Source: Streptacidiphilus carbonis
Lineage (GTDB): Bacteria > Actinomycetota > Actinomycetes > Streptomycetales > Streptomycetaceae
Direction: 5' to 3'
Assembly (NCBI RefSeq): GCF_000787775.1
Contig: NZ_BBPM01000070.1
Coordinates: forward strand, 1 to 34,098
Length of the DNA stretch: 34,098 bases
Below are positions 1 to 34,098 of the stretch, piece after piece. The position numbers and the translations under genes are program-made. Positions within the stretch are counted from its first letter, which is position 1. The number at the start of each line of letters is the position of its first letter. The notes beneath the pieces were generated by a model. That model was not told the DNA's origin, ran no database searches, and worked only from the letters and a program-made list of their open reading frames with translations.

Positions 1-154
1 CCCAAGCCAATTCATCCGCTTTCCCGAAAAACGCCATTCCAAAGAAAGCCCATGCCGTCTGATCAGGAGGTTTGCCGCCACCGCTGTCCGCAGGGCAACC
101 CGCAGAACATTACGGCAGCGGCACCCCCTCGGCAAATCGGCTGCCCCAGCAGCC

Positions 155-1480
155 TCAGCGTCCGGCGAGCCCGTTCAGCTGCCCGCGGTCCAGGCCCGTG
201 GCCTTCTCCACCTCGGCGGTGTCGACCGCTCCGCAGTCGAGGCCTCGCAGCAGGTAGCTGCTCAGGGCCTTGGCGGTGGCCGGCTCGTCCATGACGTCCC
301 CCTCCGTACGGGAGACGTAGGCGCTGAGGCGGGCCGCCGCCTGGTCCAGGCCCTCGCGGTAGAAGGAGTAGACGGCGGCGTAACGCGTCGGCAGATGGCC
401 CGGGTGCATGTCCCAGCCCTGGTAGTAGGCACGCTCCAGCGAGCGGCGGACCAGGCGGTGGTGGAGCTGCCAGGCGTCGCGGACCTGGGCGGCGTCGCCG
501 GTGGGGATGACATTGGTCGAGCCGTCCGACAGGCGCACGCCTGTACCTGCCGCGGCGACCTGCATCACGGCCTTGGCGTGGTCGGCGACGGGGTGCTCCA
601 TGCTCTGGTAGGCCGCGCCCACCCCGCACGAGGCGCTGTAGTCGAAGGTGCCGTAATGGAGTCCGGTGGCCCGGCCCTCCGCGGCGTCGATCATGCGGGC
701 CACCGTCGCCCGGCCGTCGGCGCCGAGGATGGACTGGGTGGTCTCGATCTGGATCTCGAAGCCGATTCGGCCGGCCGCGAGCCCTGCCGCCCGCTCGAAG
801 TCCTCGACGAGCCGGACCATCGCGCTGACCTGCTGGGTGTAGGTGACCTTGGGGAGGGTGAGCACCAGCCCCTCCGGCAGACCGCCGCCGCCCCCGCTCG
901 CTGCGAGCAGCTCGGTCAGGAAGAGGTCGAGGGTGCGGATGCCGCGGCGACGGACTGCCGCTTCCATGCACTTCATCCGGATGCCGACGTACGGCGGCGC
1001 GGTCCCGTCGGCCACTGCCGCGGCCACCGCCCGGGCCGCGCGCACCGCGGCGGCGTCCTCCTCGGCATCGGGGCGGGCGCCGTAGCCGTCCTCGAAGTCG
1101 ATGCGGAGGTCTTCGACGGGTTCACGTTCGAGCTTGGCCCGGACCCGGCCGTAGACCTCGTCGGCGAGCCGGTCAGCGGGGCGACCGACGATGTCGGCCA
1201 GTGTGGCGGCGTCGGGGGCGTGCCGGTCGAGCAGGGCCAGGGCCTGGCGGCCCCAGTCCGCCACCAGTTCGCCCACCCCCGTCTCTGCGAGGGCGTCGCC
1301 CGGGACGTACACGGTGTGGACGGGCTGACGACTGCTCGGCTCGCCCGGGTACCGCAGCGCCAGCTCCGCGTCGACCTCGGCGAGGGCGCCGTCGACCTCT
1401 TCCCGCACGGCGCCGGAGAGCGTCGTGCCGTACTGCAGGCCATCCGCCGAGTCCGAGTCCGAGCCCTCATGACGCGCCAT
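155..1480 (-). CDS. CitE/HpcH-like aldolase, DUF6986 family
   Basis: Predicted cytoplasmic C-C lyase-like protein of 441 residues in the phosphoenolpyruvate/pyruvate aldolase (CitE/HpcH) superfamily. The acidic motif DFEDGYG and the barrel strands IGFEIQIETTQSIL and LHYGTFDYSA match this fold, and overall it resembles the actinobacterial DUF6986 group. The ATG at 1480 was chosen because GGAGG lies eight bases upstream; an in-frame start further upstream would run across the palindrome at 1500-1514 and lacks such a site. It is transcribed divergently from the MFS exporter. From memory, relatives in streptomycetes often lie near glyoxylate or purine-degradation genes (malate synthase, allantoicase), but none is visible here, so the substrate is unknown. 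Family placement is fairly secure; the reaction is not. Confidence 0.85.
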   Translation of the reverse strand: MARHEGSDSDSADGLQYGTTLSGAVREEVDGALAEVDAELALRYPGEPSSRQPVHTVYVPGDALAETGVGELVADWGRQALALLDRHAPDAATLADIVGRPADRLADEVYGRVRAKLEREPVEDLRIDFEDGYGARPDAEEDAAAVRAARAVAAAVADGTAPPYVGIRMKCMEAAVRRRGIRTLDLFLTELLAASGGGGGLPEGLVLTLPKVTYTQQVSAMVRLVEDFERAAGLAAGRIGFEIQIETTQSILGADGRATVARMIDAAEGRATGLHYGTFDYSASCGVGAAYQSMEHPVADHAKAVMQVAAAGTGVRLSDGSTNVIPTGDAAQVRDAWQLHHRLVRRSLERAYYQGWDMHPGHLPTRYAAVYSFYREGLDQAAARLSAYVSRTEGDVMDEPATAKALSSYLLRGLDCGAVDTAEVEKATGLDRGQLNGLAGR

Positions 1481-1499
1481 CGCGTGGTCCTCCAAGTTT

Positions 1500-1514
1500 T
1501 CAACAGTTTGTTGA
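1500..1514. promoter_or_regulatory. Palindromic operator candidate between divergent genes
   Basis: A perfect inverted repeat, TCAACA-GTT-TGTTGA, sits 20 bases before the aldolase start and about 33 bases before the MFS start. Short symmetric sites of this size in a 66-bp divergent gap are typical of dimeric repressors (IclR, GntR or similar). The regulator is not encoded next door, so its identity is unknown. Confidence 0.4.
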
Positions 1515-1546
1515 TGCGACCGTATCCGTGGCACCGGAGGGCGTCA

Positions 1547-2923
1547 ATGGCCGACCGGGCCGTCGATATCCCGTTGACGATCGTCCGCAAGCCGCGCGAG
1601 GGTGCGCGGATGCCTGCCGATCCACGCTCCGCCCTCGCGCCGCTCCGGCACCCCGCCTTCCGCCTGCTCGTCGCCGGACGCTGGGTGAACACCCTCGGCA
1701 GTGGGGTCGCCCCCATCGCCCTGGCGTTCGCGGTGCTGGACCTCACGGGGTCGGTCAACGACCTCGGGGTGGTCGTGGGTATCCGGTCGCTGTTCAATGT
1801 CGTCTTCCTGCTCTTCGGCGGAGTCCTCGCCGACCGGCTCCCCCGGCACCTGGTGATGGTCGGCTCCGGGCTGCTCAGTGGCGCCAGCCAGGCTGCGGTC
1901 GCGGCGCTGGTGCTCACCCACTCCGCGACCGTCCCCACCCTGCTCGTGCTCTCCGCCGCGAACGGCACCTTCGCCGCGTTCGCCCTTCCGGCCACCTCGG
2001 CCCTCGTTCCGCAGACCGTGCCCGAGGAACTGCGCCAGTCGGCCAATGCGCTCAACCGCATGTTCGGCAACGCCGCACAGATCATCGGAGCCTCCCTCGG
2101 CGGAGTGCTGGTGGCCACCGTGGGCGCGGGCTGGGGCCTGGCCGCGGACTCGGCCAGTTTCCTGCTCTCCGCGCTGCTCTTCCAGCGCCTGCGGGTCCCC
2201 GGCGGGCCGGCCCGTAGTCCCGAAGGCCGCGGCCTGATCAGCGAACTACGGGAAGGGTGGACCGAGTTCATCGCCCGGACCTGGGTGTGGGTGGTCGTCG
2301 TCGCCTTCGGCTTCATCAACGCCGCAGTGGTCGGCGCGACCTCCGTGCTCGGTCCTTCCGTCGCCGACGCGACGTTCGGCCGCTCCTGGTGGGGCGGCGT
2401 CCTCGCCGCCCAGACGGCCGGCTTGGTGGTCGGCGGGGTGGTGGCGCTGCGACTTCGTCCGCAGCGGCTGCTCCTGGTGGGCGTGGCCTGCGTGGCCGCC
2501 GAGGTGACGCTGCCGCTCGGGCTGGCTCTGCGTGTCCCGGTCTACGCACTCACGGTGGCCGCGTTCCTGTGCGGAATGTGCCTCGAACAGTTCGGCGTCG
2601 CCTGGGAGACCTCGCTCCAGCAGGAGATCCCGGCGGACCGGCTCGCCCGGGTCTACTCCTACGACATGGTCGGCTCCTTCGTCGCCATCCCCCTGTCGCA
2701 GGTCACGGTCGGTCCGCTGGCATCCGCGTTCGGCGTCCGCGACACCCTGCTCGGCTCGGCCGGGATCATCGCGCTGAGCACGCTGGCCATGCTCGCGGTC
2801 CGCGACGTACGGGTCCTGCGCACGGCCCGGCCGGGCCGAACCCTGCACTCCGCAGCCGCAGCCGCAGCCGTCGCGCCGACCGGCGTCCCCTGCCCGCCTG
2901 CCGCTCCCCCACCAGCGGTCTGA
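1547..2923 (+). CDS. MFS transporter (exporter-like)
   Basis: Integral membrane protein of 458 residues of the major facilitator superfamily, in the MFS_3/EntS-like exporter group. It has about twelve hydrophobic segments, beginning with LLVAGRWVNTLGSGVAPIAL. The cytoplasmic loop signature appears as GGVLADRLPRH between helices 2 and 3. The start at 1547 follows GGAGG at 1536-1540 with six bases between; ATG 1610 is an alternative that would begin directly before the first conserved segment. The open frame extends far upstream opposite the aldolase gene, but that part has no transporter character. The C-terminus ends in an Ala/Pro-rich tail. Substrate unknown; probably a drug or metabolite exporter using proton motive force. 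Confidence 0.88.
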   Translation: MADRAVDIPLTIVRKPREGARMPADPRSALAPLRHPAFRLLVAGRWVNTLGSGVAPIALAFAVLDLTGSVNDLGVVVGIRSLFNVVFLLFGGVLADRLPRHLVMVGSGLLSGASQAAVAALVLTHSATVPTLLVLSAANGTFAAFALPATSALVPQTVPEELRQSANALNRMFGNAAQIIGASLGGVLVATVGAGWGLAADSASFLLSALLFQRLRVPGGPARSPEGRGLISELREGWTEFIARTWVWVVVVAFGFINAAVVGATSVLGPSVADATFGRSWWGGVLAAQTAGLVVGGVVALRLRPQRLLLVGVACVAAEVTLPLGLALRVPVYALTVAAFLCGMCLEQFGVAWETSLQQEIPADRLARVYSYDMVGSFVAIPLSQVTVGPLASAFGVRDTLLGSAGIIALSTLAMLAVRDVRVLRTARPGRTLHSAAAAAAVAPTGVPCPPAAPPPAV

Positions 2924-2950
2924 CGAGTTGTCGGACCCGGATACTAGGGT
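2920..2950 (+). promoter_or_regulatory. Putative leaderless promoter for the methyltransferase
   Basis: A -10 element TAGGGT (2945-2950, TANNNT type) ends exactly seven bases before ATG 2958, and a -35-like CTGACG lies at 2920-2925 (19-bp spacer). Transcription would begin on or next to the start codon, a common actinobacterial arrangement. No good ribosome binding site precedes ATG 2958, which agrees with leaderless translation. Confidence 0.4.
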
Positions 2951-2957
2951 GCCGGCC

Positions 2958-3617
2958 ATGGTCGACTCCCCTTCCCTCCGCCCTTCCCTCCAGGCCACCC
3001 GCGACGCCTATGACACCTGGGCTGGCATCTACGCCGAGCAGTTCCGCGACACCCTGCGGGACCGCCCCCTGGAGCGCGCGCTCCTCGCCGCCTTCGCCGA
3101 GCTCGTACGCGCCGGCGGCGGGGGTCCGGTCGCGGACCTGGGCTGCGGTCCCGGCCACATCACGGCTCACCTGAGCAGCTTGGGGCTGACGGCGTTCGGC
3201 GTCGACGCCTCCCCCGCGATGATCGCCCTGGCTCGCGAGGCCTACCCGGAGCTGCGGTTCGAGCTCGGCTCGATGGCGGCGTTGGAGATCGCGGACGGCG
3301 CGCTGGGCGGGGTGCTGTCGCGTTCGTCCATCATCCACACCCCGCCGCAGGACGTCCCGGCGATCCTGGCGGAGTTCCGGCGCGTCCTGGCACCCGGCGG
3401 CCACCTGCTGATCAGCCTGTACGCCAGCGAGGGCCCCGCCCACCCGACGCAGGTCTTCGACCACACGGTGACGGCGGCCTACCGCTGGTGGCCGGACCAT
3501 CTCGCCGACTTGCTGCGCGCCTCGGAGCTGGTGGAGGTCTCCCGACTGATTTTCGAGCCCAAACCGACCGACCGCCGCCAGTTCCGCGAGCTCCATCTGC
3601 TCGCCCGCAGAACCTGA
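2958..3617 (+). CDS. Class I SAM-dependent methyltransferase
   Basis: Soluble protein of 219 residues. The SAM-binding motif I is VADLGCGPGHIT (about residues 58-69), followed by GVDASPAMIALA (motif II region) and a post-motif strand VLAPGGHLLISLY, as in the Methyltransf_11/25 group. The N-terminal helix YDTWAGIYAEQF is typical of small-molecule methyltransferases. A TTG at 2928 would add ten residues, but ATG 2958 fits the promoter spacing better. It begins 34 bp after the MFS gene, so it may also be co-transcribed with it. The methyl acceptor cannot be deduced. Confidence 0.85.
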   Translation: MVDSPSLRPSLQATRDAYDTWAGIYAEQFRDTLRDRPLERALLAAFAELVRAGGGGPVADLGCGPGHITAHLSSLGLTAFGVDASPAMIALAREAYPELRFELGSMAALEIADGALGGVLSRSSIIHTPPQDVPAILAEFRRVLAPGGHLLISLYASEGPAHPTQVFDHTVTAAYRWWPDHLADLLRASELVEVSRLIFEPKPTDRRQFRELHLLARRT

Positions 3618-3641
3618 CGCCGCTCGGTGGAGACCTGACGC

Positions 3642-3985
3642 TCAGTTGTCCGGCTGTCCCGCCGCCTCGCTGAGCAGTCGCCGGACCAGGGCAGGAACGG
3701 CGGTGCCGAGCACCCGCAGCGGCCGGCCTGCTCCAGTTCGGCGAGGGCGCGGTGGGCGACGTTGGGACCGGCCGCGAGCATGCCGACCTCCAGACGCATC
3801 TGCCAGGCCTTGCGGCGCACCTCGGGGTCGTCGCGGTAGTCGGCGATGGTGACGAGCTTCTCTGCCTCCGGGTCGCGACGCCACAGGCCGTTGGGGCCCC
3901 TATAGTCCGGAATGCCGGAATCCGTGGAGAAGCCGGCTCCGCTGAGGACCGCGATGAGCGGGCGAGTGGTGGCCGTGCTGGAACG
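3642..3985 (-). pseudogene. Sirtuin (Sir2/CobB) gene remnant, internally deleted
   Basis: Reading the minus strand from 3985, the frame gives PLIAVLSGAGFSTDSGIPDY followed by RGPNGLWRRDPEAEKLV and ends near ELEQAGR, at about 3728. This is the NAD-binding N-terminus of a Sir2 protein deacylase (GAGxS and the PDYRG motif). In another frame the sequence then continues as RVLGTAVPALVRRLLSEAAG and stops at 3642; that matches a sirtuin C-terminus (GTALPALV-type ending). The central part with the TQNxD motif, catalytic histidine and zinc cysteines is missing. The frame changes at the junction. No ATG or GTG precedes the first strand: an in-frame TAA lies at 3986-3988. I read this as a decayed gene that cannot make an active deacylase. 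Confidence 0.75.
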
Positions 3986-4033
3986 TTAGGGCGGGCCCCG
4001 GTCGGTCGCGAACGGTTTAGCAGGCCGACGCGC

Positions 4034-4059
4034 AACACATGAAGGATCTTTCATATGTT
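4034..4059. promoter_or_regulatory. 26-bp palindromic operator upstream of the CDF exporter
   Basis: AACACATGAA-N6-TTCATATGTT is an inverted repeat with nine of ten positions paired. A -10-like TATCGT lies just downstream at 4064-4069, so a bound protein would block the promoter. The TGAA...TTCA core resembles operators of ArsR/SmtB-family metal sensors that control cation efflux genes. The sensor gene itself is not in the window. Confidence 0.6.
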
Positions 4060-4098
4060 CGGGTATCGTGGTGATCGAAGTCGACGGAGGAGGAACCG

Positions 4099-5205
4099 GT
4101 GAGCCCCACCCGCGCGCAGGCGCACCAGCGGCCGGGCCACGGTCGTACCGACGGGGACGCCCACGACCACGACAGCAACCACGCCCACGCCGAGTCGCAC
4201 GGCCACGGCCCCGGCCACACCGGCCACAGCCACGGCGTGGCCGCGGACGCGGACCGCCGGTATCTGAAGGCCGCGCTCGCGCTGATCGCCGCCTTCATGC
4301 TCGGCGAGGTGATCGTCGGCCTGCTGGCGAAGTCGCTGGCGCTGATCTCGGACGCCGGGCACATGCTGACCGACGCCGCCTCGCTGGCGCTGGCCCTGGT
4401 GGCCATGGGACTCGCCGCACGCCCCGCCAAGGGCGCGCTCACCTTCGGCTTCAAGCGCGCGGAGATCCTCTCGGCGCAGGCCAACGGGATCACCCTGCTC
4501 GGCCTGGGCGCCGTGTTCACCTATGAGGCCGTCCGCCGCCTGGTCAGCCCGCCCTCTGTCGGCGGCGGGACCGTCCTGGTCACCGCACTGGTCGGGATCG
4601 TCGTCAACGTCCTGGCCGCCTGGCTGATCTCCCGGGCCAACCGCAGCAGTCTCAATGTCGAGGGCGCCTACCAGCACATCCTCAACGACGCCTGGGCCTT
4701 CATCGCCACCGCCCTGGCCGGCCTGGTCGTGATGCTCACCGGCTTCGACCGCGCCGACGCCATCGCGACGCTGGTGGTTGCCGCGCTGATGTTCCACGCC
4801 GGCTACGGACTGGTGCGCGAGTCCGGACGGATCTTCCTGGAGGCGGCCCCGGCCGGGCTCGACCCGGATGCGATCGGCACCGAGCTGGCCGCCGTGCCGG
4901 GGGTGGTGGAGGTGCACGATCTGCACATCTGGACCATCACGTCCGGCTATCCCGCCCTGTCCGCGCACGTCCTGGTCCGCAGCGACCAGGACTGCCACGC
5001 GGTACGGCTCTGCCTGGAGCAGGCGCTGCGCGAGCGCCACCGGATCGAGCACAGCACCCTGCAGGTCGACCACGCCACCCCGGAGCTGCTCCAGCTCGGG
5101 AGCCCGGGCACGCCAGGATCCGACGGGCCCTCGGCCGGCCATTGCACCGACCCGCACGGGAGTTCGCATCGTTCTGCCACGGGAACCCCTCCCCAGGCAT
5201 CGTGA
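4099..5205 (+). CDS. Cation diffusion facilitator (CzcD/ZitB-like metal exporter)
   Basis: Membrane exporter of 368 residues that should exchange cytoplasmic Zn2+ or Co2+ for protons. The N-terminus (residues 14-45) is a histidine-rich metal-binding tail. About six helices follow, with the two transport-site motifs H88-x3-D92 (SDAGHMLTD) and H193-x3-D197 (HILNDAW), the HD-HD pattern of zinc-type CDF proteins. The C-terminal cytoplasmic domain holds VVEVHDLHIWTITSG, the usual CDF dimerisation and metal-sensing fold, then a short His/Ser-rich tail. The GTG start at 4099 follows a very strong site (GGAGGAGGA, 4086-4094). The palindrome at 4034-4059 suggests metal-responsive repression. Confidence 0.93.
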   Translation: MSPTRAQAHQRPGHGRTDGDAHDHDSNHAHAESHGHGPGHTGHSHGVAADADRRYLKAALALIAAFMLGEVIVGLLAKSLALISDAGHMLTDAASLALALVAMGLAARPAKGALTFGFKRAEILSAQANGITLLGLGAVFTYEAVRRLVSPPSVGGGTVLVTALVGIVVNVLAAWLISRANRSSLNVEGAYQHILNDAWAFIATALAGLVVMLTGFDRADAIATLVVAALMFHAGYGLVRESGRIFLEAAPAGLDPDAIGTELAAVPGVVEVHDLHIWTITSGYPALSAHVLVRSDQDCHAVRLCLEQALRERHRIEHSTLQVDHATPELLQLGSPGTPGSDGPSAGHCTDPHGSSHRSATGTPPQAS

Positions 5206-5390
5206 CCGACGACTCGGCTCCGTTACCAAGCTGTAATTTTCTTATACCGGTCATATCACCACAAAATAAGATCGTCGTCTCACCTTTCCCCTGCACACTT
5301 GCGAGACGCTAAGCAGCCGCACCTACTAACGTGACGCCGCGGGGACCGTACACACTGTTTCCAGGGCATGCCGGAAGCTACTGAGGACCG
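5206..5390. other. AT-rich intergenic region with candidate promoter
   Basis: Bases 5228-5275 are strikingly AT-rich for this genome. They contain TCTTAT (5239-5244) and ATAAGA (5266-5271), which could pair as a weak terminator hairpin for the CDF gene or mark a protein-binding site. Further down, TTGCGA (5299-5304) and TACTAA (5324-5329) are spaced by 19 bp and may be the promoter of the 5391 gene. GAGGA precedes that gene's ATG. No other gene is seen here. Confidence 0.35.
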
Positions 5391-6125
5391 ATGACACAGA
5401 AGAAGCCGTCGAACGCCGACCGGCGCCGTATAGCCCAGGCGAAGATCGCCGAGCAGCGCCGCATCGAGGCCCGTCGCCAGCGCAGGGTCACCATCGCCTG
5501 GGTCGCGGCCGGAGTGGTCGTCCTCGCCGGTGCGGGCACCGCGGCCACCTTCGCCATCTCCAGCACCAACAAGGACAACGCCAAGGCGGCTGTCGCCAAG
5601 CAGGCCTCGGACCCGTCCATCGACAAGAGCGCCAACCTGCTCGCCACCACCGCCGACCAGTCCACCGGTGGCGACGTGGACAGCGTGGTGAAGAGCAACT
5701 CGATGGAGACCACGGTCTACCACATCCACGCGCACCTGCAGATCTACGTCAACGGCGTGCAGAAGCTCATCCCGTACGGCATCGGCATCGTGCCGCCGTA
5801 CTCGCTCAGCGGCTCCGGTTCCTCGGCCTTCGTCAGCGGCGGCAGCAAGTTCTACTTCCTGCACACCCACGACGAGACCGGTGTCGTCCACGTCGAGTCC
5901 CCGTCCGAGCGCAAGTACACCCTGGGCAACTTCTTCGACGTCTGGAAGCAGCCGCTGAGCAGCACCCAGGTCGGCCCCAACAAGGGCGTGGTCACCGTCT
6001 TCGTGGACGGCAAGAAGTACACCGGCGACCCCGCCGCGATCGTGCTGACCTCCTACGAGAAGATCCAGATCGACGTCGGCACCGTGACCGCGTACAAGGA
6101 CTTCACCTGGCCCTCGGGCTACTAG
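5391..6125 (+). CDS. Membrane-anchored histidine-rich conserved protein
   Basis: Protein of 244 residues with a basic cytoplasmic N-terminus (1-32), one transmembrane helix (about 33-55, VTIAWVAAGVVVLAGAGTAA) and an extracytoplasmic domain. The domain carries HIHAH at 111-115 and HTHD at 158-161, followed by GVVHVESP with H167. These invariant-looking histidines suggest a metal-binding site. The same layout (H-x-H-x-H-L, a short strand reading G-I-G-I, LHTHD, HVESP, LGxFFxxW) occurs in other actinobacterial secreted or anchored proteins with no assigned activity that I know of. It is followed after 26 bp by the PCu(A)C-like gene and preceded by a metal exporter, so a role in metal handling at the cell surface is a reasonable inference only. 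Confidence 0.85.
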   Translation: MTQKKPSNADRRRIAQAKIAEQRRIEARRQRRVTIAWVAAGVVVLAGAGTAATFAISSTNKDNAKAAVAKQASDPSIDKSANLLATTADQSTGGDVDSVVKSNSMETTVYHIHAHLQIYVNGVQKLIPYGIGIVPPYSLSGSGSSAFVSGGSKFYFLHTHDETGVVHVESPSERKYTLGNFFDVWKQPLSSTQVGPNKGVVTVFVDGKKYTGDPAAIVLTSYEKIQIDVGTVTAYKDFTWPSGY

Positions 6126-6151
6126 GAAGAACCGGCTGGGGAGCATCGCGC

Positions 6152-6772
6152 ATGGACGACGCCGAGGAGCTGGAGCTCGTCGCGCTGGAGCGGGAGGCCG
6201 CGCTGCTGGAGGCGCGCGGCCGCCGTCAGCGCGGCGGGGCGGGCAGGCTGCGGCGGCTGCTCCAGCTCCAGGCGCCGGTGCTGGTGGCGATCGCCGTGGT
6301 GCTGCTGCTGTGGGGGCGCAGCGCGCCCCAGCCCGCAACCGCGGCCACCGCCGCGTCCTCGCCCGCGCTGATCGGGATGAGCAGCGCGCACCTCGACCCG
6401 CCTGCGGCCGGAGCCACCACGCTCTCCGCCTATGTGACCATCCGCAACAACGGCGGGACGCCCGACCGGCTGGTGGGGGCCTCCAGCCCGTGGGCGGGCG
6501 CCATCAGTCTCGTGGACGCCTCCTCCCCCGCCGCACTGCCGTGGATCACCGTTCCCGCGCACGGCTCGGTGACGCTGAAGGCGGGTGCGGACCATCTGGC
6601 GCTGAGCGGCCTCAAGCGGGTGCCCAAGGCAGGCGACACCATCCAACTGAACCTGAACTTCGCCAACTCCGGCACGGTGTACGTGTTCGCGCCCGTCGGT
6701 CCCGCCGACAGCCTGACCGTCCTGGACGTCGTGAACGCGATGAAGTACATGGACAGGCTGCCCCCGCAGTAG
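6152..6772 (+). CDS. Membrane-anchored PCu(A)C (DUF461)-like protein lacking copper ligands
   Basis: Protein of 206 residues: a charged N-terminus, one transmembrane helix (about 37-54) and an extracytoplasmic cupredoxin-like domain. The strands SAYVTIRNNGGTPDRLVGAS, then TVPAHGSVTLKAG and HLALSGL, follow the order of the PCu(A)C periplasmic copper chaperone family, which delivers Cu(I) to cytochrome oxidase. Classical members bind copper through H-M...M...H-x-M. Here the first His-Met pair is replaced by ISLVD and the last motif reads HLAL, so only one histidine remains. It may be a structural relative that does not bind copper. Start 6152 is preceded by GGGGAG with about nine bases between. 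Likely co-transcribed with the upstream gene. Confidence 0.75.
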   Translation: MDDAEELELVALEREAALLEARGRRQRGGAGRLRRLLQLQAPVLVAIAVVLLLWGRSAPQPATAATAASSPALIGMSSAHLDPPAAGATTLSAYVTIRNNGGTPDRLVGASSPWAGAISLVDASSPAALPWITVPAHGSVTLKAGADHLALSGLKRVPKAGDTIQLNLNFANSGTVYVFAPVGPADSLTVLDVVNAMKYMDRLPPQ

Positions 6773-6801
6773 CCGGAAAATCAGTGCCGCTCGATGTCCC
6801 C

Positions 6802-6963
6802 GGCCGGGTAGCTTGGACATCGTCCAGGTGCGCAGGTATCGGATACTTCCCTCTGGTGGACGATGTCCGGGTGCGAATCCCGGCCGCTGAGCAACGGTCA
6901 GCGGTGGTGTAAGCAGCACACGTACGTTTCCGAGACCGACCTTGATCTCTGGACTGCATTTTT
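6802..6963 (+). ncRNA. Y-RNA-like unit 1 upstream of Ro60
   Basis: Non-coding structured segment. GGCCGGG (6802-6808) can pair with CCCGGCC (6879-6885), enclosing a perfect 12-bp helix, 6815-6826 with 6857-6868. A second hairpin, CCGCTGA (6884-6890) with TCAGCGG (6898-6904), has a 7-nt loop. The element GGGTGCGAATCC (6869-6880) can also form a tRNA T-arm-like hairpin. The 3' element ACCTTGATCTCTGG (6940-6952 region) recurs in units 2 and 3 and is followed by five T residues at 6959-6963. GTCC at 6865-6868 can pair with GGAC at 6951-6954, closing the unit. The paired 5' GCGAA / 3' TTGATCTC elements and the position next to a Ro60 gene suggest a Y RNA. Exact ends are uncertain. Confidence 0.5.
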
Positions 6964-6976
6964 GAAGACTTCCGAC

Positions 6977-7061
6977 TGCACCTCCCGGTGCGAAGGCCCC
7001 CGGTTACTTCTCTCTGAAAGAACCGTACCGGCGGCCGCCATTGATCTCGGGAGGACCTGCA
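6977..7061 (+). ncRNA. Y-RNA-like unit 2 upstream of Ro60
   Basis: An 85-nt segment whose ends pair well: TGCA (6977-6980) with TGCA (7058-7061), and CCTCCCG (6981-6987) with CGGGAGG (7048-7054), with an ACC bulge on the 3' side. Directly inside the helix are the two elements shared with the neighbouring units, GGTGCGAAGG (6987-6996) and TTGATCTC (7041-7048). A well-formed internal hairpin, CGGTT (7001-7005) with AACCG (7021-7025), extended by CTTC/GAAAG, fills the loop. From memory, vertebrate Y RNAs carry similar opposed strands (GGUCCGAAGG and CUUGACU) where Ro60 binds. It lacks a recognisable D-arm, unlike unit 3. Confidence 0.55.
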
Positions 7062-7064
7062 ACG

Positions 7065-7168
7065 GGGGTGCCTGGAGCCCGCTCGACCGGGCGCGAACCC
7101 GGCCGGCAGCTCAGTGGCAGAGCGCTCGGCACGACAAGCCCGTCACCGACCTCGATCTCGGGCACCCC
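7065..7168 (+). ncRNA. Y-RNA-like unit 3 with tRNA D-arm mimic (YrlA-like)
   Basis: The ends GGGGTGCC (7065-7072) and GGCACCCC (7161-7168) pair perfectly; after small bulges GAG (7075-7077) pairs with CTC (7157-7159) and CGA (7084-7086) with TCG (7152-7154), giving the interrupted stem expected of a Y RNA. Inside are a T-arm-like hairpin, CCGGG-CGCGAA-CCCGG (7087-7102), and a textbook tRNA D-arm, GCTC-AGTGGCA-GAGC (7109-7123). The T-like arm comes before the D-arm, the reverse of a tRNA, and no acceptor stem or CCA end is present. Known bacterial YrlA RNAs are Ro60 partners that carry a tRNA-like module, so this is the best YrlA candidate. The Ro60 start codon follows 34 bases later. Confidence 0.6.
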
Positions 7169-7202
7169 GCCGCATGTCCTCCTCCTGCCAAGGGGGGCTT
7201 TC

Positions 7203-8834
7203 ATGTCCAGGTTCAACACCCGCACCGCCAAGCCGGTCGGCACCTCGCCCGTCGCCGCGACCGGGCAGACCGCTGCCACCCACGAGGGCGGAACCGGTTA
7301 TGTCCGCGACGCCAGGAGTGAGCTCTTCCTTCTGGCCGTCGCCAACTTCGTCGGCCAGGACACCTTCTACGAGAACGGCGGCGACCGCGACGACCGCTAC
7401 ACCCAGCTCGTCCGCAAGCTCGCCGTCGAGGACCCCGAGTGGACCGCCGGCCTGCTCAAGTGGCTCCGCGCCGACGGCAACATGCGCACCGCGTCCCTGG
7501 TGGGCGCCGCCGAGTTCACCCGGGCCCGGCTCGACGCCGCACTGCCGGGCGTGTCCCGCCAGGTGGTCGAGTCGGTACTGCAGCGCCCGGACGAGCCCGG
7601 CGAGCTGCTGGCCTACTGGACCGGCCGCTACGGCCGGAGCCTGCCCAAGCCCGTGAAGCGCGGCGTCAGCGACGCCGTCCAGCGTCTCTACGACAGTCGC
7701 GCCCTGCTCAAGTACGACACCGCTTCCAAGGGCTACCGCTTCGGCGACGTCCTCGAACTGGTCCATGCCGCACCCCACCCCGACAAGCCCTGGCAGGGCG
7801 ACCTGTTCAAGCACGCCATCGACCGGCGCCACGGCCGCGACACCGAGATCCCGGCCCGGCTGGGCCCGGTCCGCGCACACGCCCTCCTCAACGGCATCCC
7901 GGTCCAGGAGCGGCGGGCCGCCATGCTCGGACAGGGCACCCCGCAGCAGAACGGACTGTTCCGGACCGCCCACCTCACCTGGGAGGGGCTGGCCGGCTGG
8001 CTGCAGGGGCCGATGGACGCGCAGGCGTGGGAGGCCGTGATCCCGTCCATGGGCTACATGTCGCTGGTTCGGAACCTGCGCAACTTCGACCAGGCCGGGG
8101 TGTCCGACGCGGTCGCCGAGCAGGTGGCGGCGAAGCTGGCCGACCCTGCCGAGGTCGCCCGATCGCGGCAGCTGCCCATGCGGTTCTACTCCGCGTTCAA
8201 CGCGGCCCCTTCGCTGCGCTGGGGGTGGGCGCTGGAGAAGGCCCTGACCGCGTGCCTCGCCAACATCCCGGTGCTGCCGGGCCGGACCCTGGTCCTGGTG
8301 GACACCAGCTCCTCCATGCAGGCCGGCTTCTCCAAGGACGGCACCCTGATGCGCTGGGACGCCGCGGCCCTGTTCGGGATCGCCCTGGGGCAGCGCTGCC
8401 GGACTGCCGACGTCGTGTCGTTCTCCTCCGCCCGGTACTACCGCAAGGACAAGCCCGGAGCGAAGGTCAAGGCGTTCCCGCTCGCTGCCGGGGAGTCGCT
8501 GCTGAGCGGCGTGAAGCGGTGGAAGGACGGCGGCTGGTTCCTCGGCGGCGGCACCGACACCGCCGCGGCCCTGCGCGCCACCTTCAAGGGCCACGACCGG
8601 GTGGTCGTCGTCACCGACGAGCAGGCCGGCGCCGACCCCGTCGAGGTCACCAGGTCGATCCCGGAGGCGGTGCCGATGTACACCTGGAACCTCGCCGGGT
8701 ACGCGGCCGGCCACGCGCCGTCGGGTGGCCGCAACCGACACGCGTTCGGCGGGCTGACCGATGCCGCGTTCCGGATGGTGCCGCTGCTGGAGGCCGGGGC
8801 CCGCGCGGCATGGCCCTGGCTGCATTCCGCCTGA
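7203..8834 (+). CDS. rsr: Ro60/Rsr ortholog: TROVE and vWA domain RNA-binding protein
   Basis: Cytoplasmic ring-shaped RNA-binding protein of 543 residues, close in length to the Deinococcus Ro protein Rsr. Residues from about 40 to 360 form the helical-repeat TROVE domain (for example GQDTFYENGGDRDDRYTQLV and NMRTASLVGAAEF). The C-terminal von Willebrand factor A domain begins near 360, with the MIDAS motif D367-x-S369-x-S371 (VDTSSS), the later Thr in GGGTDTA and Asp in VVVVTDEQ. In bacteria such proteins bind Y RNAs and, with exoribonucleases such as PNPase, act in structured-RNA decay and rRNA maturation. ATG 7203 follows AAGGGGGG (7190-7197). The three RNA units directly upstream on the same strand support the assignment. 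No RtcB or nuclease gene is adjacent. Confidence 0.93.
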   Translation: MSRFNTRTAKPVGTSPVAATGQTAATHEGGTGYVRDARSELFLLAVANFVGQDTFYENGGDRDDRYTQLVRKLAVEDPEWTAGLLKWLRADGNMRTASLVGAAEFTRARLDAALPGVSRQVVESVLQRPDEPGELLAYWTGRYGRSLPKPVKRGVSDAVQRLYDSRALLKYDTASKGYRFGDVLELVHAAPHPDKPWQGDLFKHAIDRRHGRDTEIPARLGPVRAHALLNGIPVQERRAAMLGQGTPQQNGLFRTAHLTWEGLAGWLQGPMDAQAWEAVIPSMGYMSLVRNLRNFDQAGVSDAVAEQVAAKLADPAEVARSRQLPMRFYSAFNAAPSLRWGWALEKALTACLANIPVLPGRTLVLVDTSSSMQAGFSKDGTLMRWDAAALFGIALGQRCRTADVVSFSSARYYRKDKPGAKVKAFPLAAGESLLSGVKRWKDGGWFLGGGTDTAAALRATFKGHDRVVVVTDEQAGADPVEVTRSIPEAVPMYTWNLAGYAAGHAPSGGRNRHAFGGLTDAAFRMVPLLEAGARAAWPWLHSA

Positions 8835-8894
8835 CGGACCGTCGTGCGACCGTCCCGTCCAGGCCGGGGTTAAATGCGGTGACTCCTCCACGCC

Positions 8895-8942
8895 ACGCGT
8901 TCTACAGTTCCCGCACGCGTGCTCCGCGCGGTGGAGAGCACG
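8895..8942. other. Intergenic repeats and hairpin between rsr and the LysE gene
   Basis: The 137-bp gap holds two copies of the self-complementary hexamer ACGCGT (8895-8900 and 8915-8920) and a hairpin, CGTGCTC (8918-8924) with GAGCACG (8936-8942). There is no T-run, so it may be a 5' leader hairpin of the exporter gene rather than a terminator. Confidence 0.3.
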
Positions 8943-8971
8943 GAGCGCATGGACCGAACCGGGGGTCTCCT

Positions 8972-9613
8972 GTGGTGCCTTTCGACCGGCTGGCCGCGTT
9001 CGCCGCGGTGTCGCTGCTGCTGATCGTGATCCCCGGGCCGAGCGTGCTGTTCGTGGTGGGCCGGGCGCTGGCGCACGGGCGGCGTACCGCGCTGCTGTCG
9101 GTCCTGGGCAATTCCGTGGGCGCGTTCGTGCTGGTGGTGGCGGTCTCCATGGGTGTCGGCCCGCTGGTGGAGCGTTCGGTGCTGCTGTTCACCGCGCTGA
9201 AGCTGGCAGGGGCCTGCTATCTGGTCTTCCTCGGGGCCAAGGCGATCCGGCACCGGGAGTCGCTGCGCGCGGCCTTCGCGGCCGACGCCCCGCCGCCGCG
9301 CGGCGGGGCGCGGACCGTGTGGGAGGGGTTCGTCGTGGGTGTGGCCAATCCCAAGACCATGGTGTTCTTCGCCGCCGTGCTGCCGCAGTTCACCGACCGT
9401 GGGAACGGCCGGGTGACGCTGCAACTACTGCTGCTCGGCCTCGTGTTCACCGGTATCGCACTGGTGTCGGACAGCTTGTGGGGCCTGGTCGCCTCCACCG
9501 CGCGCTCGTGGTTCGCCCGCTCGCCGCGGCGGCTCTCACTGGTCGGCGGGGCCGGTGGGCTGGCCATGATCGGCTTGGGACTGACCGTCGCGGTCACCGG
9601 CCGCAAGGACTGA
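8972..9613 (+). CDS. LysE/RhtB-family amino-acid exporter
   Basis: Membrane protein of 213 residues with about six helices. The N-terminal signature AAVSLLLIVIPGPSVLFVVG is the hallmark (PGP motif) of LysE/RhtB exporters, and GFVVGVANPKTMVFFAAVLPQF is the conserved central segment. The family exports amino acids such as homoserine, threonine, leucine or lysine analogues by proton antiport. GTG 8972 lies six bases after GGGGG (8961-8965); GTG 8975 is nearly as good. It stands alone between rsr and the serine hydrolase gene, so its substrate cannot be inferred from context. Confidence 0.9.
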   Translation: MVPFDRLAAFAAVSLLLIVIPGPSVLFVVGRALAHGRRTALLSVLGNSVGAFVLVVAVSMGVGPLVERSVLLFTALKLAGACYLVFLGAKAIRHRESLRAAFAADAPPPRGGARTVWEGFVVGVANPKTMVFFAAVLPQFTDRGNGRVTLQLLLLGLVFTGIALVSDSLWGLVASTARSWFARSPRRLSLVGGAGGLAMIGLGLTVAVTGRKD

Positions 9614-9683
9614 CGCCGCGGCAGCGGGGCGGGACGGGCCGTCATCCGACACGCCGTCAGCAGGCAACACGGAAGCGGGAGAA

Positions 9684-9695
9684 TGTGCGCGCACA
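9684..9695. promoter_or_regulatory. 12-bp perfect palindrome upstream of the serine hydrolase
   Basis: TGTGCGCGCACA lies 47 bp before the GTG start at 9742. Its position suits an operator, but short GC-rich palindromes also arise by chance in such DNA. Confidence 0.25.
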
Positions 9696-9741
9696 CTGAT
9701 CACCAGTTCTCCTCATCGGCTTCACAGAAGGGTCCCCGCCT

Positions 9742-10680
9742 GTGCCCGTACCCCGTACGTCCCGCTCCCGGCGCCTGCTGGCCGCTCTGGTGGGAAGCGC
9801 CTCACTCGGCGCCCTGCTGCCACTCGTCGCCGCCGGCCCCGCGGCCGCTGCCTCGCCGCTCTGCACGGCGGCATCGGCCAAGCACGCGCCGCTGGCCGCC
9901 AAACTCTCCCGCGACCTGAGATCCGCCCTTTCGGGCCGCACCGACCAGATCGGCTTCGCCGTCTACGACCAGCACACCGGCGTCTTCTGCGGCTACAACG
10001 CCTACACCCACTTCGACTCGGCCAGCGTGGTCAAGGCCGCGATCATGGGCACGGTTCTCCGCCGGGCCCAGGAGCAGCACCGCGGGCTCACCGCCTGGGA
10101 GACGTCCAACCTCAGGGCGATGATCACCCACTCCGACAACACCGCCGCCAGCAGCCTCTGGAACAGCGTCGGCCGCAGCCGCTTCCAGGCGTTCCTCGAC
10201 CTGGCCCAGATGCGCAGCACCCGTCCGGGCCCCGGAGACTACTGGGGTCTGACCCAGATCACGGCCCGGGACGAGGTGCATCTGCTGGACGCCTTCACCG
10301 ACCACCACGACGCCCTCAACGCGACCTGGCGGGCCTATGCGCTGAAGCTGATGTCCCAGGTCACCCCGTCGCAGCGGTGGGGTGTCCCGTACGGTGCGCC
10401 GGGCGGGACACAGGTGTCCAACAAGAACGGCTGGCTGCCCCGGGCCACCCACGGCTGGCGGGTGCACAGCATCGGCGCGGTCAACGGCAACGGCCGCGAC
10501 TACCGGCTGGCCGTACTGACCCAGGACAACGGCACCATGGCCTACGGCGAGACCACCATCCAGCGGATCGCCCTCGCGGTCCACCGCGACCTGGGCGGCT
10601 CCGCGACCCGCGCCGCGGCCCTCGCCCCGGGATCGGCGACGGCGACGACGCCGTCCGACGGTTCGGCCCCGGCCCAGTAG
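9742..10680 (+). CDS. Secreted serine hydrolase, class A beta-lactamase-like
   Basis: Exported protein of 312 residues. A Sec-type signal peptide (basic RTSRSRR, hydrophobic LLAALVGSASLGALLPLVAA, cleavage near AAAAS at about 37) precedes a penicilloyl-serine-transferase fold. The catalytic triad motifs are visible: S95-V-V-K98 (SxxK), S131-D-N133 (SDN) and K228-N-G230, which replaces the usual KTG. Cys41 and Cys83 may form a disulfide. Proteins of this type in streptomycetes include beta-lactamases and DD-peptidase-like hydrolases; the absence of an obvious omega-loop ExxxN makes beta-lactamase activity uncertain. The Ala/Thr/Pro-rich tail is probably unstructured. GTG 9742 follows AGAAGGG with nine bases between. 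A strong terminator follows. Confidence 0.88.
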   Translation: MPVPRTSRSRRLLAALVGSASLGALLPLVAAGPAAAASPLCTAASAKHAPLAAKLSRDLRSALSGRTDQIGFAVYDQHTGVFCGYNAYTHFDSASVVKAAIMGTVLRRAQEQHRGLTAWETSNLRAMITHSDNTAASSLWNSVGRSRFQAFLDLAQMRSTRPGPGDYWGLTQITARDEVHLLDAFTDHHDALNATWRAYALKLMSQVTPSQRWGVPYGAPGGTQVSNKNGWLPRATHGWRVHSIGAVNGNGRDYRLAVLTQDNGTMAYGETTIQRIALAVHRDLGGSATRAAALAPGSATATTPSDGSAPAQ

Positions 10681-10710
10681 GGCATCCCGTCAGCAATACC
10701 TCGTCAGAAG

Positions 10711-10741
10711 CACCCCCGTCCGGCACTGCCGGACGGGGGTG
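10711..10741 (+). terminator. Strong intrinsic-type terminator hairpin
   Basis: CACCCCCGTCCGGC (10711-10724) and GCCGGACGGGGGTG (10728-10741) form a perfect 14-bp stem with a 3-nt loop, followed by TTCCTGTCTT. It lies 30 bp after the serine hydrolase stop codon and separates it from the sugar operon. Confidence 0.8.
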
Positions 10742-10765
10742 TTCCTGTCTTCGGGCCACGCCTGT

Positions 10766-10809
10766 ATGCTTGTTTTTGCTTGAAACAAGCATTTATTGAG
10801 CAGTATCAA
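10766..10809 (+). promoter_or_regulatory. Promoter with embedded palindromic operator for the SIS-kinase-aldolase operon
   Basis: A perfect inverted repeat, ATGCTTGTTT (10766-10775) and AAACAAGCAT (10783-10792) with a 7-bp spacer, overlaps a -35 element TTGAAA (10780-10785). A -10-like TATCAA lies at 10804-10809 (18-bp spacer). TTGTTT-type half-sites are common for DeoR-family sugar-phosphate repressors. The region is AT-rich against its surroundings, as expected of a regulated promoter. Confidence 0.6.
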
Positions 10810-10837
10810 TCAGCTGTTCTCTCTGGAGAGGGCCCGT

Positions 10838-11749
10838 ATGTCCTGGACCGCGCAAGAGATCGCCTCGCAACCCGACTGCTGGCAGCAGGCCGTCGACCGG
10901 CTGCCGGAGTTCGCACCGCTGCTCCCCCGCCACGGCGAGCGGGTCGCCGTGGTCGGCTGCGGCACCTCCTGGTTCCTCGCCCAGGCCTATGCCGCACTGC
11001 GCGAGGGTGCGGGCCACGGCGAGACCGACGCCTTCGCCGCCTCCGAGGCCCCGCTGGGCCCCGGCTTCGCCCGCCGCTACGACCGGGTGCTGGCGCTGAC
11101 CCGCTCCGGCACCACCACCGAGGTGCTCGAACTGCTCAGCGCCGTCCGCGGCACGGTCGCCACCACCGCGATCACCGCGGACCCGGCCACCCCGGTCGTG
11201 GAGCTGGCCGACGACCTGGTGGTGCTGGACTTCGCCGACGAGCGCTCGGTGGTGCAGACCCGCTTCCCCACCACCCAACTGCTGCTGCTCCGGGCCCACC
11301 TCGGCGAGAGGACCGAGGGTGTGGTCGCCGACGGCGCGACCGCGCTCACCGCGGACATCGCCCCCGAACTGCTGGACGCCGAGCAGATCAGCTTCCTCGG
11401 CCGCGGCTGGAGCTACGGCCTGGCCCGCGAGGCGGCGCTGAAGGTCCGTGAGACCGCCGCCTGGTGGACCGAGTCCTACCCGGCCATGGAGTACCGGCAC
11501 GGGCCGATCAGCGTCGCCCGTTCCGGCCGGGCCGTGTGGAGCCTCGGCGAGCTGCCGGAGGGGCTGGCCGAGCAGGTCGCGGCCACCGGCGCGCACCTGG
11601 AGCAGCCGGCCCTGGACCCGGTCGCCGAGCTGGTCCGGGTGCAGCGGCTCGGCGTCGCCCTGGCCGGGAAACTGGGCCGGGACGTGGACAACCCGCAGCA
11701 CCTGACCCGGTCGGTGGTGCTCGCGGCCGCGCCGGCAGCCGGCGCCTGA
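10838..11749 (+). CDS. SIS-domain sugar-phosphate isomerase/deaminase (AgaS-like)
   Basis: Cytoplasmic enzyme of 303 residues with two sugar-isomerase (SIS) domains. The first carries VAVVGCGTSWFLAQAYAAL and LALTRSGTTTEVLE, the phosphosugar-binding serine/threonine loops; the second carries FLGRGWSYGLAREAALKVRE and a conserved YPAMEYRHGPI. This is the GlmS C-terminal/AgaS pattern, found in enzymes converting galactosamine- or glucosamine-6-phosphate to the ketohexose phosphate. ATG 10838 was chosen because GGAG (10825-10828) lies nine bases upstream and the protein then starts at the conserved MSWTAQEIASQP. It is the first gene of a three-gene operon; its stop overlaps the next start in TGATG. 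The precise substrate is inferred from the operon, not seen. Confidence 0.85.
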   Translation: MSWTAQEIASQPDCWQQAVDRLPEFAPLLPRHGERVAVVGCGTSWFLAQAYAALREGAGHGETDAFAASEAPLGPGFARRYDRVLALTRSGTTTEVLELLSAVRGTVATTAITADPATPVVELADDLVVLDFADERSVVQTRFPTTQLLLLRAHLGERTEGVVADGATALTADIAPELLDAEQISFLGRGWSYGLAREAALKVRETAAWWTESYPAMEYRHGPISVARSGRAVWSLGELPEGLAEQVAATGAHLEQPALDPVAELVRVQRLGVALAGKLGRDVDNPQHLTRSVVLAAAPAAGA

Positions 11750-12651
11750 TGATCGTCACCGTCACCCTCAACGCCGCCCTGGACACCACCTACCGCCTCG
11801 ACGCGCTCAGGGTCGGCGGGACCAACCGGGTCGCCTCGGTGCGGCAGCGGGCCGGCGGCAAGGGCGTCAACACCGCCCGGGTGCTGGCGGCGCGCGGTCG
11901 GTCGGTGCTGGTCGCCGGCCTGGCCGGCGGGCCCGCCGGCCGGTCGCTGCGGGAGGACCTGTGCGCCGCCGGACTGCCGCACCGGCTGACCCCGGTCCGG
12001 GGAGCGACCCGGCGCACGGTCGCCGTGGTCGACGACGACGGCGAGGTGACCGGGCTCTGGGAGCCGGGCCCGGAGATCGCCGCCACCGAGTGGCGCCGCT
12101 TCGCCGAGCACGACTTCCCGACCGCGCTGGTCGAGGCGGAGGTGCTGGTGCTGTCCGGCAGCCTGCCGCCGGGGGTTCCGGCGGACGCCTACGCGGTGCT
12201 GCTGCGCCGCGCCGAACAGCTGGGCGTCCCTGCCGTGCTGGACGCCGACGGGGAGGCCCTGCTGGCCGGCCTGGCCGGGCGGCCCGCGCTGGTGAAGCCC
12301 AACGCCGAGGAGGCCCGCCGGGCCACCGGCTGCGCCGACCCGGCCACTGCGGCCGACCGGCTGCGGGGGCTGGGGGCGGCGACGGCGGTGGTCACCGCGG
12401 GGGCCGACGGGCTGTTCGGCAGCGCCGAGGGCCTGCGCTGGCACACCCCGGCCCCGCGCCGGATCCGCGGCAACCCGACCGGCGCCGGGGACGCGGCCAC
12501 CGCCGCCCTGGCCATCGCCCTGGCCGACGGACTGTCCTGGCCCGACGCCACCGCGGACGCCGCGGCGCTGGCCGCAGCGGCCGTGGCGGCGCCGCTCGCG
12601 GGCGACTACGACCCGGAGCTGTACCGCGAACTGACACACGCTCAGCCCTGA
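11749..12651 (+). CDS. PfkB-family sugar-phosphate kinase (1-phosphofructokinase/tagatose-6-phosphate kinase type)
   Basis: Cytoplasmic ATP-dependent kinase of 300 residues. It opens with IVTVTLNAALDTTYRLD, as in FruK/LacC proteins, has the substrate-binding signature RQRAGGKGVNTARVL, and ends with the catalytic NPTGAGDA loop containing the general-base Asp. LacC-like enzymes phosphorylate tagatose-6-phosphate to the 1,6-bisphosphate; FruK uses fructose-1-phosphate. Placement between an AgaS-like isomerase and a class II aldolase favours the tagatose- or fructose-6-phosphate role. Translation is probably coupled, because ATG 11749 shares one base with the upstream TGA. Very high GC content and many Ala residues are normal for this genome. 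Confidence 0.88.
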   Translation: MIVTVTLNAALDTTYRLDALRVGGTNRVASVRQRAGGKGVNTARVLAARGRSVLVAGLAGGPAGRSLREDLCAAGLPHRLTPVRGATRRTVAVVDDDGEVTGLWEPGPEIAATEWRRFAEHDFPTALVEAEVLVLSGSLPPGVPADAYAVLLRRAEQLGVPAVLDADGEALLAGLAGRPALVKPNAEEARRATGCADPATAADRLRGLGAATAVVTAGADGLFGSAEGLRWHTPAPRRIRGNPTGAGDAATAALAIALADGLSWPDATADAAALAAAAVAAPLAGDYDPELYRELTHAQP

Positions 12652-12691
12652 ACCGAACCGAATCAGCAACCCACCCCAGGGGGCCGACCGA

Positions 12692-13525
12692 ATGCCGCTC
12701 ACACCGACCGCGCAGATACTCCGCACCGCCGAACGCGACGGCTTCGCCGCGGGCGCCTTCAACGTCATCCAGTTGGAGCACGCCGAGGCGATCCTGGCCG
12801 GGGCGCAGCAGGCCAAGGCCCCCGTGATCCTCCAGATCAGCGAGAACGCGGTGCGCTACCACGGCGCCCTGGCCCCCATCGCCTCGGCCACGCGGGCAGC
12901 GGCACGGGCCTGCCCGGTCCCGGCCGCCCTGCACCTGGACCACGCCACCGGGTTCGGCCTCATCCAGGAGGCCGCGGCCTGCGGATTCGGCTCGGTGATG
13001 TTCGACGGTTCCACCCTCCCCTGGGAGGAGAACGTCCGGGCCACCCGGGAGATCACCGACTGGTGCCACGAGCGCGGTCTGCTGGTGGAGGCCGAGCTGG
13101 GCGAGATCGGCGGCAAGGACGGCGCACACACCCCGGGCGTGCGCACGGATCCGGACCAGGCGGCCGCGTTCGTCGCCGCCACCGGTGTGGACGCACTGGC
13201 GGTCGCGGTGGGCTCCTCGCACGCCATGACGGTGCGTTCGGCGGCGCTGGACCTGCCGCTGATCGCGGCCCTGCGCGCGGCGGTCCCGGTGCCGCTGGTG
13301 CTGCACGGCTCCTCGGGCGTCCCCGACCCGGCCATGGCGGCGGCGGTGACGGCGGGCATGCGCAAGGTCAACATCTCCACCCACCTCAACCGCCTCTACA
13401 CCGAGGCCGTCCGTGAGGCCCTGGCCGCCGACCCGGCCCTGGTCGACCCCCGCCGGTGGCTGGCACCCGCCCGCGAGGTGATGGCCGCCGAGGTGGCCCG
13501 TCTACTGGGCGTTCTGTCCCCCTGA
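12692..13525 (+). CDS. Class II ketose-bisphosphate aldolase
   Basis: Zinc-dependent aldolase of 277 residues that should split a ketohexose 1,6-bisphosphate into dihydroxyacetone phosphate and glyceraldehyde 3-phosphate. Visible motifs are the zinc and catalytic region LHLDHA, VEAELGEIGGKDG, the zinc-ligand strand VLHGSSGV and the phosphate loop KVNISTHLNRLY, as in FbaA/GatY/KbaY enzymes. ATG 12692 follows AGGGGG (12678-12683) with eight bases between and lies 40 bp after the kinase gene. Together with the isomerase and kinase this completes a short route from a hexosamine or hexose phosphate to triose phosphates. Fructose versus tagatose specificity cannot be told from the sequence alone. 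Confidence 0.9.
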   Translation: MPLTPTAQILRTAERDGFAAGAFNVIQLEHAEAILAGAQQAKAPVILQISENAVRYHGALAPIASATRAAARACPVPAALHLDHATGFGLIQEAAACGFGSVMFDGSTLPWEENVRATREITDWCHERGLLVEAELGEIGGKDGAHTPGVRTDPDQAAAFVAATGVDALAVAVGSSHAMTVRSAALDLPLIAALRAAVPVPLVLHGSSGVPDPAMAAAVTAGMRKVNISTHLNRLYTEAVREALAADPALVDPRRWLAPAREVMAAEVARLLGVLSP

Positions 13526-13527
13526 CA

Positions 13528-13551
13528 CCGACTCCGACTCCGACTCCGACT
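13528..13551. repeat. Short tandem hexamer repeat (CCGACT)x4
   Basis: Four perfect tandem copies of CCGACT occupy most of the 33-bp gap between the convergent aldolase and TetR genes. It is probably a slippage-prone microsatellite of no known function. Confidence 0.85.
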
Positions 13552-13558
13552 GCCCCGA

Positions 13559-14140
13559 CTACGACGCAGCCGCCGCCCTACGGGCCAACCCCCCGGCCAG
13601 GATCTCGGTGAGAAAGGCGAAGCTGTCGTCCAGGTCGGTGGGGAGCATGTATCCGGAGCCGAGCTCAAGCCCCACGAAGCCGACCACGACGGCCCGCAGC
13701 GCCCGCACCGCGTGCACCAGGTCGTCCCCGGCCAGACCGTACCCGCGGACGGTGGCGAAGGCGATCTCCACCAGGTGCCCGGCGGCGGCGTCCAGTTCCC
13801 GCTGGTGCTCGCCGCCCGGCGGCGGGCTCTCCAGCAGCGCGTGCCGGTACGGGAACTCCCGCGCGTAGGCCCGGAACGCGGCGAGGAAGGCCCGTAGCGC
13901 GTCGTCGCCGGCCAGACCCATCACGGCCGCGCCGATCCTGGCCGCGGCCTCGTCCATGACCCGCAGCGTCATCAGCACCCGGAGGTCCTCCAGGCTGCGC
14001 ACGTGCTTGTACAGCGAGGGCGGGGCGACCCCGGCGCGCTCCGCGACCGCCTTGAGGGTGAGACCGGTGGGACCCGCACCGTCGAGGACCTCGAGTGCGA
14101 AGCTGGTCACGATCTGCGGGGTCAGGCCGGCCCTTGCCAT
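13559..14140 (-). CDS. TetR/AcrR-family transcriptional regulator
   Basis: DNA-binding repressor of 193 residues. The N-terminal helix-turn-helix is LTLKAVAERAGVAPPSLYKHV (about residues 27-47), and the C-terminal half (FRAYAREFPYRHALLES and following) resembles the WHG-type TetR ligand-binding domain. ATG 14140 was chosen over a GTG further upstream (14155) because AGGA lies eight bases before it. It follows the hydrolase gene after 11 bp on the same strand, so both are probably one transcript and the regulator probably represses its own operon through the site at 15073-15087. Confidence 0.9.
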   Translation of the reverse strand: MARAGLTPQIVTSFALEVLDGAGPTGLTLKAVAERAGVAPPSLYKHVRSLEDLRVLMTLRVMDEAAARIGAAVMGLAGDDALRAFLAAFRAYAREFPYRHALLESPPPGGEHQRELDAAAGHLVEIAFATVRGYGLAGDDLVHAVRALRAVVVGFVGLELGSGYMLPTDLDDSFAFLTEILAGGLARRAAAAS

Positions 14141-14151
14141 CCGATGGGTCC

Positions 14152-15012
14152 TCACTTCTCGGCGCTGTGCGACGCTGCCACGAAGGCCGCCCTGTCGAAG
14201 GCCAGGATAAGGTCCCTGATCTGCTCCGGGGCGTCCACCTGCGGGTGGTGGCCGCTGCCCTCGACCATCTCGACGGCCGCTCCGAGCTGTTCGCCGACCC
14301 ACTCGGCCTCCGCCGCGGCGTCGGGGAAGTCGGCGTCGGCCGTCCCCATCGCCACCAGCACCGGGACGCCGGACGCCTTCGCCCGGGGCAGCTCGGCCTC
14401 GGCCGGGCCGTGCCCGGCGGCGCACATCCGGGCGTAGACCTTGGTGCGCCCCGGCTCCTTGAGGTTGGCCCTGACCGCGGCCAGGTACTCCGCGTAGTCG
14501 GCGGGGCGCTGCGGGAACATCTTGGGCCACCAGGCGAACCAGACCGGGGCCGTCAGCAGCGGACGGGTGATCAGGAAGGTGCCGATCCGGCCGACCAGGG
14601 TGGCCGGCGCGTCCCTGACGAACGGCCCGGCGAGCACCGTGCCGCGCAGCAGCTCGGGGCTGTCGGCGAGGACGTGCACGGCGGAGGCGGCGGTGTAGGA
14701 GTTGCCGTAGAGCAGCACCGGGCCCGCATCGAGGTGGCGGATCAGCGCGGCCAGGTCGCCGCCGGTGGCGGCGGAGCTGTACTCGTCGAAGCCGGTGTCG
14801 GACTCCCCCAGACCGCGGTAGTCGGTGGTGACGACCCGGTAGCCGGCCGCCAGCAGCAGCGGGGTGAGGAAGCGGAAGGTGGCGCGGACGTCCCCCATGC
14901 CCGGGGCCAGCAGGACGACCGGGCCGGTGCCCTGGTCGTCGTAGGCGATGCGGCCGGCGCTGCCGTCCGGGCGGGGGATCTCCAGGTGCTGGGTGGGGGC
15001 GGTGGTGTTCAT
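14152..15012 (-). CDS. Alpha/beta hydrolase
   Basis: Soluble hydrolase of 286 residues. The nucleophile elbow is YGNSYTA (G-N-S-Y-T), the oxyanion strand region VVLLAPGMGDVRATFRFL precedes it, and the likely acid and base are in ADADFPD and the C-terminal GSGHHPQVDAP. The cap contains TAPVWFAWWPKMFP, a hydrophobic segment suggesting a lipophilic ester or lactone substrate. ATG 15012 follows GAGGAA closely; a more distal in-frame start exists but would fall inside the promoter. Its pairing with a TetR gene suggests induction by its substrate or a related compound. Confidence 0.88.
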   Translation of the reverse strand: MNTTAPTQHLEIPRPDGSAGRIAYDDQGTGPVVLLAPGMGDVRATFRFLTPLLLAAGYRVVTTDYRGLGESDTGFDEYSSAATGGDLAALIRHLDAGPVLLYGNSYTAASAVHVLADSPELLRGTVLAGPFVRDAPATLVGRIGTFLITRPLLTAPVWFAWWPKMFPQRPADYAEYLAAVRANLKEPGRTKVYARMCAAGHGPAEAELPRAKASGVPVLVAMGTADADFPDAAAEAEWVGEQLGAAVEMVEGSGHHPQVDAPEQIRDLILAFDRAAFVAASHSAEK

Positions 15013-15070
15013 GGCTTCCTCGTTCTCTTCGTCGGCTCGTCCTCTTCGCTGGCGAGCTCCGATAGCCATA

Positions 15071-15100
15071 AAGCTACTCGAATTAGCCAAAGGGCGTCAA
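15071..15100 (-). promoter_or_regulatory. Promoter and probable TetR operator of the hydrolase operon
   Basis: On the minus strand a -35 TTGACG (15100-15095) and a -10 TAGCTT (15076-15071) are separated by 18 bp, a near-consensus housekeeping promoter. An imperfect palindrome with GCTA/TAGC ends (15073-15087) lies between them, where a TetR dimer would block RNA polymerase. Confidence 0.5.
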
Positions 15101-15153
15101 GGGTTCCCGGCCTTTCCCCCTCAGCGGCCGTTCCCCTCAGCGGCCGGAGGCTC

Positions 15154-15972
15154 CTACGGCACCAGCAGATAGGGAGTGGTGCTGCTGAGCACCGCGAAGC
15201 CCAGCCGCTCCAGGATCGGACGGCTCATGTCGGAGGCGTCGACCTGCAGATAGCGGTAGCCGGCCGCGGCCGCCTCGCGGGCGCGGTGGGCGACCAGCGC
15301 GCGGTAGATGCCCTTGCCGCGCCAGGCCGGCAGGGTGCCTCCGCCCCACAGCCCGGCGAAGCCGGTTCCCGGGTAGAGCTCCATCCGCGCAGCGCACACC
15401 GGCTCGCCGTCCGCCAGCACGACGACCATGCTCAGCGTGTCGGGATCGTTCTCCAACCGGGCCAGCAGCCGCTCCCGCAGCCGGTCGGCGCTGCTGCCGA
15501 ACACCCTGGAGTGCACCTGCACCACCAGCTCCACCCCGGCCGGGTCGACGACCTGCCGCAGCCGGAGCCCCTCCGGAAGCGCGGCGTTCCCCGGCGCGGC
15601 ATCCGCCAGCAGCCCGGCGGCCGGGGCCACCATCAGCGCCTCGGTCGGCTCCGGCTCGAACCCGGCTGCCAGCAGGCGGTCGCCGAGATCGGCCGGGCCG
15701 TCGTGCCCGTACAGCTTCCATTCGAACTCGCGGCCGACCTCCACTGCGCAGGCGGCCTGCTCGGCGATGGCGGCGTCGGCCGTGTCCTCGGTCAGGTCCG
15801 ACCACAGCACCCCGGTCCAGGCGTCCGGGCCGCCGCCGGTCTGGCGCAGCACGTCTCCGACCCGCTCAACGACGGCGCCGGGGCTGTCGGGGGCGGCCTC
15901 CAGCCGCATCCGACGGTCGAACAGGGCGAGTACCTCGGCGTGGTTCATCTCGGCGTGGTTCGTCTCGGTCAT
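15154..15972 (-). CDS. GNAT-family N-acetyltransferase
   Basis: Soluble protein of 272 residues with a C-terminal GNAT fold. The acetyl-CoA-binding motif A is seen as GGTLPAWRGKGIYRALV (R-G-K-G-x-Y/G-x pattern), followed by the motif B strand YRYLQVDAS and the helix SRPILERLGF. The N-terminal half, residues about 1-130, is divergent and may be a second degenerate GNAT unit. ATG 15972 was preferred to a TTG at 16008; both have weak ribosome sites. It stands alone between the hydrolase and NOS genes. The acetyl acceptor is unknown. Confidence 0.85.
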   Translation of the reverse strand: MTETNHAEMNHAEVLALFDRRMRLEAAPDSPGAVVERVGDVLRQTGGGPDAWTGVLWSDLTEDTADAAIAEQAACAVEVGREFEWKLYGHDGPADLGDRLLAAGFEPEPTEALMVAPAAGLLADAAPGNAALPEGLRLRQVVDPAGVELVVQVHSRVFGSSADRLRERLLARLENDPDTLSMVVVLADGEPVCAARMELYPGTGFAGLWGGGTLPAWRGKGIYRALVAHRAREAAAAGYRYLQVDASDMSRPILERLGFAVLSSTTPYLLVP

Positions 15973-16171
15973 GGCCCCATACGACCATCGACCCCGGTCT
16001 TCGGCCAACCGCTTTGTCGCAGGTCAGGACCGCGAGGGTGGGTCGTCGGCGGGTCGCCGCCGATCCGCGGGGCAGCCGGGAGCCACGACGGACAGCACCC
16101 TAGCCGTTCGCACGGCGCGCCGTGGGGACTATCGCACACTCTCCGCGTCCGTTCGGTCACCTGAGGTACCC

Positions 16172-17332
16172 ATGAGGCGGGAGGGATGTTCCTTGCTGTT
16201 CAAACGCACCATTCCATCGCACCACGGGATCGGCCGCCGCCGTCGACCGGCCGCGGCGACCGCCCGACTCAACGCCGCCGAGACGTTCATCAGGCAGTTC
16301 GCCGCGGAGAACCCGGGCACGGGCGACCCGGAGCCGCGCTGGCGCGAGGTCCGCAGGGCGATCGAGTCCCACGGGACCTATGAGCACACCACCGAGGAGC
16401 TGGCCTTCGGCGCCCGGGTCGCCTGGCGCAACGCCGCCCGCTGCATCGGGCGGCTGTACTGGCGCAGCCTGGTCGTGCGCGACCTGCGGCAGCTGCGGCA
16501 CCCGGACGACATCGCCGAGCAGAGCTTCGAGCACCTGCGGCTGGCCGGCAACGGCGGCCGGATCCGGCCGGTGATCAGCGTCTTCGCACCGGACCGACCG
16601 GGCCGTCCGGCGGCCAGGCTGCTCAGCGAGCAGCTGGTGCGCTACGCCGACGACCCGGCCAGCGCCGGACGCCTGGCCCTGGCCAGGGAGCTGGGCTGGA
16701 AGGGCGGCAAGGAGGAGTTCGACCCGCTGCCGCTGCTGGTCCAGGCGGCCCCCGACCGTGCCCCGGAGTACTACGAACTCCCCGACGACGCCGTGCTGGA
16801 GGTGCCGCTGCGGCATCCGGAGCACTCCGGCTTCGCCGGGCTCGGGCTGCGCTGGTACGCCGTCCCCGCGGTGTCCGACATGACCCTGGAGATCGGCGGG
16901 GTCCGCTACCCGGCGGCGCCGTTCAACGGCTGGTACATGGGGACCGAGATCGGCTCGCGCAACCTCGGCGACAGCGACCGCTACGACCTGCTCCCCTCCG
17001 TCGCCGCACTGTTCGGCCTGGACACCGTCAGCGACCGCAGCCTCTGGCGCGACCGGGCCCTCGTCGAGCTCAACCTGGCGGTACTGCACTCGTTCCAGGA
17101 GGCCGGCGTCACCATGGCGGACCACCACACCGAGTCCACCCGCTTCCTCGCGCACATCGAACGGGAGCGGCGCAGCGGACGCACCGTGCCCGCCGACTGG
17201 AGCTGGATCGTCCCGCCGCTGTCGGGTTCGGCCACCCCGGTCTTCCACCGCACCTACGACCCCCCTGACCAGGGGCTCCGTCCCGCACTGCTGCGCCGTC
17301 CGGCCGACGACGCATGGCGGATCCCGGACTGA
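16172..17332 (+). CDS. nos: Bacterial nitric oxide synthase oxygenase
   Basis: Haem enzyme of 386 residues that oxidises L-arginine to citrulline and nitric oxide using tetrahydrobiopterin or tetrahydrofolate. Signatures are plain: the haem-thiolate loop WRNAARCIGR with Cys91, the arginine-binding segment PFNGWYMGTEIGSRNLGD with Glu259, WYAVPAVSDM (W228) and the C-terminal ADHHTESTRFLAHIERER with DWSWIVPPLSGS. Like other bacterial NOS it has no reductase domain and must borrow electrons. ATG 16172 follows GAGG by five bases; TTG 16193 behind GGGAGGG is a credible alternative that removes seven residues. In plant-pathogenic streptomycetes NOS feeds thaxtomin nitration, but no P450 TxtE or peptide synthetase gene is adjacent here, so a different role is likely. 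Confidence 0.95.
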   Translation: MRREGCSLLFKRTIPSHHGIGRRRRPAAATARLNAAETFIRQFAAENPGTGDPEPRWREVRRAIESHGTYEHTTEELAFGARVAWRNAARCIGRLYWRSLVVRDLRQLRHPDDIAEQSFEHLRLAGNGGRIRPVISVFAPDRPGRPAARLLSEQLVRYADDPASAGRLALARELGWKGGKEEFDPLPLLVQAAPDRAPEYYELPDDAVLEVPLRHPEHSGFAGLGLRWYAVPAVSDMTLEIGGVRYPAAPFNGWYMGTEIGSRNLGDSDRYDLLPSVAALFGLDTVSDRSLWRDRALVELNLAVLHSFQEAGVTMADHHTESTRFLAHIERERRSGRTVPADWSWIVPPLSGSATPVFHRTYDPPDQGLRPALLRRPADDAWRIPD

Positions 17333-17359
17333 CCGGGCGTCAGCTGGACTGGACCTGCC

Positions 17360-17396
17360 TCAAACGCGTTGGTGCTTTGTGCGCCAACGCGTTTGA
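17360..17396. terminator. Long hairpin terminator after the NOS gene
   Basis: TCAAACGCGTTGG (17360-17372) and CCAACGCGTTTGA (17384-17396) are a perfect 13-bp inverted repeat; with three further pairs (one wobble) the stem reaches 16 bp around a TTTGT loop. It begins 27 bp after the NOS stop codon and is followed by TCTTGTTCG. A long GC-moderate hairpin with few trailing T residues is usual for streptomycete terminators. The symmetric AACGCGTT core could also be a protein site. Confidence 0.65.
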
Positions 17397-17480
17397 TCTT
17401 GTTCGTACCTTCATCCCCATTTTGACGCACGATCACCCGTCGGGCACATCACGGTCTCGCAACGCATCCGGAACAGGGCG

Positions 17481-17509
17481 TTGACGCCTCTGACCAACTG
17501 CCGTAGAAC
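17481..17509 (+). promoter_or_regulatory. Candidate promoter of the sugar ABC operon
   Basis: TTGACG (17481-17486) and TAGAAC (17504-17509) are separated by an ideal 17-bp spacer. Transcription from here would give a leader of about 210 nt before ATG 17726. The leader contains the hairpin at 17560-17581 and the palindrome at 17646-17674. No gene is seen in 17333-17725. Confidence 0.5.
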
Positions 17510-17559
17510 TACCCGTGCGGTCGAGACAAGTTTCATCCTGGTGACTTATGTTAGAAATC

Positions 17560-17581
17560 GATCGGCCTTAACCGGCTGATC
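17560..17581 (+). other. Leader hairpin in the sugar ABC operon
   Basis: GATCGGCC (17560-17567) and GGCTGATC (17574-17581) pair at all eight positions if one G-U wobble is allowed, with loop TTAACC. It lies in the proposed 5' leader. It could be a structural element or an operator; there is no T-run for termination. Confidence 0.3.
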
Positions 17582-17645
17582 AAGTCCGTCGAATTCAGGC
17601 AGCTCTCCCCAACTCCCCCCGCCCTTCCTCCACAGTCGCCGCCCG

Positions 17646-17674
17646 TGAACACAATCACTGTGCGTTTGTGTTCA
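17646..17674. promoter_or_regulatory. Palindromic operator candidate upstream of the sugar-binding protein
   Basis: TGAACACAA (17646-17654) and TTGTGTTCA (17666-17674) form a perfect 9-bp inverted repeat with an 11-bp spacer, about 50 bp before the lipoprotein start. The spacing places half-sites about two helical turns apart. The DeoR-family protein at the end of the operon is the obvious candidate to bind it. Confidence 0.55.
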
Positions 17675-17725
17675 ATTTCGCCTCTCCGCATGTCACCCAG
17701 CATTCCCATCACTCATGGAGGCACC

Positions 17726-19078
17726 ATGTCGGACGCAGGGATGTCACCGAGCCGTCGAACCCTGCTCAGGGGATTGGCCGGCGTCGCCGGAATATCGGTC
17801 GCGGGCGGGCTGGTCTCTGCCTGCAGCTCCTCGGGTTCGAGCTCCGGTTCGCCCAGCAGCGGCAGCTCGACCGGGGCGTCGGGCTCCTCAGGAGCAGTCA
17901 GCGGCACCGTCTCCTTCGGGTCCAACTACTCCGACCCCGGCGTGAAGACCGCCTTCGCCTCGCTGTGCACCGCGGCGACCGCGGCGACCGGAGCGCAGAT
18001 CAAGATCAACACGGTCGACCACAACACCTTCCAGAACGACATCACCGCCTACCTCCAGGGCACCCCCGACGACCTGTTCACCTGGTTCGCCGGCTACCGC
18101 ATGCAGTACTTCGCGGCGCAGGGCCTGGCCCAGCCGATCGACGACGTCTGGGCGAAGATCGGCGGCAACTTCAACAGCGCCGCCAAACAGCTCTCCACCG
18201 GCCTGGACGGTCACCAGTACCTGGTGCCGATCTACAACTACCCGTGGGTGGTCTTCTACAACAAGAGCGAGTTCGCGGCCAAGGGCTACACCGTCCCCAC
18301 CACCTGGGACCAGTACATCACGCTGGCCAAGAAGATGAAGACCGACGGGCTCATCCCGCTGGCCTTCGCCGACAAGGACGGCTGGCCCGCCCTGGGCACC
18401 TTCGACATCCTCAACATGCGCATCAACGGCTACGACTACCACATCAAGCTGATGAAGCATGAGATCCCGTGGACCGACCCGGGGGTCACCCAGGTCTTCC
18501 AGCACTGGGCCGAGATGATGCCCTACATGCAGACCGGCGCCAACGGCCGGATCTGGCAGGACGCGGCGAAGACCCTGGAGCAGAAGCAGGCCGGGATGCT
18601 CTACCAGGGCACCAACCAGGTCGCCCAGCAGTACGTCACCGACAAGGCGAACCTCGCGGACCTGGACTTCTTCGTCTTCCCCGAGATCAACCCGACGTAC
18701 GCCCAGGACTACATGGACGCCCCCACCGACGGCTTCATGCTCAGCAAGAAGGCCAAGAACGTGGACGCCGCCAAGGCGATCCTGGAGTACATCGGCACCG
18801 GCGCAGCCGAGGCCGGCTTCCTGAAGACCGACCAGTGGGACGTCGGCCTGGCCCAGGGCCTGTCCGTGCCCAGCTACGACGCCATCCAGAAGAAGTCGGT
18901 CACCGAGATCAACAAGTGCAAGGCCGTGGCCCAGTTCATGGACCGCGACTCCGACCCGGCGATGGCGACCGCGATGATCGCCATCATCCAGAAGTTCATC
19001 GACGACCCCAGCACCGGCAACATCGCCACCCTGCAGAAGAGTGCTGAGGCCCAGGCGAAGACGATCTACACGTCATGA
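17726..19078 (+). CDS. Sugar ABC transporter substrate-binding lipoprotein (CUT1 type)
   Basis: Exported solute receptor of 450 residues. The N-terminus has a twin-arginine motif (SRRTLLRG), a hydrophobic stretch and a lipobox ending LVSAC, so it is probably a Tat-exported lipoprotein anchored by that cysteine. A Ser/Gly-rich linker follows. The mature part has the family-1 extracellular solute-binding pattern (FTWFAGYRMQYFAAQGLAQPID, VPIYNYPWVVFYNKSEFAAKGY, PTTWDQYITLAKKMK). It should deliver a mono- or oligosaccharide to the permeases encoded next. ATG 17726 lies four bases after GGAGG; ATG 17741 is a shorter option. Its stop overlaps the permease start in ATGA, indicating translational coupling. 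The ligand is unknown. Confidence 0.92.
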   Translation: MSDAGMSPSRRTLLRGLAGVAGISVAGGLVSACSSSGSSSGSPSSGSSTGASGSSGAVSGTVSFGSNYSDPGVKTAFASLCTAATAATGAQIKINTVDHNTFQNDITAYLQGTPDDLFTWFAGYRMQYFAAQGLAQPIDDVWAKIGGNFNSAAKQLSTGLDGHQYLVPIYNYPWVVFYNKSEFAAKGYTVPTTWDQYITLAKKMKTDGLIPLAFADKDGWPALGTFDILNMRINGYDYHIKLMKHEIPWTDPGVTQVFQHWAEMMPYMQTGANGRIWQDAAKTLEQKQAGMLYQGTNQVAQQYVTDKANLADLDFFVFPEINPTYAQDYMDAPTDGFMLSKKAKNVDAAKAILEYIGTGAAEAGFLKTDQWDVGLAQGLSVPSYDAIQKKSVTEINKCKAVAQFMDRDSDPAMATAMIAIIQKFIDDPSTGNIATLQKSAEAQAKTIYTS

Positions 19079-20079
19079 GTTCTGCGACCGACACGCAGGT
19101 TCCGGCAGCGGCGCCCGTCAAGGCCCGCCGCCGCCGGAGCCTGCGCAGGCTCTCCGGACGCGACCGGGTGGTGGTGGGGCTGCTGCTGGGCATCCCCCTG
19201 CTGCTCGACCTGGCGTTCGTGTGGTTCCCCGCGCTGGCCACCCTGCTGCTCTCGTTCACCAAGTGGAACGGCGTCGGGAGCCTGCACACCAAGGCCTGCC
19301 TGCCCAACGTCCCGTCCATCCTCAACAACGGCTGTCTGTACGGGATCCAGAACTACCACCAGGCCGTCACCGTCTACCCGGAGTTCTGGCCCGCGGTCCG
19401 GCACAACCTGATCTGGCTGGGTGTCTTCATCTTCGTGGCCACCCCGCTGGGCATGCTCTTCGCGGTGCTCATCGACCGCGGCATCAAGGGCAGCCGGATG
19501 TACCAGAGCATCCTGTTCCTGCCGGTGATGCTGTCGCTGGCGCTGATCGGCATCATCTGGGAGTTCGTCTACTCGCAGAACCTCGGCCTGATCAACACCG
19601 TCATCGGCCGCAACGGCAACAGCAACGCCATCGACTGGCTCGGCAACCCGCACCTCAACCTGTGGGCCGTGCTGGTGGAGGCCACCTGGCGACAGGCCGG
19701 CTATGTGATGGTGCTCTACCTGGCCGGCCTCAAGGCGGTCGACCCGACGCTGCGCGAGGCCGCGGTCGTGGACGGCGCCAACGCCTGGCAGACCTTCTGG
19801 CGGGTGGTCTTCCCGGTGATGCGGCCGATCAACGTGGTCATCATGGTGGTCACCGTCATCGAGTCGCTGCGCGCCTTCGACCTGGTCTACATCACCAACA
19901 AGGGCATCAACGGTCTGGAACTGCTCTCGGTACTGGTCACCTCCAACATCGTCGGCGAGACCCAGCGGGTGGGCTTCGGCTCGGCCCTGGGCGTGGTGCT
20001 GCTGGTGATCTCCCTGGTGCCCATCTGCATCTTCCTGTTCCAGACGTTCCGCAGTGAGAGCCGTGAGGGGCAGTCATGA
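19075..20079 (+). CDS. Sugar ABC transporter permease 1 (MalF-like)
   Basis: Inner-membrane permease of 334 residues with about six helices (binding-protein-dependent transport family). The ATPase-coupling EAA loop is EAAVVDGANAWQTFWRVVFP. Between helices 1 and 2 is an external loop with two cysteines (KACLPNVPSILNNGC), which might form a disulfide-tied insertion; this is not typical of the family. The start overlaps the binding-protein stop by four bases (ATGA) and its own stop overlaps the next start in the same way, so the three genes are tightly coupled. Confidence 0.92.
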   Translation: MSSATDTQVPAAAPVKARRRRSLRRLSGRDRVVVGLLLGIPLLLDLAFVWFPALATLLLSFTKWNGVGSLHTKACLPNVPSILNNGCLYGIQNYHQAVTVYPEFWPAVRHNLIWLGVFIFVATPLGMLFAVLIDRGIKGSRMYQSILFLPVMLSLALIGIIWEFVYSQNLGLINTVIGRNGNSNAIDWLGNPHLNLWAVLVEATWRQAGYVMVLYLAGLKAVDPTLREAAVVDGANAWQTFWRVVFPVMRPINVVIMVVTVIESLRAFDLVYITNKGINGLELLSVLVTSNIVGETQRVGFGSALGVVLLVISLVPICIFLFQTFRSESREGQS

Positions 20080-21011
20080 CCACCGACTCCAGTATTTCGG
20101 GGAGCCTCCCCCGGGTCCGGACCGCGCAGCCCAGCGGCACCGGACGCCGCGGCAAGCCGCGGCCCTGGGGGCAGATCGCCTCGCAGCTCTTCCTGATCAG
20201 CGCGTCGGTGCTGTGGCTGCTGCCGATCCTGTTCGCGCTCTACATCGCGCTGCGTCCGTACTCGGAGACCACCAAGTACGGCTATGTCTCGCTGCCGCAC
20301 TCACTGACGCTGAAGAACTTCACGGACGCCTGGAGCACCTCCGGGATGCCGCACTTCTTCTGGAACTCGGTGCTGATCACGGTCCCGGCCGTGGTCATCG
20401 TGCTGGCGCTGGCCTCGGGCGTGGCCTTCGTGCTGACCCGGGTGAACGTCAAGATCAATGTGGCGCTGCTGATCGTGTTCACGGCCGGCAATCTGCTGCC
20501 GCAGCAGGTCATCATCACCCCGCTGTACCGGTTGTACCTGCTCATCCCGCTGCCGTCGTTCCTCAGCGACAGCGGCCTGATGTACAACTCGATCACGGGC
20601 CTGGTCGTCGTCAACGTCTCCTTCCAACTGGGCTTCTGCGTCTTCGTGCTGAGCAACTACATGAAGTCGATCCCGGAGGAGATGTACGAGGCGGCGCTGG
20701 TCGACGGGGCCGGCCTGTGGACCCGCTTCTGGCGGCTGACGGTACCGCTGTGCCGTCCGGCGCTGGCGGCCCTGGCGACCCTGCTGACGACCTGGATCTA
20801 CAACGACTTCTTCTGGGCCATCACCCTGATGTCGTCCGGCGACAAACGCCCGGTCACCTCGGCCCTGGCCAACCTCCAGGGCCAGTTCGTCAGCAACCAG
20901 AACCTGATCGCGGCGGCGGCCATGATCGCTGCCGTGCCCACCCTGGTGGTCTACGTCCTGCTGCAGAAGCAGTTCATCGCGGGGCTCTCGCTCGGTTCGA
21001 GCAAGGGTTGA
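20076..21011 (+). CDS. Sugar ABC transporter permease 2 (MalG-like)
   Basis: Inner-membrane permease of 311 residues, partner of the preceding protein. About six helices are visible, starting with LFLISASVLWLLPILFALYIAL, and the EAA loop reads EAALVDGAGLWTRFWRLTVPL. The C-terminal ending KQFIAGLSLGSSKG is typical of MalG-type subunits. No ATP-binding subunit gene follows; streptomycete CUT1 transporters usually share the ATPase MsiK, encoded elsewhere. The 140-bp stretch after it leads to the DeoR gene. Confidence 0.93.
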   Translation: MTTDSSISGSLPRVRTAQPSGTGRRGKPRPWGQIASQLFLISASVLWLLPILFALYIALRPYSETTKYGYVSLPHSLTLKNFTDAWSTSGMPHFFWNSVLITVPAVVIVLALASGVAFVLTRVNVKINVALLIVFTAGNLLPQQVIITPLYRLYLLIPLPSFLSDSGLMYNSITGLVVVNVSFQLGFCVFVLSNYMKSIPEEMYEAALVDGAGLWTRFWRLTVPLCRPALAALATLLTTWIYNDFFWAITLMSSGDKRPVTSALANLQGQFVSNQNLIAAAAMIAAVPTLVVYVLLQKQFIAGLSLGSSKG

Positions 21012-21151
21012 CCCGGGTCGCCGCGCGCGATGCCGCCGCCGCGGCAAGGGTGACCGCCACCGCCACGGGCCGGGTGGCCGCCGCGCCCGATGCCACCACC
21101 CCGGGCGGGACCACCACCAGAGCCGTTACCGAATGCGACGGGGGGCGGAAG

Positions 21152-21928
21152 GTGCTGCCCAGGCAGCGTCAAGGAGCGATCCTGGACGAGCTCCGTGCCA
21201 GGGGGGAGGTGGACATCGGCGCGCTGGCCCTGCGGCTCGGCGTGTCGGAGGCCACGGTGCGCCGGGACCTCGGCGTACTGGCCCGTCAGGGCCACCCGGT
21301 ACCGCTGCGCCGTACCACCGCACCCACCCCCCGGCCCACCCCGAGCGGAACGGCCCGTCCCCAGGCCGAGCAGGAGGCCATCGCCGCGGCGGCGGCCGGG
21401 CGGGCCCGGCCGGACATGACCATCGGCCTGTCCGGCGGGGCCGCCGTCCAGAAGCTCGCCGTCCACCTGCGGGAGCTCCCCGGCCTCACCGTGGTCACCA
21501 ACTCGCTGGTCACCGCCACCATCCTGACCCGCTCCGGGCGCGGCCGGGCCCGTCCCACGGTGATCCTCACCGGCGGCTACCGCACCCCCGACAACGACCT
21601 GCTGCACGGTCCGGTCTCCGCGCTGGTGCTCCGCAGCATGCGGCTCGAACTGGCCTTCCTGGACTGCGCGGGCCTGGACGGCCCGAACGGCGCCAGCACC
21701 GACTCGCTGGCCGACAGCGACACCCGCCGCGCCCTGGTCCAGGCCGCCGCCCACACCTGTGTCCTGGCCACCGCCGCCCAGTGCGGCCGCACCGCCCTAA
21801 GCGTCTTCGCCGGACCCGACGAGATCGACTTCGTCGTCACCGCCTCATCGGGCGCCCCCTCCCCCGCCCAACGCGCCGTCCTCCGCCAGGCCAGAGGCGC
21901 CCTCTGCGTCGACCTGGGCGTGAGCTGA
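21152..21928 (+). CDS. DeoR/GlpR-family transcriptional regulator
   Basis: Regulator of 258 residues. The N-terminal DeoR helix-turn-helix is VDIGALALRLGVSEATVRRDLGVLARQG (residues about 20-47), and the C-terminal sugar-phosphate sensor domain shows TIGLSGGAAVQKLAVHL, TVVTNSLVTATIL and the later FLDCAGLDGPNGAS. A Pro/Thr/Arg-rich linker (about 52-70) replaces the usual GG(A/G) wing, which is unusual. GTG 21152 follows the purine-rich GGGGGCGGAAG. It is the last gene of the sugar transport cluster and most likely represses it, responding to a phosphorylated sugar. Confidence 0.88.
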   Translation: MLPRQRQGAILDELRARGEVDIGALALRLGVSEATVRRDLGVLARQGHPVPLRRTTAPTPRPTPSGTARPQAEQEAIAAAAAGRARPDMTIGLSGGAAVQKLAVHLRELPGLTVVTNSLVTATILTRSGRGRARPTVILTGGYRTPDNDLLHGPVSALVLRSMRLELAFLDCAGLDGPNGASTDSLADSDTRRALVQAAAHTCVLATAAQCGRTALSVFAGPDEIDFVVTASSGAPSPAQRAVLRQARGALCVDLGVS

Positions 21929-22058
21929 CCCACCGTCGGCTCTCGGCTCCACCGCAGGGCGTCCCGCTCCTTCGGCGGGTTCGATCGCATCCTGTCCGGC
22001 TGGTGAGCCGTCAGCGAACGATGGCACGGCGACGGGCCGGGACTCGCAGGCTCGGAGC

Positions 22059-22730
22059 ATGGACATCGTCGAGGTACTGCCGAGACTGCGTATGCTCCGC
22101 TTCCCTGTGGGAGCGGCCTACCTGTGGCGGGACGGCCGCGAGTTGACCCTGATCGACACCGGGACGGCCGACTGCGCCGCGGAGATCGAAGAGGCGCTGG
22201 ACGGCGAACTGCGTCGGATCGTCCTGACGCACTGGCACGAGGACCACACCGGCTCAGCGGCCGCGCTGGCCGCACGGCACGGGGCGGAGGTGGTGGCGCA
22301 CCGGCTGGATGCTCCCGTGATCCGCGGACACGTGGCGGGGGCTCCGGCGGTGCTTGAGGAGTTCGAGATACCGATCAGGGCAGCGCTTCCGCCGCTGCCC
22401 CCGGCCGCACCGTGTCGGGTGGACCGGGAGGTGGAGCAAGGCGAGGTGCTGGAGTTCGGAGGCGGAGCCGTCGTGGTCGGCGTCCCCGGGCACACGGACG
22501 GCTCGATCGCGCTGCATCTGCCCGAGACGAGGGTTCTGTTCACCGGCGATGCGGTCGCCAACGTCGGCCGAACCATGCTGGGCGTCTTCAACACCGACCG
22601 CGCCAAGGCCGTCAAGTCGCTGCACCGACTGGCGGACCTGGCGGTCGAAACCGTGCTCTTCGGGCATGGCGACCCGATCGTCCACGGCGCAGCGTTCGCC
22701 CTGCGGCGAGCGGCCTCGGCAGCCGAGTGA
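22059..22730 (+). CDS. Metallo-beta-lactamase-fold hydrolase
   Basis: Cytoplasmic hydrolase of 223 residues. The metal-binding motif T-H58-W-H60-E-D62-H63 is intact, with the further ligands H145 (GVPGHTDGS), D164 (FTGDAV) and H203 (FGHGDPI), so it should bind two Zn or Fe ions. This set matches the glyoxalase II/lactonase-like branch of the superfamily. Substrates in this branch range from thioesters to lactones and cannot be chosen here. ATG 22059 is supported by AGG about eight bases upstream. It is convergent with the methyltransferase gene, 32 bp away. Confidence 0.9.
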   Translation: MDIVEVLPRLRMLRFPVGAAYLWRDGRELTLIDTGTADCAAEIEEALDGELRRIVLTHWHEDHTGSAAALAARHGAEVVAHRLDAPVIRGHVAGAPAVLEEFEIPIRAALPPLPPAAPCRVDREVEQGEVLEFGGGAVVVGVPGHTDGSIALHLPETRVLFTGDAVANVGRTMLGVFNTDRAKAVKSLHRLADLAVETVLFGHGDPIVHGAAFALRRAASAAE

Positions 22731-22762
22731 CGCAGTCAGCGTCCCATCCGCCGGCCTAACGG

Positions 22763-23419
22763 TCAGTCGGGCAGTCGGCGGAGTTTGAGGGTGTTGTCGG
22801 TGTGGCCGACCACGGTGCCGTCCGGGGCGGTGCGGATGTTCTCGTGCTCCTCGCAGACCAGGGTCTCCCACTTGTCGGCCGGCAGGGCCAGCGCGGCGAG
22901 GACCTCTTCGGGGCTGGGGAGGTGTACCTCGGGGTGGTGGTTGTGCTCCCAGTTGGCGACGCCGGAGTGGCCGACGATCAGCAGCACCCCGCCCGGGGCG
23001 ACCGCCCCCGCTGCCGAGCGCAGGATCCGTTCGCGGGGCATGGTGTCGCCGCGCGAGTGAAGGTACTGGGCGGAGACCAGGTCGAAGCTGCCGGTGGGGA
23101 ACGACGCTCCGAGGTCGTGCAGTTGCCAGTCGATCCGGTCGGCGACGCCGGCCACAGTGCCCTGCTCGGCCGCGCGGCCGAGCGCCACCTGGGAGATGTC
23201 GGTGGCGGTGACCTGCCAGCCCTGCCGGGCGAGCCAGATGGCGTCGGCGCCCTCGCCGCAGCCCAGGTCCAGGGCGCGCCCAGGGGTCAGCCCGGCCACC
23301 TCCTTGACCAGCGCGGCGTTGGGGTTGCCGCTCCAGATCCGGTGGTTCTCCTGGTAGCGGGCGTCCCAGAAGGCTGCGTCGGATTCGCGCTGCGGTTCGC
23401 TCTTCAGGTCGTCGGTCAT
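22763..23419 (-). CDS. TehB-like SAM-dependent methyltransferase
   Basis: Soluble protein of 218 residues. The SAM-binding motif I is RALDLGCGEGADAIWLARQG (about 48-67), followed by VTATDISQVALGRA; the start FWDARYQENHRIWSGNPN is shared with the TehB/thiopurine-methyltransferase-like group that methylates tellurite, selenite or small thiols. ATG 23419 was chosen because GGAGG lies eight bases upstream; an in-frame GTG at 23434 overlaps that site. It is followed by a TetR gene in the same orientation upstream, about 100 bp away. The substrate is unknown. Confidence 0.88.
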   Translation of the reverse strand: MTDDLKSEPQRESDAAFWDARYQENHRIWSGNPNAALVKEVAGLTPGRALDLGCGEGADAIWLARQGWQVTATDISQVALGRAAEQGTVAGVADRIDWQLHDLGASFPTGSFDLVSAQYLHSRGDTMPRERILRSAAGAVAPGGVLLIVGHSGVANWEHNHHPEVHLPSPEEVLAALALPADKWETLVCEEHENIRTAPDGTVVGHTDNTLKLRRLPD

Positions 23420-23523
23420 AGGGGTGTCCTCCACGGGGCGGGTGCCGGGCTGCGGCGTTCCATGCGATCGTGCGCCCGTGCCGCGCCCGAGGACAAACCC
23501 TCATGCCCGCTCAGCAACAAAAG

Positions 23524-24168
23524 TCATCGCCCCTGGGCGTTCCGCGCATACTGCAGCGACAGCCCCTCCACCAGGGCGCCGAGGCCGGTCTCGAAGGCGC
23601 CCTCGTCGATGCTGCGGCGGTGCTCGGCCAGCAGGTGGGCCTGGTCCAGGTGCGGGTAGTCGGCGGCGTAGATCCGCTGGTCGTCCACGAAGCCGCCGGC
23701 GAAAGAGCCCAGGGCGGAGCCGAAGACCAGGTAGCGCATCAGGGCGCCGATCCGGGTGGCGTCCCCGCGCGGCCAGCCGGCGTCGACCAGTCCGCCGAAG
23801 ACCGCGTCGGCCAGGCGCAGCGCGTTGGCGCGCCGCCCGGGGCCCTGGGCCAGCACCGGGACCAGGTTGGGGTGGGCGACCAGCGCGGCCCGGTAGCTGC
23901 GGGCCCAGCGGGCCAGGGCGTCGGCCCAGGTCTCCTTGTCGACATCGGCCCACATCGACAGGTCGACTTCGCCCAGCACCTCGTCCACCACGGCGTCGAG
24001 CAGTGCGTCCTTGGTGGCGAAGTGGTTGTAGAGCGACGGACCGCTGACGCCGAGCACGGCGGCCAGCCTGCGGGTGGAGAGCGCGGCCAGCCCCTCCGTG
24101 TCGACCAGCTCCAGTGCGGCCGCGACGATGCGGTCGCGGCTCAGCAGTGGGTTGCGCGGGCGGGCCAC
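23524..24168 (-). CDS. TetR-family regulator, probable repressor of the acyl-CoA operon
   Basis: Regulator of 214 residues. The helix-turn-helix is LSTRRLAAVLGVSGPSLYNHF (about residues 30-50); the C-terminal domain (TWADALARWARSYRAALVAHPN) is the TetR_C-type ligand-binding part. GTG 24168 lies six bases after GGAGG and is preferred to a longer version that adds an Arg/Pro-rich leader. It is divergent from the acyl-CoA dehydrogenase gene, and the palindrome at 24242-24260 lies between them. By analogy with FadR/PaaR-like TetR proteins it could be released by an acyl-CoA; that is inference. Confidence 0.9.
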   Translation of the reverse strand: MARPRNPLLSRDRIVAAALELVDTEGLAALSTRRLAAVLGVSGPSLYNHFATKDALLDAVVDEVLGEVDLSMWADVDKETWADALARWARSYRAALVAHPNLVPVLAQGPGRRANALRLADAVFGGLVDAGWPRGDATRIGALMRYLVFGSALGSFAGGFVDDQRIYAADYPHLDQAHLLAEHRRSIDEGAFETGLGALVEGLSLQYARNAQGR

Positions 24169-24230
24169 GACGCGCCTCCGTTTCTTCGGCGTTCCCGGGC
24201 CGGGCACTTTCCAACAGGCCCCGGATCGGG

Positions 24231-24260
24231 TTAGAGTCCAAAAACTTGCAGCGCTAGTTT
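24231..24260 (+). promoter_or_regulatory. Promoter and TetR operator of the acyl-CoA dehydrogenase operon
   Basis: A -35-like TTAGAG (24231-24236) and -10 TAGTTT (24255-24260) have an 18-bp spacer. Overlapping the -10 is a palindrome of the form AAACT-N-GC-N3-GC-N-AGTTT (24242-24260), a size and symmetry typical of TetR sites. The leader of about 140 nt up to GTG 24407 shows no gene. Confidence 0.6.
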
Positions 24261-24406
24261 AACCAGACACTCCGACAGTGTCCGTTCGCCTCACACCCAC
24301 TCCCCAGGGGTCTCGTGGGGTTCGGGGGGCGCTCCCCGAAGAGTTGGAGCATTGGCAGGATGCAGCGCTGTGCCAACCATGTCCCACCCGTCTCCTGAGG
24401 ACCATC

Positions 24407-25576
24407 GTGAATCTGGAGCTCAACGAGGAGCAGGCCGCCGTCCGCGAGCTCGCGGCCGGCTTCGTCAACCGAGAGATCGTCCCGCACGCCGCGGCTTGGG
24501 ACCGGGCCGAGCAGGTGGACCGCGGCATCGTGAAGAAGCTCGGGGCACTCGGCTTCCTCGGCCTGACCATCCCCGAGGAGTACGGCGGCTCCGGCGGCGA
24601 CTACCTCTCCTACGTCCTGGTCACCGAGGAGCTCGGTCGCGGCGACTCCTCCGTGCGCGGGCTGATGTCGGTGTCGCTGGGCCTGGTCACCAAGTCGATC
24701 AATGCCTACGGCTCCGAGGAGCAGAAGCGCCGATGGCTGCCCCGGCTGTGCGCCGGCGAGGCGCTGGGCTGCTTCGCGCTGACCGAGCCCGGCACCGGGT
24801 CGGACGCCGGCAACCTCAGCACCAGGGCCGTGCGGGACGGCGAGAGCGGCGACTGGGTGCTCAACGGCGCCAAGATGTTCATCACCAACGGCACCTGGGC
24901 CGAGGTCGCCCTGGTCTTCGCGCGCACCGGCGGCGACGACCCCGCACAGGCCGGGCACCGCGGTGTCAGCGCCTTCCTGGTCCCCACCGACACCCCCGGG
25001 CTGACCCGCACCACCATCCACGGCAAGCTCGGCCTGCGCGGCCAGCCCACCGCCGAGCTGGCCTTCGAGGACGTCCGGGTGCCGCACAGCGCCATGCTGG
25101 GCGAGGAGGGCAAGGGTTTCGCGGTCGCCATGGCCGCCCTGGCCAAGGGCCGGATGTCGGTGGCGGCCGGCTGCGTCGGCCTCATCCAGGCCTCGCTGGA
25201 CGCGGCCGTCGCCTACGCCACCCAGCGAGAGCAGTTCGGCAAGCCGATCGCCGCGCACCAGCTGGTCCAGGAGATGCTCGCCGACATCAAGGTCGAACTG
25301 GACGCCGCGCGGCTGCTGACCTGGCGGGTCGCCGACCTCATCGAGCGCGGACTGCCGTTCCGCGCCGAGGGGTCCGTCGCCAAGCTGTACGCCTCCGAGG
25401 CCGCGGTGAAGGCGGCCAACACCGCCCTCCAGGTCTACGGCGGCTACGGCTTCGTCGACGAGTACCCGGTCGGCAAGTTCGTCCGCGACGCCCGGGTGAT
25501 GACCCTGTACGAGGGCACCAGCCAGATCCAGAAGCTGCTCATCGGCCGGGAGCTGACCGGCATCAACGCATTCTGA
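24407..25576 (+). CDS. Acyl-CoA dehydrogenase
   Basis: FAD enzyme of 389 residues that should introduce the alpha-beta double bond in an acyl-CoA, passing electrons to electron transfer flavoprotein. Signatures are CFALTEPGTGSDAGN, the FAD-binding MFITNGTWA, YATQREQFGKPIAAHQLVQ and the C-terminal YGGYGFVDEYPVGKFVRDAR. The catalytic base is Glu369 in LYEGTSQIQ, the position used by short/medium-chain enzymes. GTG 24407 lies six bases after GAGG; an upstream in-frame ATG at 24278 would add 43 residues without family similarity. The thiolase gene follows after 12 bp, so both are in one operon. Confidence 0.93.
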   Translation: MNLELNEEQAAVRELAAGFVNREIVPHAAAWDRAEQVDRGIVKKLGALGFLGLTIPEEYGGSGGDYLSYVLVTEELGRGDSSVRGLMSVSLGLVTKSINAYGSEEQKRRWLPRLCAGEALGCFALTEPGTGSDAGNLSTRAVRDGESGDWVLNGAKMFITNGTWAEVALVFARTGGDDPAQAGHRGVSAFLVPTDTPGLTRTTIHGKLGLRGQPTAELAFEDVRVPHSAMLGEEGKGFAVAMAALAKGRMSVAAGCVGLIQASLDAAVAYATQREQFGKPIAAHQLVQEMLADIKVELDAARLLTWRVADLIERGLPFRAEGSVAKLYASEAAVKAANTALQVYGGYGFVDEYPVGKFVRDARVMTLYEGTSQIQKLLIGRELTGINAF

Positions 25577-25588
25577 AGGAGTCCGACC

Positions 25589-26776
25589 ATGCGTCCCGTC
25601 TACTTCGCCGCAGCCCGCCGCACCCCCGTCGGGCGGCTGCGCGGCGCGCTGTCCACCGTCCGTCCCGACGACCTGGCCGCCGCGGCCGTGCGGGCCGTGC
25701 TGGACAGCGTGCCCGGGTTGGACCCGGCCCGAATCGACGACGTCTACTGGGGCGCCGCCAACCAGTCCGGCGAGGACAACCGCAATGTGGCGCGGATGGC
25801 CGTGCTGCTGGCCGGACTGCCCGAGTCGGTGCCGGGGGCGACCCTCAACCGGCTCTGCGCCTCCGGGCTGGAGGCCGTCACCACGGCGGCGCGGGCCATC
25901 GCCTCCGGCGAGGCGGACATCGTGCTGGCGGGCGGCTCGGAGTCGATGAGCCGCGCCCCCTTCGTCCTGCCGCGCGCGGAGACCGCGCTGCCGCACAACG
26001 CCGAGATCTTCGATACCAAGCTCGGCTGGCGGATGACCAACCCGCGGATGCGTGAGCTGCACGGCGTGCTGTCGATGGGCGAGACCGCGGAGGAGGTCGC
26101 CGCACGCTACGGCGTCAGTCGCGAGCAGCAGGACGCGTTCGCGCTGAGCAGCCATCAGAAGGCCGCGGCGGCGCGGAAGGACGGCCTGTTCGACGCGGAG
26201 ATCGTGCCGGTGACGCTGGCCGACGGCACGGTGGTCAGCGAGGACGAGTCGATCCGCGCCGACACCACGCTGGAGAAGCTGGCCTCGCTCAAGCCGGTGT
26301 TCCGCAAGGACGGCACGGTCACGGCGGGGAACGCCTCGCCGATGAACGACGGCGCGGCGGGGCTGCTGCTGGTCAGCGAGGAAGCGCTGGCGGAACTGGG
26401 GCTGGAGCCGATGGGTCGCTATGTCGCCGGCGCGAGTGCGGGGGTGAACCCCGACGTGATGGGGATCGGGCCGGTACCGGCGGTGCGGCGGGTGCTGGCG
26501 CGGACCGGTCGCGACATCGGCGGGTTCGACACGGCCGAGTTCAACGAGGCGTTCGCGGCGCAGGCGTTGGCCTGTGTCAACGAGTTGGGCATCGACCCGG
26601 CGGTGGTGAACCCGCAGGGCGGCGCGATCGCGCTGGGACATCCGCTGGGCGGGTCCGGGGCGCGGATCCTGACGACGCTGCTGCACCGGATGGTGCGGAC
26701 GGAGGCGCGGAGCGGGTTGGCGACGATGTGCGTGGGAGTCGGGCAGGGTTCTGCGGTGATCGTTGATCGGGGCTAG
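25589..26776 (+). CDS. Thiolase (acetyl-CoA C-acyltransferase)
   Basis: Enzyme of 395 residues catalysing thiolytic cleavage of 3-ketoacyl-CoA, or the reverse condensation. The nucleophile Cys90 is in TLNRLCASGLEAV; the other active-site residues are His351 in GGAIALGHPLGGSGAR and Cys381 in TMCVGVGQG. The early YFAAARRTPVGRLRGAL is typical of PcaF/FadA-type degradative thiolases. AAGGAG precedes ATG 25589 and the gene starts 12 bp after the dehydrogenase. No enoyl-CoA hydratase is present in the operon, so that step must be supplied elsewhere. Confidence 0.93.
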   Translation: MRPVYFAAARRTPVGRLRGALSTVRPDDLAAAAVRAVLDSVPGLDPARIDDVYWGAANQSGEDNRNVARMAVLLAGLPESVPGATLNRLCASGLEAVTTAARAIASGEADIVLAGGSESMSRAPFVLPRAETALPHNAEIFDTKLGWRMTNPRMRELHGVLSMGETAEEVAARYGVSREQQDAFALSSHQKAAAARKDGLFDAEIVPVTLADGTVVSEDESIRADTTLEKLASLKPVFRKDGTVTAGNASPMNDGAAGLLLVSEEALAELGLEPMGRYVAGASAGVNPDVMGIGPVPAVRRVLARTGRDIGGFDTAEFNEAFAAQALACVNELGIDPAVVNPQGGAIALGHPLGGSGARILTTLLHRMVRTEARSGLATMCVGVGQGSAVIVDRG

Positions 26777-26881
26777 TACCGGCCGCGCGGGTTGCTCGCG
26801 CGCGCTACTCCGCGGGCACAGCTCCCCATGGGCACAGACCGCGGCCCCTTCTGTGACTGCAACATACTTCTGGAGTGGATC

Positions 26882-27640
26882 ATGACGCGTTTTACCGGGC
26901 AGGTCGCTGTCGTCACCGGGGCGGCGCAGGGGATCGGTGCGGCCACCGCTGAGCGGTTGGCGTCGGAGGGAGCGGCCGTCGCCGTGGTCGATCTGACGGC
27001 CGAGCGGGCGCAGGGGACGGTGGAGGCGATCACCGCCAAGGGCGGGACCGCCAGGGCCTACGGTTGCGACGTCTCCGATCACGACGCGGTCGAGGCGGTG
27101 TTCGCGCAGATCGCGGCGGACCTGGGCGGGATCCACATCCTGGTCAACAACGCCGGGATCACCCGCGACAACCTGTTCTTCAAGATGCCCAGGGCCGACT
27201 GGGACGCCGTCATCACGGTCAACCTGACCAGCGCCTACAACTGCTCGCAGGTCGCGCAGCAGTACATGTGCAAGCAGAAGTTCGGCAAGATCGTCTCGCT
27301 GAGCTCGCGCTCCGCTCTGGGCAACCGGGGCCAGGCCAACTACGCCGCGGCCAAGGCCGGGATCCAGGGCCTGACCGCCACGCTGGCGATCGAGCTCGGT
27401 CCCTTCAACATCAACGTCAACGCCGTCGCCCCCGGCTACATCGCGACCGGGATGACCGCCGCCACCGCCGAGCGGGTCGGCGCGACACCCGAGCAGCACC
27501 AGGAGCTCGCCGCAGAGCGCACCCCGCTGCGACGGGTGGGCCGTCCCGAGGACGTCGCCTCGGTGGTCGCGTTCCTGGTATCCGAGGACGCCTCCTACGT
27601 CAGCGGACAGACCCTGTACGTCAACGGCGGAGCCCGCTGA
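26882..27640 (+). CDS. FabG-like 3-oxoacyl reductase/3-hydroxyacyl dehydrogenase (SDR)
   Basis: Classical short-chain dehydrogenase of 252 residues. It has the cofactor motif TGAAQGIG (12-19), NNAGITRDN (89-97) and the catalytic set Ser141-Tyr154-Lys158 (SLSS...NYAAAK). The ITRDN and YIATGM segments are strong FabG/PhaB-type signatures, so the substrate is probably an acyl-thioester. ATG 26882 follows GGAG by about eight bases. It lies 105 bp after the thiolase and may share its transcript; with dehydrogenase and thiolase it could supply the 3-hydroxyacyl-CoA step of beta-oxidation or the reductive direction. Confidence 0.92.
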   Translation: MTRFTGQVAVVTGAAQGIGAATAERLASEGAAVAVVDLTAERAQGTVEAITAKGGTARAYGCDVSDHDAVEAVFAQIAADLGGIHILVNNAGITRDNLFFKMPRADWDAVITVNLTSAYNCSQVAQQYMCKQKFGKIVSLSSRSALGNRGQANYAAAKAGIQGLTATLAIELGPFNINVNAVAPGYIATGMTAATAERVGATPEQHQELAAERTPLRRVGRPEDVASVVAFLVSEDASYVSGQTLYVNGGAR

Positions 27641-27698
27641 CCCGCCGCCTCAGCCTCCGGGAAGGGGGAGCCGCGGGGGCAGGGTGCACGCGCTGCAC

Positions 27699-27798
27699 GG
27701 CTGGTCGTGCGGTTCCCCGCGCCCCTGAGGTGGTTCAGCTGAACCACCTCAGGTGAGTTGCAGCCCCGTCAGGGGTGCGGGGAACCGCGCGACCAGCC
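27699..27798. repeat. Large intergenic palindrome of streptomycete type, bidirectional terminator
   Basis: Arms 27699-27728 and 27769-27798 are inverted copies matching at 28 of 30 positions, with cores GGTTCCCCGCGCCCCTGA and GGGGAACCGCGCGACCAGCC. Nested and partly overlapping is a perfect 30-bp palindrome, 27724-27753 (CCTGAGGTGGTTCAG and its complement). The arm sequence resembles a dispersed intergenic repeat common in streptomycete genomes (from memory). It lies between convergent genes, where it can end transcription from both sides. The two palindromes are alternatives and cannot form fully together. Confidence 0.75.
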
Positions 27799-27823
27799 GG
27801 CTGCGGTCCGCGGCCGAAGATCC

Positions 27824-28849
27824 TCAGCGCCGCTGTGCGTCCCAACGCGCCAGGAGTTCGGCCTCGCGGGACGCGGTCATCACCTGGTCGTCCTTCTGGC
27901 TGTGGTGGACGTCGAAGGCGTCGTCCATGCCGCCGGGCGCGAAGAGCCAGGCCGCGGTGTCGCGGATGGACTCGGGGACCGGGCGGCAGCGGAGGCCCGC
28001 GGCGACGGCCTTGGCGGAGGAGGGGGTCCAGACGGCCGCGAAGTCCTCGTTCTGCGGGGCCCAGAGCGGGAGCTCGGTCCAGGGCTCGACGCCCTGCTCC
28101 TGCAGGAACGCGTCGTCCACCCAGACCAGCTCCGCCTTGCCGCCGGTGGCCTCCACGCAGGTGCCCAGGTACTCGCCCCAGGTGGTGTTGGCGGGGGTGC
28201 CGCTGGTCAGGTAGGTGCCGCTGCTGCCGTCCATGATCCGGTCCAGGCCGAAGATCGCGATGTCGCGTGCGTCGATGACCTGCATCTCGCGGTCGGGGCT
28301 GCCGGGGGCGATCATGCGGCCGCCCGCCGCGGCGCGGCGCAGCCAGACGGCCAGGCGGCGGGCCCGGTCGCCGGGGCCGAGGATCAGTCCGGGCTCGATC
28401 ACCAGGCTGCGGCCGGGGAAGCCCTCGGTGACCGCGCGCTCGCAGCCGACCTTGAGCTTGCCGTAGCCGCCGCCGTCGGGGCCCGCGTCGGGCTCGCACT
28501 CGTGGCGCGGCGAGCTCTCGTCCACGGGCTTGCCGGGCCACTCCGGGTAGGCGTTGATCGTGGAGATCATCAGGTAGGTGTCGGCCGAGCCGGCCAGCGC
28601 GGCGACGGAGGAGCCGACCACGCGCGGGACGTAGCCGCAGACGTCGACCACCGCGTCCCAGGGACCGGCCGCGGCCAGCCGCTCCAGGTCGGCGGGGAGC
28701 TCGCGGTCGCCCTGCACGACGGTGACGCCGGGCTCGTCCGTACCGGACTGCCCGCGGTTGAAGGTGGTCACCTCCCAACCGCGCGACAGCGCCTCGTGCA
28801 CGAAGGCACGTCCGAGGAACACGGATCCACCGATCACAAGAAGTCTCAT
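27824..28849 (-). CDS. Atypical NAD-dependent epimerase/dehydratase (extended SDR)
   Basis: Soluble protein of 341 residues with a Rossmann N-terminus, MRLLVIGGSVFLGRAFVHEA. The cofactor loop reads GGSVFLGR rather than GxxGxxG, a variant seen in an atypical SDR subgroup. The downstream DVCGYVPR and MISTINAYP correspond to the serine/threonine region, and Y-G-K-L-K (GGGYGKLKV) supplies a YxxxK pair. Related proteins act on nucleotide sugars or as isomerase-like reductases, so the reaction is open. ATG 28849 has no clear ribosome site; the start lies inside an inverted repeat (28832-28855). Confidence 0.88.
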   Translation of the reverse strand: MRLLVIGGSVFLGRAFVHEALSRGWEVTTFNRGQSGTDEPGVTVVQGDRELPADLERLAAAGPWDAVVDVCGYVPRVVGSSVAALAGSADTYLMISTINAYPEWPGKPVDESSPRHECEPDAGPDGGGYGKLKVGCERAVTEGFPGRSLVIEPGLILGPGDRARRLAVWLRRAAAGGRMIAPGSPDREMQVIDARDIAIFGLDRIMDGSSGTYLTSGTPANTTWGEYLGTCVEATGGKAELVWVDDAFLQEQGVEPWTELPLWAPQNEDFAAVWTPSSAKAVAAGLRCRPVPESIRDTAAWLFAPGGMDDAFDVHHSQKDDQVMTASREAELLARWDAQRR

Positions 28850-28855
28850 GTGATC
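28832..28855. promoter_or_regulatory. Inverted repeat spanning the epimerase start codon
   Basis: GATCACA (28832-28838) and TGTGATC (28849-28855) are perfectly complementary with 10 bases between. On the minus-strand mRNA the start codon would be at the base of this hairpin. It could be an operator or could limit translation initiation. Confidence 0.35.
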
Positions 28856-28889
28856 GAGTGTCAGCCGGGCGGCCGGGCATACGAAAGAG

Positions 28890-28930
28890 CCTTCCGCCGT
28901 CGGCGGACAATGTCAGCCGACGGCGGAAGG
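28890..28930 (-). terminator. Terminator hairpin after the small membrane protein gene
   Basis: CCTTCCGCCGTCGGC (28890-28904) and GCCGACGGCGGAAGG (28916-28930) form a perfect 15-bp stem with an 11-nt loop. Read on the minus strand it starts 34 bp after the stop of the 28965-29228 gene and is followed by CTCTTTCGT. Confidence 0.75.
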
Positions 28931-28964
28931 ACGGTGCGGGGCTTGCCGTGCGACCCCGCGCCCG

Positions 28965-29228
28965 CTAGCTCGCCTGTGCGCGCCAGGCGTCGACGCCGGC
29001 CTGGGAGGCGGCCTTGGAGACCGCCTTGGCCTGGCGCATGGCGCGGGTGGCCATCTCGGTCGGCGGGGTCTCGAGCTGCTGGACCCAGCCGCGTCCGGCC
29101 GTGGCCAGTGCGGTGCCCGCGATCGCGGTGCCGACGAGGGCGAGCAGCGCCCCCGTACCGGTGAGGACCGCACCGGCGGCCAGCATGCGTCGGTTGACCC
29201 GGAAGGTCGTCATCTGGTTGTTCGCCAT
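28965..29228 (-). CDS. Small membrane protein of unknown function
   Basis: A short protein of 87 residues with a single hydrophobic segment, MLAAGAVLTGTGALLALVGT extending to about residue 42 (AIAGTALATA). The C-terminal half (WVQQLETPPTEMATRAMRQ onward) is an amphipathic, Ala/Lys/Gln-rich helix, probably cytoplasmic. The frame, codon use and its own terminator support a real gene. GTGGGGGT lies directly before ATG 29228, which is close for a ribosome site; a second ATG 15 bases in is possible. It is divergent from the zinc-finger SDR gene. I recognise the type as common in actinomycetes but know no function. Confidence 0.7.
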   Translation of the reverse strand: MANNQMTTFRVNRRMLAAGAVLTGTGALLALVGTAIAGTALATAGRGWVQQLETPPTEMATRAMRQAKAVSKAASQAGVDAWRAQAS

Positions 29229-29284
29229 ACCCCCACTCTGCGTGCGAGCGGCACCGGCTGCCTCGCGGGTGCGCCATCCGGGTT

Positions 29285-29313
29285 TGGTCTGCGGCCCGCC
29301 GTTGCGTAAGGTG
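29285..29313 (+). promoter_or_regulatory. Candidate promoter of the zinc-finger SDR gene
   Basis: TTGGTC (29285-29290) and TAAGGT (29308-29313) have a 17-bp spacer. A short inverted repeat, AGGTGT (29310-29315) with ACACCT (29332-29337), overlaps the -10 and could be an operator or leader hairpin. Confidence 0.4.
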
Positions 29314-29369
29314 TCGCAGTTGGCATCGCCACACCTCACCTCCCCATTCCACGGAACGGCAGCAGCGGC

Positions 29370-30863
29370 ATGAGCGCAGGACCCGACGGCGGCACGACCC
29401 TCACCGAGGCTCCTGCCCAGCAGGCCGAGGCTCCCGGCATCGACCCGGAGCGGCTGAAGCTCGCCCTGGAGGTGCTGGCCGAGCTGGACCGGCTGCCGAT
29501 CGACCACCCCGACGCGATCGCGGTCCGGCTGGCCACCGCCGGGATCTACCGGACCGTGAAGCACCGCCGCCGCCAGGAGCGCCGGGCCGCCAAGACGGCC
29601 AACGACCGCGCCGTGACCGAGGCCACCGCCACCGGCGCCGCCGACCGGATCGACGACGAGACCCAGGGGCTGCAGCTCACCAGCGGCACCAGCGGTCCGA
29701 TCGCCGGTGTGCTGGAGCGGCCGCGCTCCTGCTACATCTGCAAGACCCGCTATATCGAGGTCGACGCCTTCTACCACCAGCTGTGCCGGCCCTGCGCCCA
29801 TGAGAACCGGGCCCGCCGGGACGCCCGCACCGATCTGAGCGGCAAGCGCGCGCTGCTCACCGGCGGACGGGCCAAGATCGGCATGTACATCGCGCTGCGG
29901 CTGCTGCGCGACGGCGCGCACACCACGATCACCACCCGCTTCCCCAACGACGCGATCCGCCGCTTCACGGCCATGCCTGACAGCGCCGAGTGGCTGCACC
30001 GGCTGCGCATCGTCGGCATCGACCTGCGCGACCCCTCGCAGGTGATCGCGCTGGCGGACTCGGTGGCCGAACAGGGCCCGCTGGACATCCTGATCAACAA
30101 CGCCGCGCAGACGGTACGCCGCTCCGCGCAGGCCTACGCCGAGCTGATCACCGCCGAGGACGCGCCGCTGCCCGCCGGGGAGCTGCCGGAGGCGGTCGTG
30201 CTGGGCCGCTTCGACCTCAGCCGCCAGCCGGCCCTGCCCAGCCAGTCGCGCGGCGAACGCGGTGCGCTGAGCGCCCAGGCGCTCACGGCGCTCGCGCTGA
30301 CCAGCGGCTCGGCCGCGCCCGCGCTGGTCGAGGCGGGGACCGCGATCGACGCCGGCGGCCTGGTTCCCGACCTGGACCCGGTGAACAGCTGGAGCCAGAA
30401 GATCGACGAGGTCGACCCGATCGAGCTGCTCGAAGTGCAGCTCTGCAATGTCACCGCGCCGTTCATCCTGGTCAGCCGGCTGCGCCCGGCCATGGCGGCC
30501 TCGACGGCGCGACGCAAGTACGTGGTGAACGTGTCCGCCATGGAGGGCCAGTTCAGCCGCGGCTACAAGGGCCCCGGCCACCCGCACACCAATATGGCCA
30601 AGGCCGCACTGAACATGCTGACCCGCACCAGCGCCCAGGAGATGCTGGACCAGGACGGCATCCTGATGACCGCGGTGGACACCGGCTGGATCACCGACGA
30701 GCGACCGCACCCCGACAAGATGCGCCTGGCCGACGAGGGCTTCCACGCCCCGCTGGACCTGGTGGACGGGGCGGCCCGGGTGTACGACCCGATCGTGCGC
30801 GGCGAGCAGGGCGAGGACCTGCTCGGCGTCTTCCTGAAGGACTACGCCCCGTCCCCGTGGTGA
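29370..30863 (+). CDS. Zinc-finger SDR-like protein lacking the catalytic tyrosine
   Basis: Protein of 497 residues in three parts. Residues 1-115 are a charged helical region. Residues 121-142 hold a CxxC...CxxC knuckle (C121, C124, C139, C142), probably binding zinc. From about 155 a Rossmann SDR domain follows, with the cofactor loop TGGRAKIG (164-171) and INNAA (242-246). An extra stretch of roughly 90 residues (about 250-350) interrupts the fold. The expected YxxxK reads T407-N-M-A-K411 after VNVSAMEG (Ser389), so the catalytic Tyr is absent while Lys and Ser remain. It may bind NAD(P) without classical oxidoreductase activity or use another residue. It is convergent with the pseudo-caspase gene, 31 bp away. 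Confidence 0.88.
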   Translation: MSAGPDGGTTLTEAPAQQAEAPGIDPERLKLALEVLAELDRLPIDHPDAIAVRLATAGIYRTVKHRRRQERRAAKTANDRAVTEATATGAADRIDDETQGLQLTSGTSGPIAGVLERPRSCYICKTRYIEVDAFYHQLCRPCAHENRARRDARTDLSGKRALLTGGRAKIGMYIALRLLRDGAHTTITTRFPNDAIRRFTAMPDSAEWLHRLRIVGIDLRDPSQVIALADSVAEQGPLDILINNAAQTVRRSAQAYAELITAEDAPLPAGELPEAVVLGRFDLSRQPALPSQSRGERGALSAQALTALALTSGSAAPALVEAGTAIDAGGLVPDLDPVNSWSQKIDEVDPIELLEVQLCNVTAPFILVSRLRPAMAASTARRKYVVNVSAMEGQFSRGYKGPGHPHTNMAKAALNMLTRTSAQEMLDQDGILMTAVDTGWITDERPHPDKMRLADEGFHAPLDLVDGAARVYDPIVRGEQGEDLLGVFLKDYAPSPW

Positions 30864-30894
30864 CGACCACCGCCGCCGGGACCGGCCGCCCGGC

Positions 30895-32307
30895 CTAGCT
30901 GCTGGTGAGCGAGCCGGTCAACCGGGCCAGGTGGCGCTCGACCGAGCCCGGACGGTTGGGGTCCGGGACGTCGCGGCGCAGGGCGAGCAGGTCCGGGCCC
31001 AGTCGGCGGGCCAGGTCGTCGTCCTCGATGGCGCGCCAGCAGGCCTCGGCGTTGGCCGCCGCCTGGGTGGTCTCGGGGTCGTCGGAGCCGCGGGTCTCCA
31101 GCAGGCTGAGCGCCACCGCACGGTAGAGCTCGGTAGCGACGGCCTGCTGACCCGCCAGCCGGGACACATGGGCGTGCACCTGGCGCACCCGCAGCGCGAC
31201 CTCCGCGTGCGGGCCGTGCTCGGCCACGGCCTCGTCCTCCAGCTCCTGGGCGAAGGCGACCGCACGGGTGTGCTCCCCCGCGTCGGCGGCGGCCACGATG
31301 ACGCCGATGGCGATCCGGTAGTCGTCCGGACCGGCGTCCTCTGCCGCGGGCTCCTCCGGGGGCTCCGCTGCGACCGTTTCGGCGACCGCTTCCGCGGCCG
31401 TGCGGGACGGTTCCGCCTCGTCGTCGGACTCCTTGCCGGCCGGACCCCTGTCGGGGGCCGTCTCGTCGAGGGCCCGAAGGTGGACCGTCGGCGCGCTCGG
31501 GGGGCGCGGCGGTGTGTCGTAAGGACCCACCGCGCCCGACGGCGGGGGCAGTGCCGTGGAGGTCGTCTGCTGCGGGGCGGCTTCGAGGCGGCGGGCCGTG
31601 TTGCGGAAGATCTGCCGACCGGGCGCGTGGGTGACCACCAGCAGTACCTCGGGACGCAGCACCGAGTGCACCTGCTGGTGCAGCTCCTCCGGGGTCAGCG
31701 TGCCGTTCGCCCCCGGACGGCCGCCGTGCAGGGCCTCGACCAGGGCGCGGGTGAAGGTGCCGACCTGCTGCGGGTCCGGGTTGACCGCCGCCCACAGCGG
31801 CAGCCCCAGCCCCAGCGGCGAGGGCACCACCCGGAGCGGCGGCAGGACCGCCTCCTCCGCGCTGAGGTCGGCGACCAGCAGGGTGGCCGTCTCGGCGGGG
31901 CGCAGCCGGAGCTCCTCGGCGACCGAGGCCCAGGGCAGCCGGGAGTCGCCCAGGTCCAGCTCGGCCGCCCCGGTGCGGCGGTCCTTGACGAGGTGTCCGC
32001 CGAGGTGGACCAGCAGCGGTCCGGGATGCCGCACGGCGGCGCGCAGATGCGCGAGCACACCGGCCGCGTCGGTGGCCGAGGTCAGATGGACGGTGTCCAC
32101 CGCGTCGGCGGCGAGCAGTACCTGTGGGGCTATGGCGGCGATGATCGTGGAAAGGGCGGGCGCGGGTCGGCCGGGCCGGGGCGGAAAGCGTCTCGCGCTC
32201 TGCCCGGCGCCTCCCTCGATCACCAGCACCCGGCCGCGCGGACCGGACCGGGTCTGCGTCCGACCAAGTGAGCCATCGCTCGGCGCCAACGTCTCGCCCG
32301 TCACCAC
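30895..32307 (-). CDS. Caspase-like (probable pseudo-protease) and TPR-like helical protein
   Basis: Protein of 470 residues. The N-terminal part (about 25-230) resembles a caspase/CHAT-type fold: a strand with the histidine motif LLVHLGGH (H101, H105) and a later strand TLLVADLSAEEAV, where caspases carry D-x-C-x-S/G. Here the cysteine position seems to be Leu or Ser149, so proteolytic activity is doubtful. A long acidic, Pro/Ala-rich linker (about 255-335) follows, then alpha-helical TPR-like repeats (about 340-455). The start is GTG 32307 behind a G-rich stretch. It lies 73 bp downstream of the BTAD gene on the same strand, and the two probably act together. The fold call is from pattern recognition only. 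Confidence 0.6.
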   Translation of the reverse strand: MVTGETLAPSDGSLGRTQTRSGPRGRVLVIEGGAGQSARRFPPRPGRPAPALSTIIAAIAPQVLLAADAVDTVHLTSATDAAGVLAHLRAAVRHPGPLLVHLGGHLVKDRRTGAAELDLGDSRLPWASVAEELRLRPAETATLLVADLSAEEAVLPPLRVVPSPLGLGLPLWAAVNPDPQQVGTFTRALVEALHGGRPGANGTLTPEELHQQVHSVLRPEVLLVVTHAPGRQIFRNTARRLEAAPQQTTSTALPPPSGAVGPYDTPPRPPSAPTVHLRALDETAPDRGPAGKESDDEAEPSRTAAEAVAETVAAEPPEEPAAEDAGPDDYRIAIGVIVAAADAGEHTRAVAFAQELEDEAVAEHGPHAEVALRVRQVHAHVSRLAGQQAVATELYRAVALSLLETRGSDDPETTQAAANAEACWRAIEDDDLARRLGPDLLALRRDVPDPNRPGSVERHLARLTGSLTSS

Positions 32308-32380
32308 GCCACCCCGTCCCCGCAGTTCCGCTGCGAACGTCCAGAAAGCGACACCCTACCGTCGCGGTCCGGCGGCTTCC

Positions 32381-34098
32381 TCAACCGGTGCCCCGAAGTT
32401 CGGCGATCAGGGCGTTGGTCTCGGGCTCCAGCGGCCGTCCGGTGCGGTTGGGGAGACGTTCGAGGCGGGTCACGGCCTTGTTGAGCTGCTCTACGGCGCC
32501 GGCGTCGGCGTAGACGCAGAGCAGGTCGCGGTGGAGCAGTTCGGTTTCGGGTGCGGGTTCGAGCCCGGCGAACGCCGCCGCCTCGGCGCCCTGGTGGTCG
32601 CCGGCCCGGAGCCGACGGAGGATCAGCTCATGGGCGGCCTCGACGGCCTCCGGCGAGTCGTCGGATTCGGGGTCGTAGGGGGCGGGGTCGTAGGCGGCGG
32701 TGCCGGGGCGGGCGGAGCGGTTGCGGACCGACCAGGGGTCCAGCGGGGGTGCCAGTTCGGCCCCGGGCTCGGGGAAGCGGCCCTGGCCGAGCGGGGGGAA
32801 CGGCCGGACGGGTGCGGGCGGCTCGGGAACGGGCTGGGATTCGGGCTGGGGTTCGGTCTGGGGTTCGGTCTGGGGTTCGGGCGCGGCGGCCTCCGGTGCG
32901 TCCTCGGGACGGAACCAGGAGTCGAGGTCCGTCCGACCGGCTTCAGGTCCGGCCTCGGTGCCGGTCTCCCGGAGCAGGGAGGTCCACTGCGCGTACTGGC
33001 GGTCCGTCAGCCGCTGGAGTTCGACGGCCAGGCCGAGGCCCGGCAGGTCGGCGCGGCCTCGCGCGGGCAGCGTCCAACGGGCCATCGGCCCGGCTCCCGG
33101 CGGGGGCGCGGCGGTGACCACGGCGACGCTGCCGCGCGGGCTGGCGTCCAACAGCCTGCCCAGCGCCTCGGGGATGCTGCCGCTCGGCGCGGTGGGGCAG
33201 AGCACGATGTCGGGGGCCCAGGCCTCGCTGACGATCCCCCGCCCCCTGGCCTCGCGAGGGGTGGCCGCCCCCGCGTCCACCAGGGACTGACGTACGGCCA
33301 GATCACGGGTGACCACCGCCGCCACCGCGTCCTCCAGGGTGGCGTGGATGTGCAGCCGCCCCTCGGCGGCCGCCTCCAGCTCGTCGGCGACGCCGACCAT
33401 GTGGATGTTGACCCGGTCGGCGAGCGGGGTGAAGGCCAGCTCCAGGGCGAGGGTGCGCAGCACCTCCGCGATGTCGCGCGGCGATCCCGCGAGGTGCACC
33501 AGCCGCACCGCCTCCAGGTCGACCAGGACGATGCCGCCGTCCTCCGTCGTCCCGAAGCTGACCAGGCCGGGATAGGGAGCGGGGACGTCGTCGGCTTCCT
33601 CGGGGGTCAGCAGACCCTCCGCGTCGGGGGTGCTCCACCAGACCGTGGAGGCGTGGGCCGCCTGGAACGGTGCCAGCGGAACCGCCGGGGCGGAGAGGTA
33701 GAGCTCGACGCTGTGGGTCGGAGTGATGCGCGCCGCGACCAGGGCCGGCAGGCGCCGGCCCTCGGAGACGGCGGTGGCGGCGAGGCTCCGCAGGGCACGG
33801 TCGAGCAGGTCGAGCCCGGCCGCGTCCTGACGTGCGCTCAGCGCGGCTTCGAAAGCTGAGGGCTCAGCCGGTGTCTCGGCCGCTGCCTCGACCGGGGCGG
33901 CGGGAGGGATCGCCGGGAGCGGGGCCGGGACGGGGGTGAGGCCGGAGTCGGGGGCGGAGTTGGAGTCGGGGGCGGCGGCGGAATGGGCCTCGGGCGCAGG
34001 CTCGCCGGTGCGGGCGCCGGGGAGCGGGGCGAGCAGCGCGGGAGGGAGCGGCACCGGCTCCGGTCCGCCGCGCGGGCGGGCGGCCGAGCGGCTGTGGG
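32381..34098 (-). CDS. Large BTAD-containing protein, 5' part beyond the window
   Basis: The frame is open from the window edge at 34098 without a stop, so the gene is cut; 571 residues are visible. Visible parts, in order, are a Pro/Ala/Ser-rich linker; a domain with LLDRALRSLAATAVSEGRRL, VPAPYPGLVSFGTTEDGGIVLVDLE and HLAGSPRDIAEVLRTLALEL; a region with PDIVLCPTAPSGSIP and LPGLGLAVELQRLTD; an acidic linker with tandem TEPQ repeats; and a C-terminal helical domain (AAHELILRRLRAGDHQGAEA onward) like the bacterial transcriptional activator domain. This matches large streptomycete proteins that usually begin with membrane helices and a LysM domain. A GTG at 34054 is possible but I think internal. 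Cell-surface signalling is a guess. Confidence 0.7.
   Translation of the reverse strand, partial: HSRSAARPRGGPEPVPLPPALLAPLPGARTGEPAPEAHSAAAPDSNSAPDSGLTPVPAPLPAIPPAAPVEAAAETPAEPSAFEAALSARQDAAGLDLLDRALRSLAATAVSEGRRLPALVAARITPTHSVELYLSAPAVPLAPFQAAHASTVWWSTPDAEGLLTPEEADDVPAPYPGLVSFGTTEDGGIVLVDLEAVRLVHLAGSPRDIAEVLRTLALELAFTPLADRVNIHMVGVADELEAAAEGRLHIHATLEDAVAAVVTRDLAVRQSLVDAGAATPREARGRGIVSEAWAPDIVLCPTAPSGSIPEALGRLLDASPRGSVAVVTAAPPPGAGPMARWTLPARGRADLPGLGLAVELQRLTDRQYAQWTSLLRETGTEAGPEAGRTDLDSWFRPEDAPEAAAPEPQTEPQTEPQPESQPVPEPPAPVRPFPPLGQGRFPEPGAELAPPLDPWSVRNRSARPGTAAYDPAPYDPESDDSPEAVEAAHELILRRLRAGDHQGAEAAAFAGLEPAPETELLHRDLLCVYADAGAVEQLNKAVTRLERLPNRTGRPLEPETNALIAELRGTG

Follow-up and report, generated by a model that had tools for sequence, protein, structure and literature searches.

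Putative Y RNA arrays upstream of the Ro60 gene in Streptacidiphilus carbonis and related Streptomycetaceae

The Ro60 locus

The stretch of DNA analysed here, in the following called the window, comprises 34,098 nucleotides of Streptacidiphilus carbonis and contains a gene for a Ro60 (Rsr) protein with a TROVE domain. This protein matches two distinct solved TROVE-domain sequences (E 3.2e-26), and its gene is the only place in the whole 8.46-Mb genome with a TROVE match. The 5' neighbour of this gene encodes a domain of the copper chaperone type PCu(A)C, the 3' neighbour a LysE domain. A gene for PNPase is present in the genome; RtcB is not encoded beside the Ro60 locus, the two RtcB matches of the genome being located on other contigs.

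Bacterial Y RNAs that are encoded beside Ro60 and carry tRNA-like domains are already known, and a 2014 study by Chen is reported to have described probable Y RNAs close to Ro60 for over 250 species. The region upstream of the S. carbonis gene can be divided into the following predicted features:

6809..6814, + strand: putative -10 element TAGCTT of the array promoter (TANNNT at a fixed distance before the Y1 stem)
6822..6954, + strand: Y1, predicted YrlA-type Y RNA; lower stem GTCCAG (6822-6827)/CTGGAC (6949-6954), predicted Ro-binding strands GGTGCGCAGG and TTGATCT, tRNA-like domain inside
6848..6860, + strand: weak anticodon-arm-like hairpin of Y1, TCC-CTCTGGT-GGA, with only three base pairs
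6867..6883, + strand: T-arm-like hairpin of Y1, CCGGG-TGCGAAT-CCCGG
6884..6904, + strand: acceptor-like hairpin of Y1, CCGCTGA-GCAACGG-TCAGCGG, in the place of helix 5 of the YrlA-type structure
6907..6919, + strand: D-arm-like hairpin of Y1, GTGT-AAGCA-GCAC, resembling the D-arm of tRNA-Gln minus three loop letters
6981..7054, + strand: Y2, predicted minimal Y RNA without tRNA-like domain; stem CCTCCCG (6981-6987)/CGGGAGG (7048-7054), cores GGTGCGAAGG and TTGATCT
7065..7168, + strand: Y3, probably a decayed YrlA-type Y RNA that retains the outer stem (7065-7072/7161-7168) and the 3' core but has lost the 5' Ro-binding strand and the motif next to it
7087..7102, + strand: remnant of a T-arm-like hairpin of Y3, CCGGG-CGCGAA-CCCGG
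7109..7123, + strand: D-arm-like hairpin of Y3, GCTC-AGTGGCA-GAGC
7176..7198, + strand: hairpin GTCCTCCT (7176-7183)/AGGGGGGC (7191-7198) that follows the last unit and contains the Shine-Dalgarno (SD) sequence of the Ro60 gene as its 3' arm
7203..8834, + strand: Ro60/Rsr gene (rsr), 543 amino acids, TROVE domain (PF05731, E 4.3e-13)

Repeated motifs in the window

An earlier note on this DNA had described three tandem units with the same pair of elements, GGYGCGAA and YTYGATCTC, between complementary flanks. The repetition is found on the 3' side, where a 29-nt element occurs at 6925, 7024 and 7135 (spacing 99 and 111), but the 3' element of unit 2, ATTGATCTC, does not fit YTYGATCTC, which has three matches in the window, at 6941, 7151 and, on the opposite strand, 22182. 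The stems CCTCCCG/CGGGAGG of unit 2 and GGGGTGCC/GGCACCCC of unit 3 are present letter for letter. The 5' element, located at 6870, 6987 and 7090 in the three-unit region, did not hold as a common one. GGYGCGAA has seven matches in the window compared to 4.0 expected and at least seven were obtained in 14 of 100 shuffles, so that on its own it is weak evidence. Read against relatives, the predicted Ro-binding 5' strand is GGTGCGNAGG, which comes after the stem and is present at 6827 in unit 1, a site that the earlier note had not named, and at 6987 in unit 2, the sole two matches in the window (0.96 expected). GGYGCGAA marks this strand in unit 2 only; in units 1 and 3 the letters concerned (GGTGCGAA at 6870, GGCGCGAA at 7090) are parts of the T-arms of a tRNA-like domain. 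For this reason the unit borders proposed earlier were rejected.

In unit 3 the GGTGCGNAGG strand is absent, both in the match search of the window and in alignment to relatives, and its loss was seen in comparison to seven other Y3 units. The outer stem of unit 3 is intact. Since the 5' Ro-binding strand is missing, Y3 is classed here as a Y RNA relic and not as a Y RNA, and it probably derives from the YrlA type. Y1 and Y2 each exhibit an end-to-end outer stem with a conserved predicted Ro-binding region and adjoin the Ro60/Rsr gene, as bacterial Y RNAs do. Y1 in addition contains T-, acceptor- and D-arms in permuted order inside its stem, which places it in the YrlA class.

Units upstream of Ro60 in related genomes

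An alignment of rsr-upstream regions of relatives, which the earlier note had suggested, revealed two or three units before Ro60 in the five closest named relatives (Ro60 70-73% identical). These units share a plan consisting of a stem, GGTGCGNAGG or a near version, a variable interior, TTGATCT or a near version, and the other half of the stem; in most long units a T-arm like that of tRNAs, an acceptor-like hairpin and a D-arm occupy the interior. Arrays typically start with Y1, which has the stem GTCCAG and about 125 nt from one core to the other. It is followed by Y2 with the stem CCTCCCG, where this distance is mostly 55-63 nt and in 5 of 64 units 84-100 nt, and then by Y3 with the stem GGGTGCCCG or a similar one and again about 125 nt between the cores. 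The order thus comprises a YrlA-type, a minimal and another YrlA-type unit.

For a census, units were defined by cores plus stem and counted in 89 upstream regions (80 from named relatives, eight from genomes of the genus, and the window), using position weights trained on the relatives with the window excluded. Four units were detected in one region, three in 23, two in 51, one in eight and none in six. The 89 regions include a duplicate (L008 and L086) and three that were read on the wrong strand (L085, L087 and L091), and three of the six zero counts are artefacts, as L085 really has three units and L091 one, and L087 is from the same genome as L009. In L038, another zero in the census, a Y1-like unit can be seen by eye. 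Units in the real regions scored 27 to 58; in 534 shuffled regions the 99th percentile was 14.5 and the maximum 24.1, and among the reverse complements of the 89 regions one reached 16.5. In the window, units 1 and 2 scored 45.3 and 48.3 and unit 3 was not detected by this scoring. With at least three units detected in 24 of the 89 regions, the notion that an array of three is unusual has to be given up, and the three-unit layout instead appears to be a common arrangement in Streptomycetaceae.

That the units are short repeats which arose by chance in intergenic DNA of high GC content, as the lack of strong enrichment of GGYGCGAA alone might suggest, can practically be dismissed, considering that the units are conserved across Streptomycetaceae and some other actinomycetes and that the controls stay far below them.

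Covariation

The lower stem was examined in 146 units that had been selected by their cores only. Pair 2 is kept in 145 of these units, pair 5 in all 146 and pair 6 in 142, compared to maxima of 104, 99 and 91 of 146 in 500 shuffles; pairs 1 and 3 are nearly invariant and pair 8 is not kept. As much of the variation lies between Y1, Y2 and Y3, it represents few independent events.

For the YrlA-type structure, 29 units (13 Y1 and 16 Y3, window sequence excluded) were used. In this set 96.9% of the cells are paired, compared to 77.7% after shuffling and at most 46.6% in the best of six slid versions, and both-side changes are present in 19 of 33 pairs; on none of five measures did any of 500 shuffles come up to the real alignment. 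Prediction and test of the structure relied on one alignment, but the controls are far off. Helix 5, the acceptor-like hairpin, shows both-side changes in seven of its eight pairs. The four D-arm pairs never vary in the 29 units and, being invariant, say nothing for or against the structure. In the short units (33, with Y2 of the window included) 97.6% of the cells are paired, compared to 93.6% shuffled and 58.8% slid, with both-side changes in four of 15 pairs. The earlier idea of conserved structure with changed sequence is well supported for units 1 and 2 by strong covariation in relatives; unit 3 lacks the 5' Ro-binding strand.

Model scores, Rfam and folding

Two covariance models were built, R2 from long units without any window sequence and R1 from short units including Y2 of the window; owing to a shortened calibration, the E-values of both are rough. 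Y1 scores 93.4 bits with R2 (E 1.3e-18 in 34 kb) and Y2 46.4 bits (E 1.5e-8), and for Y3 there is only a partial match of 14.6 bits. The 76.7 bits of Y2 with R1 are no evidence, because R1 contains this very sequence.

At their own cut-offs, the Rfam models, including those for Y RNA and YrlA by which the earlier note had proposed to check the units, gave no match in the window, and no Y RNA family matched at these cut-offs in 17 related loci. The Rfam YrlA model does not match Y1 even at E 10. In a relaxed search it matches both of the two relatives searched (Y3 of L002 with E 2.4e-8, Y1 of L003 with E 1.7e-5), in each case, at 42.4 and 32.9 bits, below the gathering cut-off of 69 bits, and Y1 is accordingly not filed here as RF02553. 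A relaxed search of 6500-7400 returned four families, with Deinococcus_Y_RNA (RF01053) on Y2 at the top by bits (18.3, the gathering cut-off being 80) and third by E-value (2.1). Being below the Rfam cut-offs and in part read as tRNAs, such RNAs are likely to be missed or misnamed by routine annotation.

When folded alone and compared to shuffled sequences, only Y2 stands out (z -2.79; Y1 -0.60, Y3 -1.33). The minimum-energy fold of Y1 contains the lower stem and the T-, acceptor-like and D-arms.

Co-occurrence with Ro60 and unlinked Y RNAs

Within the genus, R1 matches (E <= 0.001) were found in eight of 14 genomes, which are the same eight that have more than a 61-aa fragment of Ro60. Among 101 genomes of the family, 50 have R1 matches (E <= 1e-4), 59 a Ro60 match and 49 both, in counts made on related genomes that are not independent of each other. 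For 56 of the 63 R1 matches in the family, Ro60 begins 6-342 nt downstream on the same strand, and seven are unlinked; this count omits small extra Ro60 pieces of G002, G013, G044 and G084 and takes the Ro60 start of G013 from the separate genus search. From the ten Ro60-matching genomes that have no R1 match, the seven loci fetched all have YrlA-type matches upstream, two genomes hold only 61-aa fragments, and the remaining one (G084) was outside this check. Thus, what the earlier note had proposed, Y RNA-like units beside Ro60, is supported for units 1 and 2 by covariation, model scores and co-occurrence with Ro60, whereas unit 3 looks degenerate and has no 5' strand.

Y RNAs were also found apart from Ro60. 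The S. carbonis genome itself has an unlinked one on the minus strand of another contig (C99:49739-49839; 45.0 bits with R2, 42.4 with R1), which is preceded by a promoter-like TACGGT and is missed by the stricter filters of the family-wide search (E <= 1e-4). The sister genome G001 has two stand-alone three-unit arrays, with no TROVE gene among the neighbours scanned, and G034 contains a Y RNA and no TROVE match in its genome. In four genomes a Y RNA lies upstream of priA, namely in three of the 30 priA loci returned (from 57 genomes with a priA match) and in G034, where it was known beforehand, and with so few cases this location was rejected as a general feature. The other neighbour of these Y RNAs is metK, as recognized by Pfam in G021 and by likeness of the translation in G055 and G034.

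A promoter-like element, a hairpin at the ribosome-binding site and the interpretation of the array

At one fixed distance before Y1, a TANNNT element is present in 33 of 33 loci that begin with Y1, and also in the window. If a distance of 6 to 18 nt is allowed, it precedes 39 of 80 first units, compared to 5.9 expected from shuffles, including five of 37 in loci that begin with Y2 and none of seven in those that begin with Y3 (the rest of the 80 are not classed as Y1, Y2 or Y3); among later units it precedes two of 66. As the element precedes Y1 and almost never later units, Y1, the later units and rsr probably share one promoter. By eye, several loci without Y1 have a promoter-like element a few letters further upstream. 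Loci of this kind look as if Y1 had been lost between the promoter-like element and the next unit.

A 12-bp perfect inverted repeat (6815-6826/6857-6868) was considered as an RNA hairpin and dropped, since it is absent from G001 and since transcription, judged by the promoter-like element, probably begins near 6821, so that most of the first arm would remain untranscribed. In a fold begun at 6813 the repeat does pair.

The SD-masking hairpin is a regular feature as well. With at least five G-C pairs required, it was found in 68 of 85 loci (window included), compared to a mean of 21.9 and a maximum of 31 of 85 in 20 rounds in which the upstream part was shuffled and the SD sequence kept.

The reading that we favour, with a probability of roughly 85%, is that 6809-7198 constitutes a Y RNA array that is read from a single promoter and on into rsr, with Y1 and Y2 held by Ro60 and Y3 decayed. 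It draws on structure conservation, the promoter-like element in a fixed place, the linkage to Ro60, the resemblance to tRNAs and the SD hairpin, all of them features of sequence. Several observations count against it: Y1 and Y3 folded alone hardly differ from shuffles, the window's units stay below every Rfam cut-off, Y3 has no 5' core, the U55 equivalent of Y1 is G, and loci that begin with Y2 or Y3 rarely have the promoter-like element at the predicted distance (five of 44). The same region could be a structured 5' leader of rsr that acts in cis only, Ro60 binding its own leader and shutting off translation via the SD hairpin without free Y RNAs being made; this would fit with a promoter-like element that accompanies Y1 as the first unit and is nearly absent from later ones, and with an array that adjoins the SD-masking hairpin. 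However, a pure leader leaves the unlinked Y RNAs unexplained, that is, the one in the own genome and the two three-unit arrays of G001, and a tRNA-like domain that is kept by covariation would be needless for control in cis. We consider such a leader unlikely.

According to the favoured reading of a Y RNA array, the lower stem of Y1 and Y2 together with the GGTGCGNAGG and TTGATCT cores would be held by the neighbouring Ro60 protein, the tRNA-like domain of Y1, composed of T-arm, acceptor-like hairpin and D-arm, would bring in a partner, for instance PNPase or enzymes that act on tRNAs, and Y2, a bare stem, would serve as a simpler lid or stabiliser. In S. carbonis, Y3 would be a decayed third copy. 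The hairpin masking the rsr ribosome-binding site may uncouple the output of Y RNA from the translation of Ro60, be it by termination, attenuation or translational control. A transcript of this kind would be cut into its units, bind Ro and PNPase and take part in the decay of structured RNA as in Deinococcus.

tRNA mimicry

The T-arm of Y1 has 14 of 15 letters in common with the T-arms of tRNA-Thr, -Gly and -Glu of its own genome. Its D-arm shares the eight letters TGGTGTAA with tRNA-Gln(CUG), a match that is not significant alone (BLAST E 6.3); this D-arm is also found in G001, and its loop is three letters shorter than that of tRNA-Gln. The T-arm remnant of Y3 shows a weak likeness to the T-arm of tRNA-Glu (CTC) (12 of 13 letters, E 1.2), and the D-arm of Y3 lies inside 20 letters that are 95% identical to the D-arm of the genome's own tRNA-Val(CAC) (E 8e-5).

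In tRNAs, U55, a site of pseudouridine, pairs with G18 of the D-loop. TTC occupies the equivalent place of the T-loop in 84 of 86 units scored (one unit was counted twice, and three more are without a recognised T-arm); in Y1 of the window and of G001 the letter equivalent to U55 is G. The odd T-loop had raised the possibility that Y1 is decaying, which was rejected as G001 has the same T-loop and D-arm, so that the T-loop of Y1 is regarded as a kept variant. The G together with the shortened D-loop suggests, from what is one shared event, that the tertiary contact may have been given up.

ARAGORN calls false tRNAs in or across units of five of 18 related loci. These calls, as well as the tRNA-like D- and T-arms, would be expected from degenerate tRNA genes or from a tRNA-derived array with no Ro function, but this explanation is very improbable, since the arms are permuted and enclosed by a covarying outer stem, ARAGORN calls no tRNA in the window, Y2 contains no tRNA-like part and the occurrence of the units tracks Ro60.

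An anticodon-like arm in relatives

In relatives, a hairpin whose loop has 7 nt occurs in many long units immediately 5' of the T-arm. As reference for these loops we used 45 different anticodon loops, taken from 59 tRNA sequences (51 fetched loci) of the genome that contains the window, and required exact identity of the loop. The set comprised 102 units with duplicates removed, three of which were unusable; it took 20 of 37 R2 matches from Ro60-positive genomes without R1 match and left out the two long units of L109. In 45 of 99 units the loop is identical to one of these anticodon loops, compared to a mean of 0.06 and a maximum of two in shuffled segments. Hairpins with any loop number 57, compared to a shuffle mean of 23.9 and a maximum of 37, twelve of them, Y1 of the window included, with other loops; because hairpins as such are common in shuffles, it is the letters of the loop that carry the evidence for an anticodon arm.

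Eleven loops were seen, those of tRNA-Met, Ser, Asn, Lys, Ile, Asp, Pro, Gly, Gln, Thr and Cys, the single Cys loop being possibly due to chance. As loops are shared by descent and many differ by one letter, neither the 45 of 99 nor the eleven loops are independent events. In all 45 matching loops position 33 is T and position 38 is A; position 37 is A or G, and position 35 shows all four letters. The stem of the arm is TTCCA/TGGGG in 31 of the 45, and three fully different, compensated versions exist (TTCTC/GAGAG, TTCAC/GTGAG and TTCTTT/AAAGAA). Three observations argue against such an arm: its TTC is part of a TACTTC motif that is also present in short units without it, the consensus fold of the 29 long units does not include it, and most Y3 units are without it. 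In the named and genus loci, 31 of 33 Y1 units and eight of 44 Y3 units have an anticodon-identical loop. The loop of the weak hairpin in Y1 of the window, CTCTGGT, is one letter off the loop TTCTGGT of the genome's own tRNA-Gln(CUG), and the region of G001 that matches 6848-6860 has no anticodon-like hairpin.

It is conceivable, though we rate it as rather doubtful, that the YrlA-type Y RNAs of these actinomycetes, and Y1 in particular, imitate a whole tRNA with four arms in circularly permuted order, the anticodon letters being swapped between species within a fixed loop frame, and that they act as interchangeable decoys or baits for readers of anticodon loops, held by Ro60 and in some cases encoded as unlinked stand-alone arrays. 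As a guess, such readers might be modifying enzymes with loop positions 34 and 37 as targets, or anticodon nucleases. A possible decoy role has been raised for Salmonella YrlA in a previous report (PMC7790460). The fourth, anticodon-like arm may be new, since a review likens YrlA to the D, T and acceptor arms (PMC8394870). Among the matches listed for titles and abstract openings of the open-licence PMC literature, none concerned streptomycete Y RNA arrays or an anticodon arm of a bacterial Y RNA.

Comparison with known systems

For studying what the tRNA mimicry of bacterial Y RNAs serves, the Streptomycetaceae offer many natural variants. Two kinds of Y RNA occur side by side, the promoter-like element and the SD hairpin keep regular positions, the anticodon-like loops match those of as many as 11 tRNAs, the T- and D-arms are altered in some species, and some Y RNAs are distant from Ro60, one of them in a genome in which no Ro60 was detected. 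Given these variants, the purpose of the tRNA-like part should be directly testable in laboratory streptomycetes. New in the present analysis are a layout that is common across the family, a hairpin over the SD sequence, loops that resemble those of anticodon arms, and Y RNA copies apart from Ro60.

In the Salmonella rsr-yrlBA-rtcBA RNA repair operon, Y RNAs are likewise encoded with rsr (PMC7790460), but the S. carbonis locus differs from it in that RtcB is not its neighbour. The Y RNA of Deinococcus radiodurans (RF01053), the scaffold of RYPER (Rsr-Y RNA-PNPase), has a stem that binds Rsr and a region of two hairpins, one of them T-arm-like, that binds PNPase (PMC6181284). A stem with a Ro site is predicted here too, and the model of this family gives relaxed matches to Y2, where two unrelated families have slightly lower E-values, and to Y3 of L003 (E 0.065). 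In contrast to the Deinococcus RNA, Y2 has no hairpins of the PNPase-binding type, and its score is far below the cut-off.

A further counterpart is YrlA (RF02553; Salmonella, Mycobacterium smegmatis), with which the long units share the position next to Ro60/rsr and a stem enclosing T-arm, acceptor-like hairpin and D-arm in this order. YrlA receives the tRNA modifications dihydrouridine and pseudouridine by DusA and TruB, as stated in the review mentioned above (PMC8394870). The present arrays differ from YrlA in that a minimal unit is set between two YrlA-type units, in that the units of relatives score below the Rfam cut-off and Y1 of the window remains unmatched, and in that many relatives add an anticodon-arm-like hairpin to the three arms named in that review. 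Judged by its sequence, the locus appears to be a streptomycete form of the known arrangement of Y RNA and Ro60; its layout comprises three units, and in S. carbonis two of them seem to be functional.

Y RNAs apart from Ro60 and upstream of priA

A single Y RNA lies upstream of priA in three of the 30 priA loci fetched and likewise in genome G034, in which Ro60 was not detectable. Of these four genomes, the three inspected (G055, G021 and G034) all have metK on the other side of this Y RNA. The priA-linked single Y RNAs are:

L179/L199 (genome G055)
L180/L192 (genome G021)
L183 and L195 (genomes G034 and G064)

The genome of the window itself contains an additional Y RNA with no Ro60 gene nearby. 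It is immediately preceded by the promoter-like sequence TACGGT, and it lies about 0.5 kb downstream of a sugar-transporter gene, from which one unassigned ORF separates it.

L108 (G000:C99:46500-53000) 3240-3340, minus strand, additional Y RNA

The sister genome G001 has two stand-alone arrays of three Y units each, which are distant from the sole Ro60 match of that genome, one of them being followed by an exonuclease-type (Exo_endo_phos) gene.

L109 2107-2501, stand-alone Y array
L110 2643-3020, stand-alone Y array

Y RNAs upstream of Ro60

Four consecutive Y units, the maximum in the census of 89 regions upstream of Ro60, were found in Peterkaempfera griseoplana (L007). In loci L016 and L027, a shortened hairpin similar to Y1 (GTCCAGG...CCTGGAC) that lacks the 3' core stands at most about 65 nt upstream of Ro60; a complete Y unit was not detected there. 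A second, more distant Ro60 in genome G006 has a separate Y RNA with a different stem, and genome G009 possesses a second Y1-Y3 pair, adjoined by a NUDIX gene, whose Y2 is apparently reduced to the bare hairpin CCTCCCG-CTC-GCGGGAGG.

L091/L115 2340-2417, minus strand, Y RNA of the second Ro60 copy (G006)
L111 3448-3760, additional Y1-Y3 pair, some 2 kb ahead of the Ro60 array (G009)

The Ro60 match is split into two pieces in genome G002 (L088/L092) and into five in G013 (L089, L093-L096), which may reflect sequencing errors or gene decay; Y RNAs are present upstream in both genomes.

Sequences around and within the arrays

Two near-palindromes of the window together form a perfect 12-bp inverted repeat that spans the presumed promoter and the start of Y1, and might possibly represent operator sites. 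Neither was detected in sister genome G001.

Window 6814-6826, near-palindrome TGGACATCGTCCA
Window 6857-6869, near-palindrome TGGACGATGTCCG

Two Kitasatospora-like loci have, some 2 kb ahead of the Y array, a match to the Rfam sRNA family Scr4115 that exceeds its cut-off.

L013 119-231, minus strand, Scr4115
L024 118-227, minus strand, Scr4115

In a group of Streptomyces (L018, L064, L079 and L039), the Y3 segment past the acceptor-like hairpin resembles GTGGCGGAACGGAAGACGCGCC, which may be reminiscent of the D-arm of leucine tRNAs.
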